DNA of 64,000 nt from Halichondria panicea (lineage: Eukaryota > Porifera > Demospongiae > Suberitida > Halichondriidae). Location of the stretch: the NCBI RefSeq assembly GCF_963675165.1, contig NC_087389.1:5616120-5680119 (forward strand), given 5' to 3'. Every line of letters begins with the position of its first letter. The stretch's first letter is position 1. This document shows, piece after piece, positions 1-64,000 of this stretch. Below the pieces are notes generated by a model that ran no database searches, was not told the origin of the DNA, and saw only the letters and a program-made list of their open reading frames with translations. Position numbers and translations under genes: made by a program.

Positions 1-1808
1 CTTGCTATCGATGTTGGTGAGAACAAAATGACTGAGACCTAGAGCCAATCCCAGATCGAACCAGTGAGGGCTGGCACTTTTAAGTTTCTCGTAAACATTT
101 TGTAGATCATTGATTGTCAAAGCCTGTACAAAAACAATAATCAACAGGGTTTCATTTGGTGAGGGTACCCCCTCGGAAATACCTTCTAGAGGAAACTCAA
201 TGGGAATACAATTGAGGGGTTCTGGTGAACAATATTCTTAACAGGGCAGATATAGTAATGAATTCCTGGGGTCACGAACCCTCTAGATATATACATGTCA
301 TCAACACCCTAATATCATACACGTGCACCATTTGCTCCCCTTGCCAAAATGTCAGGAGGATAAGTAGATACAAGATTTAGAGTACTGCCTTACCTTGTGC
401 ACGTTCAGTAGGTGAGGAAATTTCTGCGTGATTAGAATGATGTCACTCTCAGGAATTTCTTGATGGAGTTGTTGGTCCCTCACTCCAGTCTTCTTACACA
501 CATCTTCCATTACTGTAACGGAGGATAATTTACCGGAAGTGAAGAAAGAAAAATATAACAGTAAAAGCATTAAGGCATAAGAATCATAACCTCTTGACCA
601 AACGGTATTTTCTTACTGGTATGTTGATGTGGATCACTCGCTGTATTGACAACATGTTCCATTGCAGGAGACAATTTGTCAGAGGAGGGAATATTTATAA
701 TACAAAAGTGATTACAAAACAAAGATTACCAGAAGTAATGTGCTGATCATGATCATGTACTTCCGTCTTCAAGCACACATCTTCTATTACAGAATTACCT
801 GAGACACAGCTCATGTAGTACGTTTGTCAATTAACATGCTCACTCAAACAAGGCTGTTGATCACTCATTCCAGATCCAGTGCTACTAACAACATTGGCCA
901 GAGTCCCACATTGATTGACTGAAAACAACAAGAATTACTATAAATTGCCATCATGCAAAATTGTCTAGAAGGATTTGAGGAGAAAGTAATTTTTTTTTTT
1001 TTAACTTATCCACCGGAAACTTCCTTACTGATATATTGATCACTCATTCTCAGTATAGTCCACAAATAAAAGCTGCGTATAGTGCTACATAACTACCGGA
1101 GTATTGCAGCTGATCTCTCTTTCTTCCAGTGTTCACATCTGAGGAGGCTTCACCTGTAACAAAGGAGTTAGGTAATTAACAGTATGATTATTCAGTAAAG
1201 TAATCTAATAAGTGATAATAAAGCAATGTATTATTATGTGCATTGATATGCCGTGAATTATACAGTATACAGACACACTAGGATCTACAGAATCCGATAG
1301 CAACACTCACTTGTTGTATGTTGGTCTGTTCTGTGTGTAGACTGCAGGGCTGTAGTACAAGTAGCCTCGTCACTAGCTGTGGGGTGGTGCTCTACTGGTG
1401 ATGCTTGAGAGAAGCTCTGTTCATTGATGAGAGTGTCTGGATCAGTGACATCACTAGGAGTGTCCACTGTATCCACAACCTCATAAACTATTTGGTTGTA
1501 TTCCGCTGGTTCGTTAGCAGTTGGCCATGAAAGGATGCTGTCGAAAACAGCTGAAGATATCTATAATGGATAATACCGCAATATTAACAAATAATGATGC
1601 ATTGCAACACTCACCTCTTCAGCCTTGTCAATCATATTCGACAGTAGCGTATCCCAAAGAGAATGAAATGTACAATTCATCTAGGAAATTATAAGATAAT
1701 TTTTATGCGTGAATCAAGAATTTAATTAATCACCTCTTCATTTTGTGGAGGTAAACATGTTCTCTCCCACTCAGTCAGCACTGCAGAATTCCTTGATTCC
1801 CGTATGGT
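1..1808 (-). CDS. Tail exons of gene A: linker, DQQ cassettes, half Death fold, Death domain
   Basis: Nine short exons downstream of the LRR head. The 1311-1560 exon encodes an acidic, Ser/Thr-rich linker (DTPSDVTDPDTL) that recurs in gene C at 49339-49594. Exons 1097-1138, 844-918, 730-798 and 617-679 are 42, 75, 69 and 63 nt, all phase 1-1, each carrying a variant of an S/H-D-Q-Q/H motif. Exon 394-512 (39 codons) resembles the first half of a Death fold and ends LLNVHK. Exon <1-123 starts a complete Death domain (DLQNVYEKL, then LGLALGLSHFVL) that runs off the window. A degraded cassette is visible near 1010-1060 (SDQYIS) with no convincing splice sites. Identity with the tails of genes B and C extends into the introns, so the tail was duplicated as DNA. 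Confidence 0.65.
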
Positions 1809-4365
1809 CTGTGTATTAAGATAAATACAACATAATCATGAACTATAGAATGAGTACCTTTAAGTGTTCATTGCACATGAGCATCAACTCCTCGCTCACA
1901 GGATTGCCATCCAGGTTACTGACATTGAACTCCTTCAGTCTAGGAAACAGCTCTGGTAGACACTCAGTGAGAGCTATCAATCCCTCATCATCAATGGAGT
2001 TGTTGTTGAGATACAACGTATTTAATTTCTTACATATCACATTAGCGGACTTGAGATGGTGGATAAGCATTATTATGTCAGCAGAGGTGAAAGAACAATC
2101 CCAGCAGTAGTGAAGACATTCCAGATATGGAAATGCTTGAAGAAACTTTGCCAGTAAGAGAGTTCCAGCAGTTCCACTGAAATTGGAACCAGACAAGTCC
2201 ATCACTGCTAAACTGTTTGGGTTGATATTCAGCATCTCACAGGTGACTGTGTATTGAGACTCCGAGTGAAATGAAGTGGTGAGATGGGTAGCTGATAAGA
2301 CAATCTTATTCAATCGTAACGGAATGTTCTCCACAACTGAACATAATCCAGGTAAACCAAGATTATTCTTAGAGAGGTGTAATTCTACCAGATCAGGACA
2401 ATGAGGGGCAATCGACTGTAAGAGGGTGGTCAGTAGAGCTCCATTAACGTCAGCATCATCAGTGAGGGTGTTGGCTAGCCACAGTAACATCAGGTTGATA
2501 AGAGCACCAGACTGTACAGCTGTATCTAATAATTGTATGCCAGACACTCCGAGAGGGTTGTGAGATAAGTCCAGTTGTGTGAGGCTCGTACAAGATGTGT
2601 GCATGAATGAAGACATGACGTAAGTGAAGTTGTTATGCTCCAACCAGAGTACATGTAAATCTGTAAAAGCAGCTGAGGCTCTCTTGAATAGATCAGCAAC
2701 ACCTTTGTCAGACAACTTAGTCTGCTGGAGGGATAATTGTGTGACTTGCAGTTTACCATTCGCATTGGAAAGTATGTCTGTTAGTTCCTTCAACGGTTTA
2801 TCATCGATTGCACAATGGGATATTCTGATAACCATATCATCACAATTTACAGCATGACGAAGAACATAGAAGCCAGCTACACAGTCAAAAGTGGTGCTGA
2901 AATTACCGTCTAATAAATGTATTCCATACAAATTACAAAATTTTGTGCAGAATCCCGAGTCTGAAGCTTCGAAAGCAGCATGACATAAAACCAACTTTTT
3001 AAGCTTTCCAGCCATCACAAATTGATCCATCAAACCATGATCCAAACTGACCACCTTATCGCTATGACTACCATTGTACTTACTAGCAAGACCAAACATA
3101 AATCTCCACACCATGTCAAACCGGACACTGTCAGCATTAGTCTCAACAACTTTCAGTTTCTCCTCATTGGGTAGAGTAGCAAGATGGAGGGCAGCCAAGA
3201 ACTCCTGGATGGTCAGGTGAGCAAAGTGGAAAGACAGGCCATGACCAACAGGTAGAAGTGATCGTGCAGACTGCAACAGACCAAAGCACAGCAAATTGTC
3301 ACCAACTTCGGGTAAGCGAGAGGACAAATCATCTTCTGAGAAAACCAGCTGATCTAATAATAAGCATTCGTAGGCAAACTCACAAATCAACCAAAATGTG
3401 TCTTGTAGATCATTCGGAATTTCATCAAAGCTATTGAGGCTAATCGGACAATCAGAGACTTTCTTTTTGACATTACGGAGGATAATGTTAAGAACAATTT
3501 GAGTGTACAGCTCAGTTAGCGTACGAGGAAGCTCTTGTTCTAAAGTGTGCCACAAGTTACAAACAATGGCGCAATTGAGGGGCACAGAACACACACTCTG
3601 AATGACTGGGTTGTTCTCAAGCTGCTCGATAAGAGAAGAAGCTTTCTCTGGGAATTGCTCAAACTCTGATTCTATGTACTGCTTGATATTCTCATCATTG
3701 AAACCAATTACCTCAACCAAACGATTTACAGAGGGAAGGTTGTGAAGAGGAGCTGAAGCAGAAGGTCGTGAGGTGAGGAGAACAGAAGCAAATGGAAGAA
3801 CACCACCAAAGAAAAGTTTGTAAAGAAAGGAAAATTTTGAACGATTTTCTTCACTGAGCTCGTCCCAGCCATCAGCTATGATGAGGACACCTTCTCCCTC
3901 TCTGTCCTCCAACTCTTTTATAACAGATGTGCGGATCTCCTCACTGGAGTGGAGAAGTTTGAACAGTTCAGCGAGACTTGTGGCAGACGATACTTCATGT
4001 TCTCTTAGCGGAAGCAACAGAACACAGTCGAATTGTGTCAGGATTTTGCCCTCTGCCCACCCTTCAGCAAGCATGGTACACAGTGTGGTTTTACCAATCC
4101 CAGCATTACCTTCAACGATGAGCTTCTTGACTGGTTTAATGCACGTTTTATTTTTGAACAGATTGCCATGGAGAATTGGAGTACGTTTGACCTTATCATC
4201 AGGTGCACCATGTTGTGGCAAGCCGGCTCTAAATCCTTCTCTCTTGTCAGCCTCCACTAACTGCAAGTTGATAAGCTTCTCTCCAGAAACTGGTGGCCAT
4301 TGCTCTTCACGATTTAAGAGTCTCTCTCTATACTTCCGGCGAATGCTGGTTATAAATTTATCCAT
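1..4365 (-). CDS. NACHT-LRR-Death receptor gene A (partial; continues past left edge)
   Basis: A predicted cytosolic NLR-type innate immune receptor. The head exon (1858-4365) encodes NACHT plus LRRs. Ten exons follow by splice consensus and frame: 1858-4365, 1734-1808, 1615-1680, 1311-1560, 1097-1138, 844-918, 730-798, 617-679, 394-512 and <1-123. The first three exons end in phase 0. The 1311-1560 exon switches to phase 1, and the short cassettes stay in phase 1 until the 394-512 exon returns to phase 0 and joins the Death-fold exon at the window edge. The tail exons are near-copies of those in the Roc/COR receptors at 27.2-33.1 and 48.4-54.2 kb, although the heads are unrelated. The cassette at 617-679 has lost its 3' splice AG (TG here, AG in the other copies) and is probably skipped without a frame change. 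The exon chain is inferred and untested by transcripts. Confidence 0.75.
1858..4365 (-). CDS. Head exon of gene A: NACHT NTPase plus leucine-rich repeats
   Basis: A single 836-codon exon starting at the ATG at 4365. Residues 86-94 are the Walker A motif GNAGIGKTT. Residues 160-170 (VLIIADGWDEL) are the Walker B/acidic NACHT signature, and LLTSRP near 196-201 matches the sensor-1 strand. A helical NACHT-associated stretch follows (about 220-450). From about residue 530 to the end there are LRRs with LxxLxLxxN-type spacing, for example LTQLDLSHNPLG and LVELHLSKNNLG. The N-terminus is a short leader of about 75 residues with no recognisable effector domain; effector Death folds are supplied by 3' exons, an order opposite to vertebrate NLRs. 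The frame ends at donor GTACTC; reading through gives a stop four codons later, so an unspliced form without Death domains is also possible. Confidence 0.9.
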
Positions 4366-6370
4366 GCTTTAACCGCTAATCCGATTCCGCAATTATTTAC
4401 CAAAGATTTTTATTTTACGTTTCACTAATTTCAAGAGAGAAATCTGGAGTGACGTGAGATGACTCAAGTTTTGTTTTATTAGCTAATGATGACAAGCAGC
4501 AACAACCTAGCCAGAGGATAGAGTCGAGATATGAGTGTACATGCATAACTAACTCAAATACCGTATTTATTGCGAGCATCAAACATATGCAAACTTTGCG
4601 AGCGTTGATCACTTCACAACAATAAAATCACAAAAACTAAAGCCTGTACTGGTAATGACGTGATCCTTGCCAGAGTGCAATAGTTAGCTAGATTGCAAAG
4701 GTGGTCAAATTTTCTGCTGAGCAGCCTGCATGCCTATAAATTCAGTGGCGTAGGCAGAGGGGGAATGACAGGGCTAGAGCCCTCCCCCCCCTTTTGTACT
4801 CCGTCAACTGCAACTCAGCTTGACTCACTGTGATATGTCTATCTATTCTGCAGCACTGCATGCATACATGTACATGCATGTAGTTACTATAGAATGATGT
4901 CATGTAATTGAAATGTGGGCAGGGCCATCTGATGCGCATGCTTACTGCTGAGGAGATGTGATGACCTACCGTGTTACTAGAATGTTTTGCGAGCATCAAA
5001 CATTTGCGAACTTAGTTAGATCGCAAAGGGTCAAATTTTCTGCTGATTTGGCTCATCACAAAGGTTTTTCACACGCAAAATATTCTAGTAATACGGTATG
5101 AAAGTCAGTGTCTATGCTCAACTAGACTTTGCAAGCACAAAAACGTGATAGGAATCTTAAAGCCAGGTCATAATTATTATGTTATGGGTTCCTTAATGCT
5201 TTCACAGTTTTTTATTGTGCTCACTTGCATGGAGTATATATAACAACCTCGATCTCTGATTATTCATGTGCCGGGAAACATAACATCGCAACAAGTCGTG
5301 GCCTAAATACCACAAGTTGCCAATGCAGCCGAATATATTTACCAACAAACAAATAGCTGTAGATTTTAGTAATTAATTAATGTCCAATAATTGTCTGCGG
5401 ACACTTGATTGCAAATCAGTTACTATATATTTACAGGTTTTGCTTATACCAACTTACTTATAATCTCAGTCAGCTTAGAGCAATCCTTGTGTATTTTGGG
5501 CTTGTTCAACAAAGAGGGGCGTTGCTTGTTATTCTAAAGCATGCAAAGGGAATTCCCCAAGATAGATAGGTGGGGCTGGCTTTTTATTCTCAGCGAGGTA
5601 CGTATACGGGTACAGTAGTGTGTTTGTGTGTGTGTAGACTGTTACAGCTGCTCAAGGATGAATCAAGTGCAAGTAAGAGTTTCTATAGGCTTCTAGTCAT
5701 GTTTACTTGGATCTTAATTCGTGGATTTGCAAAATAATGCTTTGTCATGTTATCGAGTTATGCCTAGTTTTGCTTACTTGGAATGCCATTGCAGCCTTTT
5801 CAGAAGAACAAGTAGCCAAACTTGTTACCGAATGTTACTACTCTACTTAGTAATTAGCTCTGCACTAGAACGCTAGCTATTGGTAGCTGCAAGAGTAGGA
5901 AGAGAGCTGCAAGGCTCTGCTGATGGTAATTCAGTAATTTTACACTTGAACTTTTGGCATCGATCGTTTTTAACAACAATCATGGTCGATCATTACCCAC
6001 TCTTTGAGTTTGCATGCAGCAAAATAATTTTTGCAAAAATGTTCAAAGCTATTAGTAGCTTTATGTTATGTAGCTTTGGCATCTCCACCGAGGCATCAGC
6101 ACCTGCGGTGCTTTCATTAATCTGATTATCACCCATGCACATCATCCGTCTCTTTTCACTGTCATCAGGCAAAAAAGAATGATTAGCCTCCTTTAGTCTC
6201 GCACCAGCCCCATTAAAAATTGGTATAGACCTAATATCAAATAGAAAACATCCGGGGATGGCTGCGCGAGACTAAGCCTCCTTCACCGGCCTTCAACAAT
6301 GACACTATCATTAGTAACATACAAATCCCGAGTATAAAAACAATGGAATAAAAATAATGAACAGTTTGTG
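4366..6370. other. Intergenic region upstream of gene A
   Basis: No supportable gene. It holds the putative promoter side of gene A, a MITE at 4969-5096, and a diverged piece of the same family near 4560-4620 (GCGAGCATCAAACAT). Around 5500-5560 is a short repeat (AAAGAGGGGCGTTGCTTGT) also found beside the start exons of the microexon genes near 38.9 and 60.1 kb. The segment about 5940-6120 is an older copy of sequence at about 19.26-19.52 kb (shared AACAACAATCATGGTC and a later CCGAGGCATCAGCA block). Confidence 0.5.
4969..5096. mobile_element. Short Tc1/mariner-type MITE
   Basis: A 128-bp element flanked by TA on both sides. The left end CCGTGTTACTAGAATGTTTT is the inverse of the right end (AAAATATTCTAGTAATACGG) with few mismatches. 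There is no coding capacity. A TA target duplication with CCGTAT-like tips fits the Tc1/mariner group. A related right end is seen at about 41880-41900 and 63055-63070 (AATATTCTAGCCATACGG). Confidence 0.7.
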
Positions 6371-6890
6371 CTATGCTAATTTCCTAGAATTGTGTTCCGA
6401 GCTTTCACCTTTGACCCTCAGCGAGTCCCCACCCAACTTGCCATTGCCATGGTGACTATGGGATGGACTTTGACCTGGGCTTGATACTGATTTGATCTCA
6501 TAGCGACTGTAGTCTGGAAACTCGGTAATAGTTTTAGAGAACTTGACTTTCGGAGCCGATCTCCTAGCGTCTCTACAGTGTGTGGGCGTGTGTGTGGGTG
6601 GGGGGTAATTTATAAAGAACAGAAATAATGCTGCAACTAAAGTGACTGCTATAGTATACACACACGATTGGTAATACACAGTGACACTAGCAAGTGTATG
6701 CAATGGCCGAGTGGTCTCCCAGTAAAGTGTAGGGATAACTCACTCTGTGTGTCTCTGGCTCCTGGAGGATCTCTCACTCTTGCTATCAGCCTGGGCACAG
6801 AAATCAATATCAATCAAACAATGTAGGTGGCTACTAAAGTCTATACTGTTGGCTACATTGAAACCTGTCTATACTCTACAAGTACATGCA

Positions 6891-7085
6891 CCCTCTATAA
6901 TACAGCCAGATTAATGGGTCCCAAAACCTCCATAGCATGTGTCCTTCTATAATACAGCCAGGCAAGCTTCCATAGCATGTGTTTGGACCTGTGTTAGCAG
7001 GCCACCCTCTATAATACAGCCAGGTGGCCCCAAAGTTTCCATAGCATGTGTTAACAGGCCACCCTCTATAATACAGCCAGGTTAA
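6891..7085. repeat. Tandem repeat in an intron of copy A
   Basis: About five imperfect units of roughly 45-70 bp, each starting near CCCTCTATAATACAGCCAG and often containing CATAGCATGTG. Copy B has a single unit at about 22375-22400, so the array expanded in unit A after the duplication. Confidence 0.8.
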
Positions 7086-7330
7086 TACGCCCCCCAAACC
7101 TCTGCCCGGTGCATGGCCACTACCAAACAGGTATGACACAGTGCGTACGTAACTCTACTGTATTGCACACAAGCTACACACATGTACAGTGTCTCTCACC
7201 TCATCTGACTTGCTGTAGAGGCGCTGTATGATAGGAGTGAGGGGGGAGAAGGTTTGGGTCATACCACCACCACGTTTACGAGCCTCTCCATTAGCATTCA
7301 TACGCTGAGCTACTGACGTCATCTGCTTCC

Positions 7331-7421
7331 TGTGTGTGTGGGAGGGTGTGTGTGTGTGTGTGTGTGTGTGAGAGTGTGTGGTGTGTGAAGGTGTGTGGTG
7401 TGTGTGTGTGGGGGGGGGGGT
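7331..7421. repeat. TG-rich microsatellite
   Basis: An imperfect (TG)n tract ending in a G run, within an intron of the RVxF gene. The equivalent intron in copy B (about 22640-22775) has a longer compound version, and in unit C the duplication junction (about 44240-44365) lies in the same kind of tract. Confidence 0.9.
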
Positions 7422-8074
7422 GCAGTCATAGTGTGTGTATAGGTACACTAGTTATAATTCAAGCACGGACATGTTGCAGTAGTTGAACATCTTTCAGTAG
7501 CCATAACTTCAGTACTGTGACCCCAATTTCAAAAATTTGATAATTTTCTGAAAGCTTAGAAAGAGACCTTTCAAATGATGTATTTCTTTAGATGTGGCCA
7601 TAATTTGTCATTTTCAACTTTGAACCCTGGGCTATTATTACATGGTATCGTGCTAAAATTGTTATCTACCAAATATCTGGTACCATTCGAAAGGTCTTTT
7701 TTTAAGCTTTCGGAAATTTATAAAATTGGATCCACGGAATTCAAGTTATGGGGACTGAACGAGTCCACTAACCAATTGATTAAACGGGGGACATGTACAT
7801 GTAGTACATACCTGCACATTAATTTATACTATTCACTCACTCTAACACTTCTTGGGGGGTGGCTGTTCGATAGTCAATGGTATTATGGTCCTCCCCTTTA
7901 TCTGCCGCCTCATGACCTCTGTCCTTTGACCCTCATGACCTTTTCTTAGCGGCAGGATCCGGGGGTACAGGGGGACGATCGTTTAGGGGTAGTGGGTGGT
8001 TTAGGGGGCGCCTTCCGCACAGGTACTTGACCCCTGCTGAGGGGAGGGGAGAGGTTGATAATTCACTTTTATCA

Positions 8075-8122
8075 AATTAATTGTCCCAAGTAGAGTTGAA
8101 ACTCTACTTGGGACAATTAATT
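8075..8122. repeat. Perfect hairpin at deletion point of copy A
   Basis: Two 23-base inverted arms around a single base (AATTGTCCCAAGTAGAGTT and its complement). It sits where copies B and C have the missing exons of the RVxF gene, so it may be a residue of the insertion or deletion event. It could fold into a cruciform. Confidence 0.75.
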
Positions 8123-8176
8123 CCAAATGGAAAGTCTATTTTAAAATCTAAAACATCTACGTCTATCACAACCTAC

Positions 8177-9060
8177 CAATCTACCAAAAAAGGGTAAGTA
8201 GAAACTTTATTTCACAGTAACCCCAACTTGTATGTACTTGAGAAGGAATAATGATGACTTCAAAATTTAGGGAAATTACTACATGTAACTGATTTGTAAA
8301 GAAAGTCCCCCTAGAGGGAATTGAACCATAGATTGAAGAGTTAGAGGGATAGGAAACGGAGTGGTGCACGTGATGATTTTACATTGAATCTGCAGTGGAG
8401 CCTCGAAAATTATCCGCGCTACGCCCTATGAACGAGGCTATTAACCACATTTTTGCCGGGTAACTCCCAAAGCTGTGTTTCCTCGAGACATCATCTCTTT
8501 CAGCAACTTATAACACGCCTAGTCCATGAGCCACGTGTAGTACTTGCTAATGACTGACCACACCCAGTAAAAAGAGAAATTCCAATAAAGTTATATGTTC
8601 CCAAGGCTGTTTTAGAGCTATTGGAACATGTAACGTGTAAGCGTGCTGGTTATGACTACTACAATAGGTATAGACCTTGAAATATAAGTGAGTTGCACGG
8701 ACTAAGCACAGTTACTTGTAGTTTATTATGCACTGAGTGTAGAAATAGATATTGTTGTGATGGCCTCGATTAAACCGCAGCGTAGCGCGGATGTTACTCG
8801 AGATACCAACCGTTTCCTATCCCTCTAACTCTTCAATCTATGATTGAACCCACGCCTTATCACTGTTGTACTCCTCAAAACAGGAAATGGGTGTGGTCTG
8901 AAACTACCTCCAGCCCAGAGAGAGGTCATGTGACTCTTTGCCCAGTGATGCTTCTTTATTGGAACTCTTATGTACCTCATTTTCCCCTCCCCCGGCCCCA
9001 CTAGCACCGGCTAGCAGGGGTCAAAGTGCACCACACACTCACACCTGCACAACAGAAACA
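8177..9060 (-). repeat. Interrupted tRNA-derived SINE and flank, copy A
   Basis: The SINE body (8177-8326) and its continuation (8843 onward) match 24320-24508. The A-box half is missing and the B box (GGTTCAATTCC on the minus strand) is split by the 516-bp element. Sequence 8860-9340 then follows the same order as 24540-25066 in copy B. Confidence 0.6.
8327..8842. mobile_element. Inverted-repeat transposon nested in a SINE
   Basis: A 516-bp element with about 32-bp terminal inverted repeats (CATAGATTGAAGAGTTAGAG at the left, its complement at the right). It is flanked by a 7-8 bp duplication, ATTGAAC(C), which fits hAT-like insertion. A second inner inverted pair contains ATCCGCGCTACG near 8410 and its complement CGTAGCGCGGAT near 8780. 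It interrupts the B-box region of the tRNA-derived SINE that is intact at 24.3 and 45.6 kb. There is no coding frame. Confidence 0.75.
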
Positions 9061-9398
9061 GAAGAACAATTAACTTAGTAAATCGATCAGCTCTGAAACT
9101 AGAGTTCAGATCACGAATCTAAATTCTGAAAGCTCTCGTTCAGATGGTATGCTCAAAACACAAATTTAGACAGGCTATTTTCGGATAAAGACTATGGCCA
9201 TGGCATAACAGGCCCACACAATTCTTCTGAAATGGACTCTTTGCTTTCAGAAAATAATCTTCAAACAACTCCACCACAGAGCTCATCTTAACATCCTTCA
9301 TTTCTAAAGTACTATAATCCGCTCTGTAACTAGAGTTCTGATGGTCTAAATTGAAAGGGTTTTCAGGTCGAGTATACAGTACAGTGGGTTGTACCTAC

Positions 9399-9718
9399 CG
9401 TAGTCATAATGGAGCTGGCTGGAGAGTTGCTCTGAACACAGTCGATAGGTCATGACAATCTTGACGGCCAGATTACGAGCATCCACAAAACCATAAGAGT
9501 AGAGAGAGATCTCTCCAATCATGGCATAGTCTGGCACCATGCATTATGGCCACTGTATGAAACAACACCTACGGAGAGAAATATTGAAATGCATAGAAGC
9601 TAAATAGAAAGTACCGATAGTTAAGTTACCGTCTGGTAGTTCAGAGCGGCCAGCATAACCTGGGTTCATGGTGATGCAGACAAAGCACGATGGCCGCAGG
9701 TTCAGAGTAGTGCCCTCC
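9399..9718 (-). pseudogene. Axonemal dynein heavy-chain fragment, copy A
   Basis: Two exons of a dynein motor segment near AAA1/AAA2. Exon about 9630-9718 reads [20 protein letters not shown], the conserved dynein segment after AAA1, without the 7-bp duplication seen in B and C. Exon 9399-9568 encodes [20 protein letters not shown]. At its 5' end a 4-bp duplication (ATGCATG) shifts the frame relative to the expected MVPDYAM. Downstream exons are absent: just below 9370 the sequence jumps to the RVxF gene flank. In ciliated cells dynein heavy chains drive axonemal sliding; this fragment cannot encode one. Confidence 0.8.
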
Positions 9719-9840
9719 AAGAGGCATCACTTACAGGAAGATAGACTCTTTAAGCTTTCACTCAGTCATTCTTGCTTTTCTCTTTCATTTCTGATCCACG
9801 TGGCACCAGCAAAACTCAAAAGTCAGAAGTAGTGAGAGGA

Positions 9841-9919
9841 GGGGGGAGGGGCTGGTGTTTAATTCATTTCCCTTTAGCCTAAGAGGGAAATGAATAAAAC
9901 ACCAGCCCCTCCCCCTCCC
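9841..9919. repeat. Foldback repeat, copy 1
   Basis: A near-perfect hairpin of about 33-bp arms (GGGGCTGGTGTTTAATTCA and complement) around TTTAGCCTAA. Related hairpins lie at 17389-17449 and 43229-43310, each next to a dynein-side flank. Confidence 0.85.
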
Positions 9920-9990
9920 ACTAATTAATTGTCTCTCAAAAGTCAAGAACTTATGACAATGAAAATTTATATAGCACCAATAATTCTATT

Positions 9991-10701
9991 TAGCCTCCTT
10001 CGCAGCCTCTCCTTTTTCTGTTCTTTGTCACAGAAGAGAAAATTGGAGGAACAAAGAAAGAAAGAAGGAAGCAACTAAGAAAAAGGAGAGCCTGCCTTGC
10101 TAAGTCGCGTGATCCCCTACTGACGTAGACAAATTTTAATGAGCGTGGGCGAGAGAAAACCTCAATAACTGTCCTCCCACACAGTACTTGGAGCGCATTT
10201 ACCAGGAACATAATCTACAGTACAGTGCAGTAGAGTCAGCCTTCGTGAGACCTTTAGTCAGTAGAGGAAGTATGAAAGACTAGAGTAGAGTAGACTATAC
10301 TGCTGTAATAATTATATCTACTAATCAAGTGGGTCTGTTCTGAACTCAGGAAAAAAACCTGAGCTAAATTTAGATATTTAGTCTCTTTAGTCTTTACTAG
10401 GTAAGCCCTTGTCTACGATGTCTCCACGCTTGATTCTGGCTTACTATCTACGATGCTAACAGCTTTTATTTAGAGTTTGCAATGTGTAGGCATGCTGTAG
10501 CTTTTTGCTCTGTCAGGCTCCACCCAGCTAGTGATTGCCCACGTTCATTTTCACTTGTCTACCACTCGTCTACCGTCAGGCTCTTCCTTTTTCTTAGTCT
10601 CTTCCTTCTTTTTTTCTTTGTTCCTCCAATTCGTCCCGTATTTTATCTTATTGAACTACAGTGACAAAGAACAGAAAAAGGAGAGGCTGCGAAGGAGGCT
10701 A
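9991..10701. mobile_element. Mutator-like (MULE) non-autonomous element
   Basis: A 711-bp insertion whose ends are perfect inverted repeats for at least 41 bp, starting TAGCCTCCTTCGCAGCCTCT. The complementarity extends inwards imperfectly (GGAGGAACAAAGAAAGAA and partner) to about 130 bp. It is flanked by a perfect 9-bp duplication, AATTCTATT (9982-9990 and 10702-10710), the target size typical of Mutator-like elements. Unit B lacks it. No transposase frame is present. Confidence 0.88.
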
Positions 10702-10849
10702 AATTCTATTGATGATGAACAACAGACAAATAGTAGTAATTAATGTCCAAAATTGTAGACCACATGCAGTCAATAATTGTATCAAATGATCACTTGACGA
10801 CAACACAATGAATGAGGTATAATTGTACACAAACAGTGTCTCCTCTTTG

Positions 10850-11066
10850 CTACACTCTCGATGCATGAGCCACTCCTGTTTGATTGCCTTCGTACTTTCT
10901 CTTTCGAGTAGCATCGCTTTTTTCAGCAGTAGTGAGTTCGAGTCTTTGAAGCATGTCGGGTGTCATCTCAATGTGTTCAGATACACAGTAGATGTCACTG
11001 TTGGGGATTTCTTGATCGAGCTGTTGGATCAGTCACTCCAGTCTTCCTGCACACATCTTCCATTAC
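10850..11066 (-). pseudogene. Death-fold exon remnant with frameshift
   Basis: Starts MEDVCRKTGVTD, like the half-Death exons at 394-512, 29674-29792 and 51095-51213. One extra C (GATCCAACAG for GATCAACAG) then shifts frame. In the shifted frame it continues DQQLDQEIPNSDI and a helix-rich stretch with LELTTAEKSDAT, parallel to LGLSPAEQKDV of Death domain 2. It therefore preserves a fuller Death fold than the tail copies do. Broken and without a head, it is probably a leftover of a fourth receptor tail. Confidence 0.6.
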
Positions 11067-11203
11067 AGAGGATGATTGCAATTTACCTGAAGTTTAAAAT
11101 CACTTTAAAGTCCTCCAAAAATCGTAATTGACTATTAATTTATTGAGCACTGTATATAGCGCTATGTACTTACTATGATCATACACGTACGCTGTATGTA
11201 CTT

Positions 11204-11275
11204 ACCAGAGTATTGCTGCTGATCACTCATTCTCTCAGTCATTGTACAAGTACCTCCCGTAAGCAGAGGATGGTT
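11204..11275 (-). pseudogene. DQQ cassette remnant
   Basis: Homologous to the cassettes at 30733-30804, 51929-51997 and 50337-50402. It keeps acceptor and donor (ends CTCTG then GTAAG) and SDQQQYS, but a one-base insertion (CTTACGGG for CTACGGG) breaks the frame relative to its relatives. Confidence 0.6.
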
Positions 11276-11299
11276 TTCCTAATCATGGGTAAGCAAGTA

Positions 11300-14064
11300 C
11301 GTACATGACATTGTAAGTACTTGTAATTGCTGTACAAGTACTTGTATAGTTTACTCATCATTTGAATCTCATATCTGCACAGCAGGTCAGGTTAAACAGC
11401 TAGCCACCATACCTATTTGCAAAGCACCATAATGCATATAAATTATGTATGACCTGCATAATTATAGCTTCAACAAAAATTATACAACTAGCTTCATAAT
11501 TCCCAGCTCCTGAACCTCCATAAACATGCAGGACAAAGTTTATAGGCCTCTGAAGTGTTCTCTTATAAGTATGAACTTCCCCTGTGTTGCTACACCTAGC
11601 TTGAGGCATATAATTAAGTTACTACCCACAGGCACTTGACTCAAGAGGTTGGTATAGTAGGTTGGTACAAATACAATTATTGTAAGGAATGAGCAATATA
11701 ACTTGGTATAGCACGTACACTATATATGCAGACTAGCAACTTGATCTACTCAAGAAGTGAACAAGCAGTACATGTATAGCTATAGCAATCAAGCAACAAC
11801 TTGGTAGGAAATTTAGGTGGTAGCAATTCCACCATACACAAAACCAAGAGTTCATTAGGAAGAGTATGCAACTCCACTTAAAACTGTAGTAGGCGTTTCT
11901 TCCAACCTACGTCACAACCACCTAATGAACCTCTTGGCAAAACTAACTTAGGAGCTAGACAATAATTATGTACCACTATAGCGTGTACAGTACTTGCATG
12001 TACTATTGACGTGCTTGCAGTCAGTGCTGTAACAAGGTCATCAGTTATCATCAAATCTTACTCTACAGTCCACCCTAATCCTATACGTGTACAGTGCTTT
12101 TCAAGTACAGTAGGCATGCACAGACATGTTCGACCCATCAACAAAAAGTTGGAAAGACAATCACCCATTAAATGTGGATTCTGAAATAGCACCTTCTATA
12201 TAAATCTTACAGGACATTCCCTATTATAACTTATGCTAGTACCAGCACAGCACCCACTGAAATATCATTTATAGGCTCCCTGTACCGTATTGTTGTCATG
12301 GTGAGCATATGGCCATGATGATTGCTGGCCCCATTCAGATCGTTACTACGTACATGTACGTGGTGACCCTCAAGCTGTAATGTCCAAGTACTTGCAAATC
12401 TGCAGAGGAACAAAAAAAATCATGAATAGGCCTAGTAGGTTTAGCAAGAAAAATTGAGCACAAGTGATGACACGAGAACAAAGAGCACCTGAGTGACTTG
12501 CAGAGAGCCAGCTTCTTCTTCAGTTCTGTGCATTGATTGTCTGATTGCAGATAGCAGGATGGAAACATACATTATTCTGTGTACAGCGGCACGCCCACAA
12601 AATGATTGTGAGCGTATTTCAATATTATTATGAAAAGAAGTGGCAGTACTGAGGAATTGGTGTGCCCACGATGTTATATACAGCCTGGAGCTCCCGTGAT
12701 CGTAAGAAGCGCAAAATTAAACTTAGCACGCAGTCTAAGTCGATTTATAGCTATTTTATGTCATGTGCATGCGTACGAAATAGTGTCGCTATGATAAAGC
12801 TTGTATTTCATTCCATACAGATGAAGTTTACATGGAAAGATCCAATTGATACCAAGGATCATTCCTTTCGAACCGCCACGCAGTCTTCATAAAGCACTTG
12901 AAGGAAGTTCATAGTAAGTTTTGACTTTCATGGCAGATATTATAATGCCATTTCCATTACACCGACTAATTGCATGGCTGCAAGCGTTGCACTGCTGGCG
13001 TATATGCGTAGACAACATTTTGAATTTCCCACTTGCCATTTTTCTTTTTGCAAAGAGTCACGTGATGGTTGCTATAGCTAGATACAACGACAAATCCAGT
13101 TAATTTCAAGACATTGTATGTAAGCAAGCTTAGAGTGGTCAGGCCAACTTATGTCTAGGTATCAAGGCTAACTATTTTAATTACAAAATTGAAATTGACG
13201 ATCATTACCAGGAAACCTGGCTACATGTATAGAATCTCGAATATATACAATTTTTGTCATTCCATCTTTTACTAATAATGTATTTTCTCCCAGGCATTTC
13301 TGGATGCTTGTAAGACAGGTAATGTGGGTGTGGTTCTGGAGCTCATAATTTCAACATGATCACGACCATTACCTATGATGTCAGTAACGACTGCATGCAG
13401 TTGGCATCCATGTAAAGCCGTATTTGCTAAGTTTGTTATGCTTGACAGCCCACTCCTTTAATTGTATGTGGTTAAGGACTGATCAACTTCCGAGCCTTTT
13501 TTATCCGTGATCTGTTTATCTATGATTCTTCAATTTACAGACGCCCTCGTACCCAGCCCCAACATAAAGTTTGTTGAAAATCAACTCCGAAACTTAGACT
13601 ATGCAATTTGGCTACGATCTACCAAATATCCCACGGACATAGAAGATCAAGGATGTACGGACTTAGGCACGGCCGCGGGTTCGGGAGGGCAGGGACATAA
13701 TTATAACAACAGTAGAGCGGCTTCTCGAAACTAACGTAAGTTTATTACAGACATGATCGATTATTCATCACTATATATATAACAACAAGGCAAGATTACC
13801 AGATTGAAGCAGAACAACTATATCCAAACTCGTCAGGGAGCCCCATACTACAACATTATAAAATTAAACATCAAACAACTAAAAATCATAAAATCAAGCA
13901 ACAAACCGAAACATGAAAATTATGAGAGGGCAGGAAATTATTATCAAAATCTTTTTTGGGGGGAATCTTTTTTCCTTCTTTTTGCCTAGGCTTTTGAGGG
14001 GACCTCGAAATAATAATAAAGTTCAAACCAGCTACACCAGTTAACGACAATGTTCAATCCACAG
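11300..14064. other. Unique intergenic region
   Basis: No gene or RNA feature could be supported on either strand. Open frames are short, lack splice-bounded homology and match no family I recognise. The base composition is AT-rich with scattered GTACATGTAC-like palindromes, which are common throughout the window. Confidence 0.5.
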
Positions 14065-14355
14065 TAGTCACAAGACATCTCAGGTTTCCAGGACAAAAAG
14101 ACCAGTTAACACATCTCAGAGATACAAGAGGACAATAAGACCATGCAGCTAACAACGCTCATAAGAGGTTTCCAGGACAACAATACCGTTAACATATCTC
14201 AGAGGTTTCCAGGACAATAAGACTGTTAACACATCTCAGAGGTTTCCAGGACAACAAAGACCGTTTAATAACTCAGAGGTTACCAAGACAACAAGACCGT
14301 TAACACATCTCAGAGGTTACCAAGACAACAAGACCGTTAACATATCTCAGAGGTA
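14065..14355. repeat. Minisatellite, about 45-bp units
   Basis: About six to seven imperfect repeats around AGAGGTTTCCAGGACAA and AAGACCGTTAACACATCTC. The first units are the most diverged. No coding frame is shared. Confidence 0.85.
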
Positions 14356-14540
14356 GTTTTCAGTAATAGCACTATTATCAAATCATTTTACTTTAATGGC
14401 AGACCACACTACTGTAACTTAAAATAGTAAAAAATGGGTATTGACCCCATAAAAATTTTTGTTAATGGGTAGTGACCCCATAATACTATAAATAATAATG
14501 CGCATGGCAATTGAGATGGTGAGATGCTGAGTCAGCTAGT

Positions 14541-14667
14541 AGATGTTGCCGTGCTCACGAGTTCAAGTTGTCTTCGCTTCAATCATCAGGGGAGGTGACC
14601 CAGTATTAGGTGTTGCCGTGCTCACGAGTTCAAGTTGTCTTCGCTTCAATCATCAGGGGAGGTGATG
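14541..14667. repeat. Direct duplication of about 60 bp
   Basis: Two adjacent, nearly identical copies beginning TGTTGCCGTGCTCACGAGTT and ending CAGGGGAGGTGA. The first ends near 14600 and the second near 14665. From 14668 to about 15780 I see no supportable gene. Confidence 0.85.
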
Positions 14668-15789
14668 TTTATCCAGCGAAATTGTTTATCCAGCGCAATG
14701 ATCGACATATCCATATTGTGGTGGTGTCAAAGATTTGAGACTTCCCACAGTATTAGTGACGATCGAGACATCAGGAGATAGCGAAAATTAAGCCCCTCGA
14801 AAATTTTTTCCTATACGGTAGGCTTCTGCTTTACATCGGAGAGTGATCGAGGTCCGGTGGTAAGTTGTGTGTGCTTCCACTAGCGTCAAGTTAATAAAAT
14901 GTCCCAGTATAGCGTTGAGAAGTATTAGTGGCCATAGGTGGGAGGGGTCAGGGCTGCAATTGAGATTTATCCCACGTGCACTGAATGATATAGCGGAGGT
15001 CTTACATCTGGAGGAGGCTTTTGCAACATCGTAAGGAGATGGCAATTAAATATAGTTGCAAGGGGAGTGAATGCCATATCAGTTGAAAGTTGGAGCGGCA
15101 AATTTGAGATGAATGTTACGGTCCGGTAGTTCCTGGCCTGACATCAGTTGAACGATAGCATCGGAGAATGTCAGTATGAAAGATGGAATGATATTACAAA
15201 TGTCATAATTATGACGAGGGGGATGAAAGTAATCATGACTGTACAACGAATGCTGTGGTTTGCCTTATATAGCAAGATATTTGTAGTTGACGTGAGAGAT
15301 AGAAATAGCTCTAGGTATTGCACGCAAATATCTAATTATAAGGATAATGTGGAAGACAACGTGACATCAGGGATAAAGTCATGACAACACGAAGTGTTAG
15401 AGACAAAAATTAACAACAAGCTTGAAATGATGTGGTTTATCACCGAATTACAAACTGATAATGTGGGTGAGTTAACGACAGTTAATGATGTAATGATGTG
15501 TAGACCACATTGGAATTAGTATCAAAATAATAATAATAACAATAATAACAATATTATAGCACATGGCCTGCCTTATTTTTTAGGGAGAAATTGAAGATTC
15601 TATTTTATATCCACGATCCCGAGAAACACCAGTCCAAGAGACAGCTAAATTTAAGCAACCAGTCTAAGCTCGGCAATAAAAAGCATCTATCGTATAACAG
15701 AGTACGTTACATCTATTCCAGTGAGTGTAATCAACTTCCCGTCAAACGATATTCCGCAATAAAAAGTACCCATAACCTAATACTTACAA

Positions 15790-16250
15790 GCACAATCCAT
15801 ACGTAGGAATAGAGAGATCCACCAAAGAAACTGCACAACCTATGTATTCCATCGAAACAATTTATAATTAAACTTAAAATTGGTCCCCTCCTAATTATGA
15901 ATAATAATATTTAGCCTGCCCTGAAATCAAACAACTTACAAACATCAATTGTCCCTCCCACAAGCACTGCTGTATATGTCCTTTGCGTGTATTCTTAGCG
16001 TGATATTGTTAGCGTGTATTATTCCGATATTTTTTTAAGTACAATCCGTACGTATAGCAATAGAGATCCACCAAAGAAACTAAACAACCTATGTATTCCC
16101 TATACCATCGAAATAAACTTAAAATTGGTCCCCTCCTATTTATGAATATTAACAAAAGCCTGCCCTCAAATCAAACAACTCACGAACATCAATTGTCCCT
16201 CCCACAAGCACTGCTGTATAATTATGTCCTTTGCGCGTATTCTTAGAGTG
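15790..16250. repeat. Tandem duplication of about 240 bp
   Basis: Segment 15790-16005 (CACAATCCATACGTAG... then CAATTGTCCCTCCCACAAGC) recurs at about 16040-16250 with small indels. No gene is seen inside. Confidence 0.8.
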
Positions 16251-16280
16251 TATTATAATAAAATTATTATAATATAACAC

Positions 16281-16516
16281 CCTAACAGTGATGCTTCCCC
16301 GGGGTGTTGAGACAGTAGGTACCATCAGAACAGATGGAGTCATCTTCTCTACACTCATCAATATCTGGTGGGCCAGGGTGAGTCACACTGTGTACTAGTA
16401 CAAGCCAGTCTCCTCACCTGTACAAGATCCCTCCACCTCCTCATATCACAGGGCACACTCCTTACAGCTGTCAGCCCCCGGACCACCACACTCTGTCAGG
16501 CATGCCCTATCACACA
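16281..16516 (-). pseudogene. CRELD-like EGF/furin-repeat fragment
   Basis: Two cysteine-rich exons in the order expected for CRELD-type proteins. Exon 16418-16516 gives CDRACLTECGGPGADSCKEC followed by YEEVEGSC, a furin-like cysteine repeat, but TGA replaces the expected Gly codon before YEE. Exon 16281-16364 gives DIDECREDDSICSDGTYC and NTPGKHHC, a calcium-binding EGF module with the D-x-D-E-C start. CRELD proteins are ER or membrane-associated; the nonsense codon and missing flanks make this a fragment. It is also possible that only the EGF exon survives in a different gene. Confidence 0.6.
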
Positions 16517-17060
16517 CTGCATGGATGCATGTGCGTGGGTGTGCGTGGGTGTGTGTGTGGGGGTGGGGAGATGGTGAAAGTACATGTCACTGTGGGTCAC
16601 ATGTAAATTATGACATTATTATGTTGAAGAGCTTATGGTTGAGTCATGTGACCACCGCCTTAGGGTCCCGCCCACACCACAAGATCTGGTGCATGAGTGA
16701 GATTTTGAAATAAAAGTATGCATTGCCGCCATGGCACAAAAAGTTAAGGGTTAGCTAATTTAAGGGGCTCTCCCTGCAAGTGCAGAAAATTACTGTTCGA
16801 TTAGTTAATGCTTAACTACATTTTCTGGTGAGCATATACAGTCAGTGGAGATAGTCCGACCATAGGGAGAATACACGGATGACTGCAAACATGTTATTAG
16901 CGGAAATTCTAAGACTTTAACTATGGAAAGTGAACTGTTTATTGAAGTGTGTCTGCTAATTTCATGTGCTTCTATTGAGTTGGGACTTCCCCTGATTATA
17001 ATGCCTGATTATAAGAGGTGTCTTTATTTCAAGGGTGGTCAGTGTAGCCACACCCCCTCA

Positions 17061-17300
17061 CCCGTAATGGCGTGCTGTATCTTCCTCTTCCTCTCTAGGA
17101 TGCTCCTCTCCTGGTCCTCCACTGACTTGTGATAGAGCTACTCACCACACAGCATCATCTGACAACACACCTGAACGTCGAACAGGGGACAATGGCAATT
17201 TGATTATGTTGGATTAAATAAATGCTGTACTAGTGCTGCTCATAGACCACACTTACAGGGTAGACTCTTTAAGCCTGCAATCAATATCCTAGCTGTCTCC
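17061..17300 (-). other. Unidentified exon-like segment shared with 42.9-43.1 kb
   Basis: On the minus strand a splice-bounded frame reads YHKSVEDQERSILERK, and upstream near 17270-17330 another reads DEELETARILIAGLK before GTAAG. Both stretches recur in unit B (about 42920-42980 and 43080-43130) in diverged form. The charged helical composition suggests coiled coil. I do not recognise the family and cannot say whether it is transcribed. Confidence 0.25.
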
Positions 17301-17388
17301 AACTCTTCATCCTTCATTGATTCTTGCTTCTTTTGTTTCTGATCCATGTGGCATATCGCGCTCGCACGATGCTAGCCGGCAAAAGTAG

Positions 17389-17449
17389 TGGGAGGGGAGG
17401 GGCTGGTGTTTTATTCTTCATTTCCAAACACCAGCCCCTCCCCTCCCAC
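17389..17449. repeat. Foldback repeat, copy 2
   Basis: A shorter version of the hairpin at 9841 (GGGGCTGGTGTTT with its complement). The loop has lost part of the arm. Confidence 0.8.
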
Positions 17450-17749
17450 TAGAAAAGGCCTGTATAGATCTATTTCTCTGGATCTATTTAGGCCTTTCTG
17501 TGATCTACAATTGTTAATTGTCTCTTAAAAGTGATAGTTGCAAGAGAATGCAGTCTGCCGCCTTTATGCAGCTTTATGCAACTTATACTGCCTTTATGCA
17601 GCCTGTGCATACGCAGCCACTGCCTTTATGCAGCCGGGTGGACTGGCCATCCGCTTTGTTTTTACTTACGTATAATTATACGATCTCTTTTTTATTTCAA
17701 AAAAGGCGCCAGACATGAATAGAAGCAACATAAATTTATTGTAAGCAAC

Positions 17750-18236
17750 ATGATACTGCCTTGATGCAGTCTGTTGTGCCTTATATATGCAACCTGCTGC
17801 CTTGATTGCAGCCTGCTGCCTTATATGCTTCTGCCTTGATGCAGCCTGTTGCCTTGATGCAACCAAATTTATTGTAAGCAACATGATACTGCCTTGATGC
17901 AGTCTGTTGTGCCTTATATGCAACTAGCCTCCTACAAGGCCTAATTATTAGAGGAAGAGCGGCCTGGGATCGAGGCTAATATGCAACCTGCTGCCTTATA
18001 TGCAATTAACCTTCTGCCTTGATGCAGCCTGTTGCCTTGATGCAACCTATACTGCCTTGATGCAACCTATACTGCCTTGATGCAACCTATACTGCCTTGA
18101 TGCAACCTATACTGCCTTGATGCAGCAACCTATACTGCCTTGATGCAACCTACTGCCTTGATGCAACCTACTGCCTTTATGCAACCTACTGCCTTGATGC
18201 AACCTATACTGCCTTGATGCAGCCTGTTGCCTTTAT
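17750..18236. repeat. Minisatellite with about 20-bp unit TGCCTTGATGCAACCTATAC
   Basis: A dense array from about 18010 to 18225 with at least ten units. A less regular flank (17750-17930) contains two copies of an approximately 55-bp block beginning AAATTTATTGTAAGCAACAT. A MULE-like end fragment (GGCCTGGGATCGAGGCTA) sits inside at about 17955-17975. Confidence 0.88.
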
Positions 18237-18676
18237 AATTAACTAGATAACTTATAAGACAACAGAAAATGTACTACACTTCAGTATAGCTGACTGTTAG
18301 TGATACACCATTATATCCATAGATACTGTAATTTATAGTATCTATATGATTATATCTATGGCAAAACTTCATTAATCCAAGTTTTCGGTAAGGTTTTCGC
18401 TATAGTATATACATGCATGTATATAGTTACACATAATGTTATTACAATAGTCACGCTTAGAAACAAATTTATGCAATGAATAAAGTAGCTATTATAATTA
18501 TATATCTGAGACCTGTAACAACACATTATTATAATAATTATTATTACCATACATGCACTTAAACTAGTTGAAGAAACTGTGTCACAGAGTTCAAAGCGTT
18601 CGTATCGAATTTTAGTGAGTTCCATTCTCTAATAAATATTATTCTTGGGAAATAAGAGTAATCATTATAGTATATA

Positions 18677-18884
18677 CCGTATATAGCGGGTATATTTCGA
18701 TGGTATAAATTTTCGCGGATGTGGCTTTAGAAAGGTTTTCGCGGATTTAATTTTCGTTGAATAGCGCCTTTTTTTTGCAGCATGCATGATGAAATATTAA
18801 ATTCGCGGTTATAAATGTTCGCGGTTCATGCCTAATCCGCGAAAACCACGAACATTTATACCGTCGAAATATACTATGTTAGCA
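18677..18884. mobile_element. MITE of the CCGTATATAGC family
   Basis: A TA-flanked left end, CCGTATATAGCGGGTATATT, with internal TTTTCGCGGAT motifs and inverted TTCGCGGTTATAAATGTTC. It is about 200 bp and is homologous in opposite orientation to the insertion at 19892-20088. The right end is diverged. Confidence 0.75.
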
Positions 18885-18974
18885 TATCTGCATGTGATGA
18901 TACTGGGCTCTCTGTATAATTATATAAAACCAGTTTGTCTTTTTGCACTTTCCCTTATGTGCAGTGACCAATTC

Positions 18975-19061
18975 TAGCCTCGATCCCAGGCCGAGTTTTC
19001 GCTTTTATAACGGTTAGGCAAACCGTTATAAAAGCGAAAACTCGGCCTGGGATCGAGGCTA
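18975..19061. mobile_element. Perfect-hairpin micro-transposon (MULE-like)
   Basis: An 87-bp element: two 39-bp perfect inverted arms (TAGCCTCGATCCCAGGCCGA...) around a 9-bp loop. It is flanked by TGACCAATTC at 18965-18974 and 19062-19071, a 10-bp duplication. The TAGCC tip matches the 711-bp element at 9991. Fragments occur at about 17955 and 42699-42760. Confidence 0.88.
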
Positions 19062-19611
19062 TGACCAATTCAAGATAGGTCTGCCGAAAAAATTATACCA
19101 AGGTACTACTAACCGTGCAGTAGCTATTCGGTTGTTATTATTGTCGAGTGGAATAGCTGATTCGAAAAACCATGCGCTTAACAGCATTTATAATTACCAT
19201 TTTTTCAATCGCATAAAGATAATAATACAGTAGATCTATTATAGCACACAATTTTGGAGGAAATGTTTTTAACAACAATCATGGTCATGCAATCATTACC
19301 CAACCGAACTTTTAACAGTGAATGTGTTCGGCATGCACACTTTGATGCCTGGCATGGCATGCAGCAATGCAAAAATGCTCATTTATGATAATTATAATAA
19401 TACAAAAAAAACCTATTGCTAATAATTATATATGCTAGCTATATATAATTATAGTAGCTTTATTTTTTTTAAATTGACATCTCTACCGAGGCATCAGCAA
19501 CCGTGGTGCTTTCATTATAAGTGATATATCCTACAACAATTCAATATTAAACAAATTAACATCTCTTTGGGAATAGCTATATACTATGTCTCTTTAGTAA
19601 TCATTTTTCAG

Positions 19612-20415
19612 ATAGTTTCGTCAGTGCTGAAAAAGTTGTTAAAAAGTTGCTGAAGAGACGTGTGAAGAAAACGAGATCGCCTGATTGGTACACTGCGCTT
19701 GATTTGATCACGATGTTTATCAAGATCAACACCGTCTACTCGGCTATTGTTGGGATGACACAATCCACTGATTTCTGCAGCAGCACTGAAGTTGCTGCAA
19801 GCTCAGTTTTCCTGTCCAACTGTGTTCTACTGGGTATTGCTAGCGAGTTAATCGATGCTTTGGATACGAATTTAAAGAGCAACAAAGAATACCGTATATA
19901 TATTATATATATAGAGGGTATAATAATGTTCGTGGTTTTCGCGGATTAAGCATGCATGAACCGCGAACATTTATAACCGCGAATTTAATATAGGCGCTAC
20001 TCCACGAAAATTAAATCCGCGAAAACTTTTCTAAAGGCACATCCGCGAAAATTTATACCCTCGAAATAATTATACCCGCTATATACGGTATATCGATAAG
20101 TCATTCAATCAATTGGTAACTATCGGCATGATTCTTATTGTCACTATTTGCCTTCCCTTTTATTTACTGGCCGATAATTTCCAGCCTCTCGATTGTGCGT
20201 TCAGTTGTGACACTATTGTTACTAATGCGACCATCAGCACAACCACATGCAACCGGACGGCCAACAGTGGAGTTAGACTGGGGTTTACCCTAACCACGCT
20301 TATTATCGTCCTCATCTTCTCCGGTGTTTATTTCTATCATGTTCGATTAGCTGAAATAAATCGAAAAAAGCTGAAGAGTAATTACTGGGAAAGAAACAGT
20401 GGTGTAGAATTTTAA
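19612..20415 (+). pseudogene. Four-span membrane protein interrupted by a MITE
   Basis: The only convincing plus-strand gene. An exon begins after TTTTTCAG at 19611 and reads through two hydrophobic spans (around ALDLITMFIKI and ASSVFLSNCVLLGIASEL) to NKEY, where a 197-bp MITE sits. Reading resumes in the same frame as DKSFNQLVTIGM, with two more spans (GMILIVTICLPFYLLA and TLTTLIIVLIFSGVYF) around a loop with several Cys and N-glycosylation-type NxT/S sites, and a charged cytoplasmic end before TAA at 20413. The topology resembles tetraspan proteins, but no family signature such as CCG is visible. Unless the MITE is spliced out the protein stops within it. The 5' exons were not found. Confidence 0.6.
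19892..20088. mobile_element. MITE inserted in a membrane-protein exon
   Basis: Bounded by TA at 19890-19891 and 20089-20090. The ends CCGTATATATATTATATATA and ...CCCGCTATATACGG are inverted. The interior is homologous to 18677-18884. Removing it with one TA restores GAA-TAT-ATC-GAT and an uninterrupted frame. Confidence 0.88.
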
Positions 20416-20641
20416 ATTTTTCATTATAATTATCAAGTTGTATTGTCATAATTATAATTATGCTTTTTCTCAGAATTAACTATAATCAGGAGTAGCTATA
20501 CATAAAGCTAATTAAACTTAATGATTCAAAGTTCCTAATATGTAGGTATGCAGTGAAAGTGATATAAGGTCTGAAGTGGTGTGGTCCATATTGTGCCCTG
20601 CATTATCACTCCTAAAAGGGGTGGGGCTGGTCTTGCAGGTA

Positions 20642-21029
20642 CAGTAGACTTTCGCTATTCCGGCTCTCTGGAGTAAGGCCACCTCGATATATGCCGGCCA
20701 TTTGGCTTGGCAACGAATGCTAGCTATATGTTTACTGCAAAAACAACTCACCCTGAACTACGGCCACTCGTTTACCGGCCAGTGCTGGCTGTCAGGTTTT
20801 CAACGTAATTTTATACGTATATTTCGGCCGGATATGACGTTGTGGGTGTGGTTTAGCAAATAAAATTTGATTACACTTAAATAGAGAACAGAATGATTCC
20901 TTATCCCTCGAGACAAGAACTGCAAAAGTAGTATTAGATTAGAGGTAAGGTGTTAAGCCGCGGCTATTTCCTGAGCTGCAGCCACCTCGCTATTCCGGCC
21001 AAGCTGCATGAGTGACCGAGAGTCTACTG
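20642..21029. mobile_element. Pogo/Tigger-like MITE
   Basis: A 388-bp element flanked by TA. The ends are CAGTAGACTTTCGCTATTCC and its approximate complement (right end CGAGAGTCTACTG). The CAGTNGAC tip and TA target resemble pogo/Tigger elements. No transposase frame. Confidence 0.75.
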
Positions 21030-21353
21030 TACACTGTTATAGGAATGCTATGAACTTTACTTCCAACTTTAGGTATTGAAGAGTCTCACACTAGGCCCTC
21101 ATAACATTATTTTTACCATTATTCTATTAATTCTCGGATCGAAAAATGTGCTTATTATTAAAAATCCAAAAATTAATGCGACATAATAATTATAACATAA
21201 ACACAGCACACATGCAAAGCTAACTGACACATGTACACGACATTATTAATATAATCATGATTCTCATAATAATTATTCCTTCAAGCCATGAAAAGGTTGT
21301 TATGCAAAACTTAATGTAATGATCTTTACCAAAAATGGACATTGACGCTATTA

Positions 21354-21734
21354 CCGTATATCTTCTAATTTATCGGACAGCAAAAAATAATTATTTTGGA
21401 AATTGTCCGGGTATAATTAGAGCATGCGAAGTGTCCGGAATAATTAGAACAAGCAAGCAGCTGCATGCGAGCTAGCTAAGTTTAATAGAACAGGGTACGA
21501 CTGAATAGTTGCACTAGCTATCTAAAACTAGCTAATCAAAGCTATCTAACTGCAGTACTGTAAGTCTTACTTGCCGTCTATGAATGATAACTCAACTTTT
21601 CAAGGTAGTGTCCGGATATTTAGAACAAATGTAATATTAAAGTACTGGAGTGTCTGTTGTAATAGAACAACGAAAATTGCCCAAAAGAGTGTCCGGGGTA
21701 ATTAGAAGTGTCCGATAAATTAGAAGATATATGG
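21354..21734. mobile_element. Tc1/mariner-type MITE with long ends
   Basis: A 381-bp, TA-flanked element with ends CCGTATATCTTCTAATTTAT and complement (…TAAATTAGAAGATATATGG). The interior has several GTGTCCGG copies in both orientations. Non-coding. Confidence 0.8.
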
Positions 21735-22639
21735 TAATTTATCTACACCTATAATGCTAAAAACTATTCCGAGCATAATTTATCAGGGCCTACATTACAC
21801 ACTGTGCATATGGCAAATGACACTATCATTAGTAACATACAAATCTTGAGTATAAGCAATAAAAATAATGAACAGTTTGTGCTATGCTAATAATAATTTT
21901 TTTTTTCTGATGTGTTCCGAGCTTTCACCTTTGACCCTCATTAGCGAGTCCCCATCAACTTGCATGGTGACTATGGGACGGACTTTGACCTGGGCTTGTC
22001 ATAGCGACTGTAGTCTGGAAACTCGGTAATAGTTTTAGAGAACTTGACTTTCGGAGCCGATCTCCTAGCGTCTCTACAGTGTGTGGGCGTGTGTGGGTGG
22101 GGGGTAATTTATAAAGAACAGAAATAATGCTGCAACTAAAGTGACTGCTATAGTGTACATACACGATTGGTAATACACAGTGACACTAGCAAGTGTATGC
22201 AATGGCCGAGTGGTCTCCCAGTAAAGTGTAGGATAACTCACTCTGTGTGTCTCTGGCTCCTGGAGGACCTCTCACTCTTGCTATCAGCCTGGGCACAGAA
22301 ATCAAACAATGTAGGTAGCTACTAAAGTCTATACTGTTGGCTACATTGAAACCTGTCTATACCCTACAAGTAGCGTCTATAATACAGCCAGGTTAATGGA
22401 CCTCCAAACCTCTGCCCGGTGCATGGCCACTACCAAACAGGTATGATACAGTGCGTACGTAACTCTACTGTATTGCACACAAGCTACACACATGTACAGT
22501 GTCTCTCACCTCATGTGACTTGCTGTAGAGGCGCTGTATGATAGGAGTGAGGGGGGAGAAGGTTCAGGTCATACCACCACCACGTTTACGAGCCTCTCCA
22601 TTAGCATTCATACGCTGAGCTATTGACGTCATATGCTTC

Positions 22640-22780
22640 CTGTGTGTGGTGGGAGGGTGTGTGTGTGTGTGTGGGAGGGTGTATGCGTGTGTGGTGGGAG
22701 GGTGTGTGTGTGTGTGAGTGTGTGTTGGTGTGTGGATGGGGGGGTATGCGTGTGAGTGTGTGGTGGGGGGGGGTGCAGTT
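22640..22780. repeat. Compound TG microsatellite
   Basis: Imperfect (TG)n with GGGAGGG interruptions in an intron of the RVxF copy B, matching the tract at 7331 and the tract at the unit-C junction. Confidence 0.85.
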
Positions 22781-22987
22781 ATAGTGTGTGTATAGGTACC
22801 TAGTTATAATTCAAGCACAGACATGTTGCAGAAGTTGAACATCTTTCAGCAGCCATAACTTTAGTACTGTGACCCCAATTTGATGATTTTCTGAAAGCTT
22901 AGAAAGAGACCTTTCAAATGATGTATTTCAATCCAATATTTAGATGTTGCCATAATTCAACTTTGAACCATGGGCTATTATTACATG

Positions 22988-23310
22988 CAGGGTTTCATAT
23001 AGTGGGGGGGGGGGGGCGGGAAGCTTCCCCCCCAAAAGAAAGGGGAGAGTTTGAGTACTAGACCCAACACACGTCTTTTGCTAGAGGATGATTGTCTGTC
23101 TTACCACAAATCTATTCATTGCTTTTGGTACATGTGGTTTCTAGTGTTGTATACGGTGCACAATAACAACCAGCATACCAAGTTACATGGAGTTGCTAAT
23201 AGGCACCAACAACAAGGGGTGTGGTAACCAGAAGTTGGCGTGGCCTCCAAACTTTCACGCTGGCGTGCGCGGTTTTCCCCCCCAAACTTAAAATCCTAGA
23301 TGAAACTCTG
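22988..23310. mobile_element. B-specific foldback insertion (CAGGGTTTCATA family)
   Basis: A 323-bp insertion absent from copies A and C, where TTACATGGTATCG is continuous. It starts CAGGGTTTCATATAG, ends AGATGAAACTCTG, and is flanked by ACATG on both sides. G-run/C-run sub-ends are inverted. Relatives lie at 25509-25757, 46775-47019 and 27945-28118. Confidence 0.8.
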
Positions 23311-24319
23311 ACATGGTATCGTGCTAAATCTGACATCTCCCAAATATCTGGTACTATTTGAAAGGTCTTTTTCTAAGCTTTCAGAAAATCATAAAATTGG
23401 ATCCACGGAATTCAAGTTATGGCGACTGAACGAGTCCACTAACCAATTGATTAAACGGGGGACATGTACATGTAGTACATACCTGCACATTAATTTATAC
23501 TATTCACTCACTCTAACACTTCTTGGGGGGTGGCTGTTCGATAGTCAATGGTATTATGGTCCTCCCCTTTATCTGCCTCATGACCTCTGTCCTTTGACCC
23601 TCGTGACCTCTTCTTAGCAGCAGGATCTGGGGGTACAGGGGGACGATTGGAGGATCGTTTAGGGGTAGTGGATGGTTCAGGGGGCGCCTTCCGCACAGGT
23701 ACATGTACTTGACCCCTGCTGGGGGGAGGGGAAGGTTGATAATTCAAACGTTCAATTGTGTCATAACAAGAGTAGAAAAGAGTACTTATTTCTTGAATTA
23801 AAAGTCGTAACTTGAGTTGGTGAAATCCATTTAATAAAACATGTGCCTCTTTATGTCCTACATGTATCACATGGTGTAATAAATCTACCACCTTTTTATC
23901 TGGTGGAAGGGACCTGGCTCTAGCCTTGGTGAAATTACCCACTTGGGTACAAAACCATCTCTGCATGAGATAATCATCTTATGTTATATTTCTTAGAGCT
24001 ACAAAAGCTAATAACGAGGCTGTACCTGAATGAGATGTAGTCCTGGGTGGTTGAGGAAGGCGACGACTCTCTTACTGTCCTCCTTGGACACGCTACTTGA
24101 TAATCTGTACCTATAGAGGAGGATACAGGCACTGAGGCATAAATATAGAACCTTTTTGCAGTGCCTTACTGGGAAACCTATAGAACTACATTACATAAGC
24201 ACAAATCAATAATAGTACAGTACGTGCACTTGCAACAGAGATTTGCCAATTAAAACCACAATTACATTGTTAGCTATGAACATTACATTATCTATAATAT
24301 AATTTCGGCCACTTCTACA

Positions 24320-24508
24320 AATAACCTAATCTACCAAAAAAGGGTAAGTAGAAACTTCAGAAACCCCAACTTGTATGTACTTGAGAAGGAATAATGAATG
24401 ATGACTTCAAAATTTAGGGAAAGTCCCCAAGAGGGAATTGAACCCACGCCTTACCTTATCTATCATCTAATCTACTAAGCCACCACCCTAACCACTAGGC
24501 CACACCTA
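24320..24508 (-). repeat. tRNA-derived SINE, copy B
   Basis: On the minus strand an A-box-like TGGCCTAGTGG (24493-24503) is followed about 60 nt later by a B box, GGTTCAATTCC (24433-24443), and then a non-tRNA body ending near AATCTACC. There is no tRNA cloverleaf or mature end, so this is a SINE and not a tRNA gene. Confidence 0.6.
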
Positions 24509-25208
24509 TTCTGTCCCTAGCTTTATTACACCTCTTAGTCATCACTGTTGTACTCCTCAAAACAGGAAATGGGTGTAGTCTGAAACTACCTCCAGCCCAG
24601 AGAGAGGTCATGTGACTTGAGAATTCTCTTTGCCAGTGATGCTTCTATATTGGAAATCTTATGTACCTCATTCTCCCCTCCCCCGGCCCCACCAGCACCG
24701 GCTAGCAGGGGTCAAAGTGCACCACACACTCACACCTGCACAACAGAAACAGAAGAACAATTAACTTAGTAATCGATCAGCTCTGAAACTAGAGTTCAGA
24801 TCACGAATCTGAATTCTGAAAGCTCTCGTTCAGATGGTATGCTCAAAACACAAATTTGTAACAGGCTATTTTCGGATAAAGACTATGGCCATGGCATAAC
24901 AGGCCCACACAATTCTTCTGAAATGGACTCTTTACTTTCAAAAAATAATGTTATCGCACTCTTCAAACAGCTCCACCACAGAGCTCATCTTAACATCCTT
25001 CATTTCTAGGGTACTATAATCCGCTCTGTAACTAGAGTTCTCATGGTCTAAATTGAAAGGGTTTTCTGATTGATCTTAACACATTATCAAAAGGCCTCTT
25101 TCTAAGCTTTTAGAAGATACTGAAATTAACATTATTGTACCAACGCACCCTTCCAACAACTCCACCCTAGAGCTGATCTCCTCAGTGTTGATAAAGTTGA
25201 GGACCATT

Positions 25209-26829
25209 TCCAGTCCAACAAAACATGAGAGAATACTCGTGAAATCCTCGAGCTCTTTGAGAGGACAGGCTGTACGATGTCTTGATCGAACCCTCTTATC
25301 CTCACACTCACACCTCACACACAGTCACCACCGCCCACACACTCTGAGAACTGCTCACCCACAGCAGCCAACAACAGCTCCTACCATACCTTGGTCTGAG
25401 GGGGCGGGGGATTATGACATGATTATGATTGTGATTTCAAATGTAAAACATTCTTCAGTGCTTGTATCTAAGCACACCATTGGAAAGGTAATTCTGAGCT
25501 ACATGTATCAGGTTTCATACAGAGGGGGGGGGCTGGGATTTCCCCCCCCCCTTGAACTCTGAATGATGTCATAATAAAATGTATACTAGTAAAATGTCAT
25601 GATTTGAAACACACGAAAAGCCCAAGTTGCACCTCAGATGATCATTTCGTAAAATCATTTCGTAAAATTTTACGATGATCATTTCGTAAAAAAAAGGAAC
25701 AACCTCCCTGAAATAAACGTTTCGCCCTCCCAGCTAACAATCCTGTATGAAACCCTGGGTCTATTGAATGGATAATATGAACACAAATTACGGGCTCTCA
25801 AAGATAGCTACCAAAACTACTGAAATTTAGAAAACAGTGTAAGGCTATCATGACATAGCCGTTGCTTATCACAGAACTTGTATACTATAATCATGGCGCC
25901 TCACTGTGTGCATCTTTCTGACTTTGAATGACCACAATCCACCATGAGCATTATCAGAGTCCTCCCAAATAGGTCTCCTATTCTCATTCCTCATAAGATG
26001 GTAGCTCTCTCTCTCGCCCAACTGCTCTATGGGACGAATATTGTTGACCACACCCCAAAATGCCTGTTGGTGGGTAGGGGGCGATGTATTGATATTATAA
26101 TGAACGTGATGGACATCACCTTGATGGTCTTGACTGTACACAAAGGTTTGAGATTCTCAAAGAAATCTTTGGCAGTTGCTCCTCTTCGTGTACTGTATGA
26201 ATAATGAGAACATTCACAATATAATTATAATAACACGCACACACCATATTATAGTACAGGGGCACAGCACAAAATACACTATAGAGTACAACACTAGTAG
26301 TAGATACAGCATGGGACAGAGGGCCAGTTGCCTGTATGACTATTGCATAAAACACGAGGATTCTCATGCTACATCTGTTTTATATCACGATGACCCCGTA
26401 CCGAATCATGCCTCCAGGCTATGCGTAATATAACAGGGAAGGGAGTGTATGACTTGACTACACCTTGTTACCTGGACACAGCACAACGATACTTTACAAG
26501 GAGGGGGACAGCACAAACACAGAACTGGCATAACTAGCTACACACACACAATGGCCACCACCAGATATATAACTACACCATTTTGTCCCCCTCTCAACTA
26601 TCCAGTTTCTACACAAACACACGTACGTACACACACTCACGCGTCATGCCAAAACATCCACGATGAGTTAAGGAGATAATTATCAGGGTCCCCCCCACTA
26701 GGCTCATTCATTCACAGCCACGGCATCTTCCCTTGCCTTCCTTGATAGCCTGGGAGAGCTGGTCCGCATCTCTTCACCACCTCGCCCTGTTCTTAGAGTA
26801 CTGTCTTCTGCCACTGTACCGTCAGCCAT
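25209..26829 (-). pseudogene. EIF4E3: eIF4E class 3 gene, copy B (disabled)
   Basis: Cap-binding translation factor family. Exons: 26641-26829, 26120-26192, 25905-26063 and about 25209-25395. Family signatures: WMFWHD in exon 1, FFENLKPLCTVKTI in exon 2, FWGVVNNIRPIEQL and RRPIWEDSDNAHGGLW in exon 3, and ELLLAAVGEQF in exon 4. The last exon is broken: the codon after TKVW is TAG (CAG in copy C), a second stop follows DCV (TGA for TGT), and 18 nt encoding IWNEDM are deleted. Copy C is intact at all three sites. The first three exons are unharmed, pointing to recent loss. Confidence 0.85.
25509..25757. mobile_element. Foldback MITE with poly-G/poly-C sub-ends
   Basis: Starts CAGGTTTCATACAGAGGGG and ends with the inverse CCTGTATGAAACCCTG. 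The interior contains three copies of ATCATTTCGTAAAA, partly inverted. It lies in the last intron of eIF4E3. It is present in unit C at 46775-47019, so it predates the duplication. Confidence 0.8.
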
Positions 26830-27183
26830 CTTGTAGGGAATCTAAACAAGTGGGCGAAACTAGCAAAACACAGATGTAGTTTATTTTAGTGACGACCTTT
26901 TTCTAGCTTAACAAACAGTTTGTTCCTTGGACGACCTTTACCATTATTCTTGCACACTGGGCCATATGCATTTTATAATGAATTCACACAAAAAGCACAA
27001 ATCAAGGAACTAAGACAGTACAATAATTATTATAAGAGAGTTAGGTTCTATTGCACATCACAGGTTTTCCTCTGCACAGGTTTTCTGTGTGTGTGCAGAT
27101 ATAAGTAATTATCATGAATAAGCATAATGACAGGTGCAGGTGTTCTGTGTCTGCATGTGTGCATGATCAACATAATGGCAGAC

Positions 27184-27533
27184 TTACTTAGCTGCTGCTG
27201 ACTGACAAACTTCAAATGCCAATGCTTCCTTTCCCTTTCTCAACAGCATCTCCACCAGAGCTCTGTAAGTAGCGGCCCCTGGATTATGCTGTCTCCACAG
27301 TCTCAAGGCCTTGTCCATCGCTATTTGTGTGCCATTAGCAAGCTGAGCAATTCTGACATCACTTTGCTCTGCAGGACTCAGTCCCAGTTGTACAGCGTAG
27401 GTGTCCACAGTGTCAAAGTGATCTGCCAGGTCCAACATGTCTCTCTTTTCAATTTCAGTGTCAAGTTGAGAGTCGGTCACTTTTGTATGCTCCTTCAATT
27501 CCTCAATGGTCACAGTCCTCGGTCCACCAGCTC
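27184..27533 (-). CDS. Death domain 2 exon, gene B (last exon)
   Basis: Encodes VTIEELKEHTKVTDSQLD, LADHFDTVDTYAVQLGLSP, ALRLWRQHNPGAATYRALVE and a last helix ending SAAAK. This is a canonical Death domain with the LGLSPAEQ turn and the W-R-Q-H...AT-Y-x-x-L signature. Its first third aligns with the half-fold exon (TGVRDQQLDQEI), suggesting that the half-fold and the DQQ cassettes derive from repeated partial copies of this domain. The sequence at the stop (AAG TAA GTC) also resembles a splice donor, so a further exon cannot be excluded. Confidence 0.8.
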
Positions 27534-30500
27534 CTGGGAGAAGGAAAGGGGTGTGGTTAATGGGGTGGAACCTTTGAGAGTAAACGGACATTATTAACAG
27601 GGCTTCATAGAGGGGGGAGCACGCTCGCCCCCCTGGCAATTGTGAATTTTTGTATTGAAAATAATAGGACATAACACACAGTGTTACGGCCTGTGACACA
27701 CCAACCAAACAAAGAGCTCTGCCTTAATATTCATAACAAGAATAGAGTTCTTTACGATAATTAAGCTGCTATTCTTCTACTCTGTGTGTTCCATACGTTC
27801 ACAATTTCTTCTTCTAAGGCACTATCTGTAATTTGTAAGTACATGCAGAGGGAGATTCAAGTTGAAAAAGGCTTGTGTCGCTCAGGCTATGGCTTTATCT
27901 AGTACTATAATTATGCAAATGAAATTTCTGCATTTTTCCACAATCAGGGTGTCATACAGGATTTTGAAGTAGAGGGGGGAAATGAGAAAAGTAATCAGAA
28001 AGTGTTGCTAGAAAAAGGTCAACTGTTATTTCAATACCCAGCTATGGACACTCAGTCATAATTGAAAGGGGGAGCTAGGGGAGGGATATCCCCCCTTTCC
28101 CCCCTGTATGACACCCTGACAATAATAGCGATATACGACAGTCTAACACAAACATTTCCTGGGGGGGGGGGCACGGGTAATCACCTCGCCCTCCATTTTT
28201 CTGAAATGTTAATTTTGCCTGCCCCTGTCACGTATGAAGGCCTGACATACTCTCTCTAAAAGCAAACCCATATAGCAGAACACTACAAATTCACTGAACA
28301 AAAGCTCAGCACAGTATATTTATGTAATCCACACATACCTGAGGGAATGGTGTGTGGATATGAAGTGAGGACATCTTGTGAGGTCTCTCCTTCAGTGACA
28401 TCAGCAGCTGTGTCTAATATTGAGATACAGTATTTTACAACAACTACTGGCGTGTATATACCGATAATCTGTTACCAACGGCACTTCCTTACTGGTATAT
28501 AGCTGTTGATCACTCATCACCGTCTTCTTAATACACACATGTTCCATTGCAGGAGACAATTTGTCTGAGGAGGGAATATTTATAATACAAAAGTGATAAC
28601 AAAACAAAGCTTACCAGAAGTAATGTGCTGATCATGATCATGTACTTATGAGTAAAAAATATTAATAAGTGTATGTATGGCCATACAAAGTCATTTGTAG
28701 TTTCTCAGGCCTTCGCGCTTGGAAATTGGCAGCTTTACAAAAAAGAAATATCACGTGACCTCAAATTAAAGGCACTAAAAGAAAAGAAAATGATAAATTT
28801 ACATGGTTTTTGGTCATGAATAATTATAACTATGACTAAAATTAATTAGTAGAAATTATGCACTTCCGCTTATTGAGGAAGTTAGGGGTGTGTTTCAATT
28901 AAAAATCTATGAATATCATTATCATTAAATATTAATTTATCAAATGTCTCAATCCGCTTGCTATTTTAGGAATTATAGCCTGAGAAACACCAAATTGACT
29001 TTGCATGGCCTATACTGAATTTTGAAGTGTTAATTGATAGAAGAAAAGCCCAATGCATGTGTCTCACTGTCCAGTTACCTAGTTACTACTGATACGTGGT
29101 GAAGTGAAAAAAATGCACAAACACTGAAAATATAGTTACCTGTGATGCTATCAGCCAAATTGATGAGATCCACAGTGGGCCTTTTGAGACCATCTGATAG
29201 GAGACTCCATGTTACATGTTGTGTACTCAGGAGCTTGGCCAACATTTCACGCAAGCACGACACATTATTTCCACGATGCTCGCTATCAATGTTGGTGAGA
29301 ACAAAATGACTGAGACCTAAAGCCAATCCCAGATTGAACCAGTAAGGGCTGGCACTTTTAAGTTTCTCGTAAACATGTTGTAGATCGGTCATTGTCAAAG
29401 CCTGTACAAAAGCAACAATCAACAGGGTTTCATTTGGTGAGGGTTACCCTCTCGGAAATACCTTCTAGAGGAAACTCAATGGGAATACAATTGAGGGGTT
29501 CTGGTGAACAATATTCTTAAAACAGGGCAGATATAGTAATGAATTCCTGGGGTCACGAACCCTCTAGATATATACATGTCATCAACACCCTAATATCATG
29601 CACGTACACCATTTGCTCCCCTTGCCAAAATGTCAGGAGGATAAGTAGATACAAGATTTAGAGTACTGCCTACCTTGTGCACGTTCAGCAGGTGAGGAAA
29701 TTTCTCCGCGATTAGAACGATGTCACTCTCAGGGATTTCTTGATTGAGTTGTTGGTCTCTCACTCCAGTCTTCTTACACACATCTTCCATTACTGTAACA
29801 GAGGACAATTCACCTCAAGAAAAATATTGGGCCAAAAAGTAAAAGTATTCTATATAAGCGACATAAAAAACTTAATTACAGCAACCATTGGAGATATTTT
29901 AGGACACAAAAAACTGTTAAGTCTGAGTTGGTGCTACAATTACATCAACTACACAGTATCAACTACACAGGCACTGAATTATACACGAGGATTAACATGA
30001 TCAGGCACAGGACAAATTAATGATCATAACCTGTCGACCAAACGGCACTTTCTTACTGGTATGTTGATGTGGATCACTCGTTGTATTGACCACATGTTCC
30101 ATTGCAGGAGACAATTTGTCTGAGGAGGGAATATTTATAATACAAAAGTGATTACAAAACAAAGCTTACCAGAAGTAATGCTCTGATCATGATCATGTAC
30201 TTCCGTCTTCAAGCACACATCTTCCATTACAGAATTACCTGAGGAAAAGCAGACACAGCTCATGTAGTACGTCTGTCAATTAACATGCTCACTCAAACAA
30301 AGCTGTTGATCACTCATTCCAGATCCAGTGCTACTAACAACATTGGCCAGAGTCCCACATTGATTGACTGAAAACAACAAGAATTACTATAAATTGACAT
30401 CATGCACATTGAACCCTGAACCCTCATACATATACAGGTATATTATACCTGAGGGGGATAATACAATGATACGAAAATACTTTGTTATACTATATTATAG

Positions 30501-33062
30501 TACACAAATATAAAAACTGCAAATATTTACGTATAGTGCTACATAACTACCGGAGTATTGCAGCTGATGTCTCTTTCCTTCAGTGTTCACATCTGAGGAG
30601 GCTTCACATGTAACAAAGGAAAACAAAGATAAACTCCTAAATAGTATATAGTTGCAATTTACCAGAAGGTAACAGATGTTCAGTATCAGTAATTTAGTAA
30701 GTCCTAAAGTGATGTATATGCCATGTACTTACCAGATTGTGGCTGCTGATCACTCTTTCTCTCAGTACAAGTACCTCCCGCGTACGTAGCAGACAATGGT
30801 TTTCCTAATTATGAGTAAATAAGTTAACTTTTAATTATACAAAAAACGACTGTACTCACCAGAACCTTCGCTATTGTCCAGCCAGATTCTATGTTCATCA
30901 CTGAGCTCTCCCCACACACGTGTCTGAAGGGAGCACTTCCAAAACTTACAGCCACTCCGTTCAATCACATCAGCAAGATGCAATTTGCCAGTGCTCTTCT
31001 TGCATGGGCAAAAGATGGCTGTCTTGGGTGTGTCGTTGTTGTAATGCAACACTGCACAGGACAATTTAATGCTGTGCAAAATTTCGTTTCGAATCATAGG
31101 GCATACTTCATTGCGAAGAGAAACAGGGATGTCGATATACACTTCCATATATGAGAAGGAGTCGATCAGAGTCACAGTACACGGGAGATCGGAGATTTCG
31201 TACTGGATACAATTTTTAGCAAAAATGCTTGTTTCGCCTGAAGGGAGCAAAACTTTCCAGCCCACCCTCTTGATCACGTCCACAACTAGACAGCAAAAAA
31301 CTCCAGAGCGAATACACCCACTACGAAAGTAGATAGCAAGGGGCGCTATTGTGAAGGAGGAACGAATTTTATCTAGCTCAGCAGGTGGGATCGATGTGAG
31401 TAGAGATGGCATGAAGAACTCGGCTTGGTGGATAGTGGACTCCACTAGTGCAATGGGAGCAATCACGAGAAGCTTTTTCATGATCAACAGCATATCTTCT
31501 GGAGAAAAGATGCCTTCAACATAATGCTTCTCGAAGAATTGTAGGAACTCTACAGTGACTATGCCTTGATCTCGAAATCTCTTCCACATGGCCTCGGTCA
31601 TTCCAGGGCTTAGCGTAGAGCGTGATTTGATTTCAGCATTCCTCAGGGAGATGGCGTGCTGTGAGAGCTCGGTGATCTTGTCTAGTGGAATCTGGGCATC
31701 CACAAACACTGTGTTGGGGAGAATGGAGGGATAGTAGTGCGCTATGCACACGTTGTCAAAGAAGACCAGAGCAGCTTCAAGATCTTGAAGCGCGTAACGA
31801 AATCGAGTGGCTAATCGGAGACATTCTTGCTTGCTTAGTACACCTCGCTCGAGAGTGGCAGATAAACTCTGGAGAAGTGAATCCAAGAAGGACCACCAGA
31901 TGGGCATTTTGACTTGTAGCGGAATAGAACGCTCAACGGCAATTCTAATCCTATTGGCAGTGGCCAGTGAATCATCATCTCGGCTGATCGTGTTGAGACC
32001 AAAAATCAGATTGTTCAACGCTAGATCGTTGTACACCAAAAGCTTCTTGATATCGGGTGGCAGCATGTTGAGAATCTCTTGATTCCTCTTGGTAAGTGTA
32101 TCCAAGCTCTTGAGCTGATCTAAAAACGTGCCCACAAAGATCATCTTTGGCTTCTTGTCTTGTGAGGTATGGGACTCAATGGATCGAATGAGACTCTGAA
32201 GTGTCTCCCCGAGGGTCATGTGAGATGCATGAGGACTACCAACAAGCTGCCCATCCTTGTAGTACTCGTCAGAAGGGAAACTGGAGAGTTCGTCAATTAA
32301 ACGCAGGACTACCAAAGCCACCGAAATGTGCTTGATGAAGAGAGGGCTGATGTCGTGGAATTGGGGTTGTCCGCCGCAGTCGGTAACGTACACCCAGTTG
32401 GAATCAAACAGTTCTCCTTCTTGCTGGTCACTGCTCAACAGTTGGTCAGTTCCCTGTGAGGCTGGCTTCAGCTCTTCTGCCACACCACTCACTACACTCG
32501 CTATCACTTCATCGATGGCTTCGTCCAACATTCTTGCAGAGCCAGAAAGTTCATCGGAATCGTTCGTCGATGGGCTGGATTTGGAACCAGATTTTGTCTT
32601 GGTTGTGGTCATCCTCTTGGGAATCCTTAATGCCGTGATCATCTTTTTCAAGCTCTTGGCAATTCTTGATGCCGTGGATCGATCAGTACTTTTTTCAACT
32701 AAACGATTGGTGCTTTCTTGTGATAACTTGGCAATGATTTGAGCTAGTAGATTGCGCAGCTTTGACTGAGACATCTCTTCCCAGCCTCTTCCAGTTGTCT
32801 TGAATTTTGCGTTGGACACAGGTCGAATGCGTATTGGCTTTTCCATACAAGGAGTGCTGTCACGCTGTAGTGGAGGGGGCTGGTCAGTTAGCAGGTGCTT
32901 GAGGTTGGTCTTCCCTGTTCCCGCAGGTCCAAACACGAGCATGTTGACAATGTTGACCAAGACGTGTCCGTGCTTCATCCCCTCATCAAACAACCGCTTC
33001 GATTCTAAACAGGATGTGTGAATGTAACTAACTATATGCAATACTTCAGAGCTAGGTGACAA
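27184..33062 (-). CDS. Roc/COR-like GTPase-Death receptor gene B
   Basis: A predicted intracellular signalling receptor. Exons: 30860-33062 (head), 30733-30804, 30551-30592, 30293-30367, 30170-30238, 30057-30119, 29674-29792, 29140-29401 (Death domain 1), 28493-28564, 28339-28407 and 27184-27533 (Death domain 2, stop TAA). Every junction has GT/AG and the frame is conserved throughout; cassettes are phase 1-1. The product would be about 1050 residues. The head binds nucleotide; the Death folds presumably recruit adaptors or caspases (inference from family). No lesions were found. It lies upstream of eIF4E3 on the same strand with a gap of about 0.35 kb. A truncated cassette (DHDQHITS) near 28610-28650 has lost its 5' half. 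Confidence 0.8.
27945..28118. mobile_element. Foldback MITE in a tail intron of gene B
   Basis: Starts CAGGGTGTCATACAGGATTT and ends CCCCTGTATGACACCCTG, inverted. It is 174 bp and absent from the matching intron of unit C. A further piece of the family (CAGGGCTTCATAGAGGGG) begins near 27599. Confidence 0.8.
28676..29012. mobile_element. B-specific MITE in a tail intron
   Basis: A 337-bp insertion relative to unit C (about 50410-50440). The ends are inverted: GGCCATACAAAGTCATTTGT at the left matches the complement of the right end (ACCAAATTGACTTTGCATGG) with a few mismatches. Non-coding. Confidence 0.7.
29140..29401 (-). CDS. Death domain 1 exon, gene B
   Basis: 262 nt, phase 0 in and phase 1 out. 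It encodes a six-helix Death-type fold: MTDLQHVYEKL, then WFNLGLALGLSHFVL, CLREMLAKLL and TWSLLSDGLKRPTVDLI. The buried Trp and LGLALGL helix are typical of Death domains. The C copy (50560-50824) has one extra codon. The preceding exon 29674-29792 is a separate half-fold. Confidence 0.8.
30860..33062 (-). CDS. Head exon of gene B: Roc-like GTPase and COR-like module
   Basis: A 734-codon exon. Residues 45-53, GPAGTGKTN, are the P-loop. DCGGQPQF at 228-235 is the G3/switch II motif typical of Roc domains, and FVGTFLDQL at 309-317 fits the G4 region. A Ser/Thr/Lys-rich insertion (about 112-215) separates the P-loop from G3 and differs strongly between B and C. After the GTPase, WWSFLDSLLQSL (about 390) marks a COR-like start, followed by winged-helix-type sequence. 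The last ~180 residues contain a conserved FCPCKKS motif and WGELSDEHRIWLDNSEGSG, where the exon ends in phase 1. ATG at 33062 is the first in-frame Met and is shared with copy C. Confidence 0.85.
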
Positions 33063-35543
33063 GTTGGACTACCGTAGAAACTGGATTATTAGCGCATGCG
33101 CTCATGCATGGGGTCAATAGCAGAGCTCTATATTCTTATATTCGAGAATGCGCCTATAATGCAGTCATAATATTATTCTAGCCCCACCCAGTAACCGGAT
33201 GTCTCTGTGACGAGTGATGTTTCGAGGCAAGCTGACTCAATCTTATCATAAATATATGTTACAGTTCATTTTACACTTCATTTTAAATTCATATCGTTTA
33301 TAAAAACAATCATATTGACCAAGAACTTGGAACAAAAGGAGTCTCACATTCTCTCAGCATGATCAGACAAGGTAACAGCATGCCCAGAGAGTCCTTCCAG
33401 ATGGATATCACCAGATATAATTATAGCTACCATGCACTGTACAAGCTAGCTCATAGAAATCAATTCAAAATGTTCACCAAATAATTCGCATGCCATGTAA
33501 ACGTAGCGGGTCATTTTCGTGGGGTAAAAATTCGTTCCACTCGAACACGGTGATGTTTGTGAGTGAAAATGTTCATTGCCTGCACTGCATTGCATGCGTT
33601 CCAGTAAACCACGCCTAGGTCAGCTTGCCCACGAAAATAATAACGAATATCTTACCACACAAAAATTATCCGCTATACGGTAGTCTGTCAATTGGCTTGG
33701 CATAATCAACCCTACAGGTTAGGTAGTCCATTGGTTTGGATATAGCCTCAACAAAACCAGTTATTAGTGTTTCAGATTTTGATGTTAAAGTCCCCCACAC
33801 GCCTCAGGGTTAATTGTATTGACATTCTGCGCAACCAAGACAGTGTGAAAACACAATACAATAACAGTACTTGTGATCACACATACATGTTGTATTGTAA
33901 ACAAAATTACATCAAATCATACGTAACTTGGTGCATGTACAATAGAGTACATTGAGTGTGGAAGGCAACTAGGTAGCTCTAGTTATACAATAGAAAAGCA
34001 TTTAATGGAAGGACCGGCATCGATCTGCTACAAACAATGGATACAGCAGCTGTACGTACATAAAACTTTAAAGCTTGCTAAGTGAGTGATCCACCAATGA
34101 CAGGGAATGTGGCTGATCATTACAGGAATGTGCTATGGATGAATTAACATGATGATGTCACTAAGTACACAGTACAACGTTACCAACCCAATCACTCAAT
34201 CACAGTGACTGTACATGTATGTGTGCATATATTGATGCAATGTCTGATAAACAGTATCCATAATTAATTATAACACATGTACCACAGTGTGTGGAATATA
34301 GTCAAAGGAACAATGCTCTAGCTTGATCAAACCAGGACCACATGGAAGGGAGTAAGCAACTAATACACACCATATAAATACATGTCAGGTATGTCAAACA
34401 CACTTGTAGTAATGTAAGTTGTGTGTGTTGACCAAGGCTAGGCGGGCTAATCATAGATTAAGTCTACGCATGTGCTTGTGCAATTAATCCATGATTTGAG
34501 TGGTTGTATACAAACCTTATTAAGGTAATGAAAGAGGTGAAGCCAACAGTTTAATAAGAGCGGGATTACCAACATTGAAACATTAAGACAGCTCACAACA
34601 GCTGTACGTACACACTACATGTATACAGTAGAGGACAAATTAAAGTTTATGATGCGTTTGTTAACCCGAGGCACTCCACAGGCTATAGTAGTCAATCTGT
34701 GTGTCTGTGGATATGAGTCTATACTCACCCGGATGTGATAGCACTGTATTGGTACCATGGATAGCCTCAACACAACAAGGTTTTATAATATTAAAGGTTA
34801 AAGCTTTGTTGTCGAGCAAAAGCTAAAAAGCATGAACTGCACGTTGGCCTATATGTACACGTGACTTTGATTTGAGGCTGTAAACGTATAGACCTCAAAC
34901 TAACGCCGAGGGTTTGCACTTCAGTTTGATTCTGTTGCACAAACAAAATAATTGTTTTGTGCATGTGCGCTCAAGCTTGCAATATATAGGTACTGAGAGC
35001 AAAAACATTTTAACTTTCCTCGTAAATAATTGGAAAATGCAGAGCGGGATTACAAACATTGTACAATGGATTTTGTACATACAGTCTACTAATAACTATA
35101 GTCACGGTAGAGGACAAATTAACGTTTCTGTTCTGTTTGCATATAATTATAGTCTCTGCATTTGTGCTGATTCTGTTGCACAAGCCAGTGGGAAATGCAG
35201 TAGCTAGGAAGGTACTGAGAGCGAGCGGAAAACATTTGAACGCCCAAGCACAGGAAGCCACACCCACTTTCCTGCGCATGACAGGTGTGGTCACTAAACG
35301 TACAAAAGCTCAATCTGAATACCTAGTGCTGCTCACTGCTTATGAATAGCTCCACTTTAGCTTATACTATAAGGCCTAGAGGGGTGCTCATCTCATAGCT
35401 GGATAAGCAAAACAATTGTTTTTGTGCATGTGCAATCAAGCTTGCAATATCAAACCACTAATCATATTCATAGTAATTAAGGCTGATAATGTAAACACAG
35501 TAATCACTAAACCATGCACAGGTGGTACAGTCAAATTCCTCAG
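33063..35543. other. Intergenic region between receptor B and microexon gene B
   Basis: Contains the promoter side of gene B and an old MITE at about 33501-33680 (right tip CCGCTATACGG). An internally repeated area covers 34540-35450: AGAGCGGGATTAC and GTAGAGGACAAATTAA occur twice about 0.5 kb apart, and TGTGCATGTGC...CAAGCTTGCAATAT twice. A 96-codon frame at 35059-35349 is unchanged in unit C, but the surrounding DNA is equally conserved, so this is no evidence of coding. Confidence 0.5.
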
Positions 35544-38500
35544 TCACCAAATATTCCAGTTATATGGTACTATATGCGAACGAAACAGAAACTTTAATTT
35601 GGAAAGTTGCTACAGGTACGAGTGATTGCAACTATGAGCATCAACACTCACTGTACTATAAAGTTCCTTGCTCCCCTCACCTTCCTTTCTCCGTCTCTCT
35701 GGCCGTCCTCGTATCTCAGCAATCCAATTCTCATCGTCATGTATGAACCTCACATGCCATTGTATCTCAAAGACACACTTCTTGATCTTCCCCTCCACCT
35801 CCTCCAGCTCTCCCTGCAGTTGTCTCCGGTCCTGGTCAGTGATGTCACCAGACAGTCTCTGTTGGAGGGCAGCTCTTCTCTGGGGGGAGTAAAGAATATA
35901 TATACGACTGAATGAACATGCAGCTGATACAAATCACTACTGCACGTTATAAGGTTAACAAATTGCGTACAATCCACATAACAAAATATAAAGGTCAGCA
36001 ACCACTAACCTATTCAATCAGTAAAAGTGGACTTATAAAACATACACAAAGGTAGACAAAAAGCAACCATTCATCATACAATGGACAGTACATGTACACA
36101 CATTGTCGTTCTGCTAGACTACGTGTACCACTCTAACCACGAGAGTAGTAAGTGCAACTGTCAACACTCACCGTCTTTTGACTCTTCAGTTTACTCTCCT
36201 CCTTAGCCTTCCCCTGGACAAGGTGAACAAGACAAGAGTGGGTTAGACTGTGTGTTTGTGGTCACACATTATGAGTTGTCTATAGGTGTAGCTACGAGGG
36301 TCAGGTAAGGATATGAGACTATTACAAACTGAATGCACATGAGGTGTAGGGTATGTTTGCCAACATTGTTTGACTCACTCTCTATCGTTCCAGATATTCA
36401 GTAACCATGGAAATGTATGGAGAGAAAAGAATATAATCACAAACCTGTACACTATGATGTCAATAATTTATATTACACGGCATGTACTCATACGTACAAC
36501 TCAAACATTACTGACACAAGTACAGTCACAAGTCAGTGCAGTGTCCCGCTCACCTTCTGTTTAGTCCAATGAGACACCAGTGTAAGACACACATGGAAAC
36601 AGAGAGAGGGGGATGATGGTAGGAGCAGTGAGTGCATTCATACATGTCTGTATACTGTAACTTACCCTCTGTTGTTCCAGTAATCATTAGCAGTAGTCAC
36701 ATTAACAAGTAGTAGGACAAGGACATGTAGAGAAATGAACATGTTCAAATACACGAATGCATTCACACATGTATACATCAATTATTGCAAGTACACGTCT
36801 GTACAGTATGAAACTATCAAGAGCAGTACCAATCCTAAATAAAGCCACACAATTTCTGCCTTCATGCAGTAGTACATGTACACAAGTCAGTCTAGTTTGC
36901 CATTAAATATATAATGCTCAGCTAGCACACACTGACAATAATAAACTCACAGCCTGTTGTTGAGTAACAGTCCACAGAGGGTACATGTGAGGAGAGAGGG
37001 ATATGAACACACTGGTAGTAACTCAGTACACACTGGCTAGTACACACACAGGTACTTAGTACTAGCAATGGCAGATAATGGAAGGGTCAGTGGATGGGTC
37101 AGTGGAAGAGACGGTGAACGGTACAACAAGCATCTTACATGTACAACTTTGATACGTACGATTTTGTTTGTCGTACAATACAACACATGCACTCCATGAG
37201 ACACACACACAATCACAACATACCTCAATGTCACTCTGAGACACATCAAATGGTACATGTGAGGGAGAGATTTAATCTTAACACACATACAAGACATCAG
37301 ATCAGTTGAACGCTGGTGTGTATGGGACTGACTACACGTAGCAACAAGTGGAATACATCTAGACCTGGCACATTAAAGCTCTTGGGAACAATCTTGAGAA
37401 ACCAAGAACTTAATTAGTTGGGGAATTTACATGTACACAATGTACACAATGCATGTACATGTGTGGTATTTCTAAATTGTGCGTAAAAATAATGGGACTA
37501 CGAATAGTACAAGGTTACTGTTCGGAAATTTACGTACATGCAGATTTAGGAAAGTTAGTCAGTACAAACATTTTGGGCAAGTTTGGAGCATGTGTAATGT
37601 GCCCTGGCCTACACCTGGGGTAACCACAAACTGGGAGGCTGATATCGTCCTCGTAGCCGTGGTCTACCCTATACGAGGGAGAGGGTCAGCTCTAGAGGAC
37701 AAGGGACACACTATAGTCATGCTAGGTAACCAGTACATCCGTACACATTGCAGCTGAACCATTTTAGTGTGTGGACATTGAGTACCCATAAGAAGCTCAC
37801 CTCCTACAGTAGTCCAAATCAGTGTGAGGTCCAACATAGGAATGAGTGTGTGCATGGGAAGAGACAAACACGATAATGTACCAACTTAGATGCATATTCT
37901 ATGAACCAATAAAAGTATTAAAAGTACAACCTAATAAGTTTTGTAGTTGGCAATATGCAAATTAAGAGGCAAAGACGTTTTACGATTTCCTACAATTAGT
38001 GTAGGAGTTCCTATAGTAACCATTAAAATTAGTGTACACGTGCAAACACAACTTACAAGCTGTTGATCCAGAGAGGGAGAGTCCACAGGGCAAACACGTG
38101 GGAAGATAGTAAATGAATGATTACGAGGTTGAATGTGATCATACTAAATATTTCCCTATATAACACTATGGCACTGCACACACACAAGAGTAATAATGGG
38201 GAAGTAGAAACATCACAGAATATGCAACAGACACTAAATACTCTGACAACACACACCAACTTACAAACTGTTGTTTCAGAGGGTCAGTCAAAGGTGAGGT
38301 GGAGATGCATGAAATGGAAGAAAGAGAACATTAGTGCAGTGATACAGTAGACTGGTGATTGCATGACACAGGGGAGGGGAAACAATTGTGGACAGCCAAA
38401 CATGCAGACTGAAACACTTGATTAACCATGCATACTTTCAGGGAATACTATACGAGTAGATCTACTGGTCTCAATTAAGGAATAGTATCACATTCAGTTA

Positions 38501-38885
38501 TCCGTATGTGCTCTTCTTTACACTGTCTACCTCCTAACAACAAGTGCTCAGAGCACAAGCATGTCAGCTTGGTAGAATGTGATTGCACACAACGTACCTC
38601 AATCCATTCCTGTTGTCCATCCAGAGAGAGTGGTACATGTGGAGAGAACAACAACATGAGATAAAACACGTCACACTGACAGGGTAGAGTGTAGGCACTA
38701 TACTGTGATGAATGAATGATGCCAAGTGTGTTTATGGGTGGTCAACAAGTACATCTAGGCACTAGGAGAATGCACTGATCATTGAGTATCTATCTATCAT
38801 GTGAATATCATACCCTATCCCCAGGAGTGAGTCCCTCCATCAACTGTGGGGAACTAGCAGCATTCAGTGTTGTAGATTCAGCCAT
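35544..38885 (-). CDS. Microexon coiled-coil gene, copy B
   Basis: A previously unrecognised gene assembled from splice sites. Exons: 38814-38885 (start, MAESTTLNAASSPQLMEG...), 38598-38609 (EWIE), 38265-38267 (F), 38057-38059 (L), 37801-37803 (E), 37224-37235 (SDIE), 36951-36953 (A), 36666-36668 (R), 36554-36556 (K), 36172-36213 (14 codons, GKAKEESKLKSQKT), 35652-35879 (76 codons, LQGELEEVEGEIKK coiled coil) and 35544-35609 (22 codons ending NWNIW stop). Every exon is a multiple of 3 nt in phase 0, flanked by AG and GTRNG, and every one has a counterpart in unit C. The product would be about 149 residues, charged and mostly helical, without a signal peptide. Function unknown. The smallest exons are a prediction only; an alternative is that they are decoy splice pairs. 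Confidence 0.5.
36554..38609 (-). other. Array of 3-nt and 12-nt microexons in homologous intron units, copy B
   Basis: Eight microexons (six of 3 nt, two of 12 nt). Several share an acceptor context ending CAACAG and a donor GTAAGT or GTGAG. An upstream TGTACC-CTCT-TGGA pattern repeats before several of them, indicating that the intron-exon unit itself was tandemly duplicated. Codons from 5' to 3' of the transcript: GAATGGATTGAG, TTT, CTT, GAG, AGTGACATTGAG, GCT, AGG, AAG. Confidence 0.5.
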
Positions 38886-39128
38886 TATCAATCTCAAATT
38901 AGTTCTTTGTTGTTTAAGGGGCTAGTTCAAAGAGGGGCGTAGCTTGTAGGTTAAATGAGGGAATTCCCCACAGCAAACAATCATTAAGGGAATTTCCCAG
39001 CCAGGAATTTGCTGAAATTTCAAGCACATTAAAATTGTAGACCACAGTCAATAATTGTATCAAATGATCACTTGAGGACAACACAATGAATGAGGTATAA
39101 TTATACAAAAACAAAGTGTGTAAATTAT

Positions 39129-39235
39129 GTTCAGTTCAAGTTCAGGAAGCAGCTGTCACAGACTCTGACCAACTTCTTTGAGGAGGGCAGCTGGGTGCTT
39201 TGTGAAGTGCACTGTTGGCAGAATATCATCCTGTG
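39129..39235 (+). other. Unidentified exon-like segment, three copies in window
   Basis: After an acceptor-like TTATGTTCAG the plus strand reads [20 protein letters not shown]. Near copies at 43507-43613 and 60309-60415 read through with few substitutions, and each runs into a TG tract. A second small splice-bounded stretch (RQWYPLVSVTE) follows at 39448-39482 and about 60610-60643. It may be part of a plus-strand gene that I cannot identify. Confidence 0.25.
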
Positions 39236-39243
39236 TGTGTGTG

Positions 39244-39297
<54 letters not shown>

Positions 39298-39310
39298 GGT
39301 GTGTGGGTAT

Positions 39311-39345
<35 letters not shown>
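39231..39345. repeat. TG microsatellite
   Basis: A long (TG)n interrupted by TATGGG, followed by GGGGGGGATCC. The allele in unit C (60415-60510) lacks the interruption. Confidence 0.95.
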
Positions 39346-39610
39346 GGGGGGATCCATTAATTAATGAACGTCTGAACATACGTAACAGTACATACATGAC
39401 TGTACATGTAGACACGGCTTATAATAATCATGTGTTGGAATCTACAGGTAGGCAGTGGTATCCATTAGTATCTGTTACTGAGGTATGCACTAGAATAGCC
39501 TAGCGTATATAGACTAACAGGGAGACGGTGTGTGTGTGTGTGTGGGCGTGTACTACAGTACACTAGAATATTTGGGCCCAAAAAAGCAATCACTGATCTC
39601 TAAACACATC

Positions 39611-39673
39611 ATTAGATGGTATTTCAAAGGACAAATAATTATTTAGATGGTATTTCAAAGGACAAATAATTAT
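39611..39673. repeat. 31-bp direct repeat
   Basis: Two identical adjacent copies of AGATGGTATTTCAAAGGACA plus AATAATTATTT. Also present in unit C (about 60779-60841). Confidence 0.9.
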
Positions 39674-40910
39674 TTCTAGTTCAGCTGTTTGCATAGCCTG
39701 TGTATACTAATCCTAAAATCTTATCATTACCACAAGATCACCATAGAATGTTGCTATTCTAACAACATCCTGAGCAATGATGGCTTCTAGAACTTGTATG
39801 GTACTTTTTAGGGCTAATATTTTCTGGCTAATCTGCGAGATAAAATTAGACCCTCGACAATTCCCCGCTATAAGGTGGTATCAATGGTAGATGCTCTTAT
39901 CTACTCTTGGTGGTATGGAAACTCACATACAAATTATGGTAAGGATTTGAAGTAGAGAATGGGCTGGGACTAGCTTGCATATACCAGCAGATATACCTGT
40001 ATAGCTACTAATCTGTCCACTGCATGTATGGAAAGTAGTGTGAAGGCTGAACAGCATGCAAGTCTCAGCATAAAGCGTTAATTGGTAGATCCCCAGTGTT
40101 CTATGAGTTCCCATAGTCTAGTTCTAGAAGCCATCATTGCTCTTCTTATTTATAACTATACTACATGCATGTACATGTATTTATACTATTTGCATAGCAA
40201 CATTGTATGGTGGTTTGTGGTAATGCAGTGAATGATTTAGTATTTTGCAAGGTCTGTGCAAACAGCTGATAGTGAGCACCTAGTAGCACTCATTGTACCT
40301 GTAGTCCTGCCTGCAGCTGTTGGGTCTGTCCTGCCAGACAAGAGCTCTCTTGTATCAGCTCCGGTCCTCCTCACTATCCTGTGGGGGTGTGTAAGGTGTG
40401 TGTGTGTGTGTGTGGGGTGTGTGTGGAGTGTGTGGGGGTGTAGAGTGTGTGGGGTGTGTGAAGGTTACAAATTATATGACAGATTTTCATCAACGATTCA
40501 TGGACCAGTAAAAAATAAAAATTAAGAGGGAGGTTTGGTTATTTTCAAGGCACGAAATGTTTGAGGTTTTCGAGGATTGACCCAGAAACAGGCAGGCTGG
40601 TAAAAAAATTAATTAAAAGGGACATCGAGTTTTTAGATAGTTTCTGCACATAGAGAAGTTGTTAGGCTTCCCCAAACTATGTTGTGGAAACTAATAAGCC
40701 TTATAAGGAAGTAACAGTAGTTGTTGGGTTCACAAACGAACCCATGAAACTTGTAGCTTGTAAAACAGCTGCATTTCTAACATCTTTATTAGGTACAATA
40801 ATACAGCACTCACTGATCTAAGCACATGATTAGATAGACCAATAATTCAAGCCCAAGCCAGGCCAAGCGCAAGCCAAGCGCAATTCAAGAGTGGTGTTAT
40901 GTAGACTCAC

Positions 40911-41612
40911 CGAGGCTTGTGACAGATCATCTGCTTCAAAAATGATGTTCATACAGTTGCTCATTTGAATGATCTCCCCCGACATGAGACACAGCTTCTT
41001 GTTGTTATCCAGTACAGTGTTCATGGACTCCATCCACAGAGTGTCCATAGGACCATCAAACACCACCCACTTACTGTCATCATTTTGTGCAGGTGCAAAC
41101 TCCCTACACACACAGATATAAGCACTGATCAACCACGCAATGATACGTACGTAGCTATCAAAATGGCTGTAAAAAGCGCAAGGATATTATATACTTTGCT
41201 TTTGCTAAAATTGCCAGATTTCTACTAATCACAAAACTTACATCTACATGTAAGCACACCATTGGAAAGGTTGTTCTCAGAGCTAGCAATTAGATTTGAA
41301 ATTAGAGAATTTGAACAAAAATTACAGGCTACCAAAAACAGCTGAATTGTTGAAAAGCTATAGCTTTTGTTACAATAGAGCGCAACTATATATGCACACG
41401 CTTAGGCTCACCTGAATGTGTTGGCTACCACACCATCAGTCCACTCGTGTGACACAGGGTCAAACTGACCAAACAGTTGACCCTTAGTGACAGCCTTGGG
41501 GTTGATGACTCTATAGCCTGTCTTGTTCTCTTCCATCTGTTCCCTCTCATTGATTAGTGTGAGTGTGTCAGCTAGTACATGTGACATTGCCTGGTGGTGT
41601 GTGTGTGTGTGT

Positions 41613-41649
<37 letters not shown>

Positions 41650-42428
41650 GGGGGGGGGGGGTTACTACGGTAGATGAATAGCAATGGTATTGTATAGGAG
41701 GGGGGTTGTTAAAACACTTTAAATTCCACTACAACATGACCTTAGAAAGCACAAGTGGTACTGGGGCTCTTTAAACGGCCATAACTTCAGTTGCAATTTC
41801 AAATTTTGGGGGATTTTCTGAAAGCTATGAATCTAAAATTTGGTAGGGGAATAGTTAGATCGCAAAGATTTTTTACCGGCAAAATATTCTAGCCATACGG
41901 TAGGCCTCTCCTAGCTTATAGTACCATACCTTGGGTAGGTTGACGTCTATGATGGATCTGAGCAGTAACACGTCTTCATGTTCGTTAGGGTACTTCAGTT
42001 TCAGATGACCGGCTGCCACCAACACTGACTGGACTGCACGCATGCCTACAGTGTACAATAGTGAGTAGGTCGAGTATACAGTACAGTGGGTTGTACCCAC
42101 CATAGTCAGAATGGAGTTGGCTGGAGAGTTGCTCTGAACACAGTCCATAGGTCATGACAATCTTGACGGCCAGATTACGAGCATCCACAAAACCATAAGA
42201 GTAGAGAGAGATCTCTCCAATCATGGCATAGTCTGGCACCACTGTACGAAACAACACCTACAGAGAGAAATATTGAAATGCATAGAGGCTAAATAGAAAG
42301 TACCGATAGTTACCTTTAGATTGTCTGGTAGTTCAGAGCGGCCAGCATAACCTGGGTTCATGGTTCATGGTGATGCAGACAAAGCACGATGGACGCAGGT
42401 TCAGAGTAGTGCCCTCAAATACAAATGT
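40911..42428 (-). pseudogene. Axonemal dynein heavy-chain fragment, copy B
   Basis: Five exons: 42314-42428, 42101-42257, 41930-42045, 41412-41590 and 40911-41103. They cover the end of AAA1 through AAA2: [54 protein letters not shown], then [20 protein letters not shown] and [13 protein letters not shown]. Lesions: a 7-bp tandem duplication (CATGAAC) in 42314-42428 frameshifts before the expected [13 protein letters not shown]; the second exon lacks 9 nt; and the exons between DVNLPK and [10 protein letters not shown], which in dyneins hold about 80 residues including the AAA2 P-loop, are absent. That intron holds only microsatellite and unique sequence. The family is clear (axonemal inner-arm type); the exact paralogue is not. 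Confidence 0.88.
41588..41662. repeat. TG microsatellite in dynein intron
   Basis: (TG)n ending in a G run, where the missing AAA2 exons would lie. It is much shorter in unit C (about 62808-62836). Confidence 0.9.
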
Positions 42429-42548
42429 CTTTAGATGAGTTTTCACTGCTCTCAAGATGGACAAAATGTATAGAGTAATCATAGGGATTGTTGAACGGCC
42501 ATAATAATTATAATTTTTTTTTTATATATAGATAATAAAATTATACTA

Positions 42549-42902
42549 CCATAAAAGACCTCGATTTAAGGCGACCCTCCAAATATGCGACACCCAGGAG
42601 CTTCAGCAATTTTCTGACCTCTAAAAGTAGCGACAGCTACGTTGATAATTATTTTTTAATGTCGCGTTCTAAATAGAGGTAAATGTAGCCACTCCCTAGC
42701 CTCGATTGTAGCCCACTGGAAAATCAATGTTTTTAAGCGGCCTGAAATCGAGGCAAGTAGACTCTGTAAAGTTACCTCCAATTAGATGCGACCCTCTAAA
42801 TATGCGACACCAGGGCTTCAATATAATTTTTCAACCTCCAAAAGATGCAACCTCTGGCTTCGTAATTATTAAAAAGTGTCGCTTTAAATCGAGATCTTAC
42901 GG
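42549..42902. mobile_element. Tc1/mariner-type MITE with a nested MULE-like hairpin
   Basis: TA-flanked; the left end CCATAAAAGACCTCGATTTA is inverse to the right end (…TAAATCGAGATCTTACGG). Interior ATATGCGACACC occurs twice. A TAGCCTCGAT...ATCGAGGCA hairpin remnant lies inside at about 42699-42758. Confidence 0.75.
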
Positions 42903-43228
42903 TATGAACCTACAGCATTCTCTAGGATGCTCCTCTCCTGGTCCTCCACTGACTTGTGATAGAGCTACTCACCACACAGCCTCATCTGACAACACTCCTG
43001 AAACAAGGGACAACAATTTGTTATAATTATGTTGGAGAACAATAAATACTGTAATAGTGCTGCTCACAAGCATCACTTACAGGAAGATAGACTCTTTAAG
43101 CCTGCACTCAGTATTGTATTCATTCTTGCTTTGATAGTTTCTGATCTTTTCTGATCACTTTTCTCTTTAGTTTCTGATAGATCCATGTGGCACCATCAAA
43201 GCAGAACTCAAAAGTAGGGAGGGAGCTG

Positions 43229-43310
43229 AGGGGGAGGGGCTGGTGTTTTATTCATTTCCCTTTAGCCTAAGAAGGGAAATGAATAAAACACCAGCCCCGC
43301 CCCCTCCCAC
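43229..43310. repeat. Foldback repeat, copy 3
   Basis: A hairpin matching 9841-9919, with arms GGGGCTGGTGTTTTATTCAT and complement. It marks the right edge of the dynein-side sequence of unit B. Confidence 0.85.
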
Positions 43311-43339
43311 TAATTAATTGTCTCTCAAGAACTTATGAC

Positions 43340-43604
43340 AATTTATATATATATAGCACTATTGATGATGAACAACAGACAAATAGTAATAATTAATGTC
43401 CAAAATTGTATATAGACCACAGTCAATAATTGTATCAAATGATCACTTGAGGACAACACAATGAATGAGGTATAATTATACAAAAACAAAGTGTGTAAAT
43501 TATGTTCAGTTCAAGTCCAGGAAGCAGCTGTCACAGACTCTGACTAACTTCTTTGAGGAGGGCAGCTGGGTGCTTTGTGAAGTGCACTGTTGGCAGAATA
43601 TTAT

Positions 43605-43654
<50 letters not shown>

Positions 43655-43671
43655 TGGGTGTGTGTGGGTGG

Positions 43672-43733
<62 letters not shown>

Positions 43734-43920
43734 CTAAATCTGACCTTGAGGGAGGCTTAATTTATAAGGCCTAGGAACAGACCTGTATTGTCTGGGCCAG
43801 GTTTTGTGGTGGTAGTATCTGATAATGGGGATGGGTCTATGTGGTTTTTCTATAGGTGGCAAGCACAATTAACCTCTAATTTTGGTTCTTAGAAATTAGC
43901 ACAAGGCATTAAATAGATAG

Positions 43921-43960
<40 letters not shown>

Positions 43961-44237
43961 TAAAATCCTTATCATTACCACAAAATCACCATAGAATGTT
44001 ACTATTCTAACAACATCCTGAGCAATGATGGCTTCTAGAACTTGTATGGTACTTTTTAGGGCTAATATTTTCTGGCTAATCTGCGAGATAAAATTAGACC
44101 CTCGACATTCCCCGCTATAAGGTGGTATCAATGGTAGATGCTCTTATCTACTCTTGGTGGTATGGAAACTCACATACAAATTATGGTAAGGATTTGAAGT
44201 AGAGAATGGGCTGGGACTAGCTTGCACATACCAGCAG
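43340..44237. repeat. Partial copy of 39.0-40.0 kb at the B/C boundary
   Basis: Repeats the exon-like segment, TG tract and the TGCTATTCTAACAACATCCT region of 39.03-39.98 kb in the same orientation, with a shortened middle. It ends abruptly at CCAGCAGAT and continues into the TG-rich intron of the RVxF gene. The same block starts at about 10.70 kb in unit A, where it is cut by the MULE. Confidence 0.85.
43605..43735. repeat. TG microsatellite pair
   Basis: Two long (TG)n runs separated by AGTGGGTG...GGTGGATG. A further (TG)n lies at 43921-43960. Confidence 0.95.
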
Positions 44238-44365
44238 ATGTGGTGGGAGGGTGTGTGTGTGTGGAGGGGGGCGCAGTCATAGTGTGTGTGTGTGTGGTGT
44301 GTGTGGGGGGGGCGCAGTCATAGTGTGTGTGTGTGTGTGTGTGGTGTGGTGTGTGTGGGGGGGGG
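44222..44365. other. Junction of duplication units B and C in TG-rich DNA
   Basis: Up to about 44237 the sequence follows 39.97 kb; from about 44238 it follows the TG/GGGAGGG intron of the RVxF gene (22.6-22.8 kb). The 3' exons of that gene are therefore absent from unit C. Both source sites are TG-rich. Confidence 0.75.
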
Positions 44366-44779
44366 TGCAGTCATAGTGTGTGTATAGGTACACTAGTTAT
44401 AATTCAAGCACGGACATGTTACAGTAGTTGAACATCTTTCAGCAGCCATAACTTTAGTACCGTGACCCCAATTTCAAAAATTTGATGATTTTCTGAAAGC
44501 TTAGAAATTAAGAAATGATGTATTTCAATCCAATATTTAGATGTGGCCATAATTCAACTTTGAACCATGGGCTATTATTACATGGTATCGTACTAAATCT
44601 GTCATCTCCCAAATATCTGGTACTATTTGAAAGTCTTTTTCTAAGCTTTCGGGAAATCATAAAATTGGATTCACGGAATTCAAGTTATGGCGACTGAACG
44701 AGTCCACTAACCAACTGATTAAACGGGGGACATGTACATGTAGTACATACCTGCACATTAATTTATACTATTCACTCAC

Positions 44780-45377
44780 TCTAACACTTCTTGGGGGGTG
44801 GCTGTTCGATAGTCAATGGTATTATGGTCCTCCCCTTTATCTGCCGCCTCATGACCTCTGTCCTTTGACCCTCGTGACCTCTTCTTAGCGGCAGGATCTG
44901 GGGGTACAGGGGGACGATTGGAGGATCGTTTAGGGCCGAGTAGTGGGTGGTTCAGGGGGCGCCTTCCGCACAGGTACTTGACCCCTGCTGGGGGGAGGGG
45001 GAAGGTTGATAATTCAAACGTTCAATTGTGTCATAACAAGAGTAGAAAAGAGTACTTATTTCTTGAATTAAAAGTCATAACTTGAGTTGGTGAAATCCAT
45101 TTAATAAAACATGCGCTCTCTTTCTGTCCTACATGTATCACATGGTGTAATAAATCTACCACCTTTTTATCTGGTGGAAGGGACCTGGCTCTAGCCTTGG
45201 TGAAATTACCCATTTGGGTACAAAACCATCTCTGAGATAAGCATCTTAATGTTCTATTTCTTAGAGCTACAAAGCTAATAACGAGGCTGTACCTGAATGA
45301 GATGTAGTCCTGGGTGGTTGAGGAAGGCGACGACTCTCTTACTGTCCTCCTTGGACACGCTACTTGATAATCTGTAC
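44780..45377 (-). pseudogene. RVxF-motif gene, copy C (both ends lost)
   Basis: Two exons, 45293-45377 and 44780-45231, matching 24026-24110 and 23512-23960. The second exon carries a frame change near 45115 (after HVG) and a 4-nt net insertion near 44935 that creates a TAA. The C-terminal exons with the KVKF motif were lost at the unit junction. Confidence 0.7.
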
Positions 45378-45581
45378 CTATAGAGGAGGATACAGGCACT
45401 GAGGCATAAATATAGAACCTTTTTGCAGTGCCTTACTGGGAAACCTATAGAACTACATTACATAAGCACAAATCAATAATAGTACAGTACGTGCACTTGC
45501 AACAGAGATTTGCCAATTAAAACCACAATTACATGCTATGAAGATTACATTATCTATAATATAATTTCGGCCACTTCTACA

Positions 45582-45771
45582 AATAACCTAATCTACCAAA
45601 AAAGGGTAAGTAGAAACTTCAGAAACCCCAACTTGTATGTACTTGAGAAGGAATAATGAATGATGACTTCAAAATTTAGGGAAAGTCCCCAAGAGGGAAT
45701 TGAACCCACGCCTTACCTTATCTATCATCTAATCTACTAAGCCACCACCCTAACCACTAGGCCACACCTAT
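45582..45771 (-). repeat. tRNA-derived SINE, copy C
   Basis: Nearly identical to 24320-24508, with the same A-box-like and B-box motifs on the minus strand. Confidence 0.6.
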
Positions 45772-46476
45772 TCTGTCCCTAGCTTTATTACACCTCTTAG
45801 TCATCACTGTTGTACTCCTCAAAACAGGAAATGGGTGTAGTCTGAAACTACCTCCAGCCCAGAGAGAGGTCATGTGACTTGAGAATTCTCTTTGCCAGTG
45901 ATGCTTCTTTATTGGAAATCTTATGTACCTCATTCTCCCCTCCCCCGGCCCCACCAGCACCGGTTAGCAGGGGTCAAAGTGCACCACACACTCACACCTG
46001 CACAACAGAAACAGAAGAACAATTAACTTAGTAATCGATCAGCTCTGAAACTAGAGTTCAGATCACGAATCTGAATTCTGAAAGCTCTCGTTCAGATGGT
46101 ATGCTCAAAACACAAATTTGTAACAGGCTATTTTCGGATAAAGACTATGGCCATGGCATAACAGGCCCACACAATTCTTCTGAAATGGACTCTTTACTTT
46201 CAAAAAATAATGTTATCGCACTCTTCAAACAGCTCCACCACAGAGCTCATCTTAACATCCTTCATTTCTAGGGTACTATAATCTGCTCTGTAACTAGAGT
46301 TCTGATGGTCTAAATTGAAAGGGTTTTCTGATTGATCTTAACACATTATCAAAAGGCCTCTTTCTAAGCTTTTAGAAGATACTGAAATTAACATTATTGT
46401 ACCAACGCACCCTTCCAACAACTCCACCCTAGAGCTGATCTCCTCAGTGTTGATAAAGTTGAGGACCATTTCCAGT

Positions 46477-48003
46477 TCAACAAAACAGTGAAATCCTCGA
46501 GCTCTTTGAGAGGACAGGCATGTCTTCATTCCAGATCTGTACGATGTCTTGATCGAACCCTCTTATCCTCACACTCACACCACACACACAGTCACCACCG
46601 CCCACACACTCTGAGAACTGCTCACCCACAGCAGCCAACAACAGCTCCTGCCATACCTTGGTCTGAGGGGGCGGGGGATTATGACATGATTATGATTGTG
46701 ATTTCAAATGTAAAACATTCTTCAGTGCTTGTATCTAAGCACAACATTGGAAGGTAATTCTGAGCTACATGTATCAGGTTTCATACAGAGGGGGGGGGCT
46801 GGGATTTCCCCCCCTTGAACTCTGAATGATGTCATAACAAAATGTATACTAGTAAAATGTCATGATTTGAAACACACGAAAAGCCCAAGTTGCACCTCAG
46901 ATGATCATTTCGTAAAATCATTTCGTAAAATTTTACGATGATCATTTCGTAAAAAAAGGAACAACCTCCCTGAAATAAACGTTTCCCCCTCCCAGCTAAC
47001 AATCCTGTATGAAACCCTGGGTCTATTGAATGGATAATATGAACACAAATTACGGGCTCTCAAAGATAGCTACCAAAACTACTGAAATTTAGAAAACAGT
47101 GTAAGGCTATCATAACATAGCCGTTGCTTATCACAGAACTTGTGTACTATAATCATGGCACCTCACTGTGTGCATCTTTCTGACTTTGAATGACCACAAT
47201 CCACCATGAGCATTATCAGAGTCCTCCCAAATAGGTCTCCTATTCTCATTCCTCATAAGATGGTAGCTCTCTCTCTCACCCAACTGCTCTATGGGACGAA
47301 TATTGTTGACCACACCCCAAAATGCCTGTTGGTGGGTAGGGGGCGATGTATTGATATTATAATGAACGTGATGGACATCACCTTGATGGTCTTGACTGCA
47401 CACAAAGGTTTTAGATTCTCAAAGAAATCTTTGGCAGTTGCTCCTCTTCGTGTACTGTATGAATAATGAGAACATTCACAATATAATTATAATAACACGC
47501 ACACACCATATTATAGTACAGGGGCACAGCACAAAATACACTATAGAGTACAACACTAGTAGTAGATACAGCATGGGACAGAGGGCCAGTTGCCTGTATG
47601 ACTATTGCATAAAACACGAGGATTCTCATGCTACATCTGTTTTATATCACGATGACCCCGTACCGAATCATGCCTCCAGGCTATGCGTAATATAACAGGG
47701 AAGGGAGTGTATGACTTGACTACACCTTGTTACCTGGACACAGCACAACGATACTTTACAAGGAGGGGGACAGCACAACGATACTTTACAAGGAGGGGGA
47801 CAGCACAAACACAGAACTGGCATAACTAGCTACACACACACAATGGCCACCACCAGATATATAACTACACCATTTTGTCCCCCTCTCAACTATCCAGTTT
47901 CTACACAAACACACGTACGTACACACACTCACGCGTCATGCCAAAACATCCACGATGAGTTAAGGAGATAATTATCAGGGTCCCCCCCACTAGGCTCATT
48001 CAT
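46477..48003 (-). CDS. EIF4E3: eIF4E class 3 cap-binding protein, copy C (intact)
   Basis: Four exons: 47933-48003, 47382-47454, 47167-47325 and 46477-46662. They join in frame to a protein of about 162 residues starting MNEPSGGDPDN. Signatures: WMFWHD (cap-side Trp), DFFENLKPLC, AFWGVVNNIRPIEQL, SYHLMRNENRRPIWEDSDN, then GGLWSFKV and KVWQELLLAAVGEQFSE, with VRIRGFDQDIVQIWNED. The class 3 pattern (Cys/non-aromatic at the first cap position, HLMR-x-RRPxWE) fits better than classes 1 or 2. The C-terminus is short (KSSRISLFC) because 13 nt present in copy B are missing. An upstream frame starting at 48118 (MADGTVAED...) ends in TGA overlapping this ATG (ATGA). Either that is a uORF, or a 4-bp AATG repeat has separated a longer N-terminus. 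Confidence 0.8.
46775..47019. mobile_element. Foldback MITE, unit C copy
   Basis: Counterpart of 25509-25757 in the last intron of eIF4E3, with the same ends and shorter G and C runs. Confidence 0.8.
47745..47808. repeat. 30-bp tandem duplication, C only
   Basis: ACAGCACAACGATACTTTAC...GGAGGGGG occurs twice here and once in unit B (about 26476-26505). Confidence 0.9.
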
Positions 48004-48118
48004 TCACAGCCACGGCATCTTCCCTTGCCTTCCTTGATAGCCTGGGAGAGCTGGTGCGCATCTCTTCACCACCTTGCCCTGTTCTTAGAGTGTCTTCTGC
48101 CACTGTACCGTCAGCCAT
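48004..48118 (-). other. Conserved upstream frame of eIF4E3 (possible uORF or N-terminus)
   Basis: 41 codons beginning MADGTVAED and ending DAVAVNE, with TGA overlapping the next ATG. Copy B (26704-26829) has one extra Ser codon, so the difference between copies is in frame. This hints at coding constraint, but one 3-nt change is weak evidence. Confidence 0.4.
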
Positions 48119-48425
48119 CTTGTAGGGAAACAAGTGGGCGAAACTAGCAAAACACAGATGTAGTTTATTAGACTAACAACCTTTTCCTAGCTTAACGAAC
48201 AGTTTGTTCCTTGGACGACCTTTACCATTATTCTTGCACACTAGGCCAAGCAATGGGCAATGAATTCACACAAATAGCACAAATCAAGGAAATAAATTGA
48301 CTAAGACAGTATAAGTATGACATGCACAATAATGAGTTAGGTTCTATTGCACACCACAGGGTCAGGTTTTCTGTGTGTGAAATAATTGCATAATTATACT
48401 GAAACACGATGACAGCATGATTCAC

Positions 48426-48772
48426 TTACCTAGCTGCTGACTGACAAATGTAAGTGGCCAATTCTTCCATTCTCATATCCAGTACAATGTCCACTAGTGC
48501 TCGGTACGTGGCTGCACCTGGATTATGCTGTCTCCACACCTTTAGAGTATGAAACATTGCTGTTTGCATGTCATTGAGAAACAAAGCATATTTAACATCT
48601 TTCTGTTCAGCAGGGCTCAGCCCCAGCATAGCAGGGTAGGTCTCCACATTGTCAAAGTGATCTGCCAGGTCCAACATGTCTGTCTCTTCAATTTCAGTAT
48701 CAAGTTGAGAGTCGGTCACTTTTGTACGCTCCTTCAATTCCTCAATGGTCACAGTCCTCGGTCCACCAGCTC
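48426..48772 (-). CDS. Death domain 2 exon, gene C (last exon)
   Basis: Encodes VTIEELKERTKVTDSQLD, LGLSPAEQKDV, LKVWRQHNPGAATYRALVD and a last helix ending SAAR. Replacements relative to B cluster in the middle and last helices (NDMQTAMFHTLKV for NGTQIAMDKALRL; VLDMRMEELATYI for LLRKGKEALAFEV), while the first 40 codons are almost unchanged. Confidence 0.8.
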
Positions 48773-51700
48773 CTGGGAGAAGGAAAGGGGTGTGGTTAAT
48801 AGGTGGAGTCTCTGATACAATATTTATTATGTTTTACATATAGACATGAAATTCCTATAGCTGTACAGAACACTAGCTGTACAGAACACTAGCTGTACAG
48901 AACACTACCTTGTATCGGGTACTAATTTTAGCGAATTTAATTGTAATTAACGCTAAATTAAGTCCCCACTAATAATAAACGCATTTAGTTCTTTTTTTTC
49001 AAACTCTTGCTTGTACATCTTTTGACAAATATTGTGCTAATGAATTTGCTATAAATCTGCCAAAATGAGTACCCTAAAAACTGAAAACGTTTAAATTACT
49101 ACTGTCTATAAATAAGATATAATTATATGCAATGTATGCACATACCTGAGGGAATGGTGTGTGGATATGAAGTGAGGACATCTTGTGAGGTATCTCCTTC
49201 AGTGACATCAGATGGTACAGCATCAGTCAGTACAGTAGAGGCTGTGTGTATTCATTAATAATATAACTGTCATTGTGAGAATACACTATACATCTACGTG
49301 CAAGTATATAGATTGCCGACAAAGATGGCAACACTCACCTGTTGTATGTTGGTCTATTCTGTGTGTAGACTGCAGGGCTGTAGTACAAGTAGCCTCGTCA
49401 CTAGCTGTGGGGTGGTGCTCTACTGGTGATGCTTGAGAGAAGCTCTGTCCATTGATGAGAGTGTCTGGATCAGTGACATCACTAGGAGTGTCCACTGTAT
49501 CCACAACCTCATCTATTGGATGGTGCTCTACTGGTTCGTTAGTGGAATACCATGAATCAATGCTGTCATCATCATCATCATCATCGGAAGAGATCTACAA
49601 TAAGATCACGATAAGTGTTAAAGAATGATATGACACAACACTCACTTGAGTACGCTCCTTCATTTCCTCAATGGTCACAGTCCTCGGTCCACCAGCTCCT
49701 GGGAGAAGGAAAGGGGTGTGGTTAATGGGGCGGAATCTCCGACAGTGAACAGACATTTAATATCCTAACTCTCTAAAAGTACACCCAGATATACAAATTC
49801 AATTTGAATTAACAGAAACATACTTTACATCATTATACTGTATAGCGCGAAATTTTCAAGGGGCTTAATTTTCGCTGATTTCGTGGGTTAGCAATCCTAC
49901 ACGAAAATGAACTCCACGAAAATTGTTTTTTAATTAGAATTATCTGCTATAACGTGCAAAGATTAAAGGCGTGGGTTTCGGTAAGCAGTTTTTTCCACGA
50001 ACATTGTGCAACGAAATGCTTTAAGATCTATAGGCTATTCCACGATATATAAAAATTTCGCGCTATATATACGGTACGTAATCCACACATACCTGAGGGA
50101 ATGGTGTGTGGATATGAAGTGAGGACATCTTGTGAGGTATCTCCTTCAGTGACATCAGCAGTTGTGTCTAATATTGAGATACAGTATTCAGCTGTATCTA
50201 TATACACTACAACTACGTATATATTAATGACAACATGCATAACAGCGTAAAACCATCACGTTGTAGTCAATAATGTTCCACATAATATTATTAGAGCTTA
50301 CATTATAATGATTGTACGTACGCTGTATGTACTTACTAGAGTATTGCTGCTGATCACTCTTTCTCTCAGTACAAGTACCTCCCGTAGCAGACGATGGTTT
50401 TCCTAATTATGAGTAAAAATATCAATAAGTATAAGTATACTGAATTTTGAAGTGTTAATTGATAGAAGAAAAGCCCAATGCATGTGTCTCACTGTCAAGC
50501 ACATACTGATACGTGGTGAAGTTAAAAAAAATGCACAAACACTGAAAATATATAGTTACCTGTGATGCTATCAGCCAAATTGATGAGATCCACAGTGGGC
50601 CTTCTGAGAGCGTCTGATAGGAGACTCCATGTTACATGTTGTGTACTCAGGAGTTTGGCCAACATTTCACGCAAGCACAACACATTATCTTCACGACACT
50701 TGATATTGATGTTGGTGAGATCAGGATGAGTTAGACCTAAAGCCAATCCCAGATTGAACCAGTGAGGGCTGGCACTTTCATGTAGTTTCTCGTAAACATG
50801 TTGTAGATCGTTGATTGTCAAAGCCTGTACAAAAACAACAATCAACAAGGTTTCATTTGGTGGGGATTGCCCCCTCAGAAATACCTTCTAGAGGAAACTC
50901 AATGGGAATACAATTGAGGGGTTCTGGTGAACAATATTCTTAACAGGGCAGATATAGTAATGAATTCCTGGGGTCACGAACCCTCTAGATATATACATGT
51001 CATCAACACCCTAATATCATGCACGTGCACCATTTGCTCCCCTTGCCAAAATGTCAGGAGGATAAGTAGATACAAGATTTAGAGTACTGCCTACCTTGTG
51101 CACGTTCAGCAGGTGAGGAAATTTCTCTGCGATTAGAATGATGTCACTCTCAGGGATTTCTTGATCTAGTTGTTGGTCCCTCACTCCAGTCTTCTTACAC
51201 ACATCTTCCATTACTGTAACAGAGGACAATTTACCGGAAGTGAAGAAAGAAAAATATAACAAAGAAACAAGTAAAAATAATTATTGGGCCAAAAGTAAAG
51301 TATTCTTTATAAACGACATAAAAAACTTAATTACAGCAACCATTGGAGATATTTTAGGACACAATAAACTGTTAAGTCTGAGTTGGTGCTAGAGTTACAT
51401 CAACTACACAGTATCAACTATACACAGGCACTGAATTATACACGGGGATTAACAGGATCAGGCACAGGACAAATTAATGATCGTAACCTGTCGACCAAAC
51501 GGCACTTTCTTACTGGTATGTTGATCACTCGTTGTATTGACCACATGTTCCATTGCAGGAGACAATTTGTCTGAGGAGGGAATATTTATAATACAAAAGT
51601 GATTACAAAACAAAGCTTACCAGAAGTAATGAGCTGATCATGATCATGTACTTCCGTCTTCAAGCACACATCTCCCATTACAGAATTACCTGAGGAAAAG

Positions 51701-54205
51701 CAGACACAGCAGTTACATTCATGTAGTACGTCTGTCAATTAACATGCTCACTCAAACAAGGCTGTTGATCACTCATTCCAGATCCAGTGCTACTAACAAC
51801 ATTGGCCAGAGTCCCACATTGATTGACTGAAAACAACAAGAATTACTATAAATTGACATCATGCGCATTGAACCCTGAACCCTCATACATATACAGGTAT
51901 ATTATACACGTACGCTGTATGTGCTTACTAGAGTATTGCTGCTGATCACTCTTTCTCTCAGTCTTCCTACAAGTACCTGTAGCAGACAATGGTTTTCCTA
52001 GTAGAAGGAAACAAAAGGTAAATTTCAATTACAACAATCTCTGTACTCACCAGAACCTTCGCTATTGTCCAGCCAGATTCTATGTTGGTCACTGAGCTCT
52101 CCCCACTCACGTGCATGAAGGGAGCACATCCAATAGCCATCCACACTCACATCGGCAACGTGCAACTTGTTTCCACTCTTCTTACACGGGCAAAAGATCG
52201 CTGCTTTAGGTGTATCATTGTTGTAATTCAAAACAACACAAGCAGCTTTGATGGATTCCATTAGTTGAGAACAAACCATAGGACACAACTCTTTGCGTAA
52301 TGGAGGGGGGGCTTCGACATACACTTCCATACGGGAGAAGGAATCAAGCAATGAGATGACACAAGGACGATTCGGAATTCGAAATTGAATACAATTCTTA
52401 GCGAAAAGTATTGGACCACTTGAAGGGAGAACAGCTTCCCAACCAAGCCTCCGCATTACATCAACAACCGTACAGCAGAAGACACCTGAACGAATACACC
52501 CACTAGGGAAGTGAATAGCGAGGGGGACAGATGAGGAACGGACTTTGTCCAGTTCAGCAATGGGAGCAGATTTGAGTAGAGATGGCATGAAGAACTCAGC
52601 TTGATGGGTAGTGGACTCCACTAGTGGAATGGGAGCAATCACGAGAAGCTCTTTCATGATCAACAGCATATCTTCTGGAGAAAAGATACCTTCAACGTAA
52701 TGCTTCTCAAAGAATCGTAGGAACTTTAAATTGATTATGCCTTCGTCTCGAAATCTCTTCCATTCGGCCTCGATCCCTACTGAGCTTAGAGTAGAGCGTG
52801 ATTTGGCTTCAGCATTCCTCAGGGAGATGGCGTGCTGTGAGAGCTCGGTGATCTTGTCTAGTGGAATCTGGGCATCCACAAACACTGTGTTGGGGAGAAT
52901 GGAGGGATAGTAGTGCGCTATACACACCTCGTCAAAGAAGAACAGAGCAGCTTCAAGATCTTGGAGCGCATAACGAAATCGAGTGGCTAATCGGAGACAT
53001 TCTTGCTTGCTTAGTACACCTCGCTCGAGAGTGGCAGATAAACTCTGGAGAAGTGAATCCAAGAAGGACCACCAGATGGGCATTTTGACTTGTAGCGGAA
53101 TAGAACGCTCAACAGTAATTCTAATCCTATCGGCAGTGGCCAGTGAATCATCATCTCGGCTGATCGTGTTGAGACCAAAAATCAGATTCTTCAACCCAAG
53201 ATCTTCGTACACCAATAGCTTCTTGATATCGGGTGGCAGCATGTCGAGAATCTCTTGATTCCTCTTGATAAGGGTATCCAAGCTCTTGAGCTGATCTAAG
53301 AATGTGCCCACAAAGATCATCTTTGGCTTCTTGTCTTGTGAGGTATGGGACTCAATGGATCGAATGAGACTCTGAAGTGTCTCCCCGAGGGTCATGTGAG
53401 ATGCATGAGGACTACCAACAAGCTGCCCATCCTTGTAGTACTCGTCAGAAGGGAAACTGGAGAGTTCGTCAATCAAACGCAGGACTACCAACGCCACCGA
53501 AATGTGTTTGATGAAGAGAGGGCTGATGTCGTGGAATTGGGGTTGTCCGCCACAGTCGGTAACGTACACCCAGTTGGAATCAAACAGTTCTCCTTCTTGC
53601 TGGTCACTGCTCGACAGTTGGTCAGTTCCCTGTGTGGCTGGCTTCAGCTCTTCTGCAACACCACTCACTACACTCGCTATCACTTCATCAATGGCTTCGT
53701 CCAACATTCTTGCAGAGCCAGAAAGTGCATCGGAATCGTTGCTCGATGGAGTCGATTTGGAACCTGAAATTTGCTCAACGGAACCAGAAACTAGCTCGGT
53801 TGTGGTCATCTTCTTCAAGCTCTCGGCAACCCTTGATGCAGTGGATGGATCGGCGTTTTCTTTTGGTAGCTTGGCAATGATTTGAGCTAGTAGATTGCGC
53901 AGCTTTGACTGAGACATCTCTTCCCAGCCTCTTCCAGTTGACCTGAATTTTGCGTTGGACACGGGTCGAATGCGTACTGGCTTTTCCATACAAGGAGTGC
54001 TGTCACGCTGTAGTGGAGGGGGCTTGTTAGTTAGCAGGTGCTTGAGGTTGGTCTTCCCTGTTCCCGCCGGTCCAAACACGAGCATGTTGACAATGTTGAC
54101 CAAGACGTGTCCGTGCTTCATCCCCTCATCAAACAACCGCTTCGATTCTAAACAGGATGTGTGAATGTAACTAACTATATGCAATACTTCACAGCTAGGT
54201 GACAA
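48426..54205 (-). CDS. Roc/COR-like GTPase-Death receptor gene C
   Basis: Paralogue of gene B without lesions. Exons: 52051-54205 (head), 51929-51997, 51752-51826, 51621-51689, 51514-51570, 51095-51213, 50560-50824 (Death domain 1), 50337-50402, 50093-50167, 49646-49698, 49339-49594, 49146-49241 and 48426-48772 (Death domain 2, stop). All joints keep frame. Compared with B it lacks the 42-nt cassette and has five different exons between the Death domains. These include a truncated Death-domain-2 start (49646-49698, 53 nt, phase 1 to 0) joined to a copy of gene A's linker (49339-49594, with a run of seven Asp). The exon at 50093 lost its usual acceptor (AA for AG), but an AG six bases upstream keeps frame. 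The role is inferred as in gene B. Confidence 0.8.
48858..48912. repeat. Triplicated 16-bp unit
   Basis: AGCTGTACAGAACACT three times in a row, upstream of the last exon of gene C and absent from unit B. Confidence 0.95.
49836..50074. mobile_element. MITE of the CCGTATATAGC family, C-specific
   Basis: Tips TACTGTATAGCGCGAAATTT and ...AAATTTCGCGCTATATATAC-GGTA are inverted. The interior has CACGAAAAT motifs in both orientations. Inserted in a tail intron of gene C. Confidence 0.7.
50560..50824 (-). CDS. Death domain 1 exon, gene C
   Basis: 265 nt, phase 0 to 1. INDLQHVYEKLHESASPHWF and LGLALGLTHPDLTNI match the B copy except for a cluster of changes after LGL. TWSLLSDALRRPTVDLI closes the fold. 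Confidence 0.8.
52051..54205 (-). CDS. Head exon of gene C: Roc-like GTPase and COR-like module
   Basis: 718 codons. It has the same P-loop (GPAGTGKTN), G3 (DCGGQPQF) and G4 (FVGTFLDQL) motifs as gene B and almost the same sequence through the GTPase and COR-like core. Two regions differ strongly: the Ser/Thr/Lys-rich insertion before G3, and the last ~180 residues. For example, B has KNCIQYEISDLPCTVTLIDS where C has KNCIQFRIPNRPCVISLLDS. Between these differences FCPCKKS and the terminal RIWLDNSEGSG are kept. Confidence 0.85.
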
Positions 54206-56696
54206 GATGGACTACCATAGAAACTGTATTATTAGCGCAAGCGCTCATGCATGGGGTCAATAGCAGAGCTCTATATACTTATATTCGAGACTGCGCCTAT
54301 AATGCAGTCATATTCTAGCCCCACCCAGTAACCGGATGTCTCTGTGACGAGTGATGTTTCGAGGCAAGCTAACTCGATCTATATCATAATTATAATTATA
54401 TGTTACAGTTTATTTTACACTTCATTTTAAATTTATATCGTTTATAAAAACAATCATATTGACCAAGAACTTGGAACAAAAGGACGTCTCACATTCTCTC
54501 AGCATGATCAGACAAGGTAACAGCATGACCAGAGAGTCCTTCCAGATGGATATCACCAGCTATAATTATAGCTACCATGCACTGTACAAGCTAGCTCATA
54601 GGAATCAATTCAAAATGTTCACTAATAATTATTATCTTTCGCATGTCATGTAAACATAGCGGGTAAGGGGTAAAAATTCGTTGAACTTGAACACGGTGAT
54701 GTTCGTGAGTCAAAATGTTCATTGCCTGCACTGCATTGCATGCGTTCCAGTAAACCACACCTAGGTCAGCTTGCCCACGAAAATAATAACAAATATTTTA
54801 ATTACCCCACAAAAATCCGCTATACGGTAGTCTGTCAATTGGCTTGGCATAATCAACCCTACAGGTTAGGTAGTCCATTGGTTTGGATATAGCCTCAACA
54901 AAACAAGTTATTAGTGTTTCAGATTTTGATGTTAAAGTCCTCCACACGCCTCAGGGTTAATTGTATTGACATTCTGCGCAACCAAGACAGTGTGAAAACA
55001 CAATACAATAACAGTACTTGTGATCACACATACATGTTGTATTGTAAACAAAATTACATCAAATCATACGTAACTTGGTGCGTGTACAATAGAGTACATT
55101 GAGTGTGGAAGGCAACTAGGTAGCTCTAGTTATGTAATAGAAAAGCATTTAATGGAAGGACCGGCATCGATCTGCTACAAACAATGGATACAGCAGCTGT
55201 ACGTACATAAACCTTTAAAGCTTGCTAAGTGTGTGACCCACCAATGACAGGGAATGTGGCTGATCATTACAGGAATGTGCTATGAATGAATTAACATGAT
55301 GATGTCACTAAGTACACAGTACAACGTTACCAACCCAATCACTCAATCACAGTGACTGTACATGTATGTGCGCATATATTGATGCAATGTCTGATAAACA
55401 GTATCCATAATTAATTATAACACATGTACCACAGTGTGTGGAATATAGTCAAAGGAACAATGCTCTAGCTTGATCAAACCAGGACCACATGGAAGGGAGT
55501 AAGCAACTAATACACACCATATAAATACATGTCAGGTATGTCAAACACACTTGTAGTAATGTAATTTGTGTGTGTTGACCAAGGCTAGGCGGGCTAATCA
55601 TAGATTAAGTCTACGCGTGTGCTTGTGCAATTAATCCATGATTTGAGTGGTTGCATACAAACCTTATTAAGGTAATGAAAGAGGTGAAGCTAACAGTTTA
55701 ATAAGAGCGGGATTACCAACATTGAAACATTGAGACAGCGAACAACAGCTGTACGTACACACTACATGTATACAGTAGAGGACAAATTAAAGTTTATGAT
55801 GCGTTTGTTAACCCGAGGCACTCCACGGGCTATAGTAGTCAATCTGTGTGTCTGTGGATATGAGTCTATACTCACCCGGATGTGATAGCACTGTATTGGT
55901 ACCATGGATAGCCTCAACACAACAAGGTTTTATAATATTAAAGGTTTAAGCTTTGTTGTCGAGCAAAAGCTAAAAAGCATGAACTGCACTGCAAGTTGGC
56001 CTAGATATACACGTGACTTTGACTCGAGGCTGTAAACGTATAGACCTCAAACTAACACCGAGGGTTTGCACTTCAGTTTGATTTTGTTGCACAAACAAAA
56101 TAATTGTTTTTGTGCATGTGCGCTCAAGCTTGCAATATATAGGTACTGAGAGCAAAAACATTTTAACTTTCCTCGTAAATAATTGGAAAATGCAGAGCGG
56201 GATTACAAACATTGTACAATGGATTTTGTACGTACAGTCTACTAATAACTATAGTCACGGTAGAGGACAAATTAACGTTTCTGTTCTGTTTGCATATAAT
56301 TATAGTCTCTGCATTTGTGCTGATTCTGTTGCACAAGCCAGTGGGAAATGCAGTAGCTAGGAAGGTACTGAGAGCGAGCGGAAAACATTTGAACGCCCAA
56401 GCACAGGAAGCCACACCCACTTTCCTGCGCATGACAGGTGTGGTCACTAAACGTACAAAAGCTCAATCTGAATACCTAGTGCTGCTCACTGCTTATGAAT
56501 AGCTCCACTTTAGCTTATACTATAAAGCCTAGAGGGGTGCTCATCTCATAGCTGGATAAGCAAAACAATTGTTTTTGTGCATGTGCAATCAAGCTTGCAA
56601 TATCAAACCACTAATCATATTCATAGTAATTAAGGCTGATAATGTAAACACAGTAATCACTAAACCATGCACAGGTGGTACAGTCAAATTCCTCAG
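54206..56696. other. Intergenic region between receptor C and microexon gene C
   Basis: Counterpart of 33063-35543, including the MITE remnant at about 54655-54828 and the internal 0.5-kb repeats. No gene is supported. Confidence 0.5.
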
Positions 56697-59600
56697 TCAC
56701 CAAATATTCCAGTTATATGGTACTATATGCGAACGAAACAGAAACTTTAATTTGGCAAGTTGCTACAGGTACGAGTGATTGCAACTATGAGCATCAACAC
56801 TCACTGTACTATAAAGTTCCTTGCTCCCCTCACCTTCCTTTCTCTGTCTCTCTCCTCGTATCTCAGCAATACTATTCTCCTCGTCATGTATCCACCCCTC
56901 ATACATTTGTATCAGTGAGACACACTTCTTGATCTCCCCCTCCACCTCCTCCAGCTCTCCCTGCAGTTGTCTCCGGTCCTGGTCAGTGATGTCACCAGAC
57001 AGTCTCTGTTGGAGGGCAGCTCTTCTCTGGGGGGAGTAAAGAATATATATACGACTGAATGAACATTCCACCAAATAGAACATGCAGCTGATACAAATCA
57101 CTACTGCACGTTATAAGGTTAACAAATTGCGTACAATCCACATAACAAAATATAAAGGTCAGCAACCACTAACCTATTCAATCAGTAAAAGTGGACTTAT
57201 AAAACATACACAAAGGTAGACAAAAAGCAACCATTCATCATACAATGGACAGTACATGTACACACATTGTCGTTCTGCTAGACTACGTGTACCACTCTTA
57301 CCACGAGAGTAGTAAGTGCAACTGTCAACACTCACCGTCTCGTGACTCTTCAGTTCACTCTCACACCTAGCCTTCGTCTGGACAAGGTGAACAAGACAAG
57401 AGTGGGTTAGACTGTGTGTTTGTGGTCACACATTATGAGTTGTCTATAGGTGTAGCTACGAGGGTCAGGTAAGGATATGAGACTATTACAAACTGAATGC
57501 ACATGAGGTGTACGGTATGTTTGCTAACATTGTTTGACTCACTTCCTATTGTTCGAGATATTCAGTAACCATGGAAATGTAGGGAGAGAAAAGAATATAA
57601 TCACAAACCTGTACACTATGATGTCAATAATTTATATTACACGGCATGTTCTCATACGTACAACTCAAACATTACTGACACAAGTACAGTCACAAGTCAG
57701 TGCAGTGTCCCGCTCACCTTCTGTTTAGTCCAATGAGACACCAGCGTAAGACACACATGGAAACAGAGAGAGGGGGATGATGGTAGGAGCAGTAAGTGCA
57801 TTCATACATGTCTGTATACTGTAACTTACATCCTGTTGTTCCAGTAATCATTAGCAGTAGTCACATTAACAAGCAATAGGACACGGACATGTAGAGAAAT
57901 GAACATGTTCAAATACACGAATGCATTCACACATGTATACATCAATTATTGCAAGTACACGTCTGTACAGCATGAAACTATCAAGAGCAGTACCAATCCT
58001 AAATAAAGCCACACAATTTCTGCCTTCATGCAGTAGTACATGTACACAAGTCAGTCTACTTTTCCATTAAATATACAATGCTCAACTAGCGCATACTGAC
58101 AATAATAAACTCACAGCCTGTTGTTGAGTAACAGTCCACAGAGGGTACATGTGAGGAGAGAGGGGTATGAACACACTGGTAGTAAGTCAGTACACACTGG
58201 CTAGTACATACACAGGTACTTAGTACTAGCAATGGCAGATAATGGAAGGGTCAGTGGGTGGGTCAGTGGAAGGGACGGTAAACGGTACAACAAGCATCTT
58301 ACATGTGCAACTTTGATACGTACGATTTTGTTTGTCGTACAATACAACACATGCACTTCATGAGACACACACACAATCACAACATACCTCAATGAGATCC
58401 TGAGACACATCAAATGGTACATGTGAGGGAGAGATTTAATCTTAACACACATACAAGACATCAGATCAGTTGAACGCTGGTGTGTATGGGATTGACTACA
58501 CATAGCAACAAGTGGAATACATCTAGACCTGGCACATTAAAGCTCTTGGGAACAATCTTGAGAAACCAAGAACTTAATTAGTTGGGGAATTTACATGTAC
58601 AAAATGTACACAATGCATGTACATGTGTGGTGTTTCTAAATTATGCGTAAAAATAATGGGACTACGAATAGTACAAGGTTACTGTGCGGAAATTTACGTA
58701 CATGCAGATTTAGGAAAGTTAGTCAGTACAAACATTTTGGGCAAGTTTGGAGCATGTGTAATGTGCCCTGGCCTACACCTGGGGTAACCACAAACTGGGA
58801 GGCTGATATCGTCCTCGTAGCCGTGGTCTACCCTATATGAGGGAGAGGGTCAGCTCTAGAGGACAAGGGACACACTAGTGATGCTAGGTAACCAGTACAT
58901 CCGTACACATTGCAGCTGAACCATTTTAGTGTGTGGACATTGAGTACCCATAAGAAGCTCACCTCCTACAGTAGTCCAAATCAGTGTGAGGTCCAACATA
59001 GGAATGAGTGTGTGCATGGGAAGAGACAAACACGATAATGTACCAACTTAGATGCATATTCTATGAACCAATAAAAGTATTAAAAGTACAACATAATAAG
59101 TTTTGTAGTTGGCAATATGCAAATTGAGAGATAAAGACATTTTACGATTTCCTACAATTAGTGTAGGAGTTCCTATAGTAACCATTAAAATAAATGTACA
59201 CGTGCAAACACAACTTACACGCTGTTGATCCAGAGAGGGAGAGTCCACAGGGCAAACACGTGGGAAGATAGTAAATGAATGATTACGAGGTTGAATGTGA
59301 TCATACTAAATATTTCCCTATAATTATAACACTATGGCACTGCACACACACAAGAGTAATAATGGGGAAGTAGAAACATCACAGAATATGCAACAGACAC
59401 TAAATACTCTGACAACACACACCAACTTACATTCTGTTGTTTCAGAGGGTCAGTCAAAGGTGAGGTGGAGATGCATGAAATGGAAGGAAGAGAAATTAGT
59501 GCAGTGATAGAGTACACTAGTGATTGCATGACACAGGGGAGGGGAAACAATTGTGGACAGCCAAACATGCAGACTGAAACACTTGATTAACCATGCATAC

Positions 59601-60056
59601 TTTCAGGTACTACTATACGACTAGATCTACTGGTCTCAATTAAGGAATAGTATCACATTCAGTTATCCGTATGTGCTCTTCTTTACACTGTCTACCTCCT
59701 AACAACAAGTGCTCAGAGCACAAGCATGTCAGCTTGGTAGAATGTGATTGCACACAACGTACCTTAATCCATTGCTGTTGTCCATTCAGAGAGAGTGGTA
59801 CATGTGGAGAGAACAACAACATGAGATAAAACACGTTACACTGACAGGGTAGAGTGTAGGCACTATACTGTGATGAATGAATGATGCCAAGTGTGTTTAT
59901 GGGTGGTCAACAAGTACATCTAGGCACTAGGAGAATGCACTGATCATTGAGTATCTATCTATCATGTGAATATCATACCCTATAGCTATCATTCTCAGTG
60001 AGCCCCTCCATCAACTGTGGGGAACTAGCAGCATTCAGTGTTGTAGATTCAGCCAT
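56697..60056 (-). CDS. Microexon coiled-coil gene, copy C
   Basis: Exons: 59979-60056 (26 codons, MAESTTLNAASSPQLMEG... ending NDSYR), 59763-59774 (QWIK), 59431-59433 (N), 59219-59221 (R), 58963-58965 (E), 58388-58399 (DLIE), 58115-58117 (A), 57830-57832 (D), 57718-57720 (K), 57336-57377 (TKARCESELKSHET), 56805-57026 (74 codons) and 56697-56762 (ending NWNIW stop). All lie in phase 0, and the 6-nt size differences from copy B in the first and eleventh exons keep frame. The coiled-coil start (LQGELEEVEGEIKK) is identical to B; the next ~27 residues differ. Flanking introns are nearly identical to B. Function unknown; no transcript evidence. Confidence 0.5.
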
Positions 60057-60425
60057 TTTCACTCTCAAATTAGTTCTTTGTTTTTTTCAAGGGCTGTTCA
60101 AAGAGGGGCGTTGCTTGTAGGCTAAATGAGGGAATTCCCCACAGCAGACAATTATGTAAGGGAATTTCCCAGCAATTAAATTTGATTTGCAAAAACATTT
60201 CATACAACATTAAAATTGTAGACCACAGTCAATAATTGTATATCAAATGATCACTTGAGGACAACACAATGAATGAGGTATAATTATACAAAAACAAAGT
60301 GTGTAAATTATGTTCAGTTCAAGTCCAGGAAGCAGCTGTCACAGACTCCGACCAACTTCTTTAAGGAGGGCAGCTGGGTGCTTTGTGAAGTGCACTGTTG
60401 GCAGAATACCATCCTGTGTGTGTGT

Positions 60426-60506
<81 letters not shown>

Positions 60507-62117
60507 GGGGGGATCCATTAATTAATGAATGTCTGAACATACGTAACAGTACATACATGACTGTACATGTAGACACGGCTTATAATAATCATGTGTTGGA
60601 ATCTACAGGTAGGCAGTGGTATCCATTAGTATCTGTTACTGAGGTATGCACTAGAATAGCCTAGCGTATATAGACTAACAGGGAGACGGTGTGTGTGTGT
60701 GTGTGTGTGTGGGCGTGTACTACAGTACACTAGAATATTTGGGCCCAAAAGCAATCACTGATCTCTAAACACATCATTAGATGGTATTTCAAAGGACAAA
60801 TAATTATTTAGATGGTATTTCAAAGGACAAATAATTATTTCTAGTTCATAGTACTACAGCTGTTTGCATAGCCTGTATACTAATCCTAAAATCTTATCAT
60901 TACCACAAAATCACCATAGAATGTTGCTATTCTTACAACATCCTAAGCAATGATGGCTTCCAGAACTTGTATGGTACTTTTTAGGGCTAATATTTTCTGT
61001 GAGATAAAATTAGACTCTCAATAATTCCCCGCTATAAGGTGGTATCAATGGTAGATGCTCTTATCTACTCTTGGTGGTATGGAAACTCACATACAAATTA
61101 GGATTTGAAGTAGAGAATGGGCTGGGACTAGCTTGCATACACAAGCAGATATACCTGTATAGCTACTAATCTGTCCACTGCATGTATGGAAAGCAGTGTG
61201 AAGGCTGAACAGCATGCAAGTCTCAGCATAAAGTGTTAATTGGTAGATCCCCAGTGTTCTATGAGTTCCCATAGTCTAGTTCTAGAAGCCATCATTGCTC
61301 TTCTTATTTATAACTATACTACATGCATGTACATGTATTTATACTATTTGCATAGCAACATTGTATGGTGGTTTGTGGTAATGCAGTGAATGATTTAGCA
61401 AGGTCTGTGCTAACAGCTGATAGTGAGCACCTAGTAGCACCCACTGTACCTGTAGTCGTGCCTGCAGCTGTTGGGTATGTCCTGCCAGACAAGAGCTCTC
61501 TTGTATCAGCTCCGGTCCTCCTCACTATCCTGTGAGGGTGTGTGAGGTGTGTGTTGAGTGTGAGGGTGTGAGTGTGCGTGGGGGTGTAGGGTGTGTGGAG
61601 TGTGTGAAGGTTACCAATTATATGACAGATTTTCATCAAAAATTCATGGACCAGTAAAAAATAAAAATTAAGAGAGGGAGTTTTTAGATACCGGTTGGTT
61701 ATTTTCGAGGCACGAAATGTTCGAGGTTTTCGAGGATTGACCCAGAAACAGGCAGGCTGGTAAAAAAATTAAATTAAAAGGAAGATGAGTTTTTAGATAC
61801 ATGTAGTTTCTGCACATAGAGAAGTTGTTAGGCTTCCCCGAACTATGTTGTGGTAAGTAATAAGCCTTATAAGGAAGTAACAGTAGTTGTTGGGTTCACA
61901 AACGAACCCATGAAACTTGTAGCTTGTAAAACAGCTGCATTTCTAACATATTTATTAGGTACAATAGTACAGCACTCACTGATCTAAGCACATCATCAAT
62001 CAATTCAAGCTCAAGCAGGGCCCAAGCCAGGCCAAGCGCAAGCCAAGCACAATTCAAGCCCAAGCGGGGCCCAAGCCAGGCCAAGCGCAATTCAAGAGTG
62101 GTATTATGTAGACTCAC
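60057..62117. other. Region between microexon gene C and dynein C
   Basis: Matches 38886-40910, with the plus-strand exon-like segment at 60309-60415. At 61990-62095 a short repeat based on CAAGCCAAGCGCAATTCAAG is expanded compared with unit B. No additional gene is supported. Confidence 0.45.
60411..60510. repeat. TG microsatellite
   Basis: (TG)n of about 85 bp ending in a G run and GGATCC, the counterpart of 39231-39345. Confidence 0.95.
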
Positions 62118-64000
62118 CGAGGCTTGTGACAGATCATCTGCTTCAAAGATGAGGTTCATACAGTTGCTCATTTGAATGATCTCCCCTGACATGAGACACA
62201 GCTTCTTGTTGTCATCCAGTACAGTGTTCATGGACTCCATCCACAGAGTGTCTATAGGACCATCAAACACCACCCACTTACGGTCATCATTTTGTGCAGG
62301 TGCAAACTCCCTACACACACAGATATAAGCACTGATCAACCACGCAATGATACGTACATAGCTATCAAAATGGCTGTAAAAAGCGCAAGGCTATTATATA
62401 CTTTGCTTTTGCTAAAATTGCCGGATTTCTACTGATCACAAAACTTGCATCTACATGTAAGCACACCATTGGAAAGGTTGTTCTGAGAGCTAGCAATTAG
62501 ATTTGAAATTAGAGAATTTGAACAAAAATTACAGGCTAGCAAAAACAGCTGAATTGTTGAAAAACTATAGCCTTGTGCTTTTGTTACAATAGAGCGCAAC
62601 TATATATGCACACGCTTAGGCTCACCTGAATGTGTTGGCTACCACACCATCAGTCCACTCGTGTGACACAGGGTCAAACTGACCAAACAGTTGACCCCTA
62701 GTGACAGCCTTGGGGTTGATGACTCTATAACCTGTCTTGTTCTCTTCCATCTGTCCCCTCTCATTGAGTGTGTCAGCTAGTACATGTACATCTAGGACCT
62801 TGCCTGGTGTGTGTGTGTGTGTGTGTGTAGGGGGGGTTACTACGGTAGATGAATAGCAATGGTATTGTATATAGGAGGGAGGTTGTTAAAACACTTTAAA
62901 TTCCACTACAACATGACCTTAGAAAGTACAAGTGGTACTGGGGCTCTTTAAACGGCCATAACTTTAGTTGCAATTTCAGATTTTCTGAAAGCTATGATTT
63001 GTTTAAATTTGGTAGGGGAATAGTTAGATCGCAAAGATTTCTTACCAGCAAAATATTCTAGCCATACGGTAGGCCTCTCCTAGCTTATAGTACCATACCT
63101 TGGGTAGGTTGACGTCCATGATGAATCTGAGCAGTAACACGTCTTCATGTTCGTTAGGGTACTTCAGTTTCAGATGACCGGCTGCCACCAACACTGACTG
63201 GACTGCACGCATGCCTACAGTGTACAATAGTGAGTAGGTCGAGTATACAGTACAGTGGGTAGTCTCGCGAGCAGACTTGTCCCAGAGGGAACGTCTGGTA
63301 ACTATTACAGCAATTCCATGGCACTGAGGAATGTAGTCACGTGCAAGATATTTGTTAATTAACCAAATTCACATGTAGACAAATATTTTCATATGCAGCT
63401 AGCTAGCTCTTGCTTGGTCTGAGCTCCTTGCAACCAAGTTCCTTCGCAACCAGGTATAGTTCAACACTAAAATTAGCCTTTGCTGGAGTAATAATCCTTC
63501 TTTTCACGTTCATTTTATGCTATAATAGGAAAATATACGGGGTGTTACCCGCCCACTATGACGTGGACAAATCTGATTGGCACTGCCAACATTCTGGCAG
63601 TGGTCCACGGAATTGCTGCAATAGTTACCAGACGTTCCCTCCCTCCTACGTCTGCTCGCGAGACTATACAGTGGGTTGTACCCACCATAGTCAGAATGGA
63701 GTTGGCTGGAGAGTTGCTCTGAACACAGTCCATAGGTCATGACAATCTTGACGGCCAGATTACGAGCATCCACAAAACCATAAGAGTAGAGAGAGATCTC
63801 TCCAATCATGGCATAGTCTGGCACCATCAATGCCACTGTACGAAACAACACCTACAGAGAGAAATATTGAAATGCATAGAGGCTAAATAGAAAGTACCGA
63901 TAGTTACCTTTAGATTGTCTGGTAGTTCAGAGCGGCCAGCATAACCTGGGTTCATGGTTCATGGTGATGCAGACAAAGCACGATGGACGCAGGTTCAGAG
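62118..64000 (-). pseudogene. Axonemal dynein heavy-chain fragment, copy C
   Basis: Exons 63908->64000, 63686-63851, 63099-63214, 62626-62803 and 62118-62310, homologous to copy B. The second exon keeps ALM before VPDYAM, which B has lost. The same 7-bp duplication (TTCATGG on the plus strand at about 63953-63966) frameshifts the first exon, so that lesion predates the B/C duplication. The AAA2 P-loop exons are missing here too. A 407-bp MULE-like element sits in the intron after the second exon. Confidence 0.88.
63260..63666. mobile_element. MULE-like insertion specific to unit C
   Basis: A 407-bp element starting TAGTCTCGCGAGCAGAC and ending with its complement. Further inverted matches (GGGAACGTCTGGTAACTATT) extend about 60 bp inward. 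A perfect 9-bp duplication TACAGTGGG (63251-63259, 63667-63675) flanks it; the empty site is seen at about 42081-42091. No transposase frame. Confidence 0.9.

Follow-up and report, generated by a model that had tools for sequence, protein, structure and literature searches.

Gene family and exon layout at the locus

The window, the whole stretch of 64,000 nucleotides that was analysed, corresponds to C13:5616120-5680119 of the 131-Mb Halichondria panicea assembly and contains two copies, A and B, of a ROCO-type (Roc-COR GTPase) gene family. At least 40 copies of this family are present on contigs C10 and C13, where the genes are tandemly repeated and clustered. Three gene pieces were used as genome queries with 40 matches scored for each (the best 40 of 47, 43, and 42 candidates), and among the matches listed all scored ones lie exclusively on these two contigs. 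An NLR-like gene adjoins the ROCO copies in the window (1843-4368, minus strand), with a long open frame encoding a NACHT domain (E 4.8e-24) and leucine-rich repeats.

The arrangement of a Roc GTPase followed by COR within one chain, which defines ROCO proteins, was found in this family, and the Roc-COR fold was shown for a relative. The Pfam Roc and COR-A profiles, which are a proxy for these domains and do not define them, were not matched at their curated cut-offs by copy A (no hit) or copy B (Roc, 12.8 bits vs. 27), and distant relatives also stayed below them (Roc, 24.9 vs. 27; COR-A, 31.9 vs. 35.3). At E 0.001, no Pfam family was found for the two Roc frames, and a PDB sequence search returned nothing below E 0.42. 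The Pfam cut-off for Death domains was reached in one of five proteins scanned (P0036, 23.7 vs. 22.6 bits); copy A's own exon scored 14.9 bits against the same cut-off of 22.6.

At the start of the copy A gene, twelve exons were placed on the minus strand (Table 1), and every internal exon is preceded by AG and followed by GT. Nine microexons of 12-3-3-3-12-3-3-3-3 nt are located between E1 and E11; all of them are of 3 or 12 nt and in phase 0, i.e., symmetrical, and successive microexons are separated by about 110-565 bp. The initial annotation had listed eight microexons, each of which does lie on the minus strand between AG and GT at the position given there. Its list was incomplete in that E10 was omitted, and E1, E11, and E12 have variable parts that share the microexon pattern and also lie beyond it.

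Table 1. Positions in the window of the exons of gene copies A and B
Feature	Position	Strand	Description
Copy A E1	38814..38885	-	72 nt, MAESTTLNAASSPQLMEGLTPGDR; final codons variable
Copy A E2	38598..38609	-	12 nt, EWIE; two variable codons, then I, E/K
Copy A E3	38265..38267	-	single-codon exon, TTT, variable
Copy A E4	38057..38059	-	single-codon exon, CTT, variable
Copy A E5	37801..37803	-	single-codon exon, near invariant (GAG/AAG)
Copy A E6	37224..37235	-	12 nt, SDIE; two variable codons, then I, E/K
Copy A E7	36951..36953	-	single-codon exon, GCT, variable
Copy A E8	36666..36668	-	single-codon exon, AGG, variable
Copy A E9	36554..36556	-	single-codon exon, AAG, invariant
Copy A E10	36379..36381	-	AGA; ninth microexon
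Copy A E11	36172..36213	-	42 nt; heptads carry on
Copy A E12	35681..35879	-	199 nt; turn and second helix; codons 38-52 hypervariable
Copy A Roc-COR exon	30860..33004	-	open frame; ends by splice consensus (TTTAG/AATCG, TCTG/GTGAG) and joints in RefSeq relatives
Copy B E1	59979..60056	-	
Copy B E2	59763..59774	-	QWIK
Copy B E3	59431..59433	-	AAT
Copy B E4	59219..59221	-	CGT
Copy B E5	58963..58965	-	GAG
Copy B E6	58388..58399	-	DLIE
Copy B E7	58115..58117	-	GCT
Copy B E8	57830..57832	-	GAT
Copy B E9	57718..57720	-	AAG
Copy B E10	57543..57545	-	GAA
Copy B E11	57336..57377	-	
Copy B E12	56834..57026	-	193 nt
Copy B open frame containing the Roc-COR exon	52028..54211	-	frame limits; exon ends not set

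Three agreeing lines of evidence, namely codon behaviour, splice signals, and heptad register, suggest that the microexons are all spliced in. Regarding the splice signals, diverged copies were compared with copy A. In L036, 2 of 104 positions beside E3-E10 differ, compared to 272 of 1337 in the other aligned intron sequence; in L024, the respective values are 1 of 117 beside E2-E10 and 386 of 2415 (gaps counted). These signals thus appear to be under strong purifying selection at an intron divergence of 16-20%. L036 retains E3-E11; its codons differ at the variable sites and are unchanged at E5 and E9. E2 was not found in this copy, and E6 encodes E-I-L-Q, in which the Ile-Glu/Lys pair is lacking.

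The microexon chain is absent from all 19 RefSeq proteins read, which begin at or after E7 or in the intron upstream of E7. Judging from its N-terminus, P0017, an isoform of RefSeq LOC135342889, seems to result from intron read-through into E7 followed by use of the E11 acceptor, and its omission of the three in-frame 3-nt exons E8-E10 reflects either skipping or an annotation error. A search of protein databases with the spliced N-terminus yielded 5 matches among 112 candidates, with 56-66% of the query covered. No intronless retrocopy was found among the 48 matches listed (40 of 91 candidates scored). The 40 E12 matches begin at query base 159 (39 matches) or 161 (one match), and the E11-E12 junction follows base 159. 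The motif CAACAG-NNN-GTAAGTT has 130 matches genome-wide and 7 in the control. Among the matches listed, those outside both clusters are at C1:3852274 and 11162432, C11:2158803 and 2245851, and C12:6369781 and 6387078, and are possibly other microexon genes or chance matches.

Variation and exchange among the copies

As had been claimed, 12 of the 42 bases in the eight microexons differ between copies A and B (14 of 45 when E10, AGA/GAA, is included), and the codons read confirm that all of these changes replace amino acids. Within the introns between E1 and E12, 51 of 2844 aligned bases differ (1.8%; Fisher P 1.9e-13), and the 145-bp intron stretch for which two differences had been reported has 2 in 146 bases. 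Because copies A and B alone might mislead, 27 copies (L009-L035) were retrieved, and one further copy, L036, was added later. Counts rest on 25 copies (C13, n=15; C10, n=10), with L024 (diverged) and L025 (partial) excluded and n=24 for E8-E12, a stretch that L020 has lost. About 420 bp of the E5-E6 intron are absent in five C13 copies (L009, L016, L019, L020, and L022).

Intron diversity is 0.020 in C13 and 0.033 in C10. In the variable microexon codons, bases 1 and 2 mostly have a within-cluster diversity of 0.5-0.8, near saturation; lower values were found for E10 (0.44-0.53) and for base 1 of E4 in C10 (0.36). Averaged over E3, E4, E7, E8, and E10, the three triplet positions in C13 have diversities of 0.63/0.64/0.28, compared to about 0.02 around them, and no offset within 30 bases of these exons exceeds 0.11. 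With these paralogues aligned, the excess is confined to the triplets, and the original observation holds and is stronger than claimed. The general statement that exons diverge and introns do not was correct for the variable codons; it does not apply to E5, E9, the ATT codons of E2 and E6, or the Roc-COR exon. E5 is GAG in 21 and AAG in 4 of 25 copies; all 24 copies with E9 have AAG there, and all 25 have ATT as the third codon of both E2 and E6. As in E5, GAG and AAG (Glu/Lys) are the only alternatives at the fourth codons of E2 and E6 among the 25 copies, and a possible interpretation of this switch is a charge code on an otherwise constant helix face. Since E5 and E7 are equal in size and reside in the same genes, the status of a 3-nt exon alone does not make a codon variable. 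The unsplit exon E12 is likewise hypervariable. The divergence excess therefore tracks protein positions and not exon status.

Genome-wide pattern searches gave a corresponding picture. With the E2 and E6 codons left open, 77 matches were found (control, 0), whose 154 codons contain no stops and form 69 distinct hexamers. The E7 pattern had 39 matches with 14 codons and the E5 pattern 41 matches with GAG (37) or AAG (4); both controls had none. Over all 44 variable codons, there are no stop codons in 1065 cells. Summed over the rows for the nine variable E2-E10 codons, 2385 copy pairs differ, of which 12 are synonymous, and the counted dN/dS of these codons is only 4.4 in C13 and 3.0 in C10. 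These ratios are not higher because the synonymous differences counted at the same codons (0.24 and 0.34) also lie far above the intron level, although this synonymous count is rough owing to path counting in multi-hit codons. The high count may fit codon alleles that are older than the surrounding introns or may be an effect of path counting. In-frame indels render the dN/dS of the E1 tail unreliable. The Roc-COR exon has a dN/dS of 0.3-0.4, i.e., ordinary purifying selection (10 of 15 C13 copies with enough sequence and 10 of 10 C10 copies). T/C differences in NNY codons do not occur at E2.2, E3, E4, E6.1, and E8 in either cluster and are common at E7. The four copies with TGG in E4 (L019, L026, L030, and L033), which come from both contigs, all have the unusual donor gttagt; the remaining flank sequence of L019 is that of its own cluster.

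Exchange between copies is supported by the introns. The four-gamete test is failed by 0.53-0.86 of the informative intron site pairs separated by more than 20 bp in C13 and by 0.92 of the site pairs at 150-300 bp in C10; when the clusters are pooled, 0.22-0.44 of the pairs beyond 20 bp fail. In C10, r2 climbs again to 0.39 at 1200-3300 bp, indicating that linkage persists in places. Given these failures and the spacing of the microexons, their codons are nearly unlinked. Codons at two different microexons are shared by 109 copy pairs, compared to 98 expected. For 20 codons tested, there is a small excess of sharing pairs between exons (786 vs. 724 expected) and a larger one within exons (216 vs. 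173). Fixed differences between C10 and C13 number 24 in introns and none in exons, for whose 358 bases the expectation is only about 3. Within-cluster exchange plus selection for variety would give this pattern of linkage and fixed differences. A transfer of codon cassettes by long tracts was also considered and is unsupported, as the flanks of copies with the same codon are no more similar. The COR parts of copies A and B (30723-32588 and 51919-53764) are 87% identical, compared to about 95% in the blocks on either side, which suggests mosaic exchange with another subfamily; an age comparison based on Roc-COR is confounded by such mosaic segments.

Helix register and explanations for the pattern

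When the microexons are joined, they encode the heptad v v I E/K v v E/K (v, variable); a set of four exons (12-3-3-3 nt) accounts for one heptad, and there are two such sets. Residues with a diversity above 0.6, a cut-off picked after the values were seen, form the pattern 1100110 1100110 1100110 with the exons joined in order. Successive heptads agree at 14 of 14 positions, which was reached by 2 of 20000 shuffles, and the agreement falls to 9-11 whichever of the seven 3-nt exons is removed. As the third heptad comes from E10 and the long exon E11, the register passes from the microexons into an ordinary exon, and the helical period of the variable sites extends into the long, unsplit E11 and E12. 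The best explanation is that E2-E10 and E11 encode a predicted amphipathic helix, of which the face with I, E/K, and E/K is nearly constant and the opposite face variable. Of the nine variable residues encoded by E2-E10, five are the sole residue of their exon. In a test for duplication of the 12-3-3-3 unit by splice-flank similarity, the in-register pairing scored 59, the third best of 24 pairings.

The pattern is probably best explained by diversifying selection on the exposed helix face combined with short-range exchange between paralogues, in the N-terminus of a ROCO-type protein. The variable face would be under very strong diversifying selection across paralogues, and short exchanges, by gene conversion or unequal crossing-over, would keep the introns alike within a cluster. 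The same exchanges would let neighbouring codons assort nearly freely, so that each copy has its own combination. The variable tip of the helical hairpin may bind a diverse target, such as a microbial ligand or a partner protein, and the Roc-COR and Death domains may signal the outcome of binding; a function as receptor is presumed. Of the processes that the initial annotation had proposed, diversifying selection and an exchange that homogenises introns are both supported. A process that targets exons is unlikely; it is contradicted by the near-invariant E5, E9, and ATT codons, by the extension of the helical period into E11 and E12, and by the hypervariable, unsplit E12, as a process leaving two 3-nt exons nearly constant and reaching an unsplit exon is not aimed at exons as such.

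It is improbable that the codons are changed by a targeted mutator, for example a cytidine deaminase or a retroelement rewriting codon positions 1 and 2, with selection merely filtering the outcome. Diversity-generating retroelements, which consist of a reverse transcriptase, a template, and a variable repeat, rewrite the first two codon positions, and it would suit such a process that E3, E4, E6.1, and E6.2 are mostly NNT or NNC, with variable bases 1 and 2 and a nearly fixed third base, and that positions 1 and 2 are near saturation beside introns at 2-3%. However, the flanks are devoid of a mutational halo, E5 and E9 remain nearly constant despite being 3-nt exons, all four bases occur, and third positions do change where the amino acid changes (ATG, TGG, AGG). 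Moreover, the pattern follows the protein heptad across microexon junctions into E11. Rather unlikely, but overlapping with selection plus exchange as one of its extremes, is the maintenance of long-lived balanced codon alleles, in which ancient diversity is kept, conversion makes the introns look young, and little new mutation is needed. The synonymous counts above intron divergence, the occurrence of E4 TGG with gttagt in both clusters despite the own-cluster flanks of L019, and the lack of fixed exon differences where about 3 are expected all point in this direction. Old alleles should nevertheless show T/C differences in NNY codons unless constrained, and these are missing at five sites; copies with the same codon also do not share flanks. 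Selection on the helix face together with exchange allows both fast recent change and old, maintained codon alleles.

Two further explanations concern the reality of the exons and of the copies. If the triplets were non-exonic, the AG-NNN-GT motifs would serve another role and the protein would start at E11 or E12. The starts of the RefSeq proteins and the partial protein matches of the spliced N-terminus (five, at most 66% covered) would agree with this very improbable reading, which conflicts with the absence of stops, the heptad register, and the purifying selection on splice signals; furthermore, according to the available text of PMC8831610, plant annotation pipelines often miss exons this short. 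An artefact of alignment or assembly is hardly credible: near-identical tandem copies are difficult to assemble, but in 25 copies from two contigs the sequence immediately flanking the exons is almost identical, and any errors would need to be consistent with codons, amino-acid change, and heptads. As a tentative extension of selection plus exchange, the genes could use a one-residue-one-exon recognition code, in which residues with their own exons lie within long homologous introns, recombination between paralogues reassorts single amino acids, and skipping of 3-nt exons could add isoforms with a rotated variable face.

Significance and comparison with known systems

If true, these genes would show a one-to-one correspondence between gene structure and individual hypervariable residues, in an animal phylum that was among the first to branch off. 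The matched variable (E3, E4, E7, E8, E10) and constant (E5, E9) single-codon exons provide a natural test of the purpose of tiny exons. The copies form a large family of genes that are candidates for recognition in the sponge, and the variable part of these genes is missing from the RefSeq models examined. The family is immune-like and of a signalling type, and single exposed residues appear to be placed in 3-nt exons. H. panicea has been reported, in the accessible part of PMC8242945, to express individual-specific sets of immune receptors, which is suggestive only.

Hypervariable single-codon exons were not described in the literature matches listed, as seen in their available texts and with most subscription journals outside the coverage; several known systems share individual features. 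As described in the available text of PMC8831610, plant microexons of 1 nt and other tiny sizes are also spliced and often misannotated, but, in contrast to the variable exons of the sponge, they are conserved in evolution. The micro-exon genes of schistosomes likewise have many short exons, mostly multiples of three, with long introns and difficult annotation, and their symmetrical type of microexon is found in E2-E10; in contrast, according to the portion of PMC10526429 at hand, they encode secreted proteins and have mostly 15-bp exons with a lower limit of 3 or 6 bp.

The snake three-finger toxin genes (ASSET) resemble the sponge family in that introns of paralogues are highly similar and parts of exons strongly different. 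In these genes, the switching affects segments of 4-53 bp within exons of the ordinary kind, and the accessible text does not mention single-codon exons or a heptad register (PMC2474615). Concerted evolution of repeats and positive selection at few surface codons are shared with the NWD family of Podospora, i.e., the het-d and het-e WD-repeat genes. Their products combine NACHT with a beta-propeller, unlike the Roc-COR and helix in the sponge, and microexons are unmentioned in the text available (PMC1805685).

The nearest published case found is the LRR-ROCO family of brown algae, in which, as far as the available part of the source describes it, one 72-bp phase-2 exon encodes a whole LRR of 23 residues and exons are shuffled (PMC11378527, citing Zambounis 2012). 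Both families have in common the ROCO architecture, repeat units on exons, diversifying selection, exon shuffling, and a proposed repertoire of immune receptors. The one-LRR-per-exon organisation of the algal genes is not found in the sponge, where exons of 12-3-3-3 nt in phase 0 encode a heptad helix, so that a repeat of seven residues is spread over four exons and variable exons consist of single codons. Furthermore, the algal copies are mostly dispersed according to the same partial text (PMC11378527), whereas the sponge copies are clustered.
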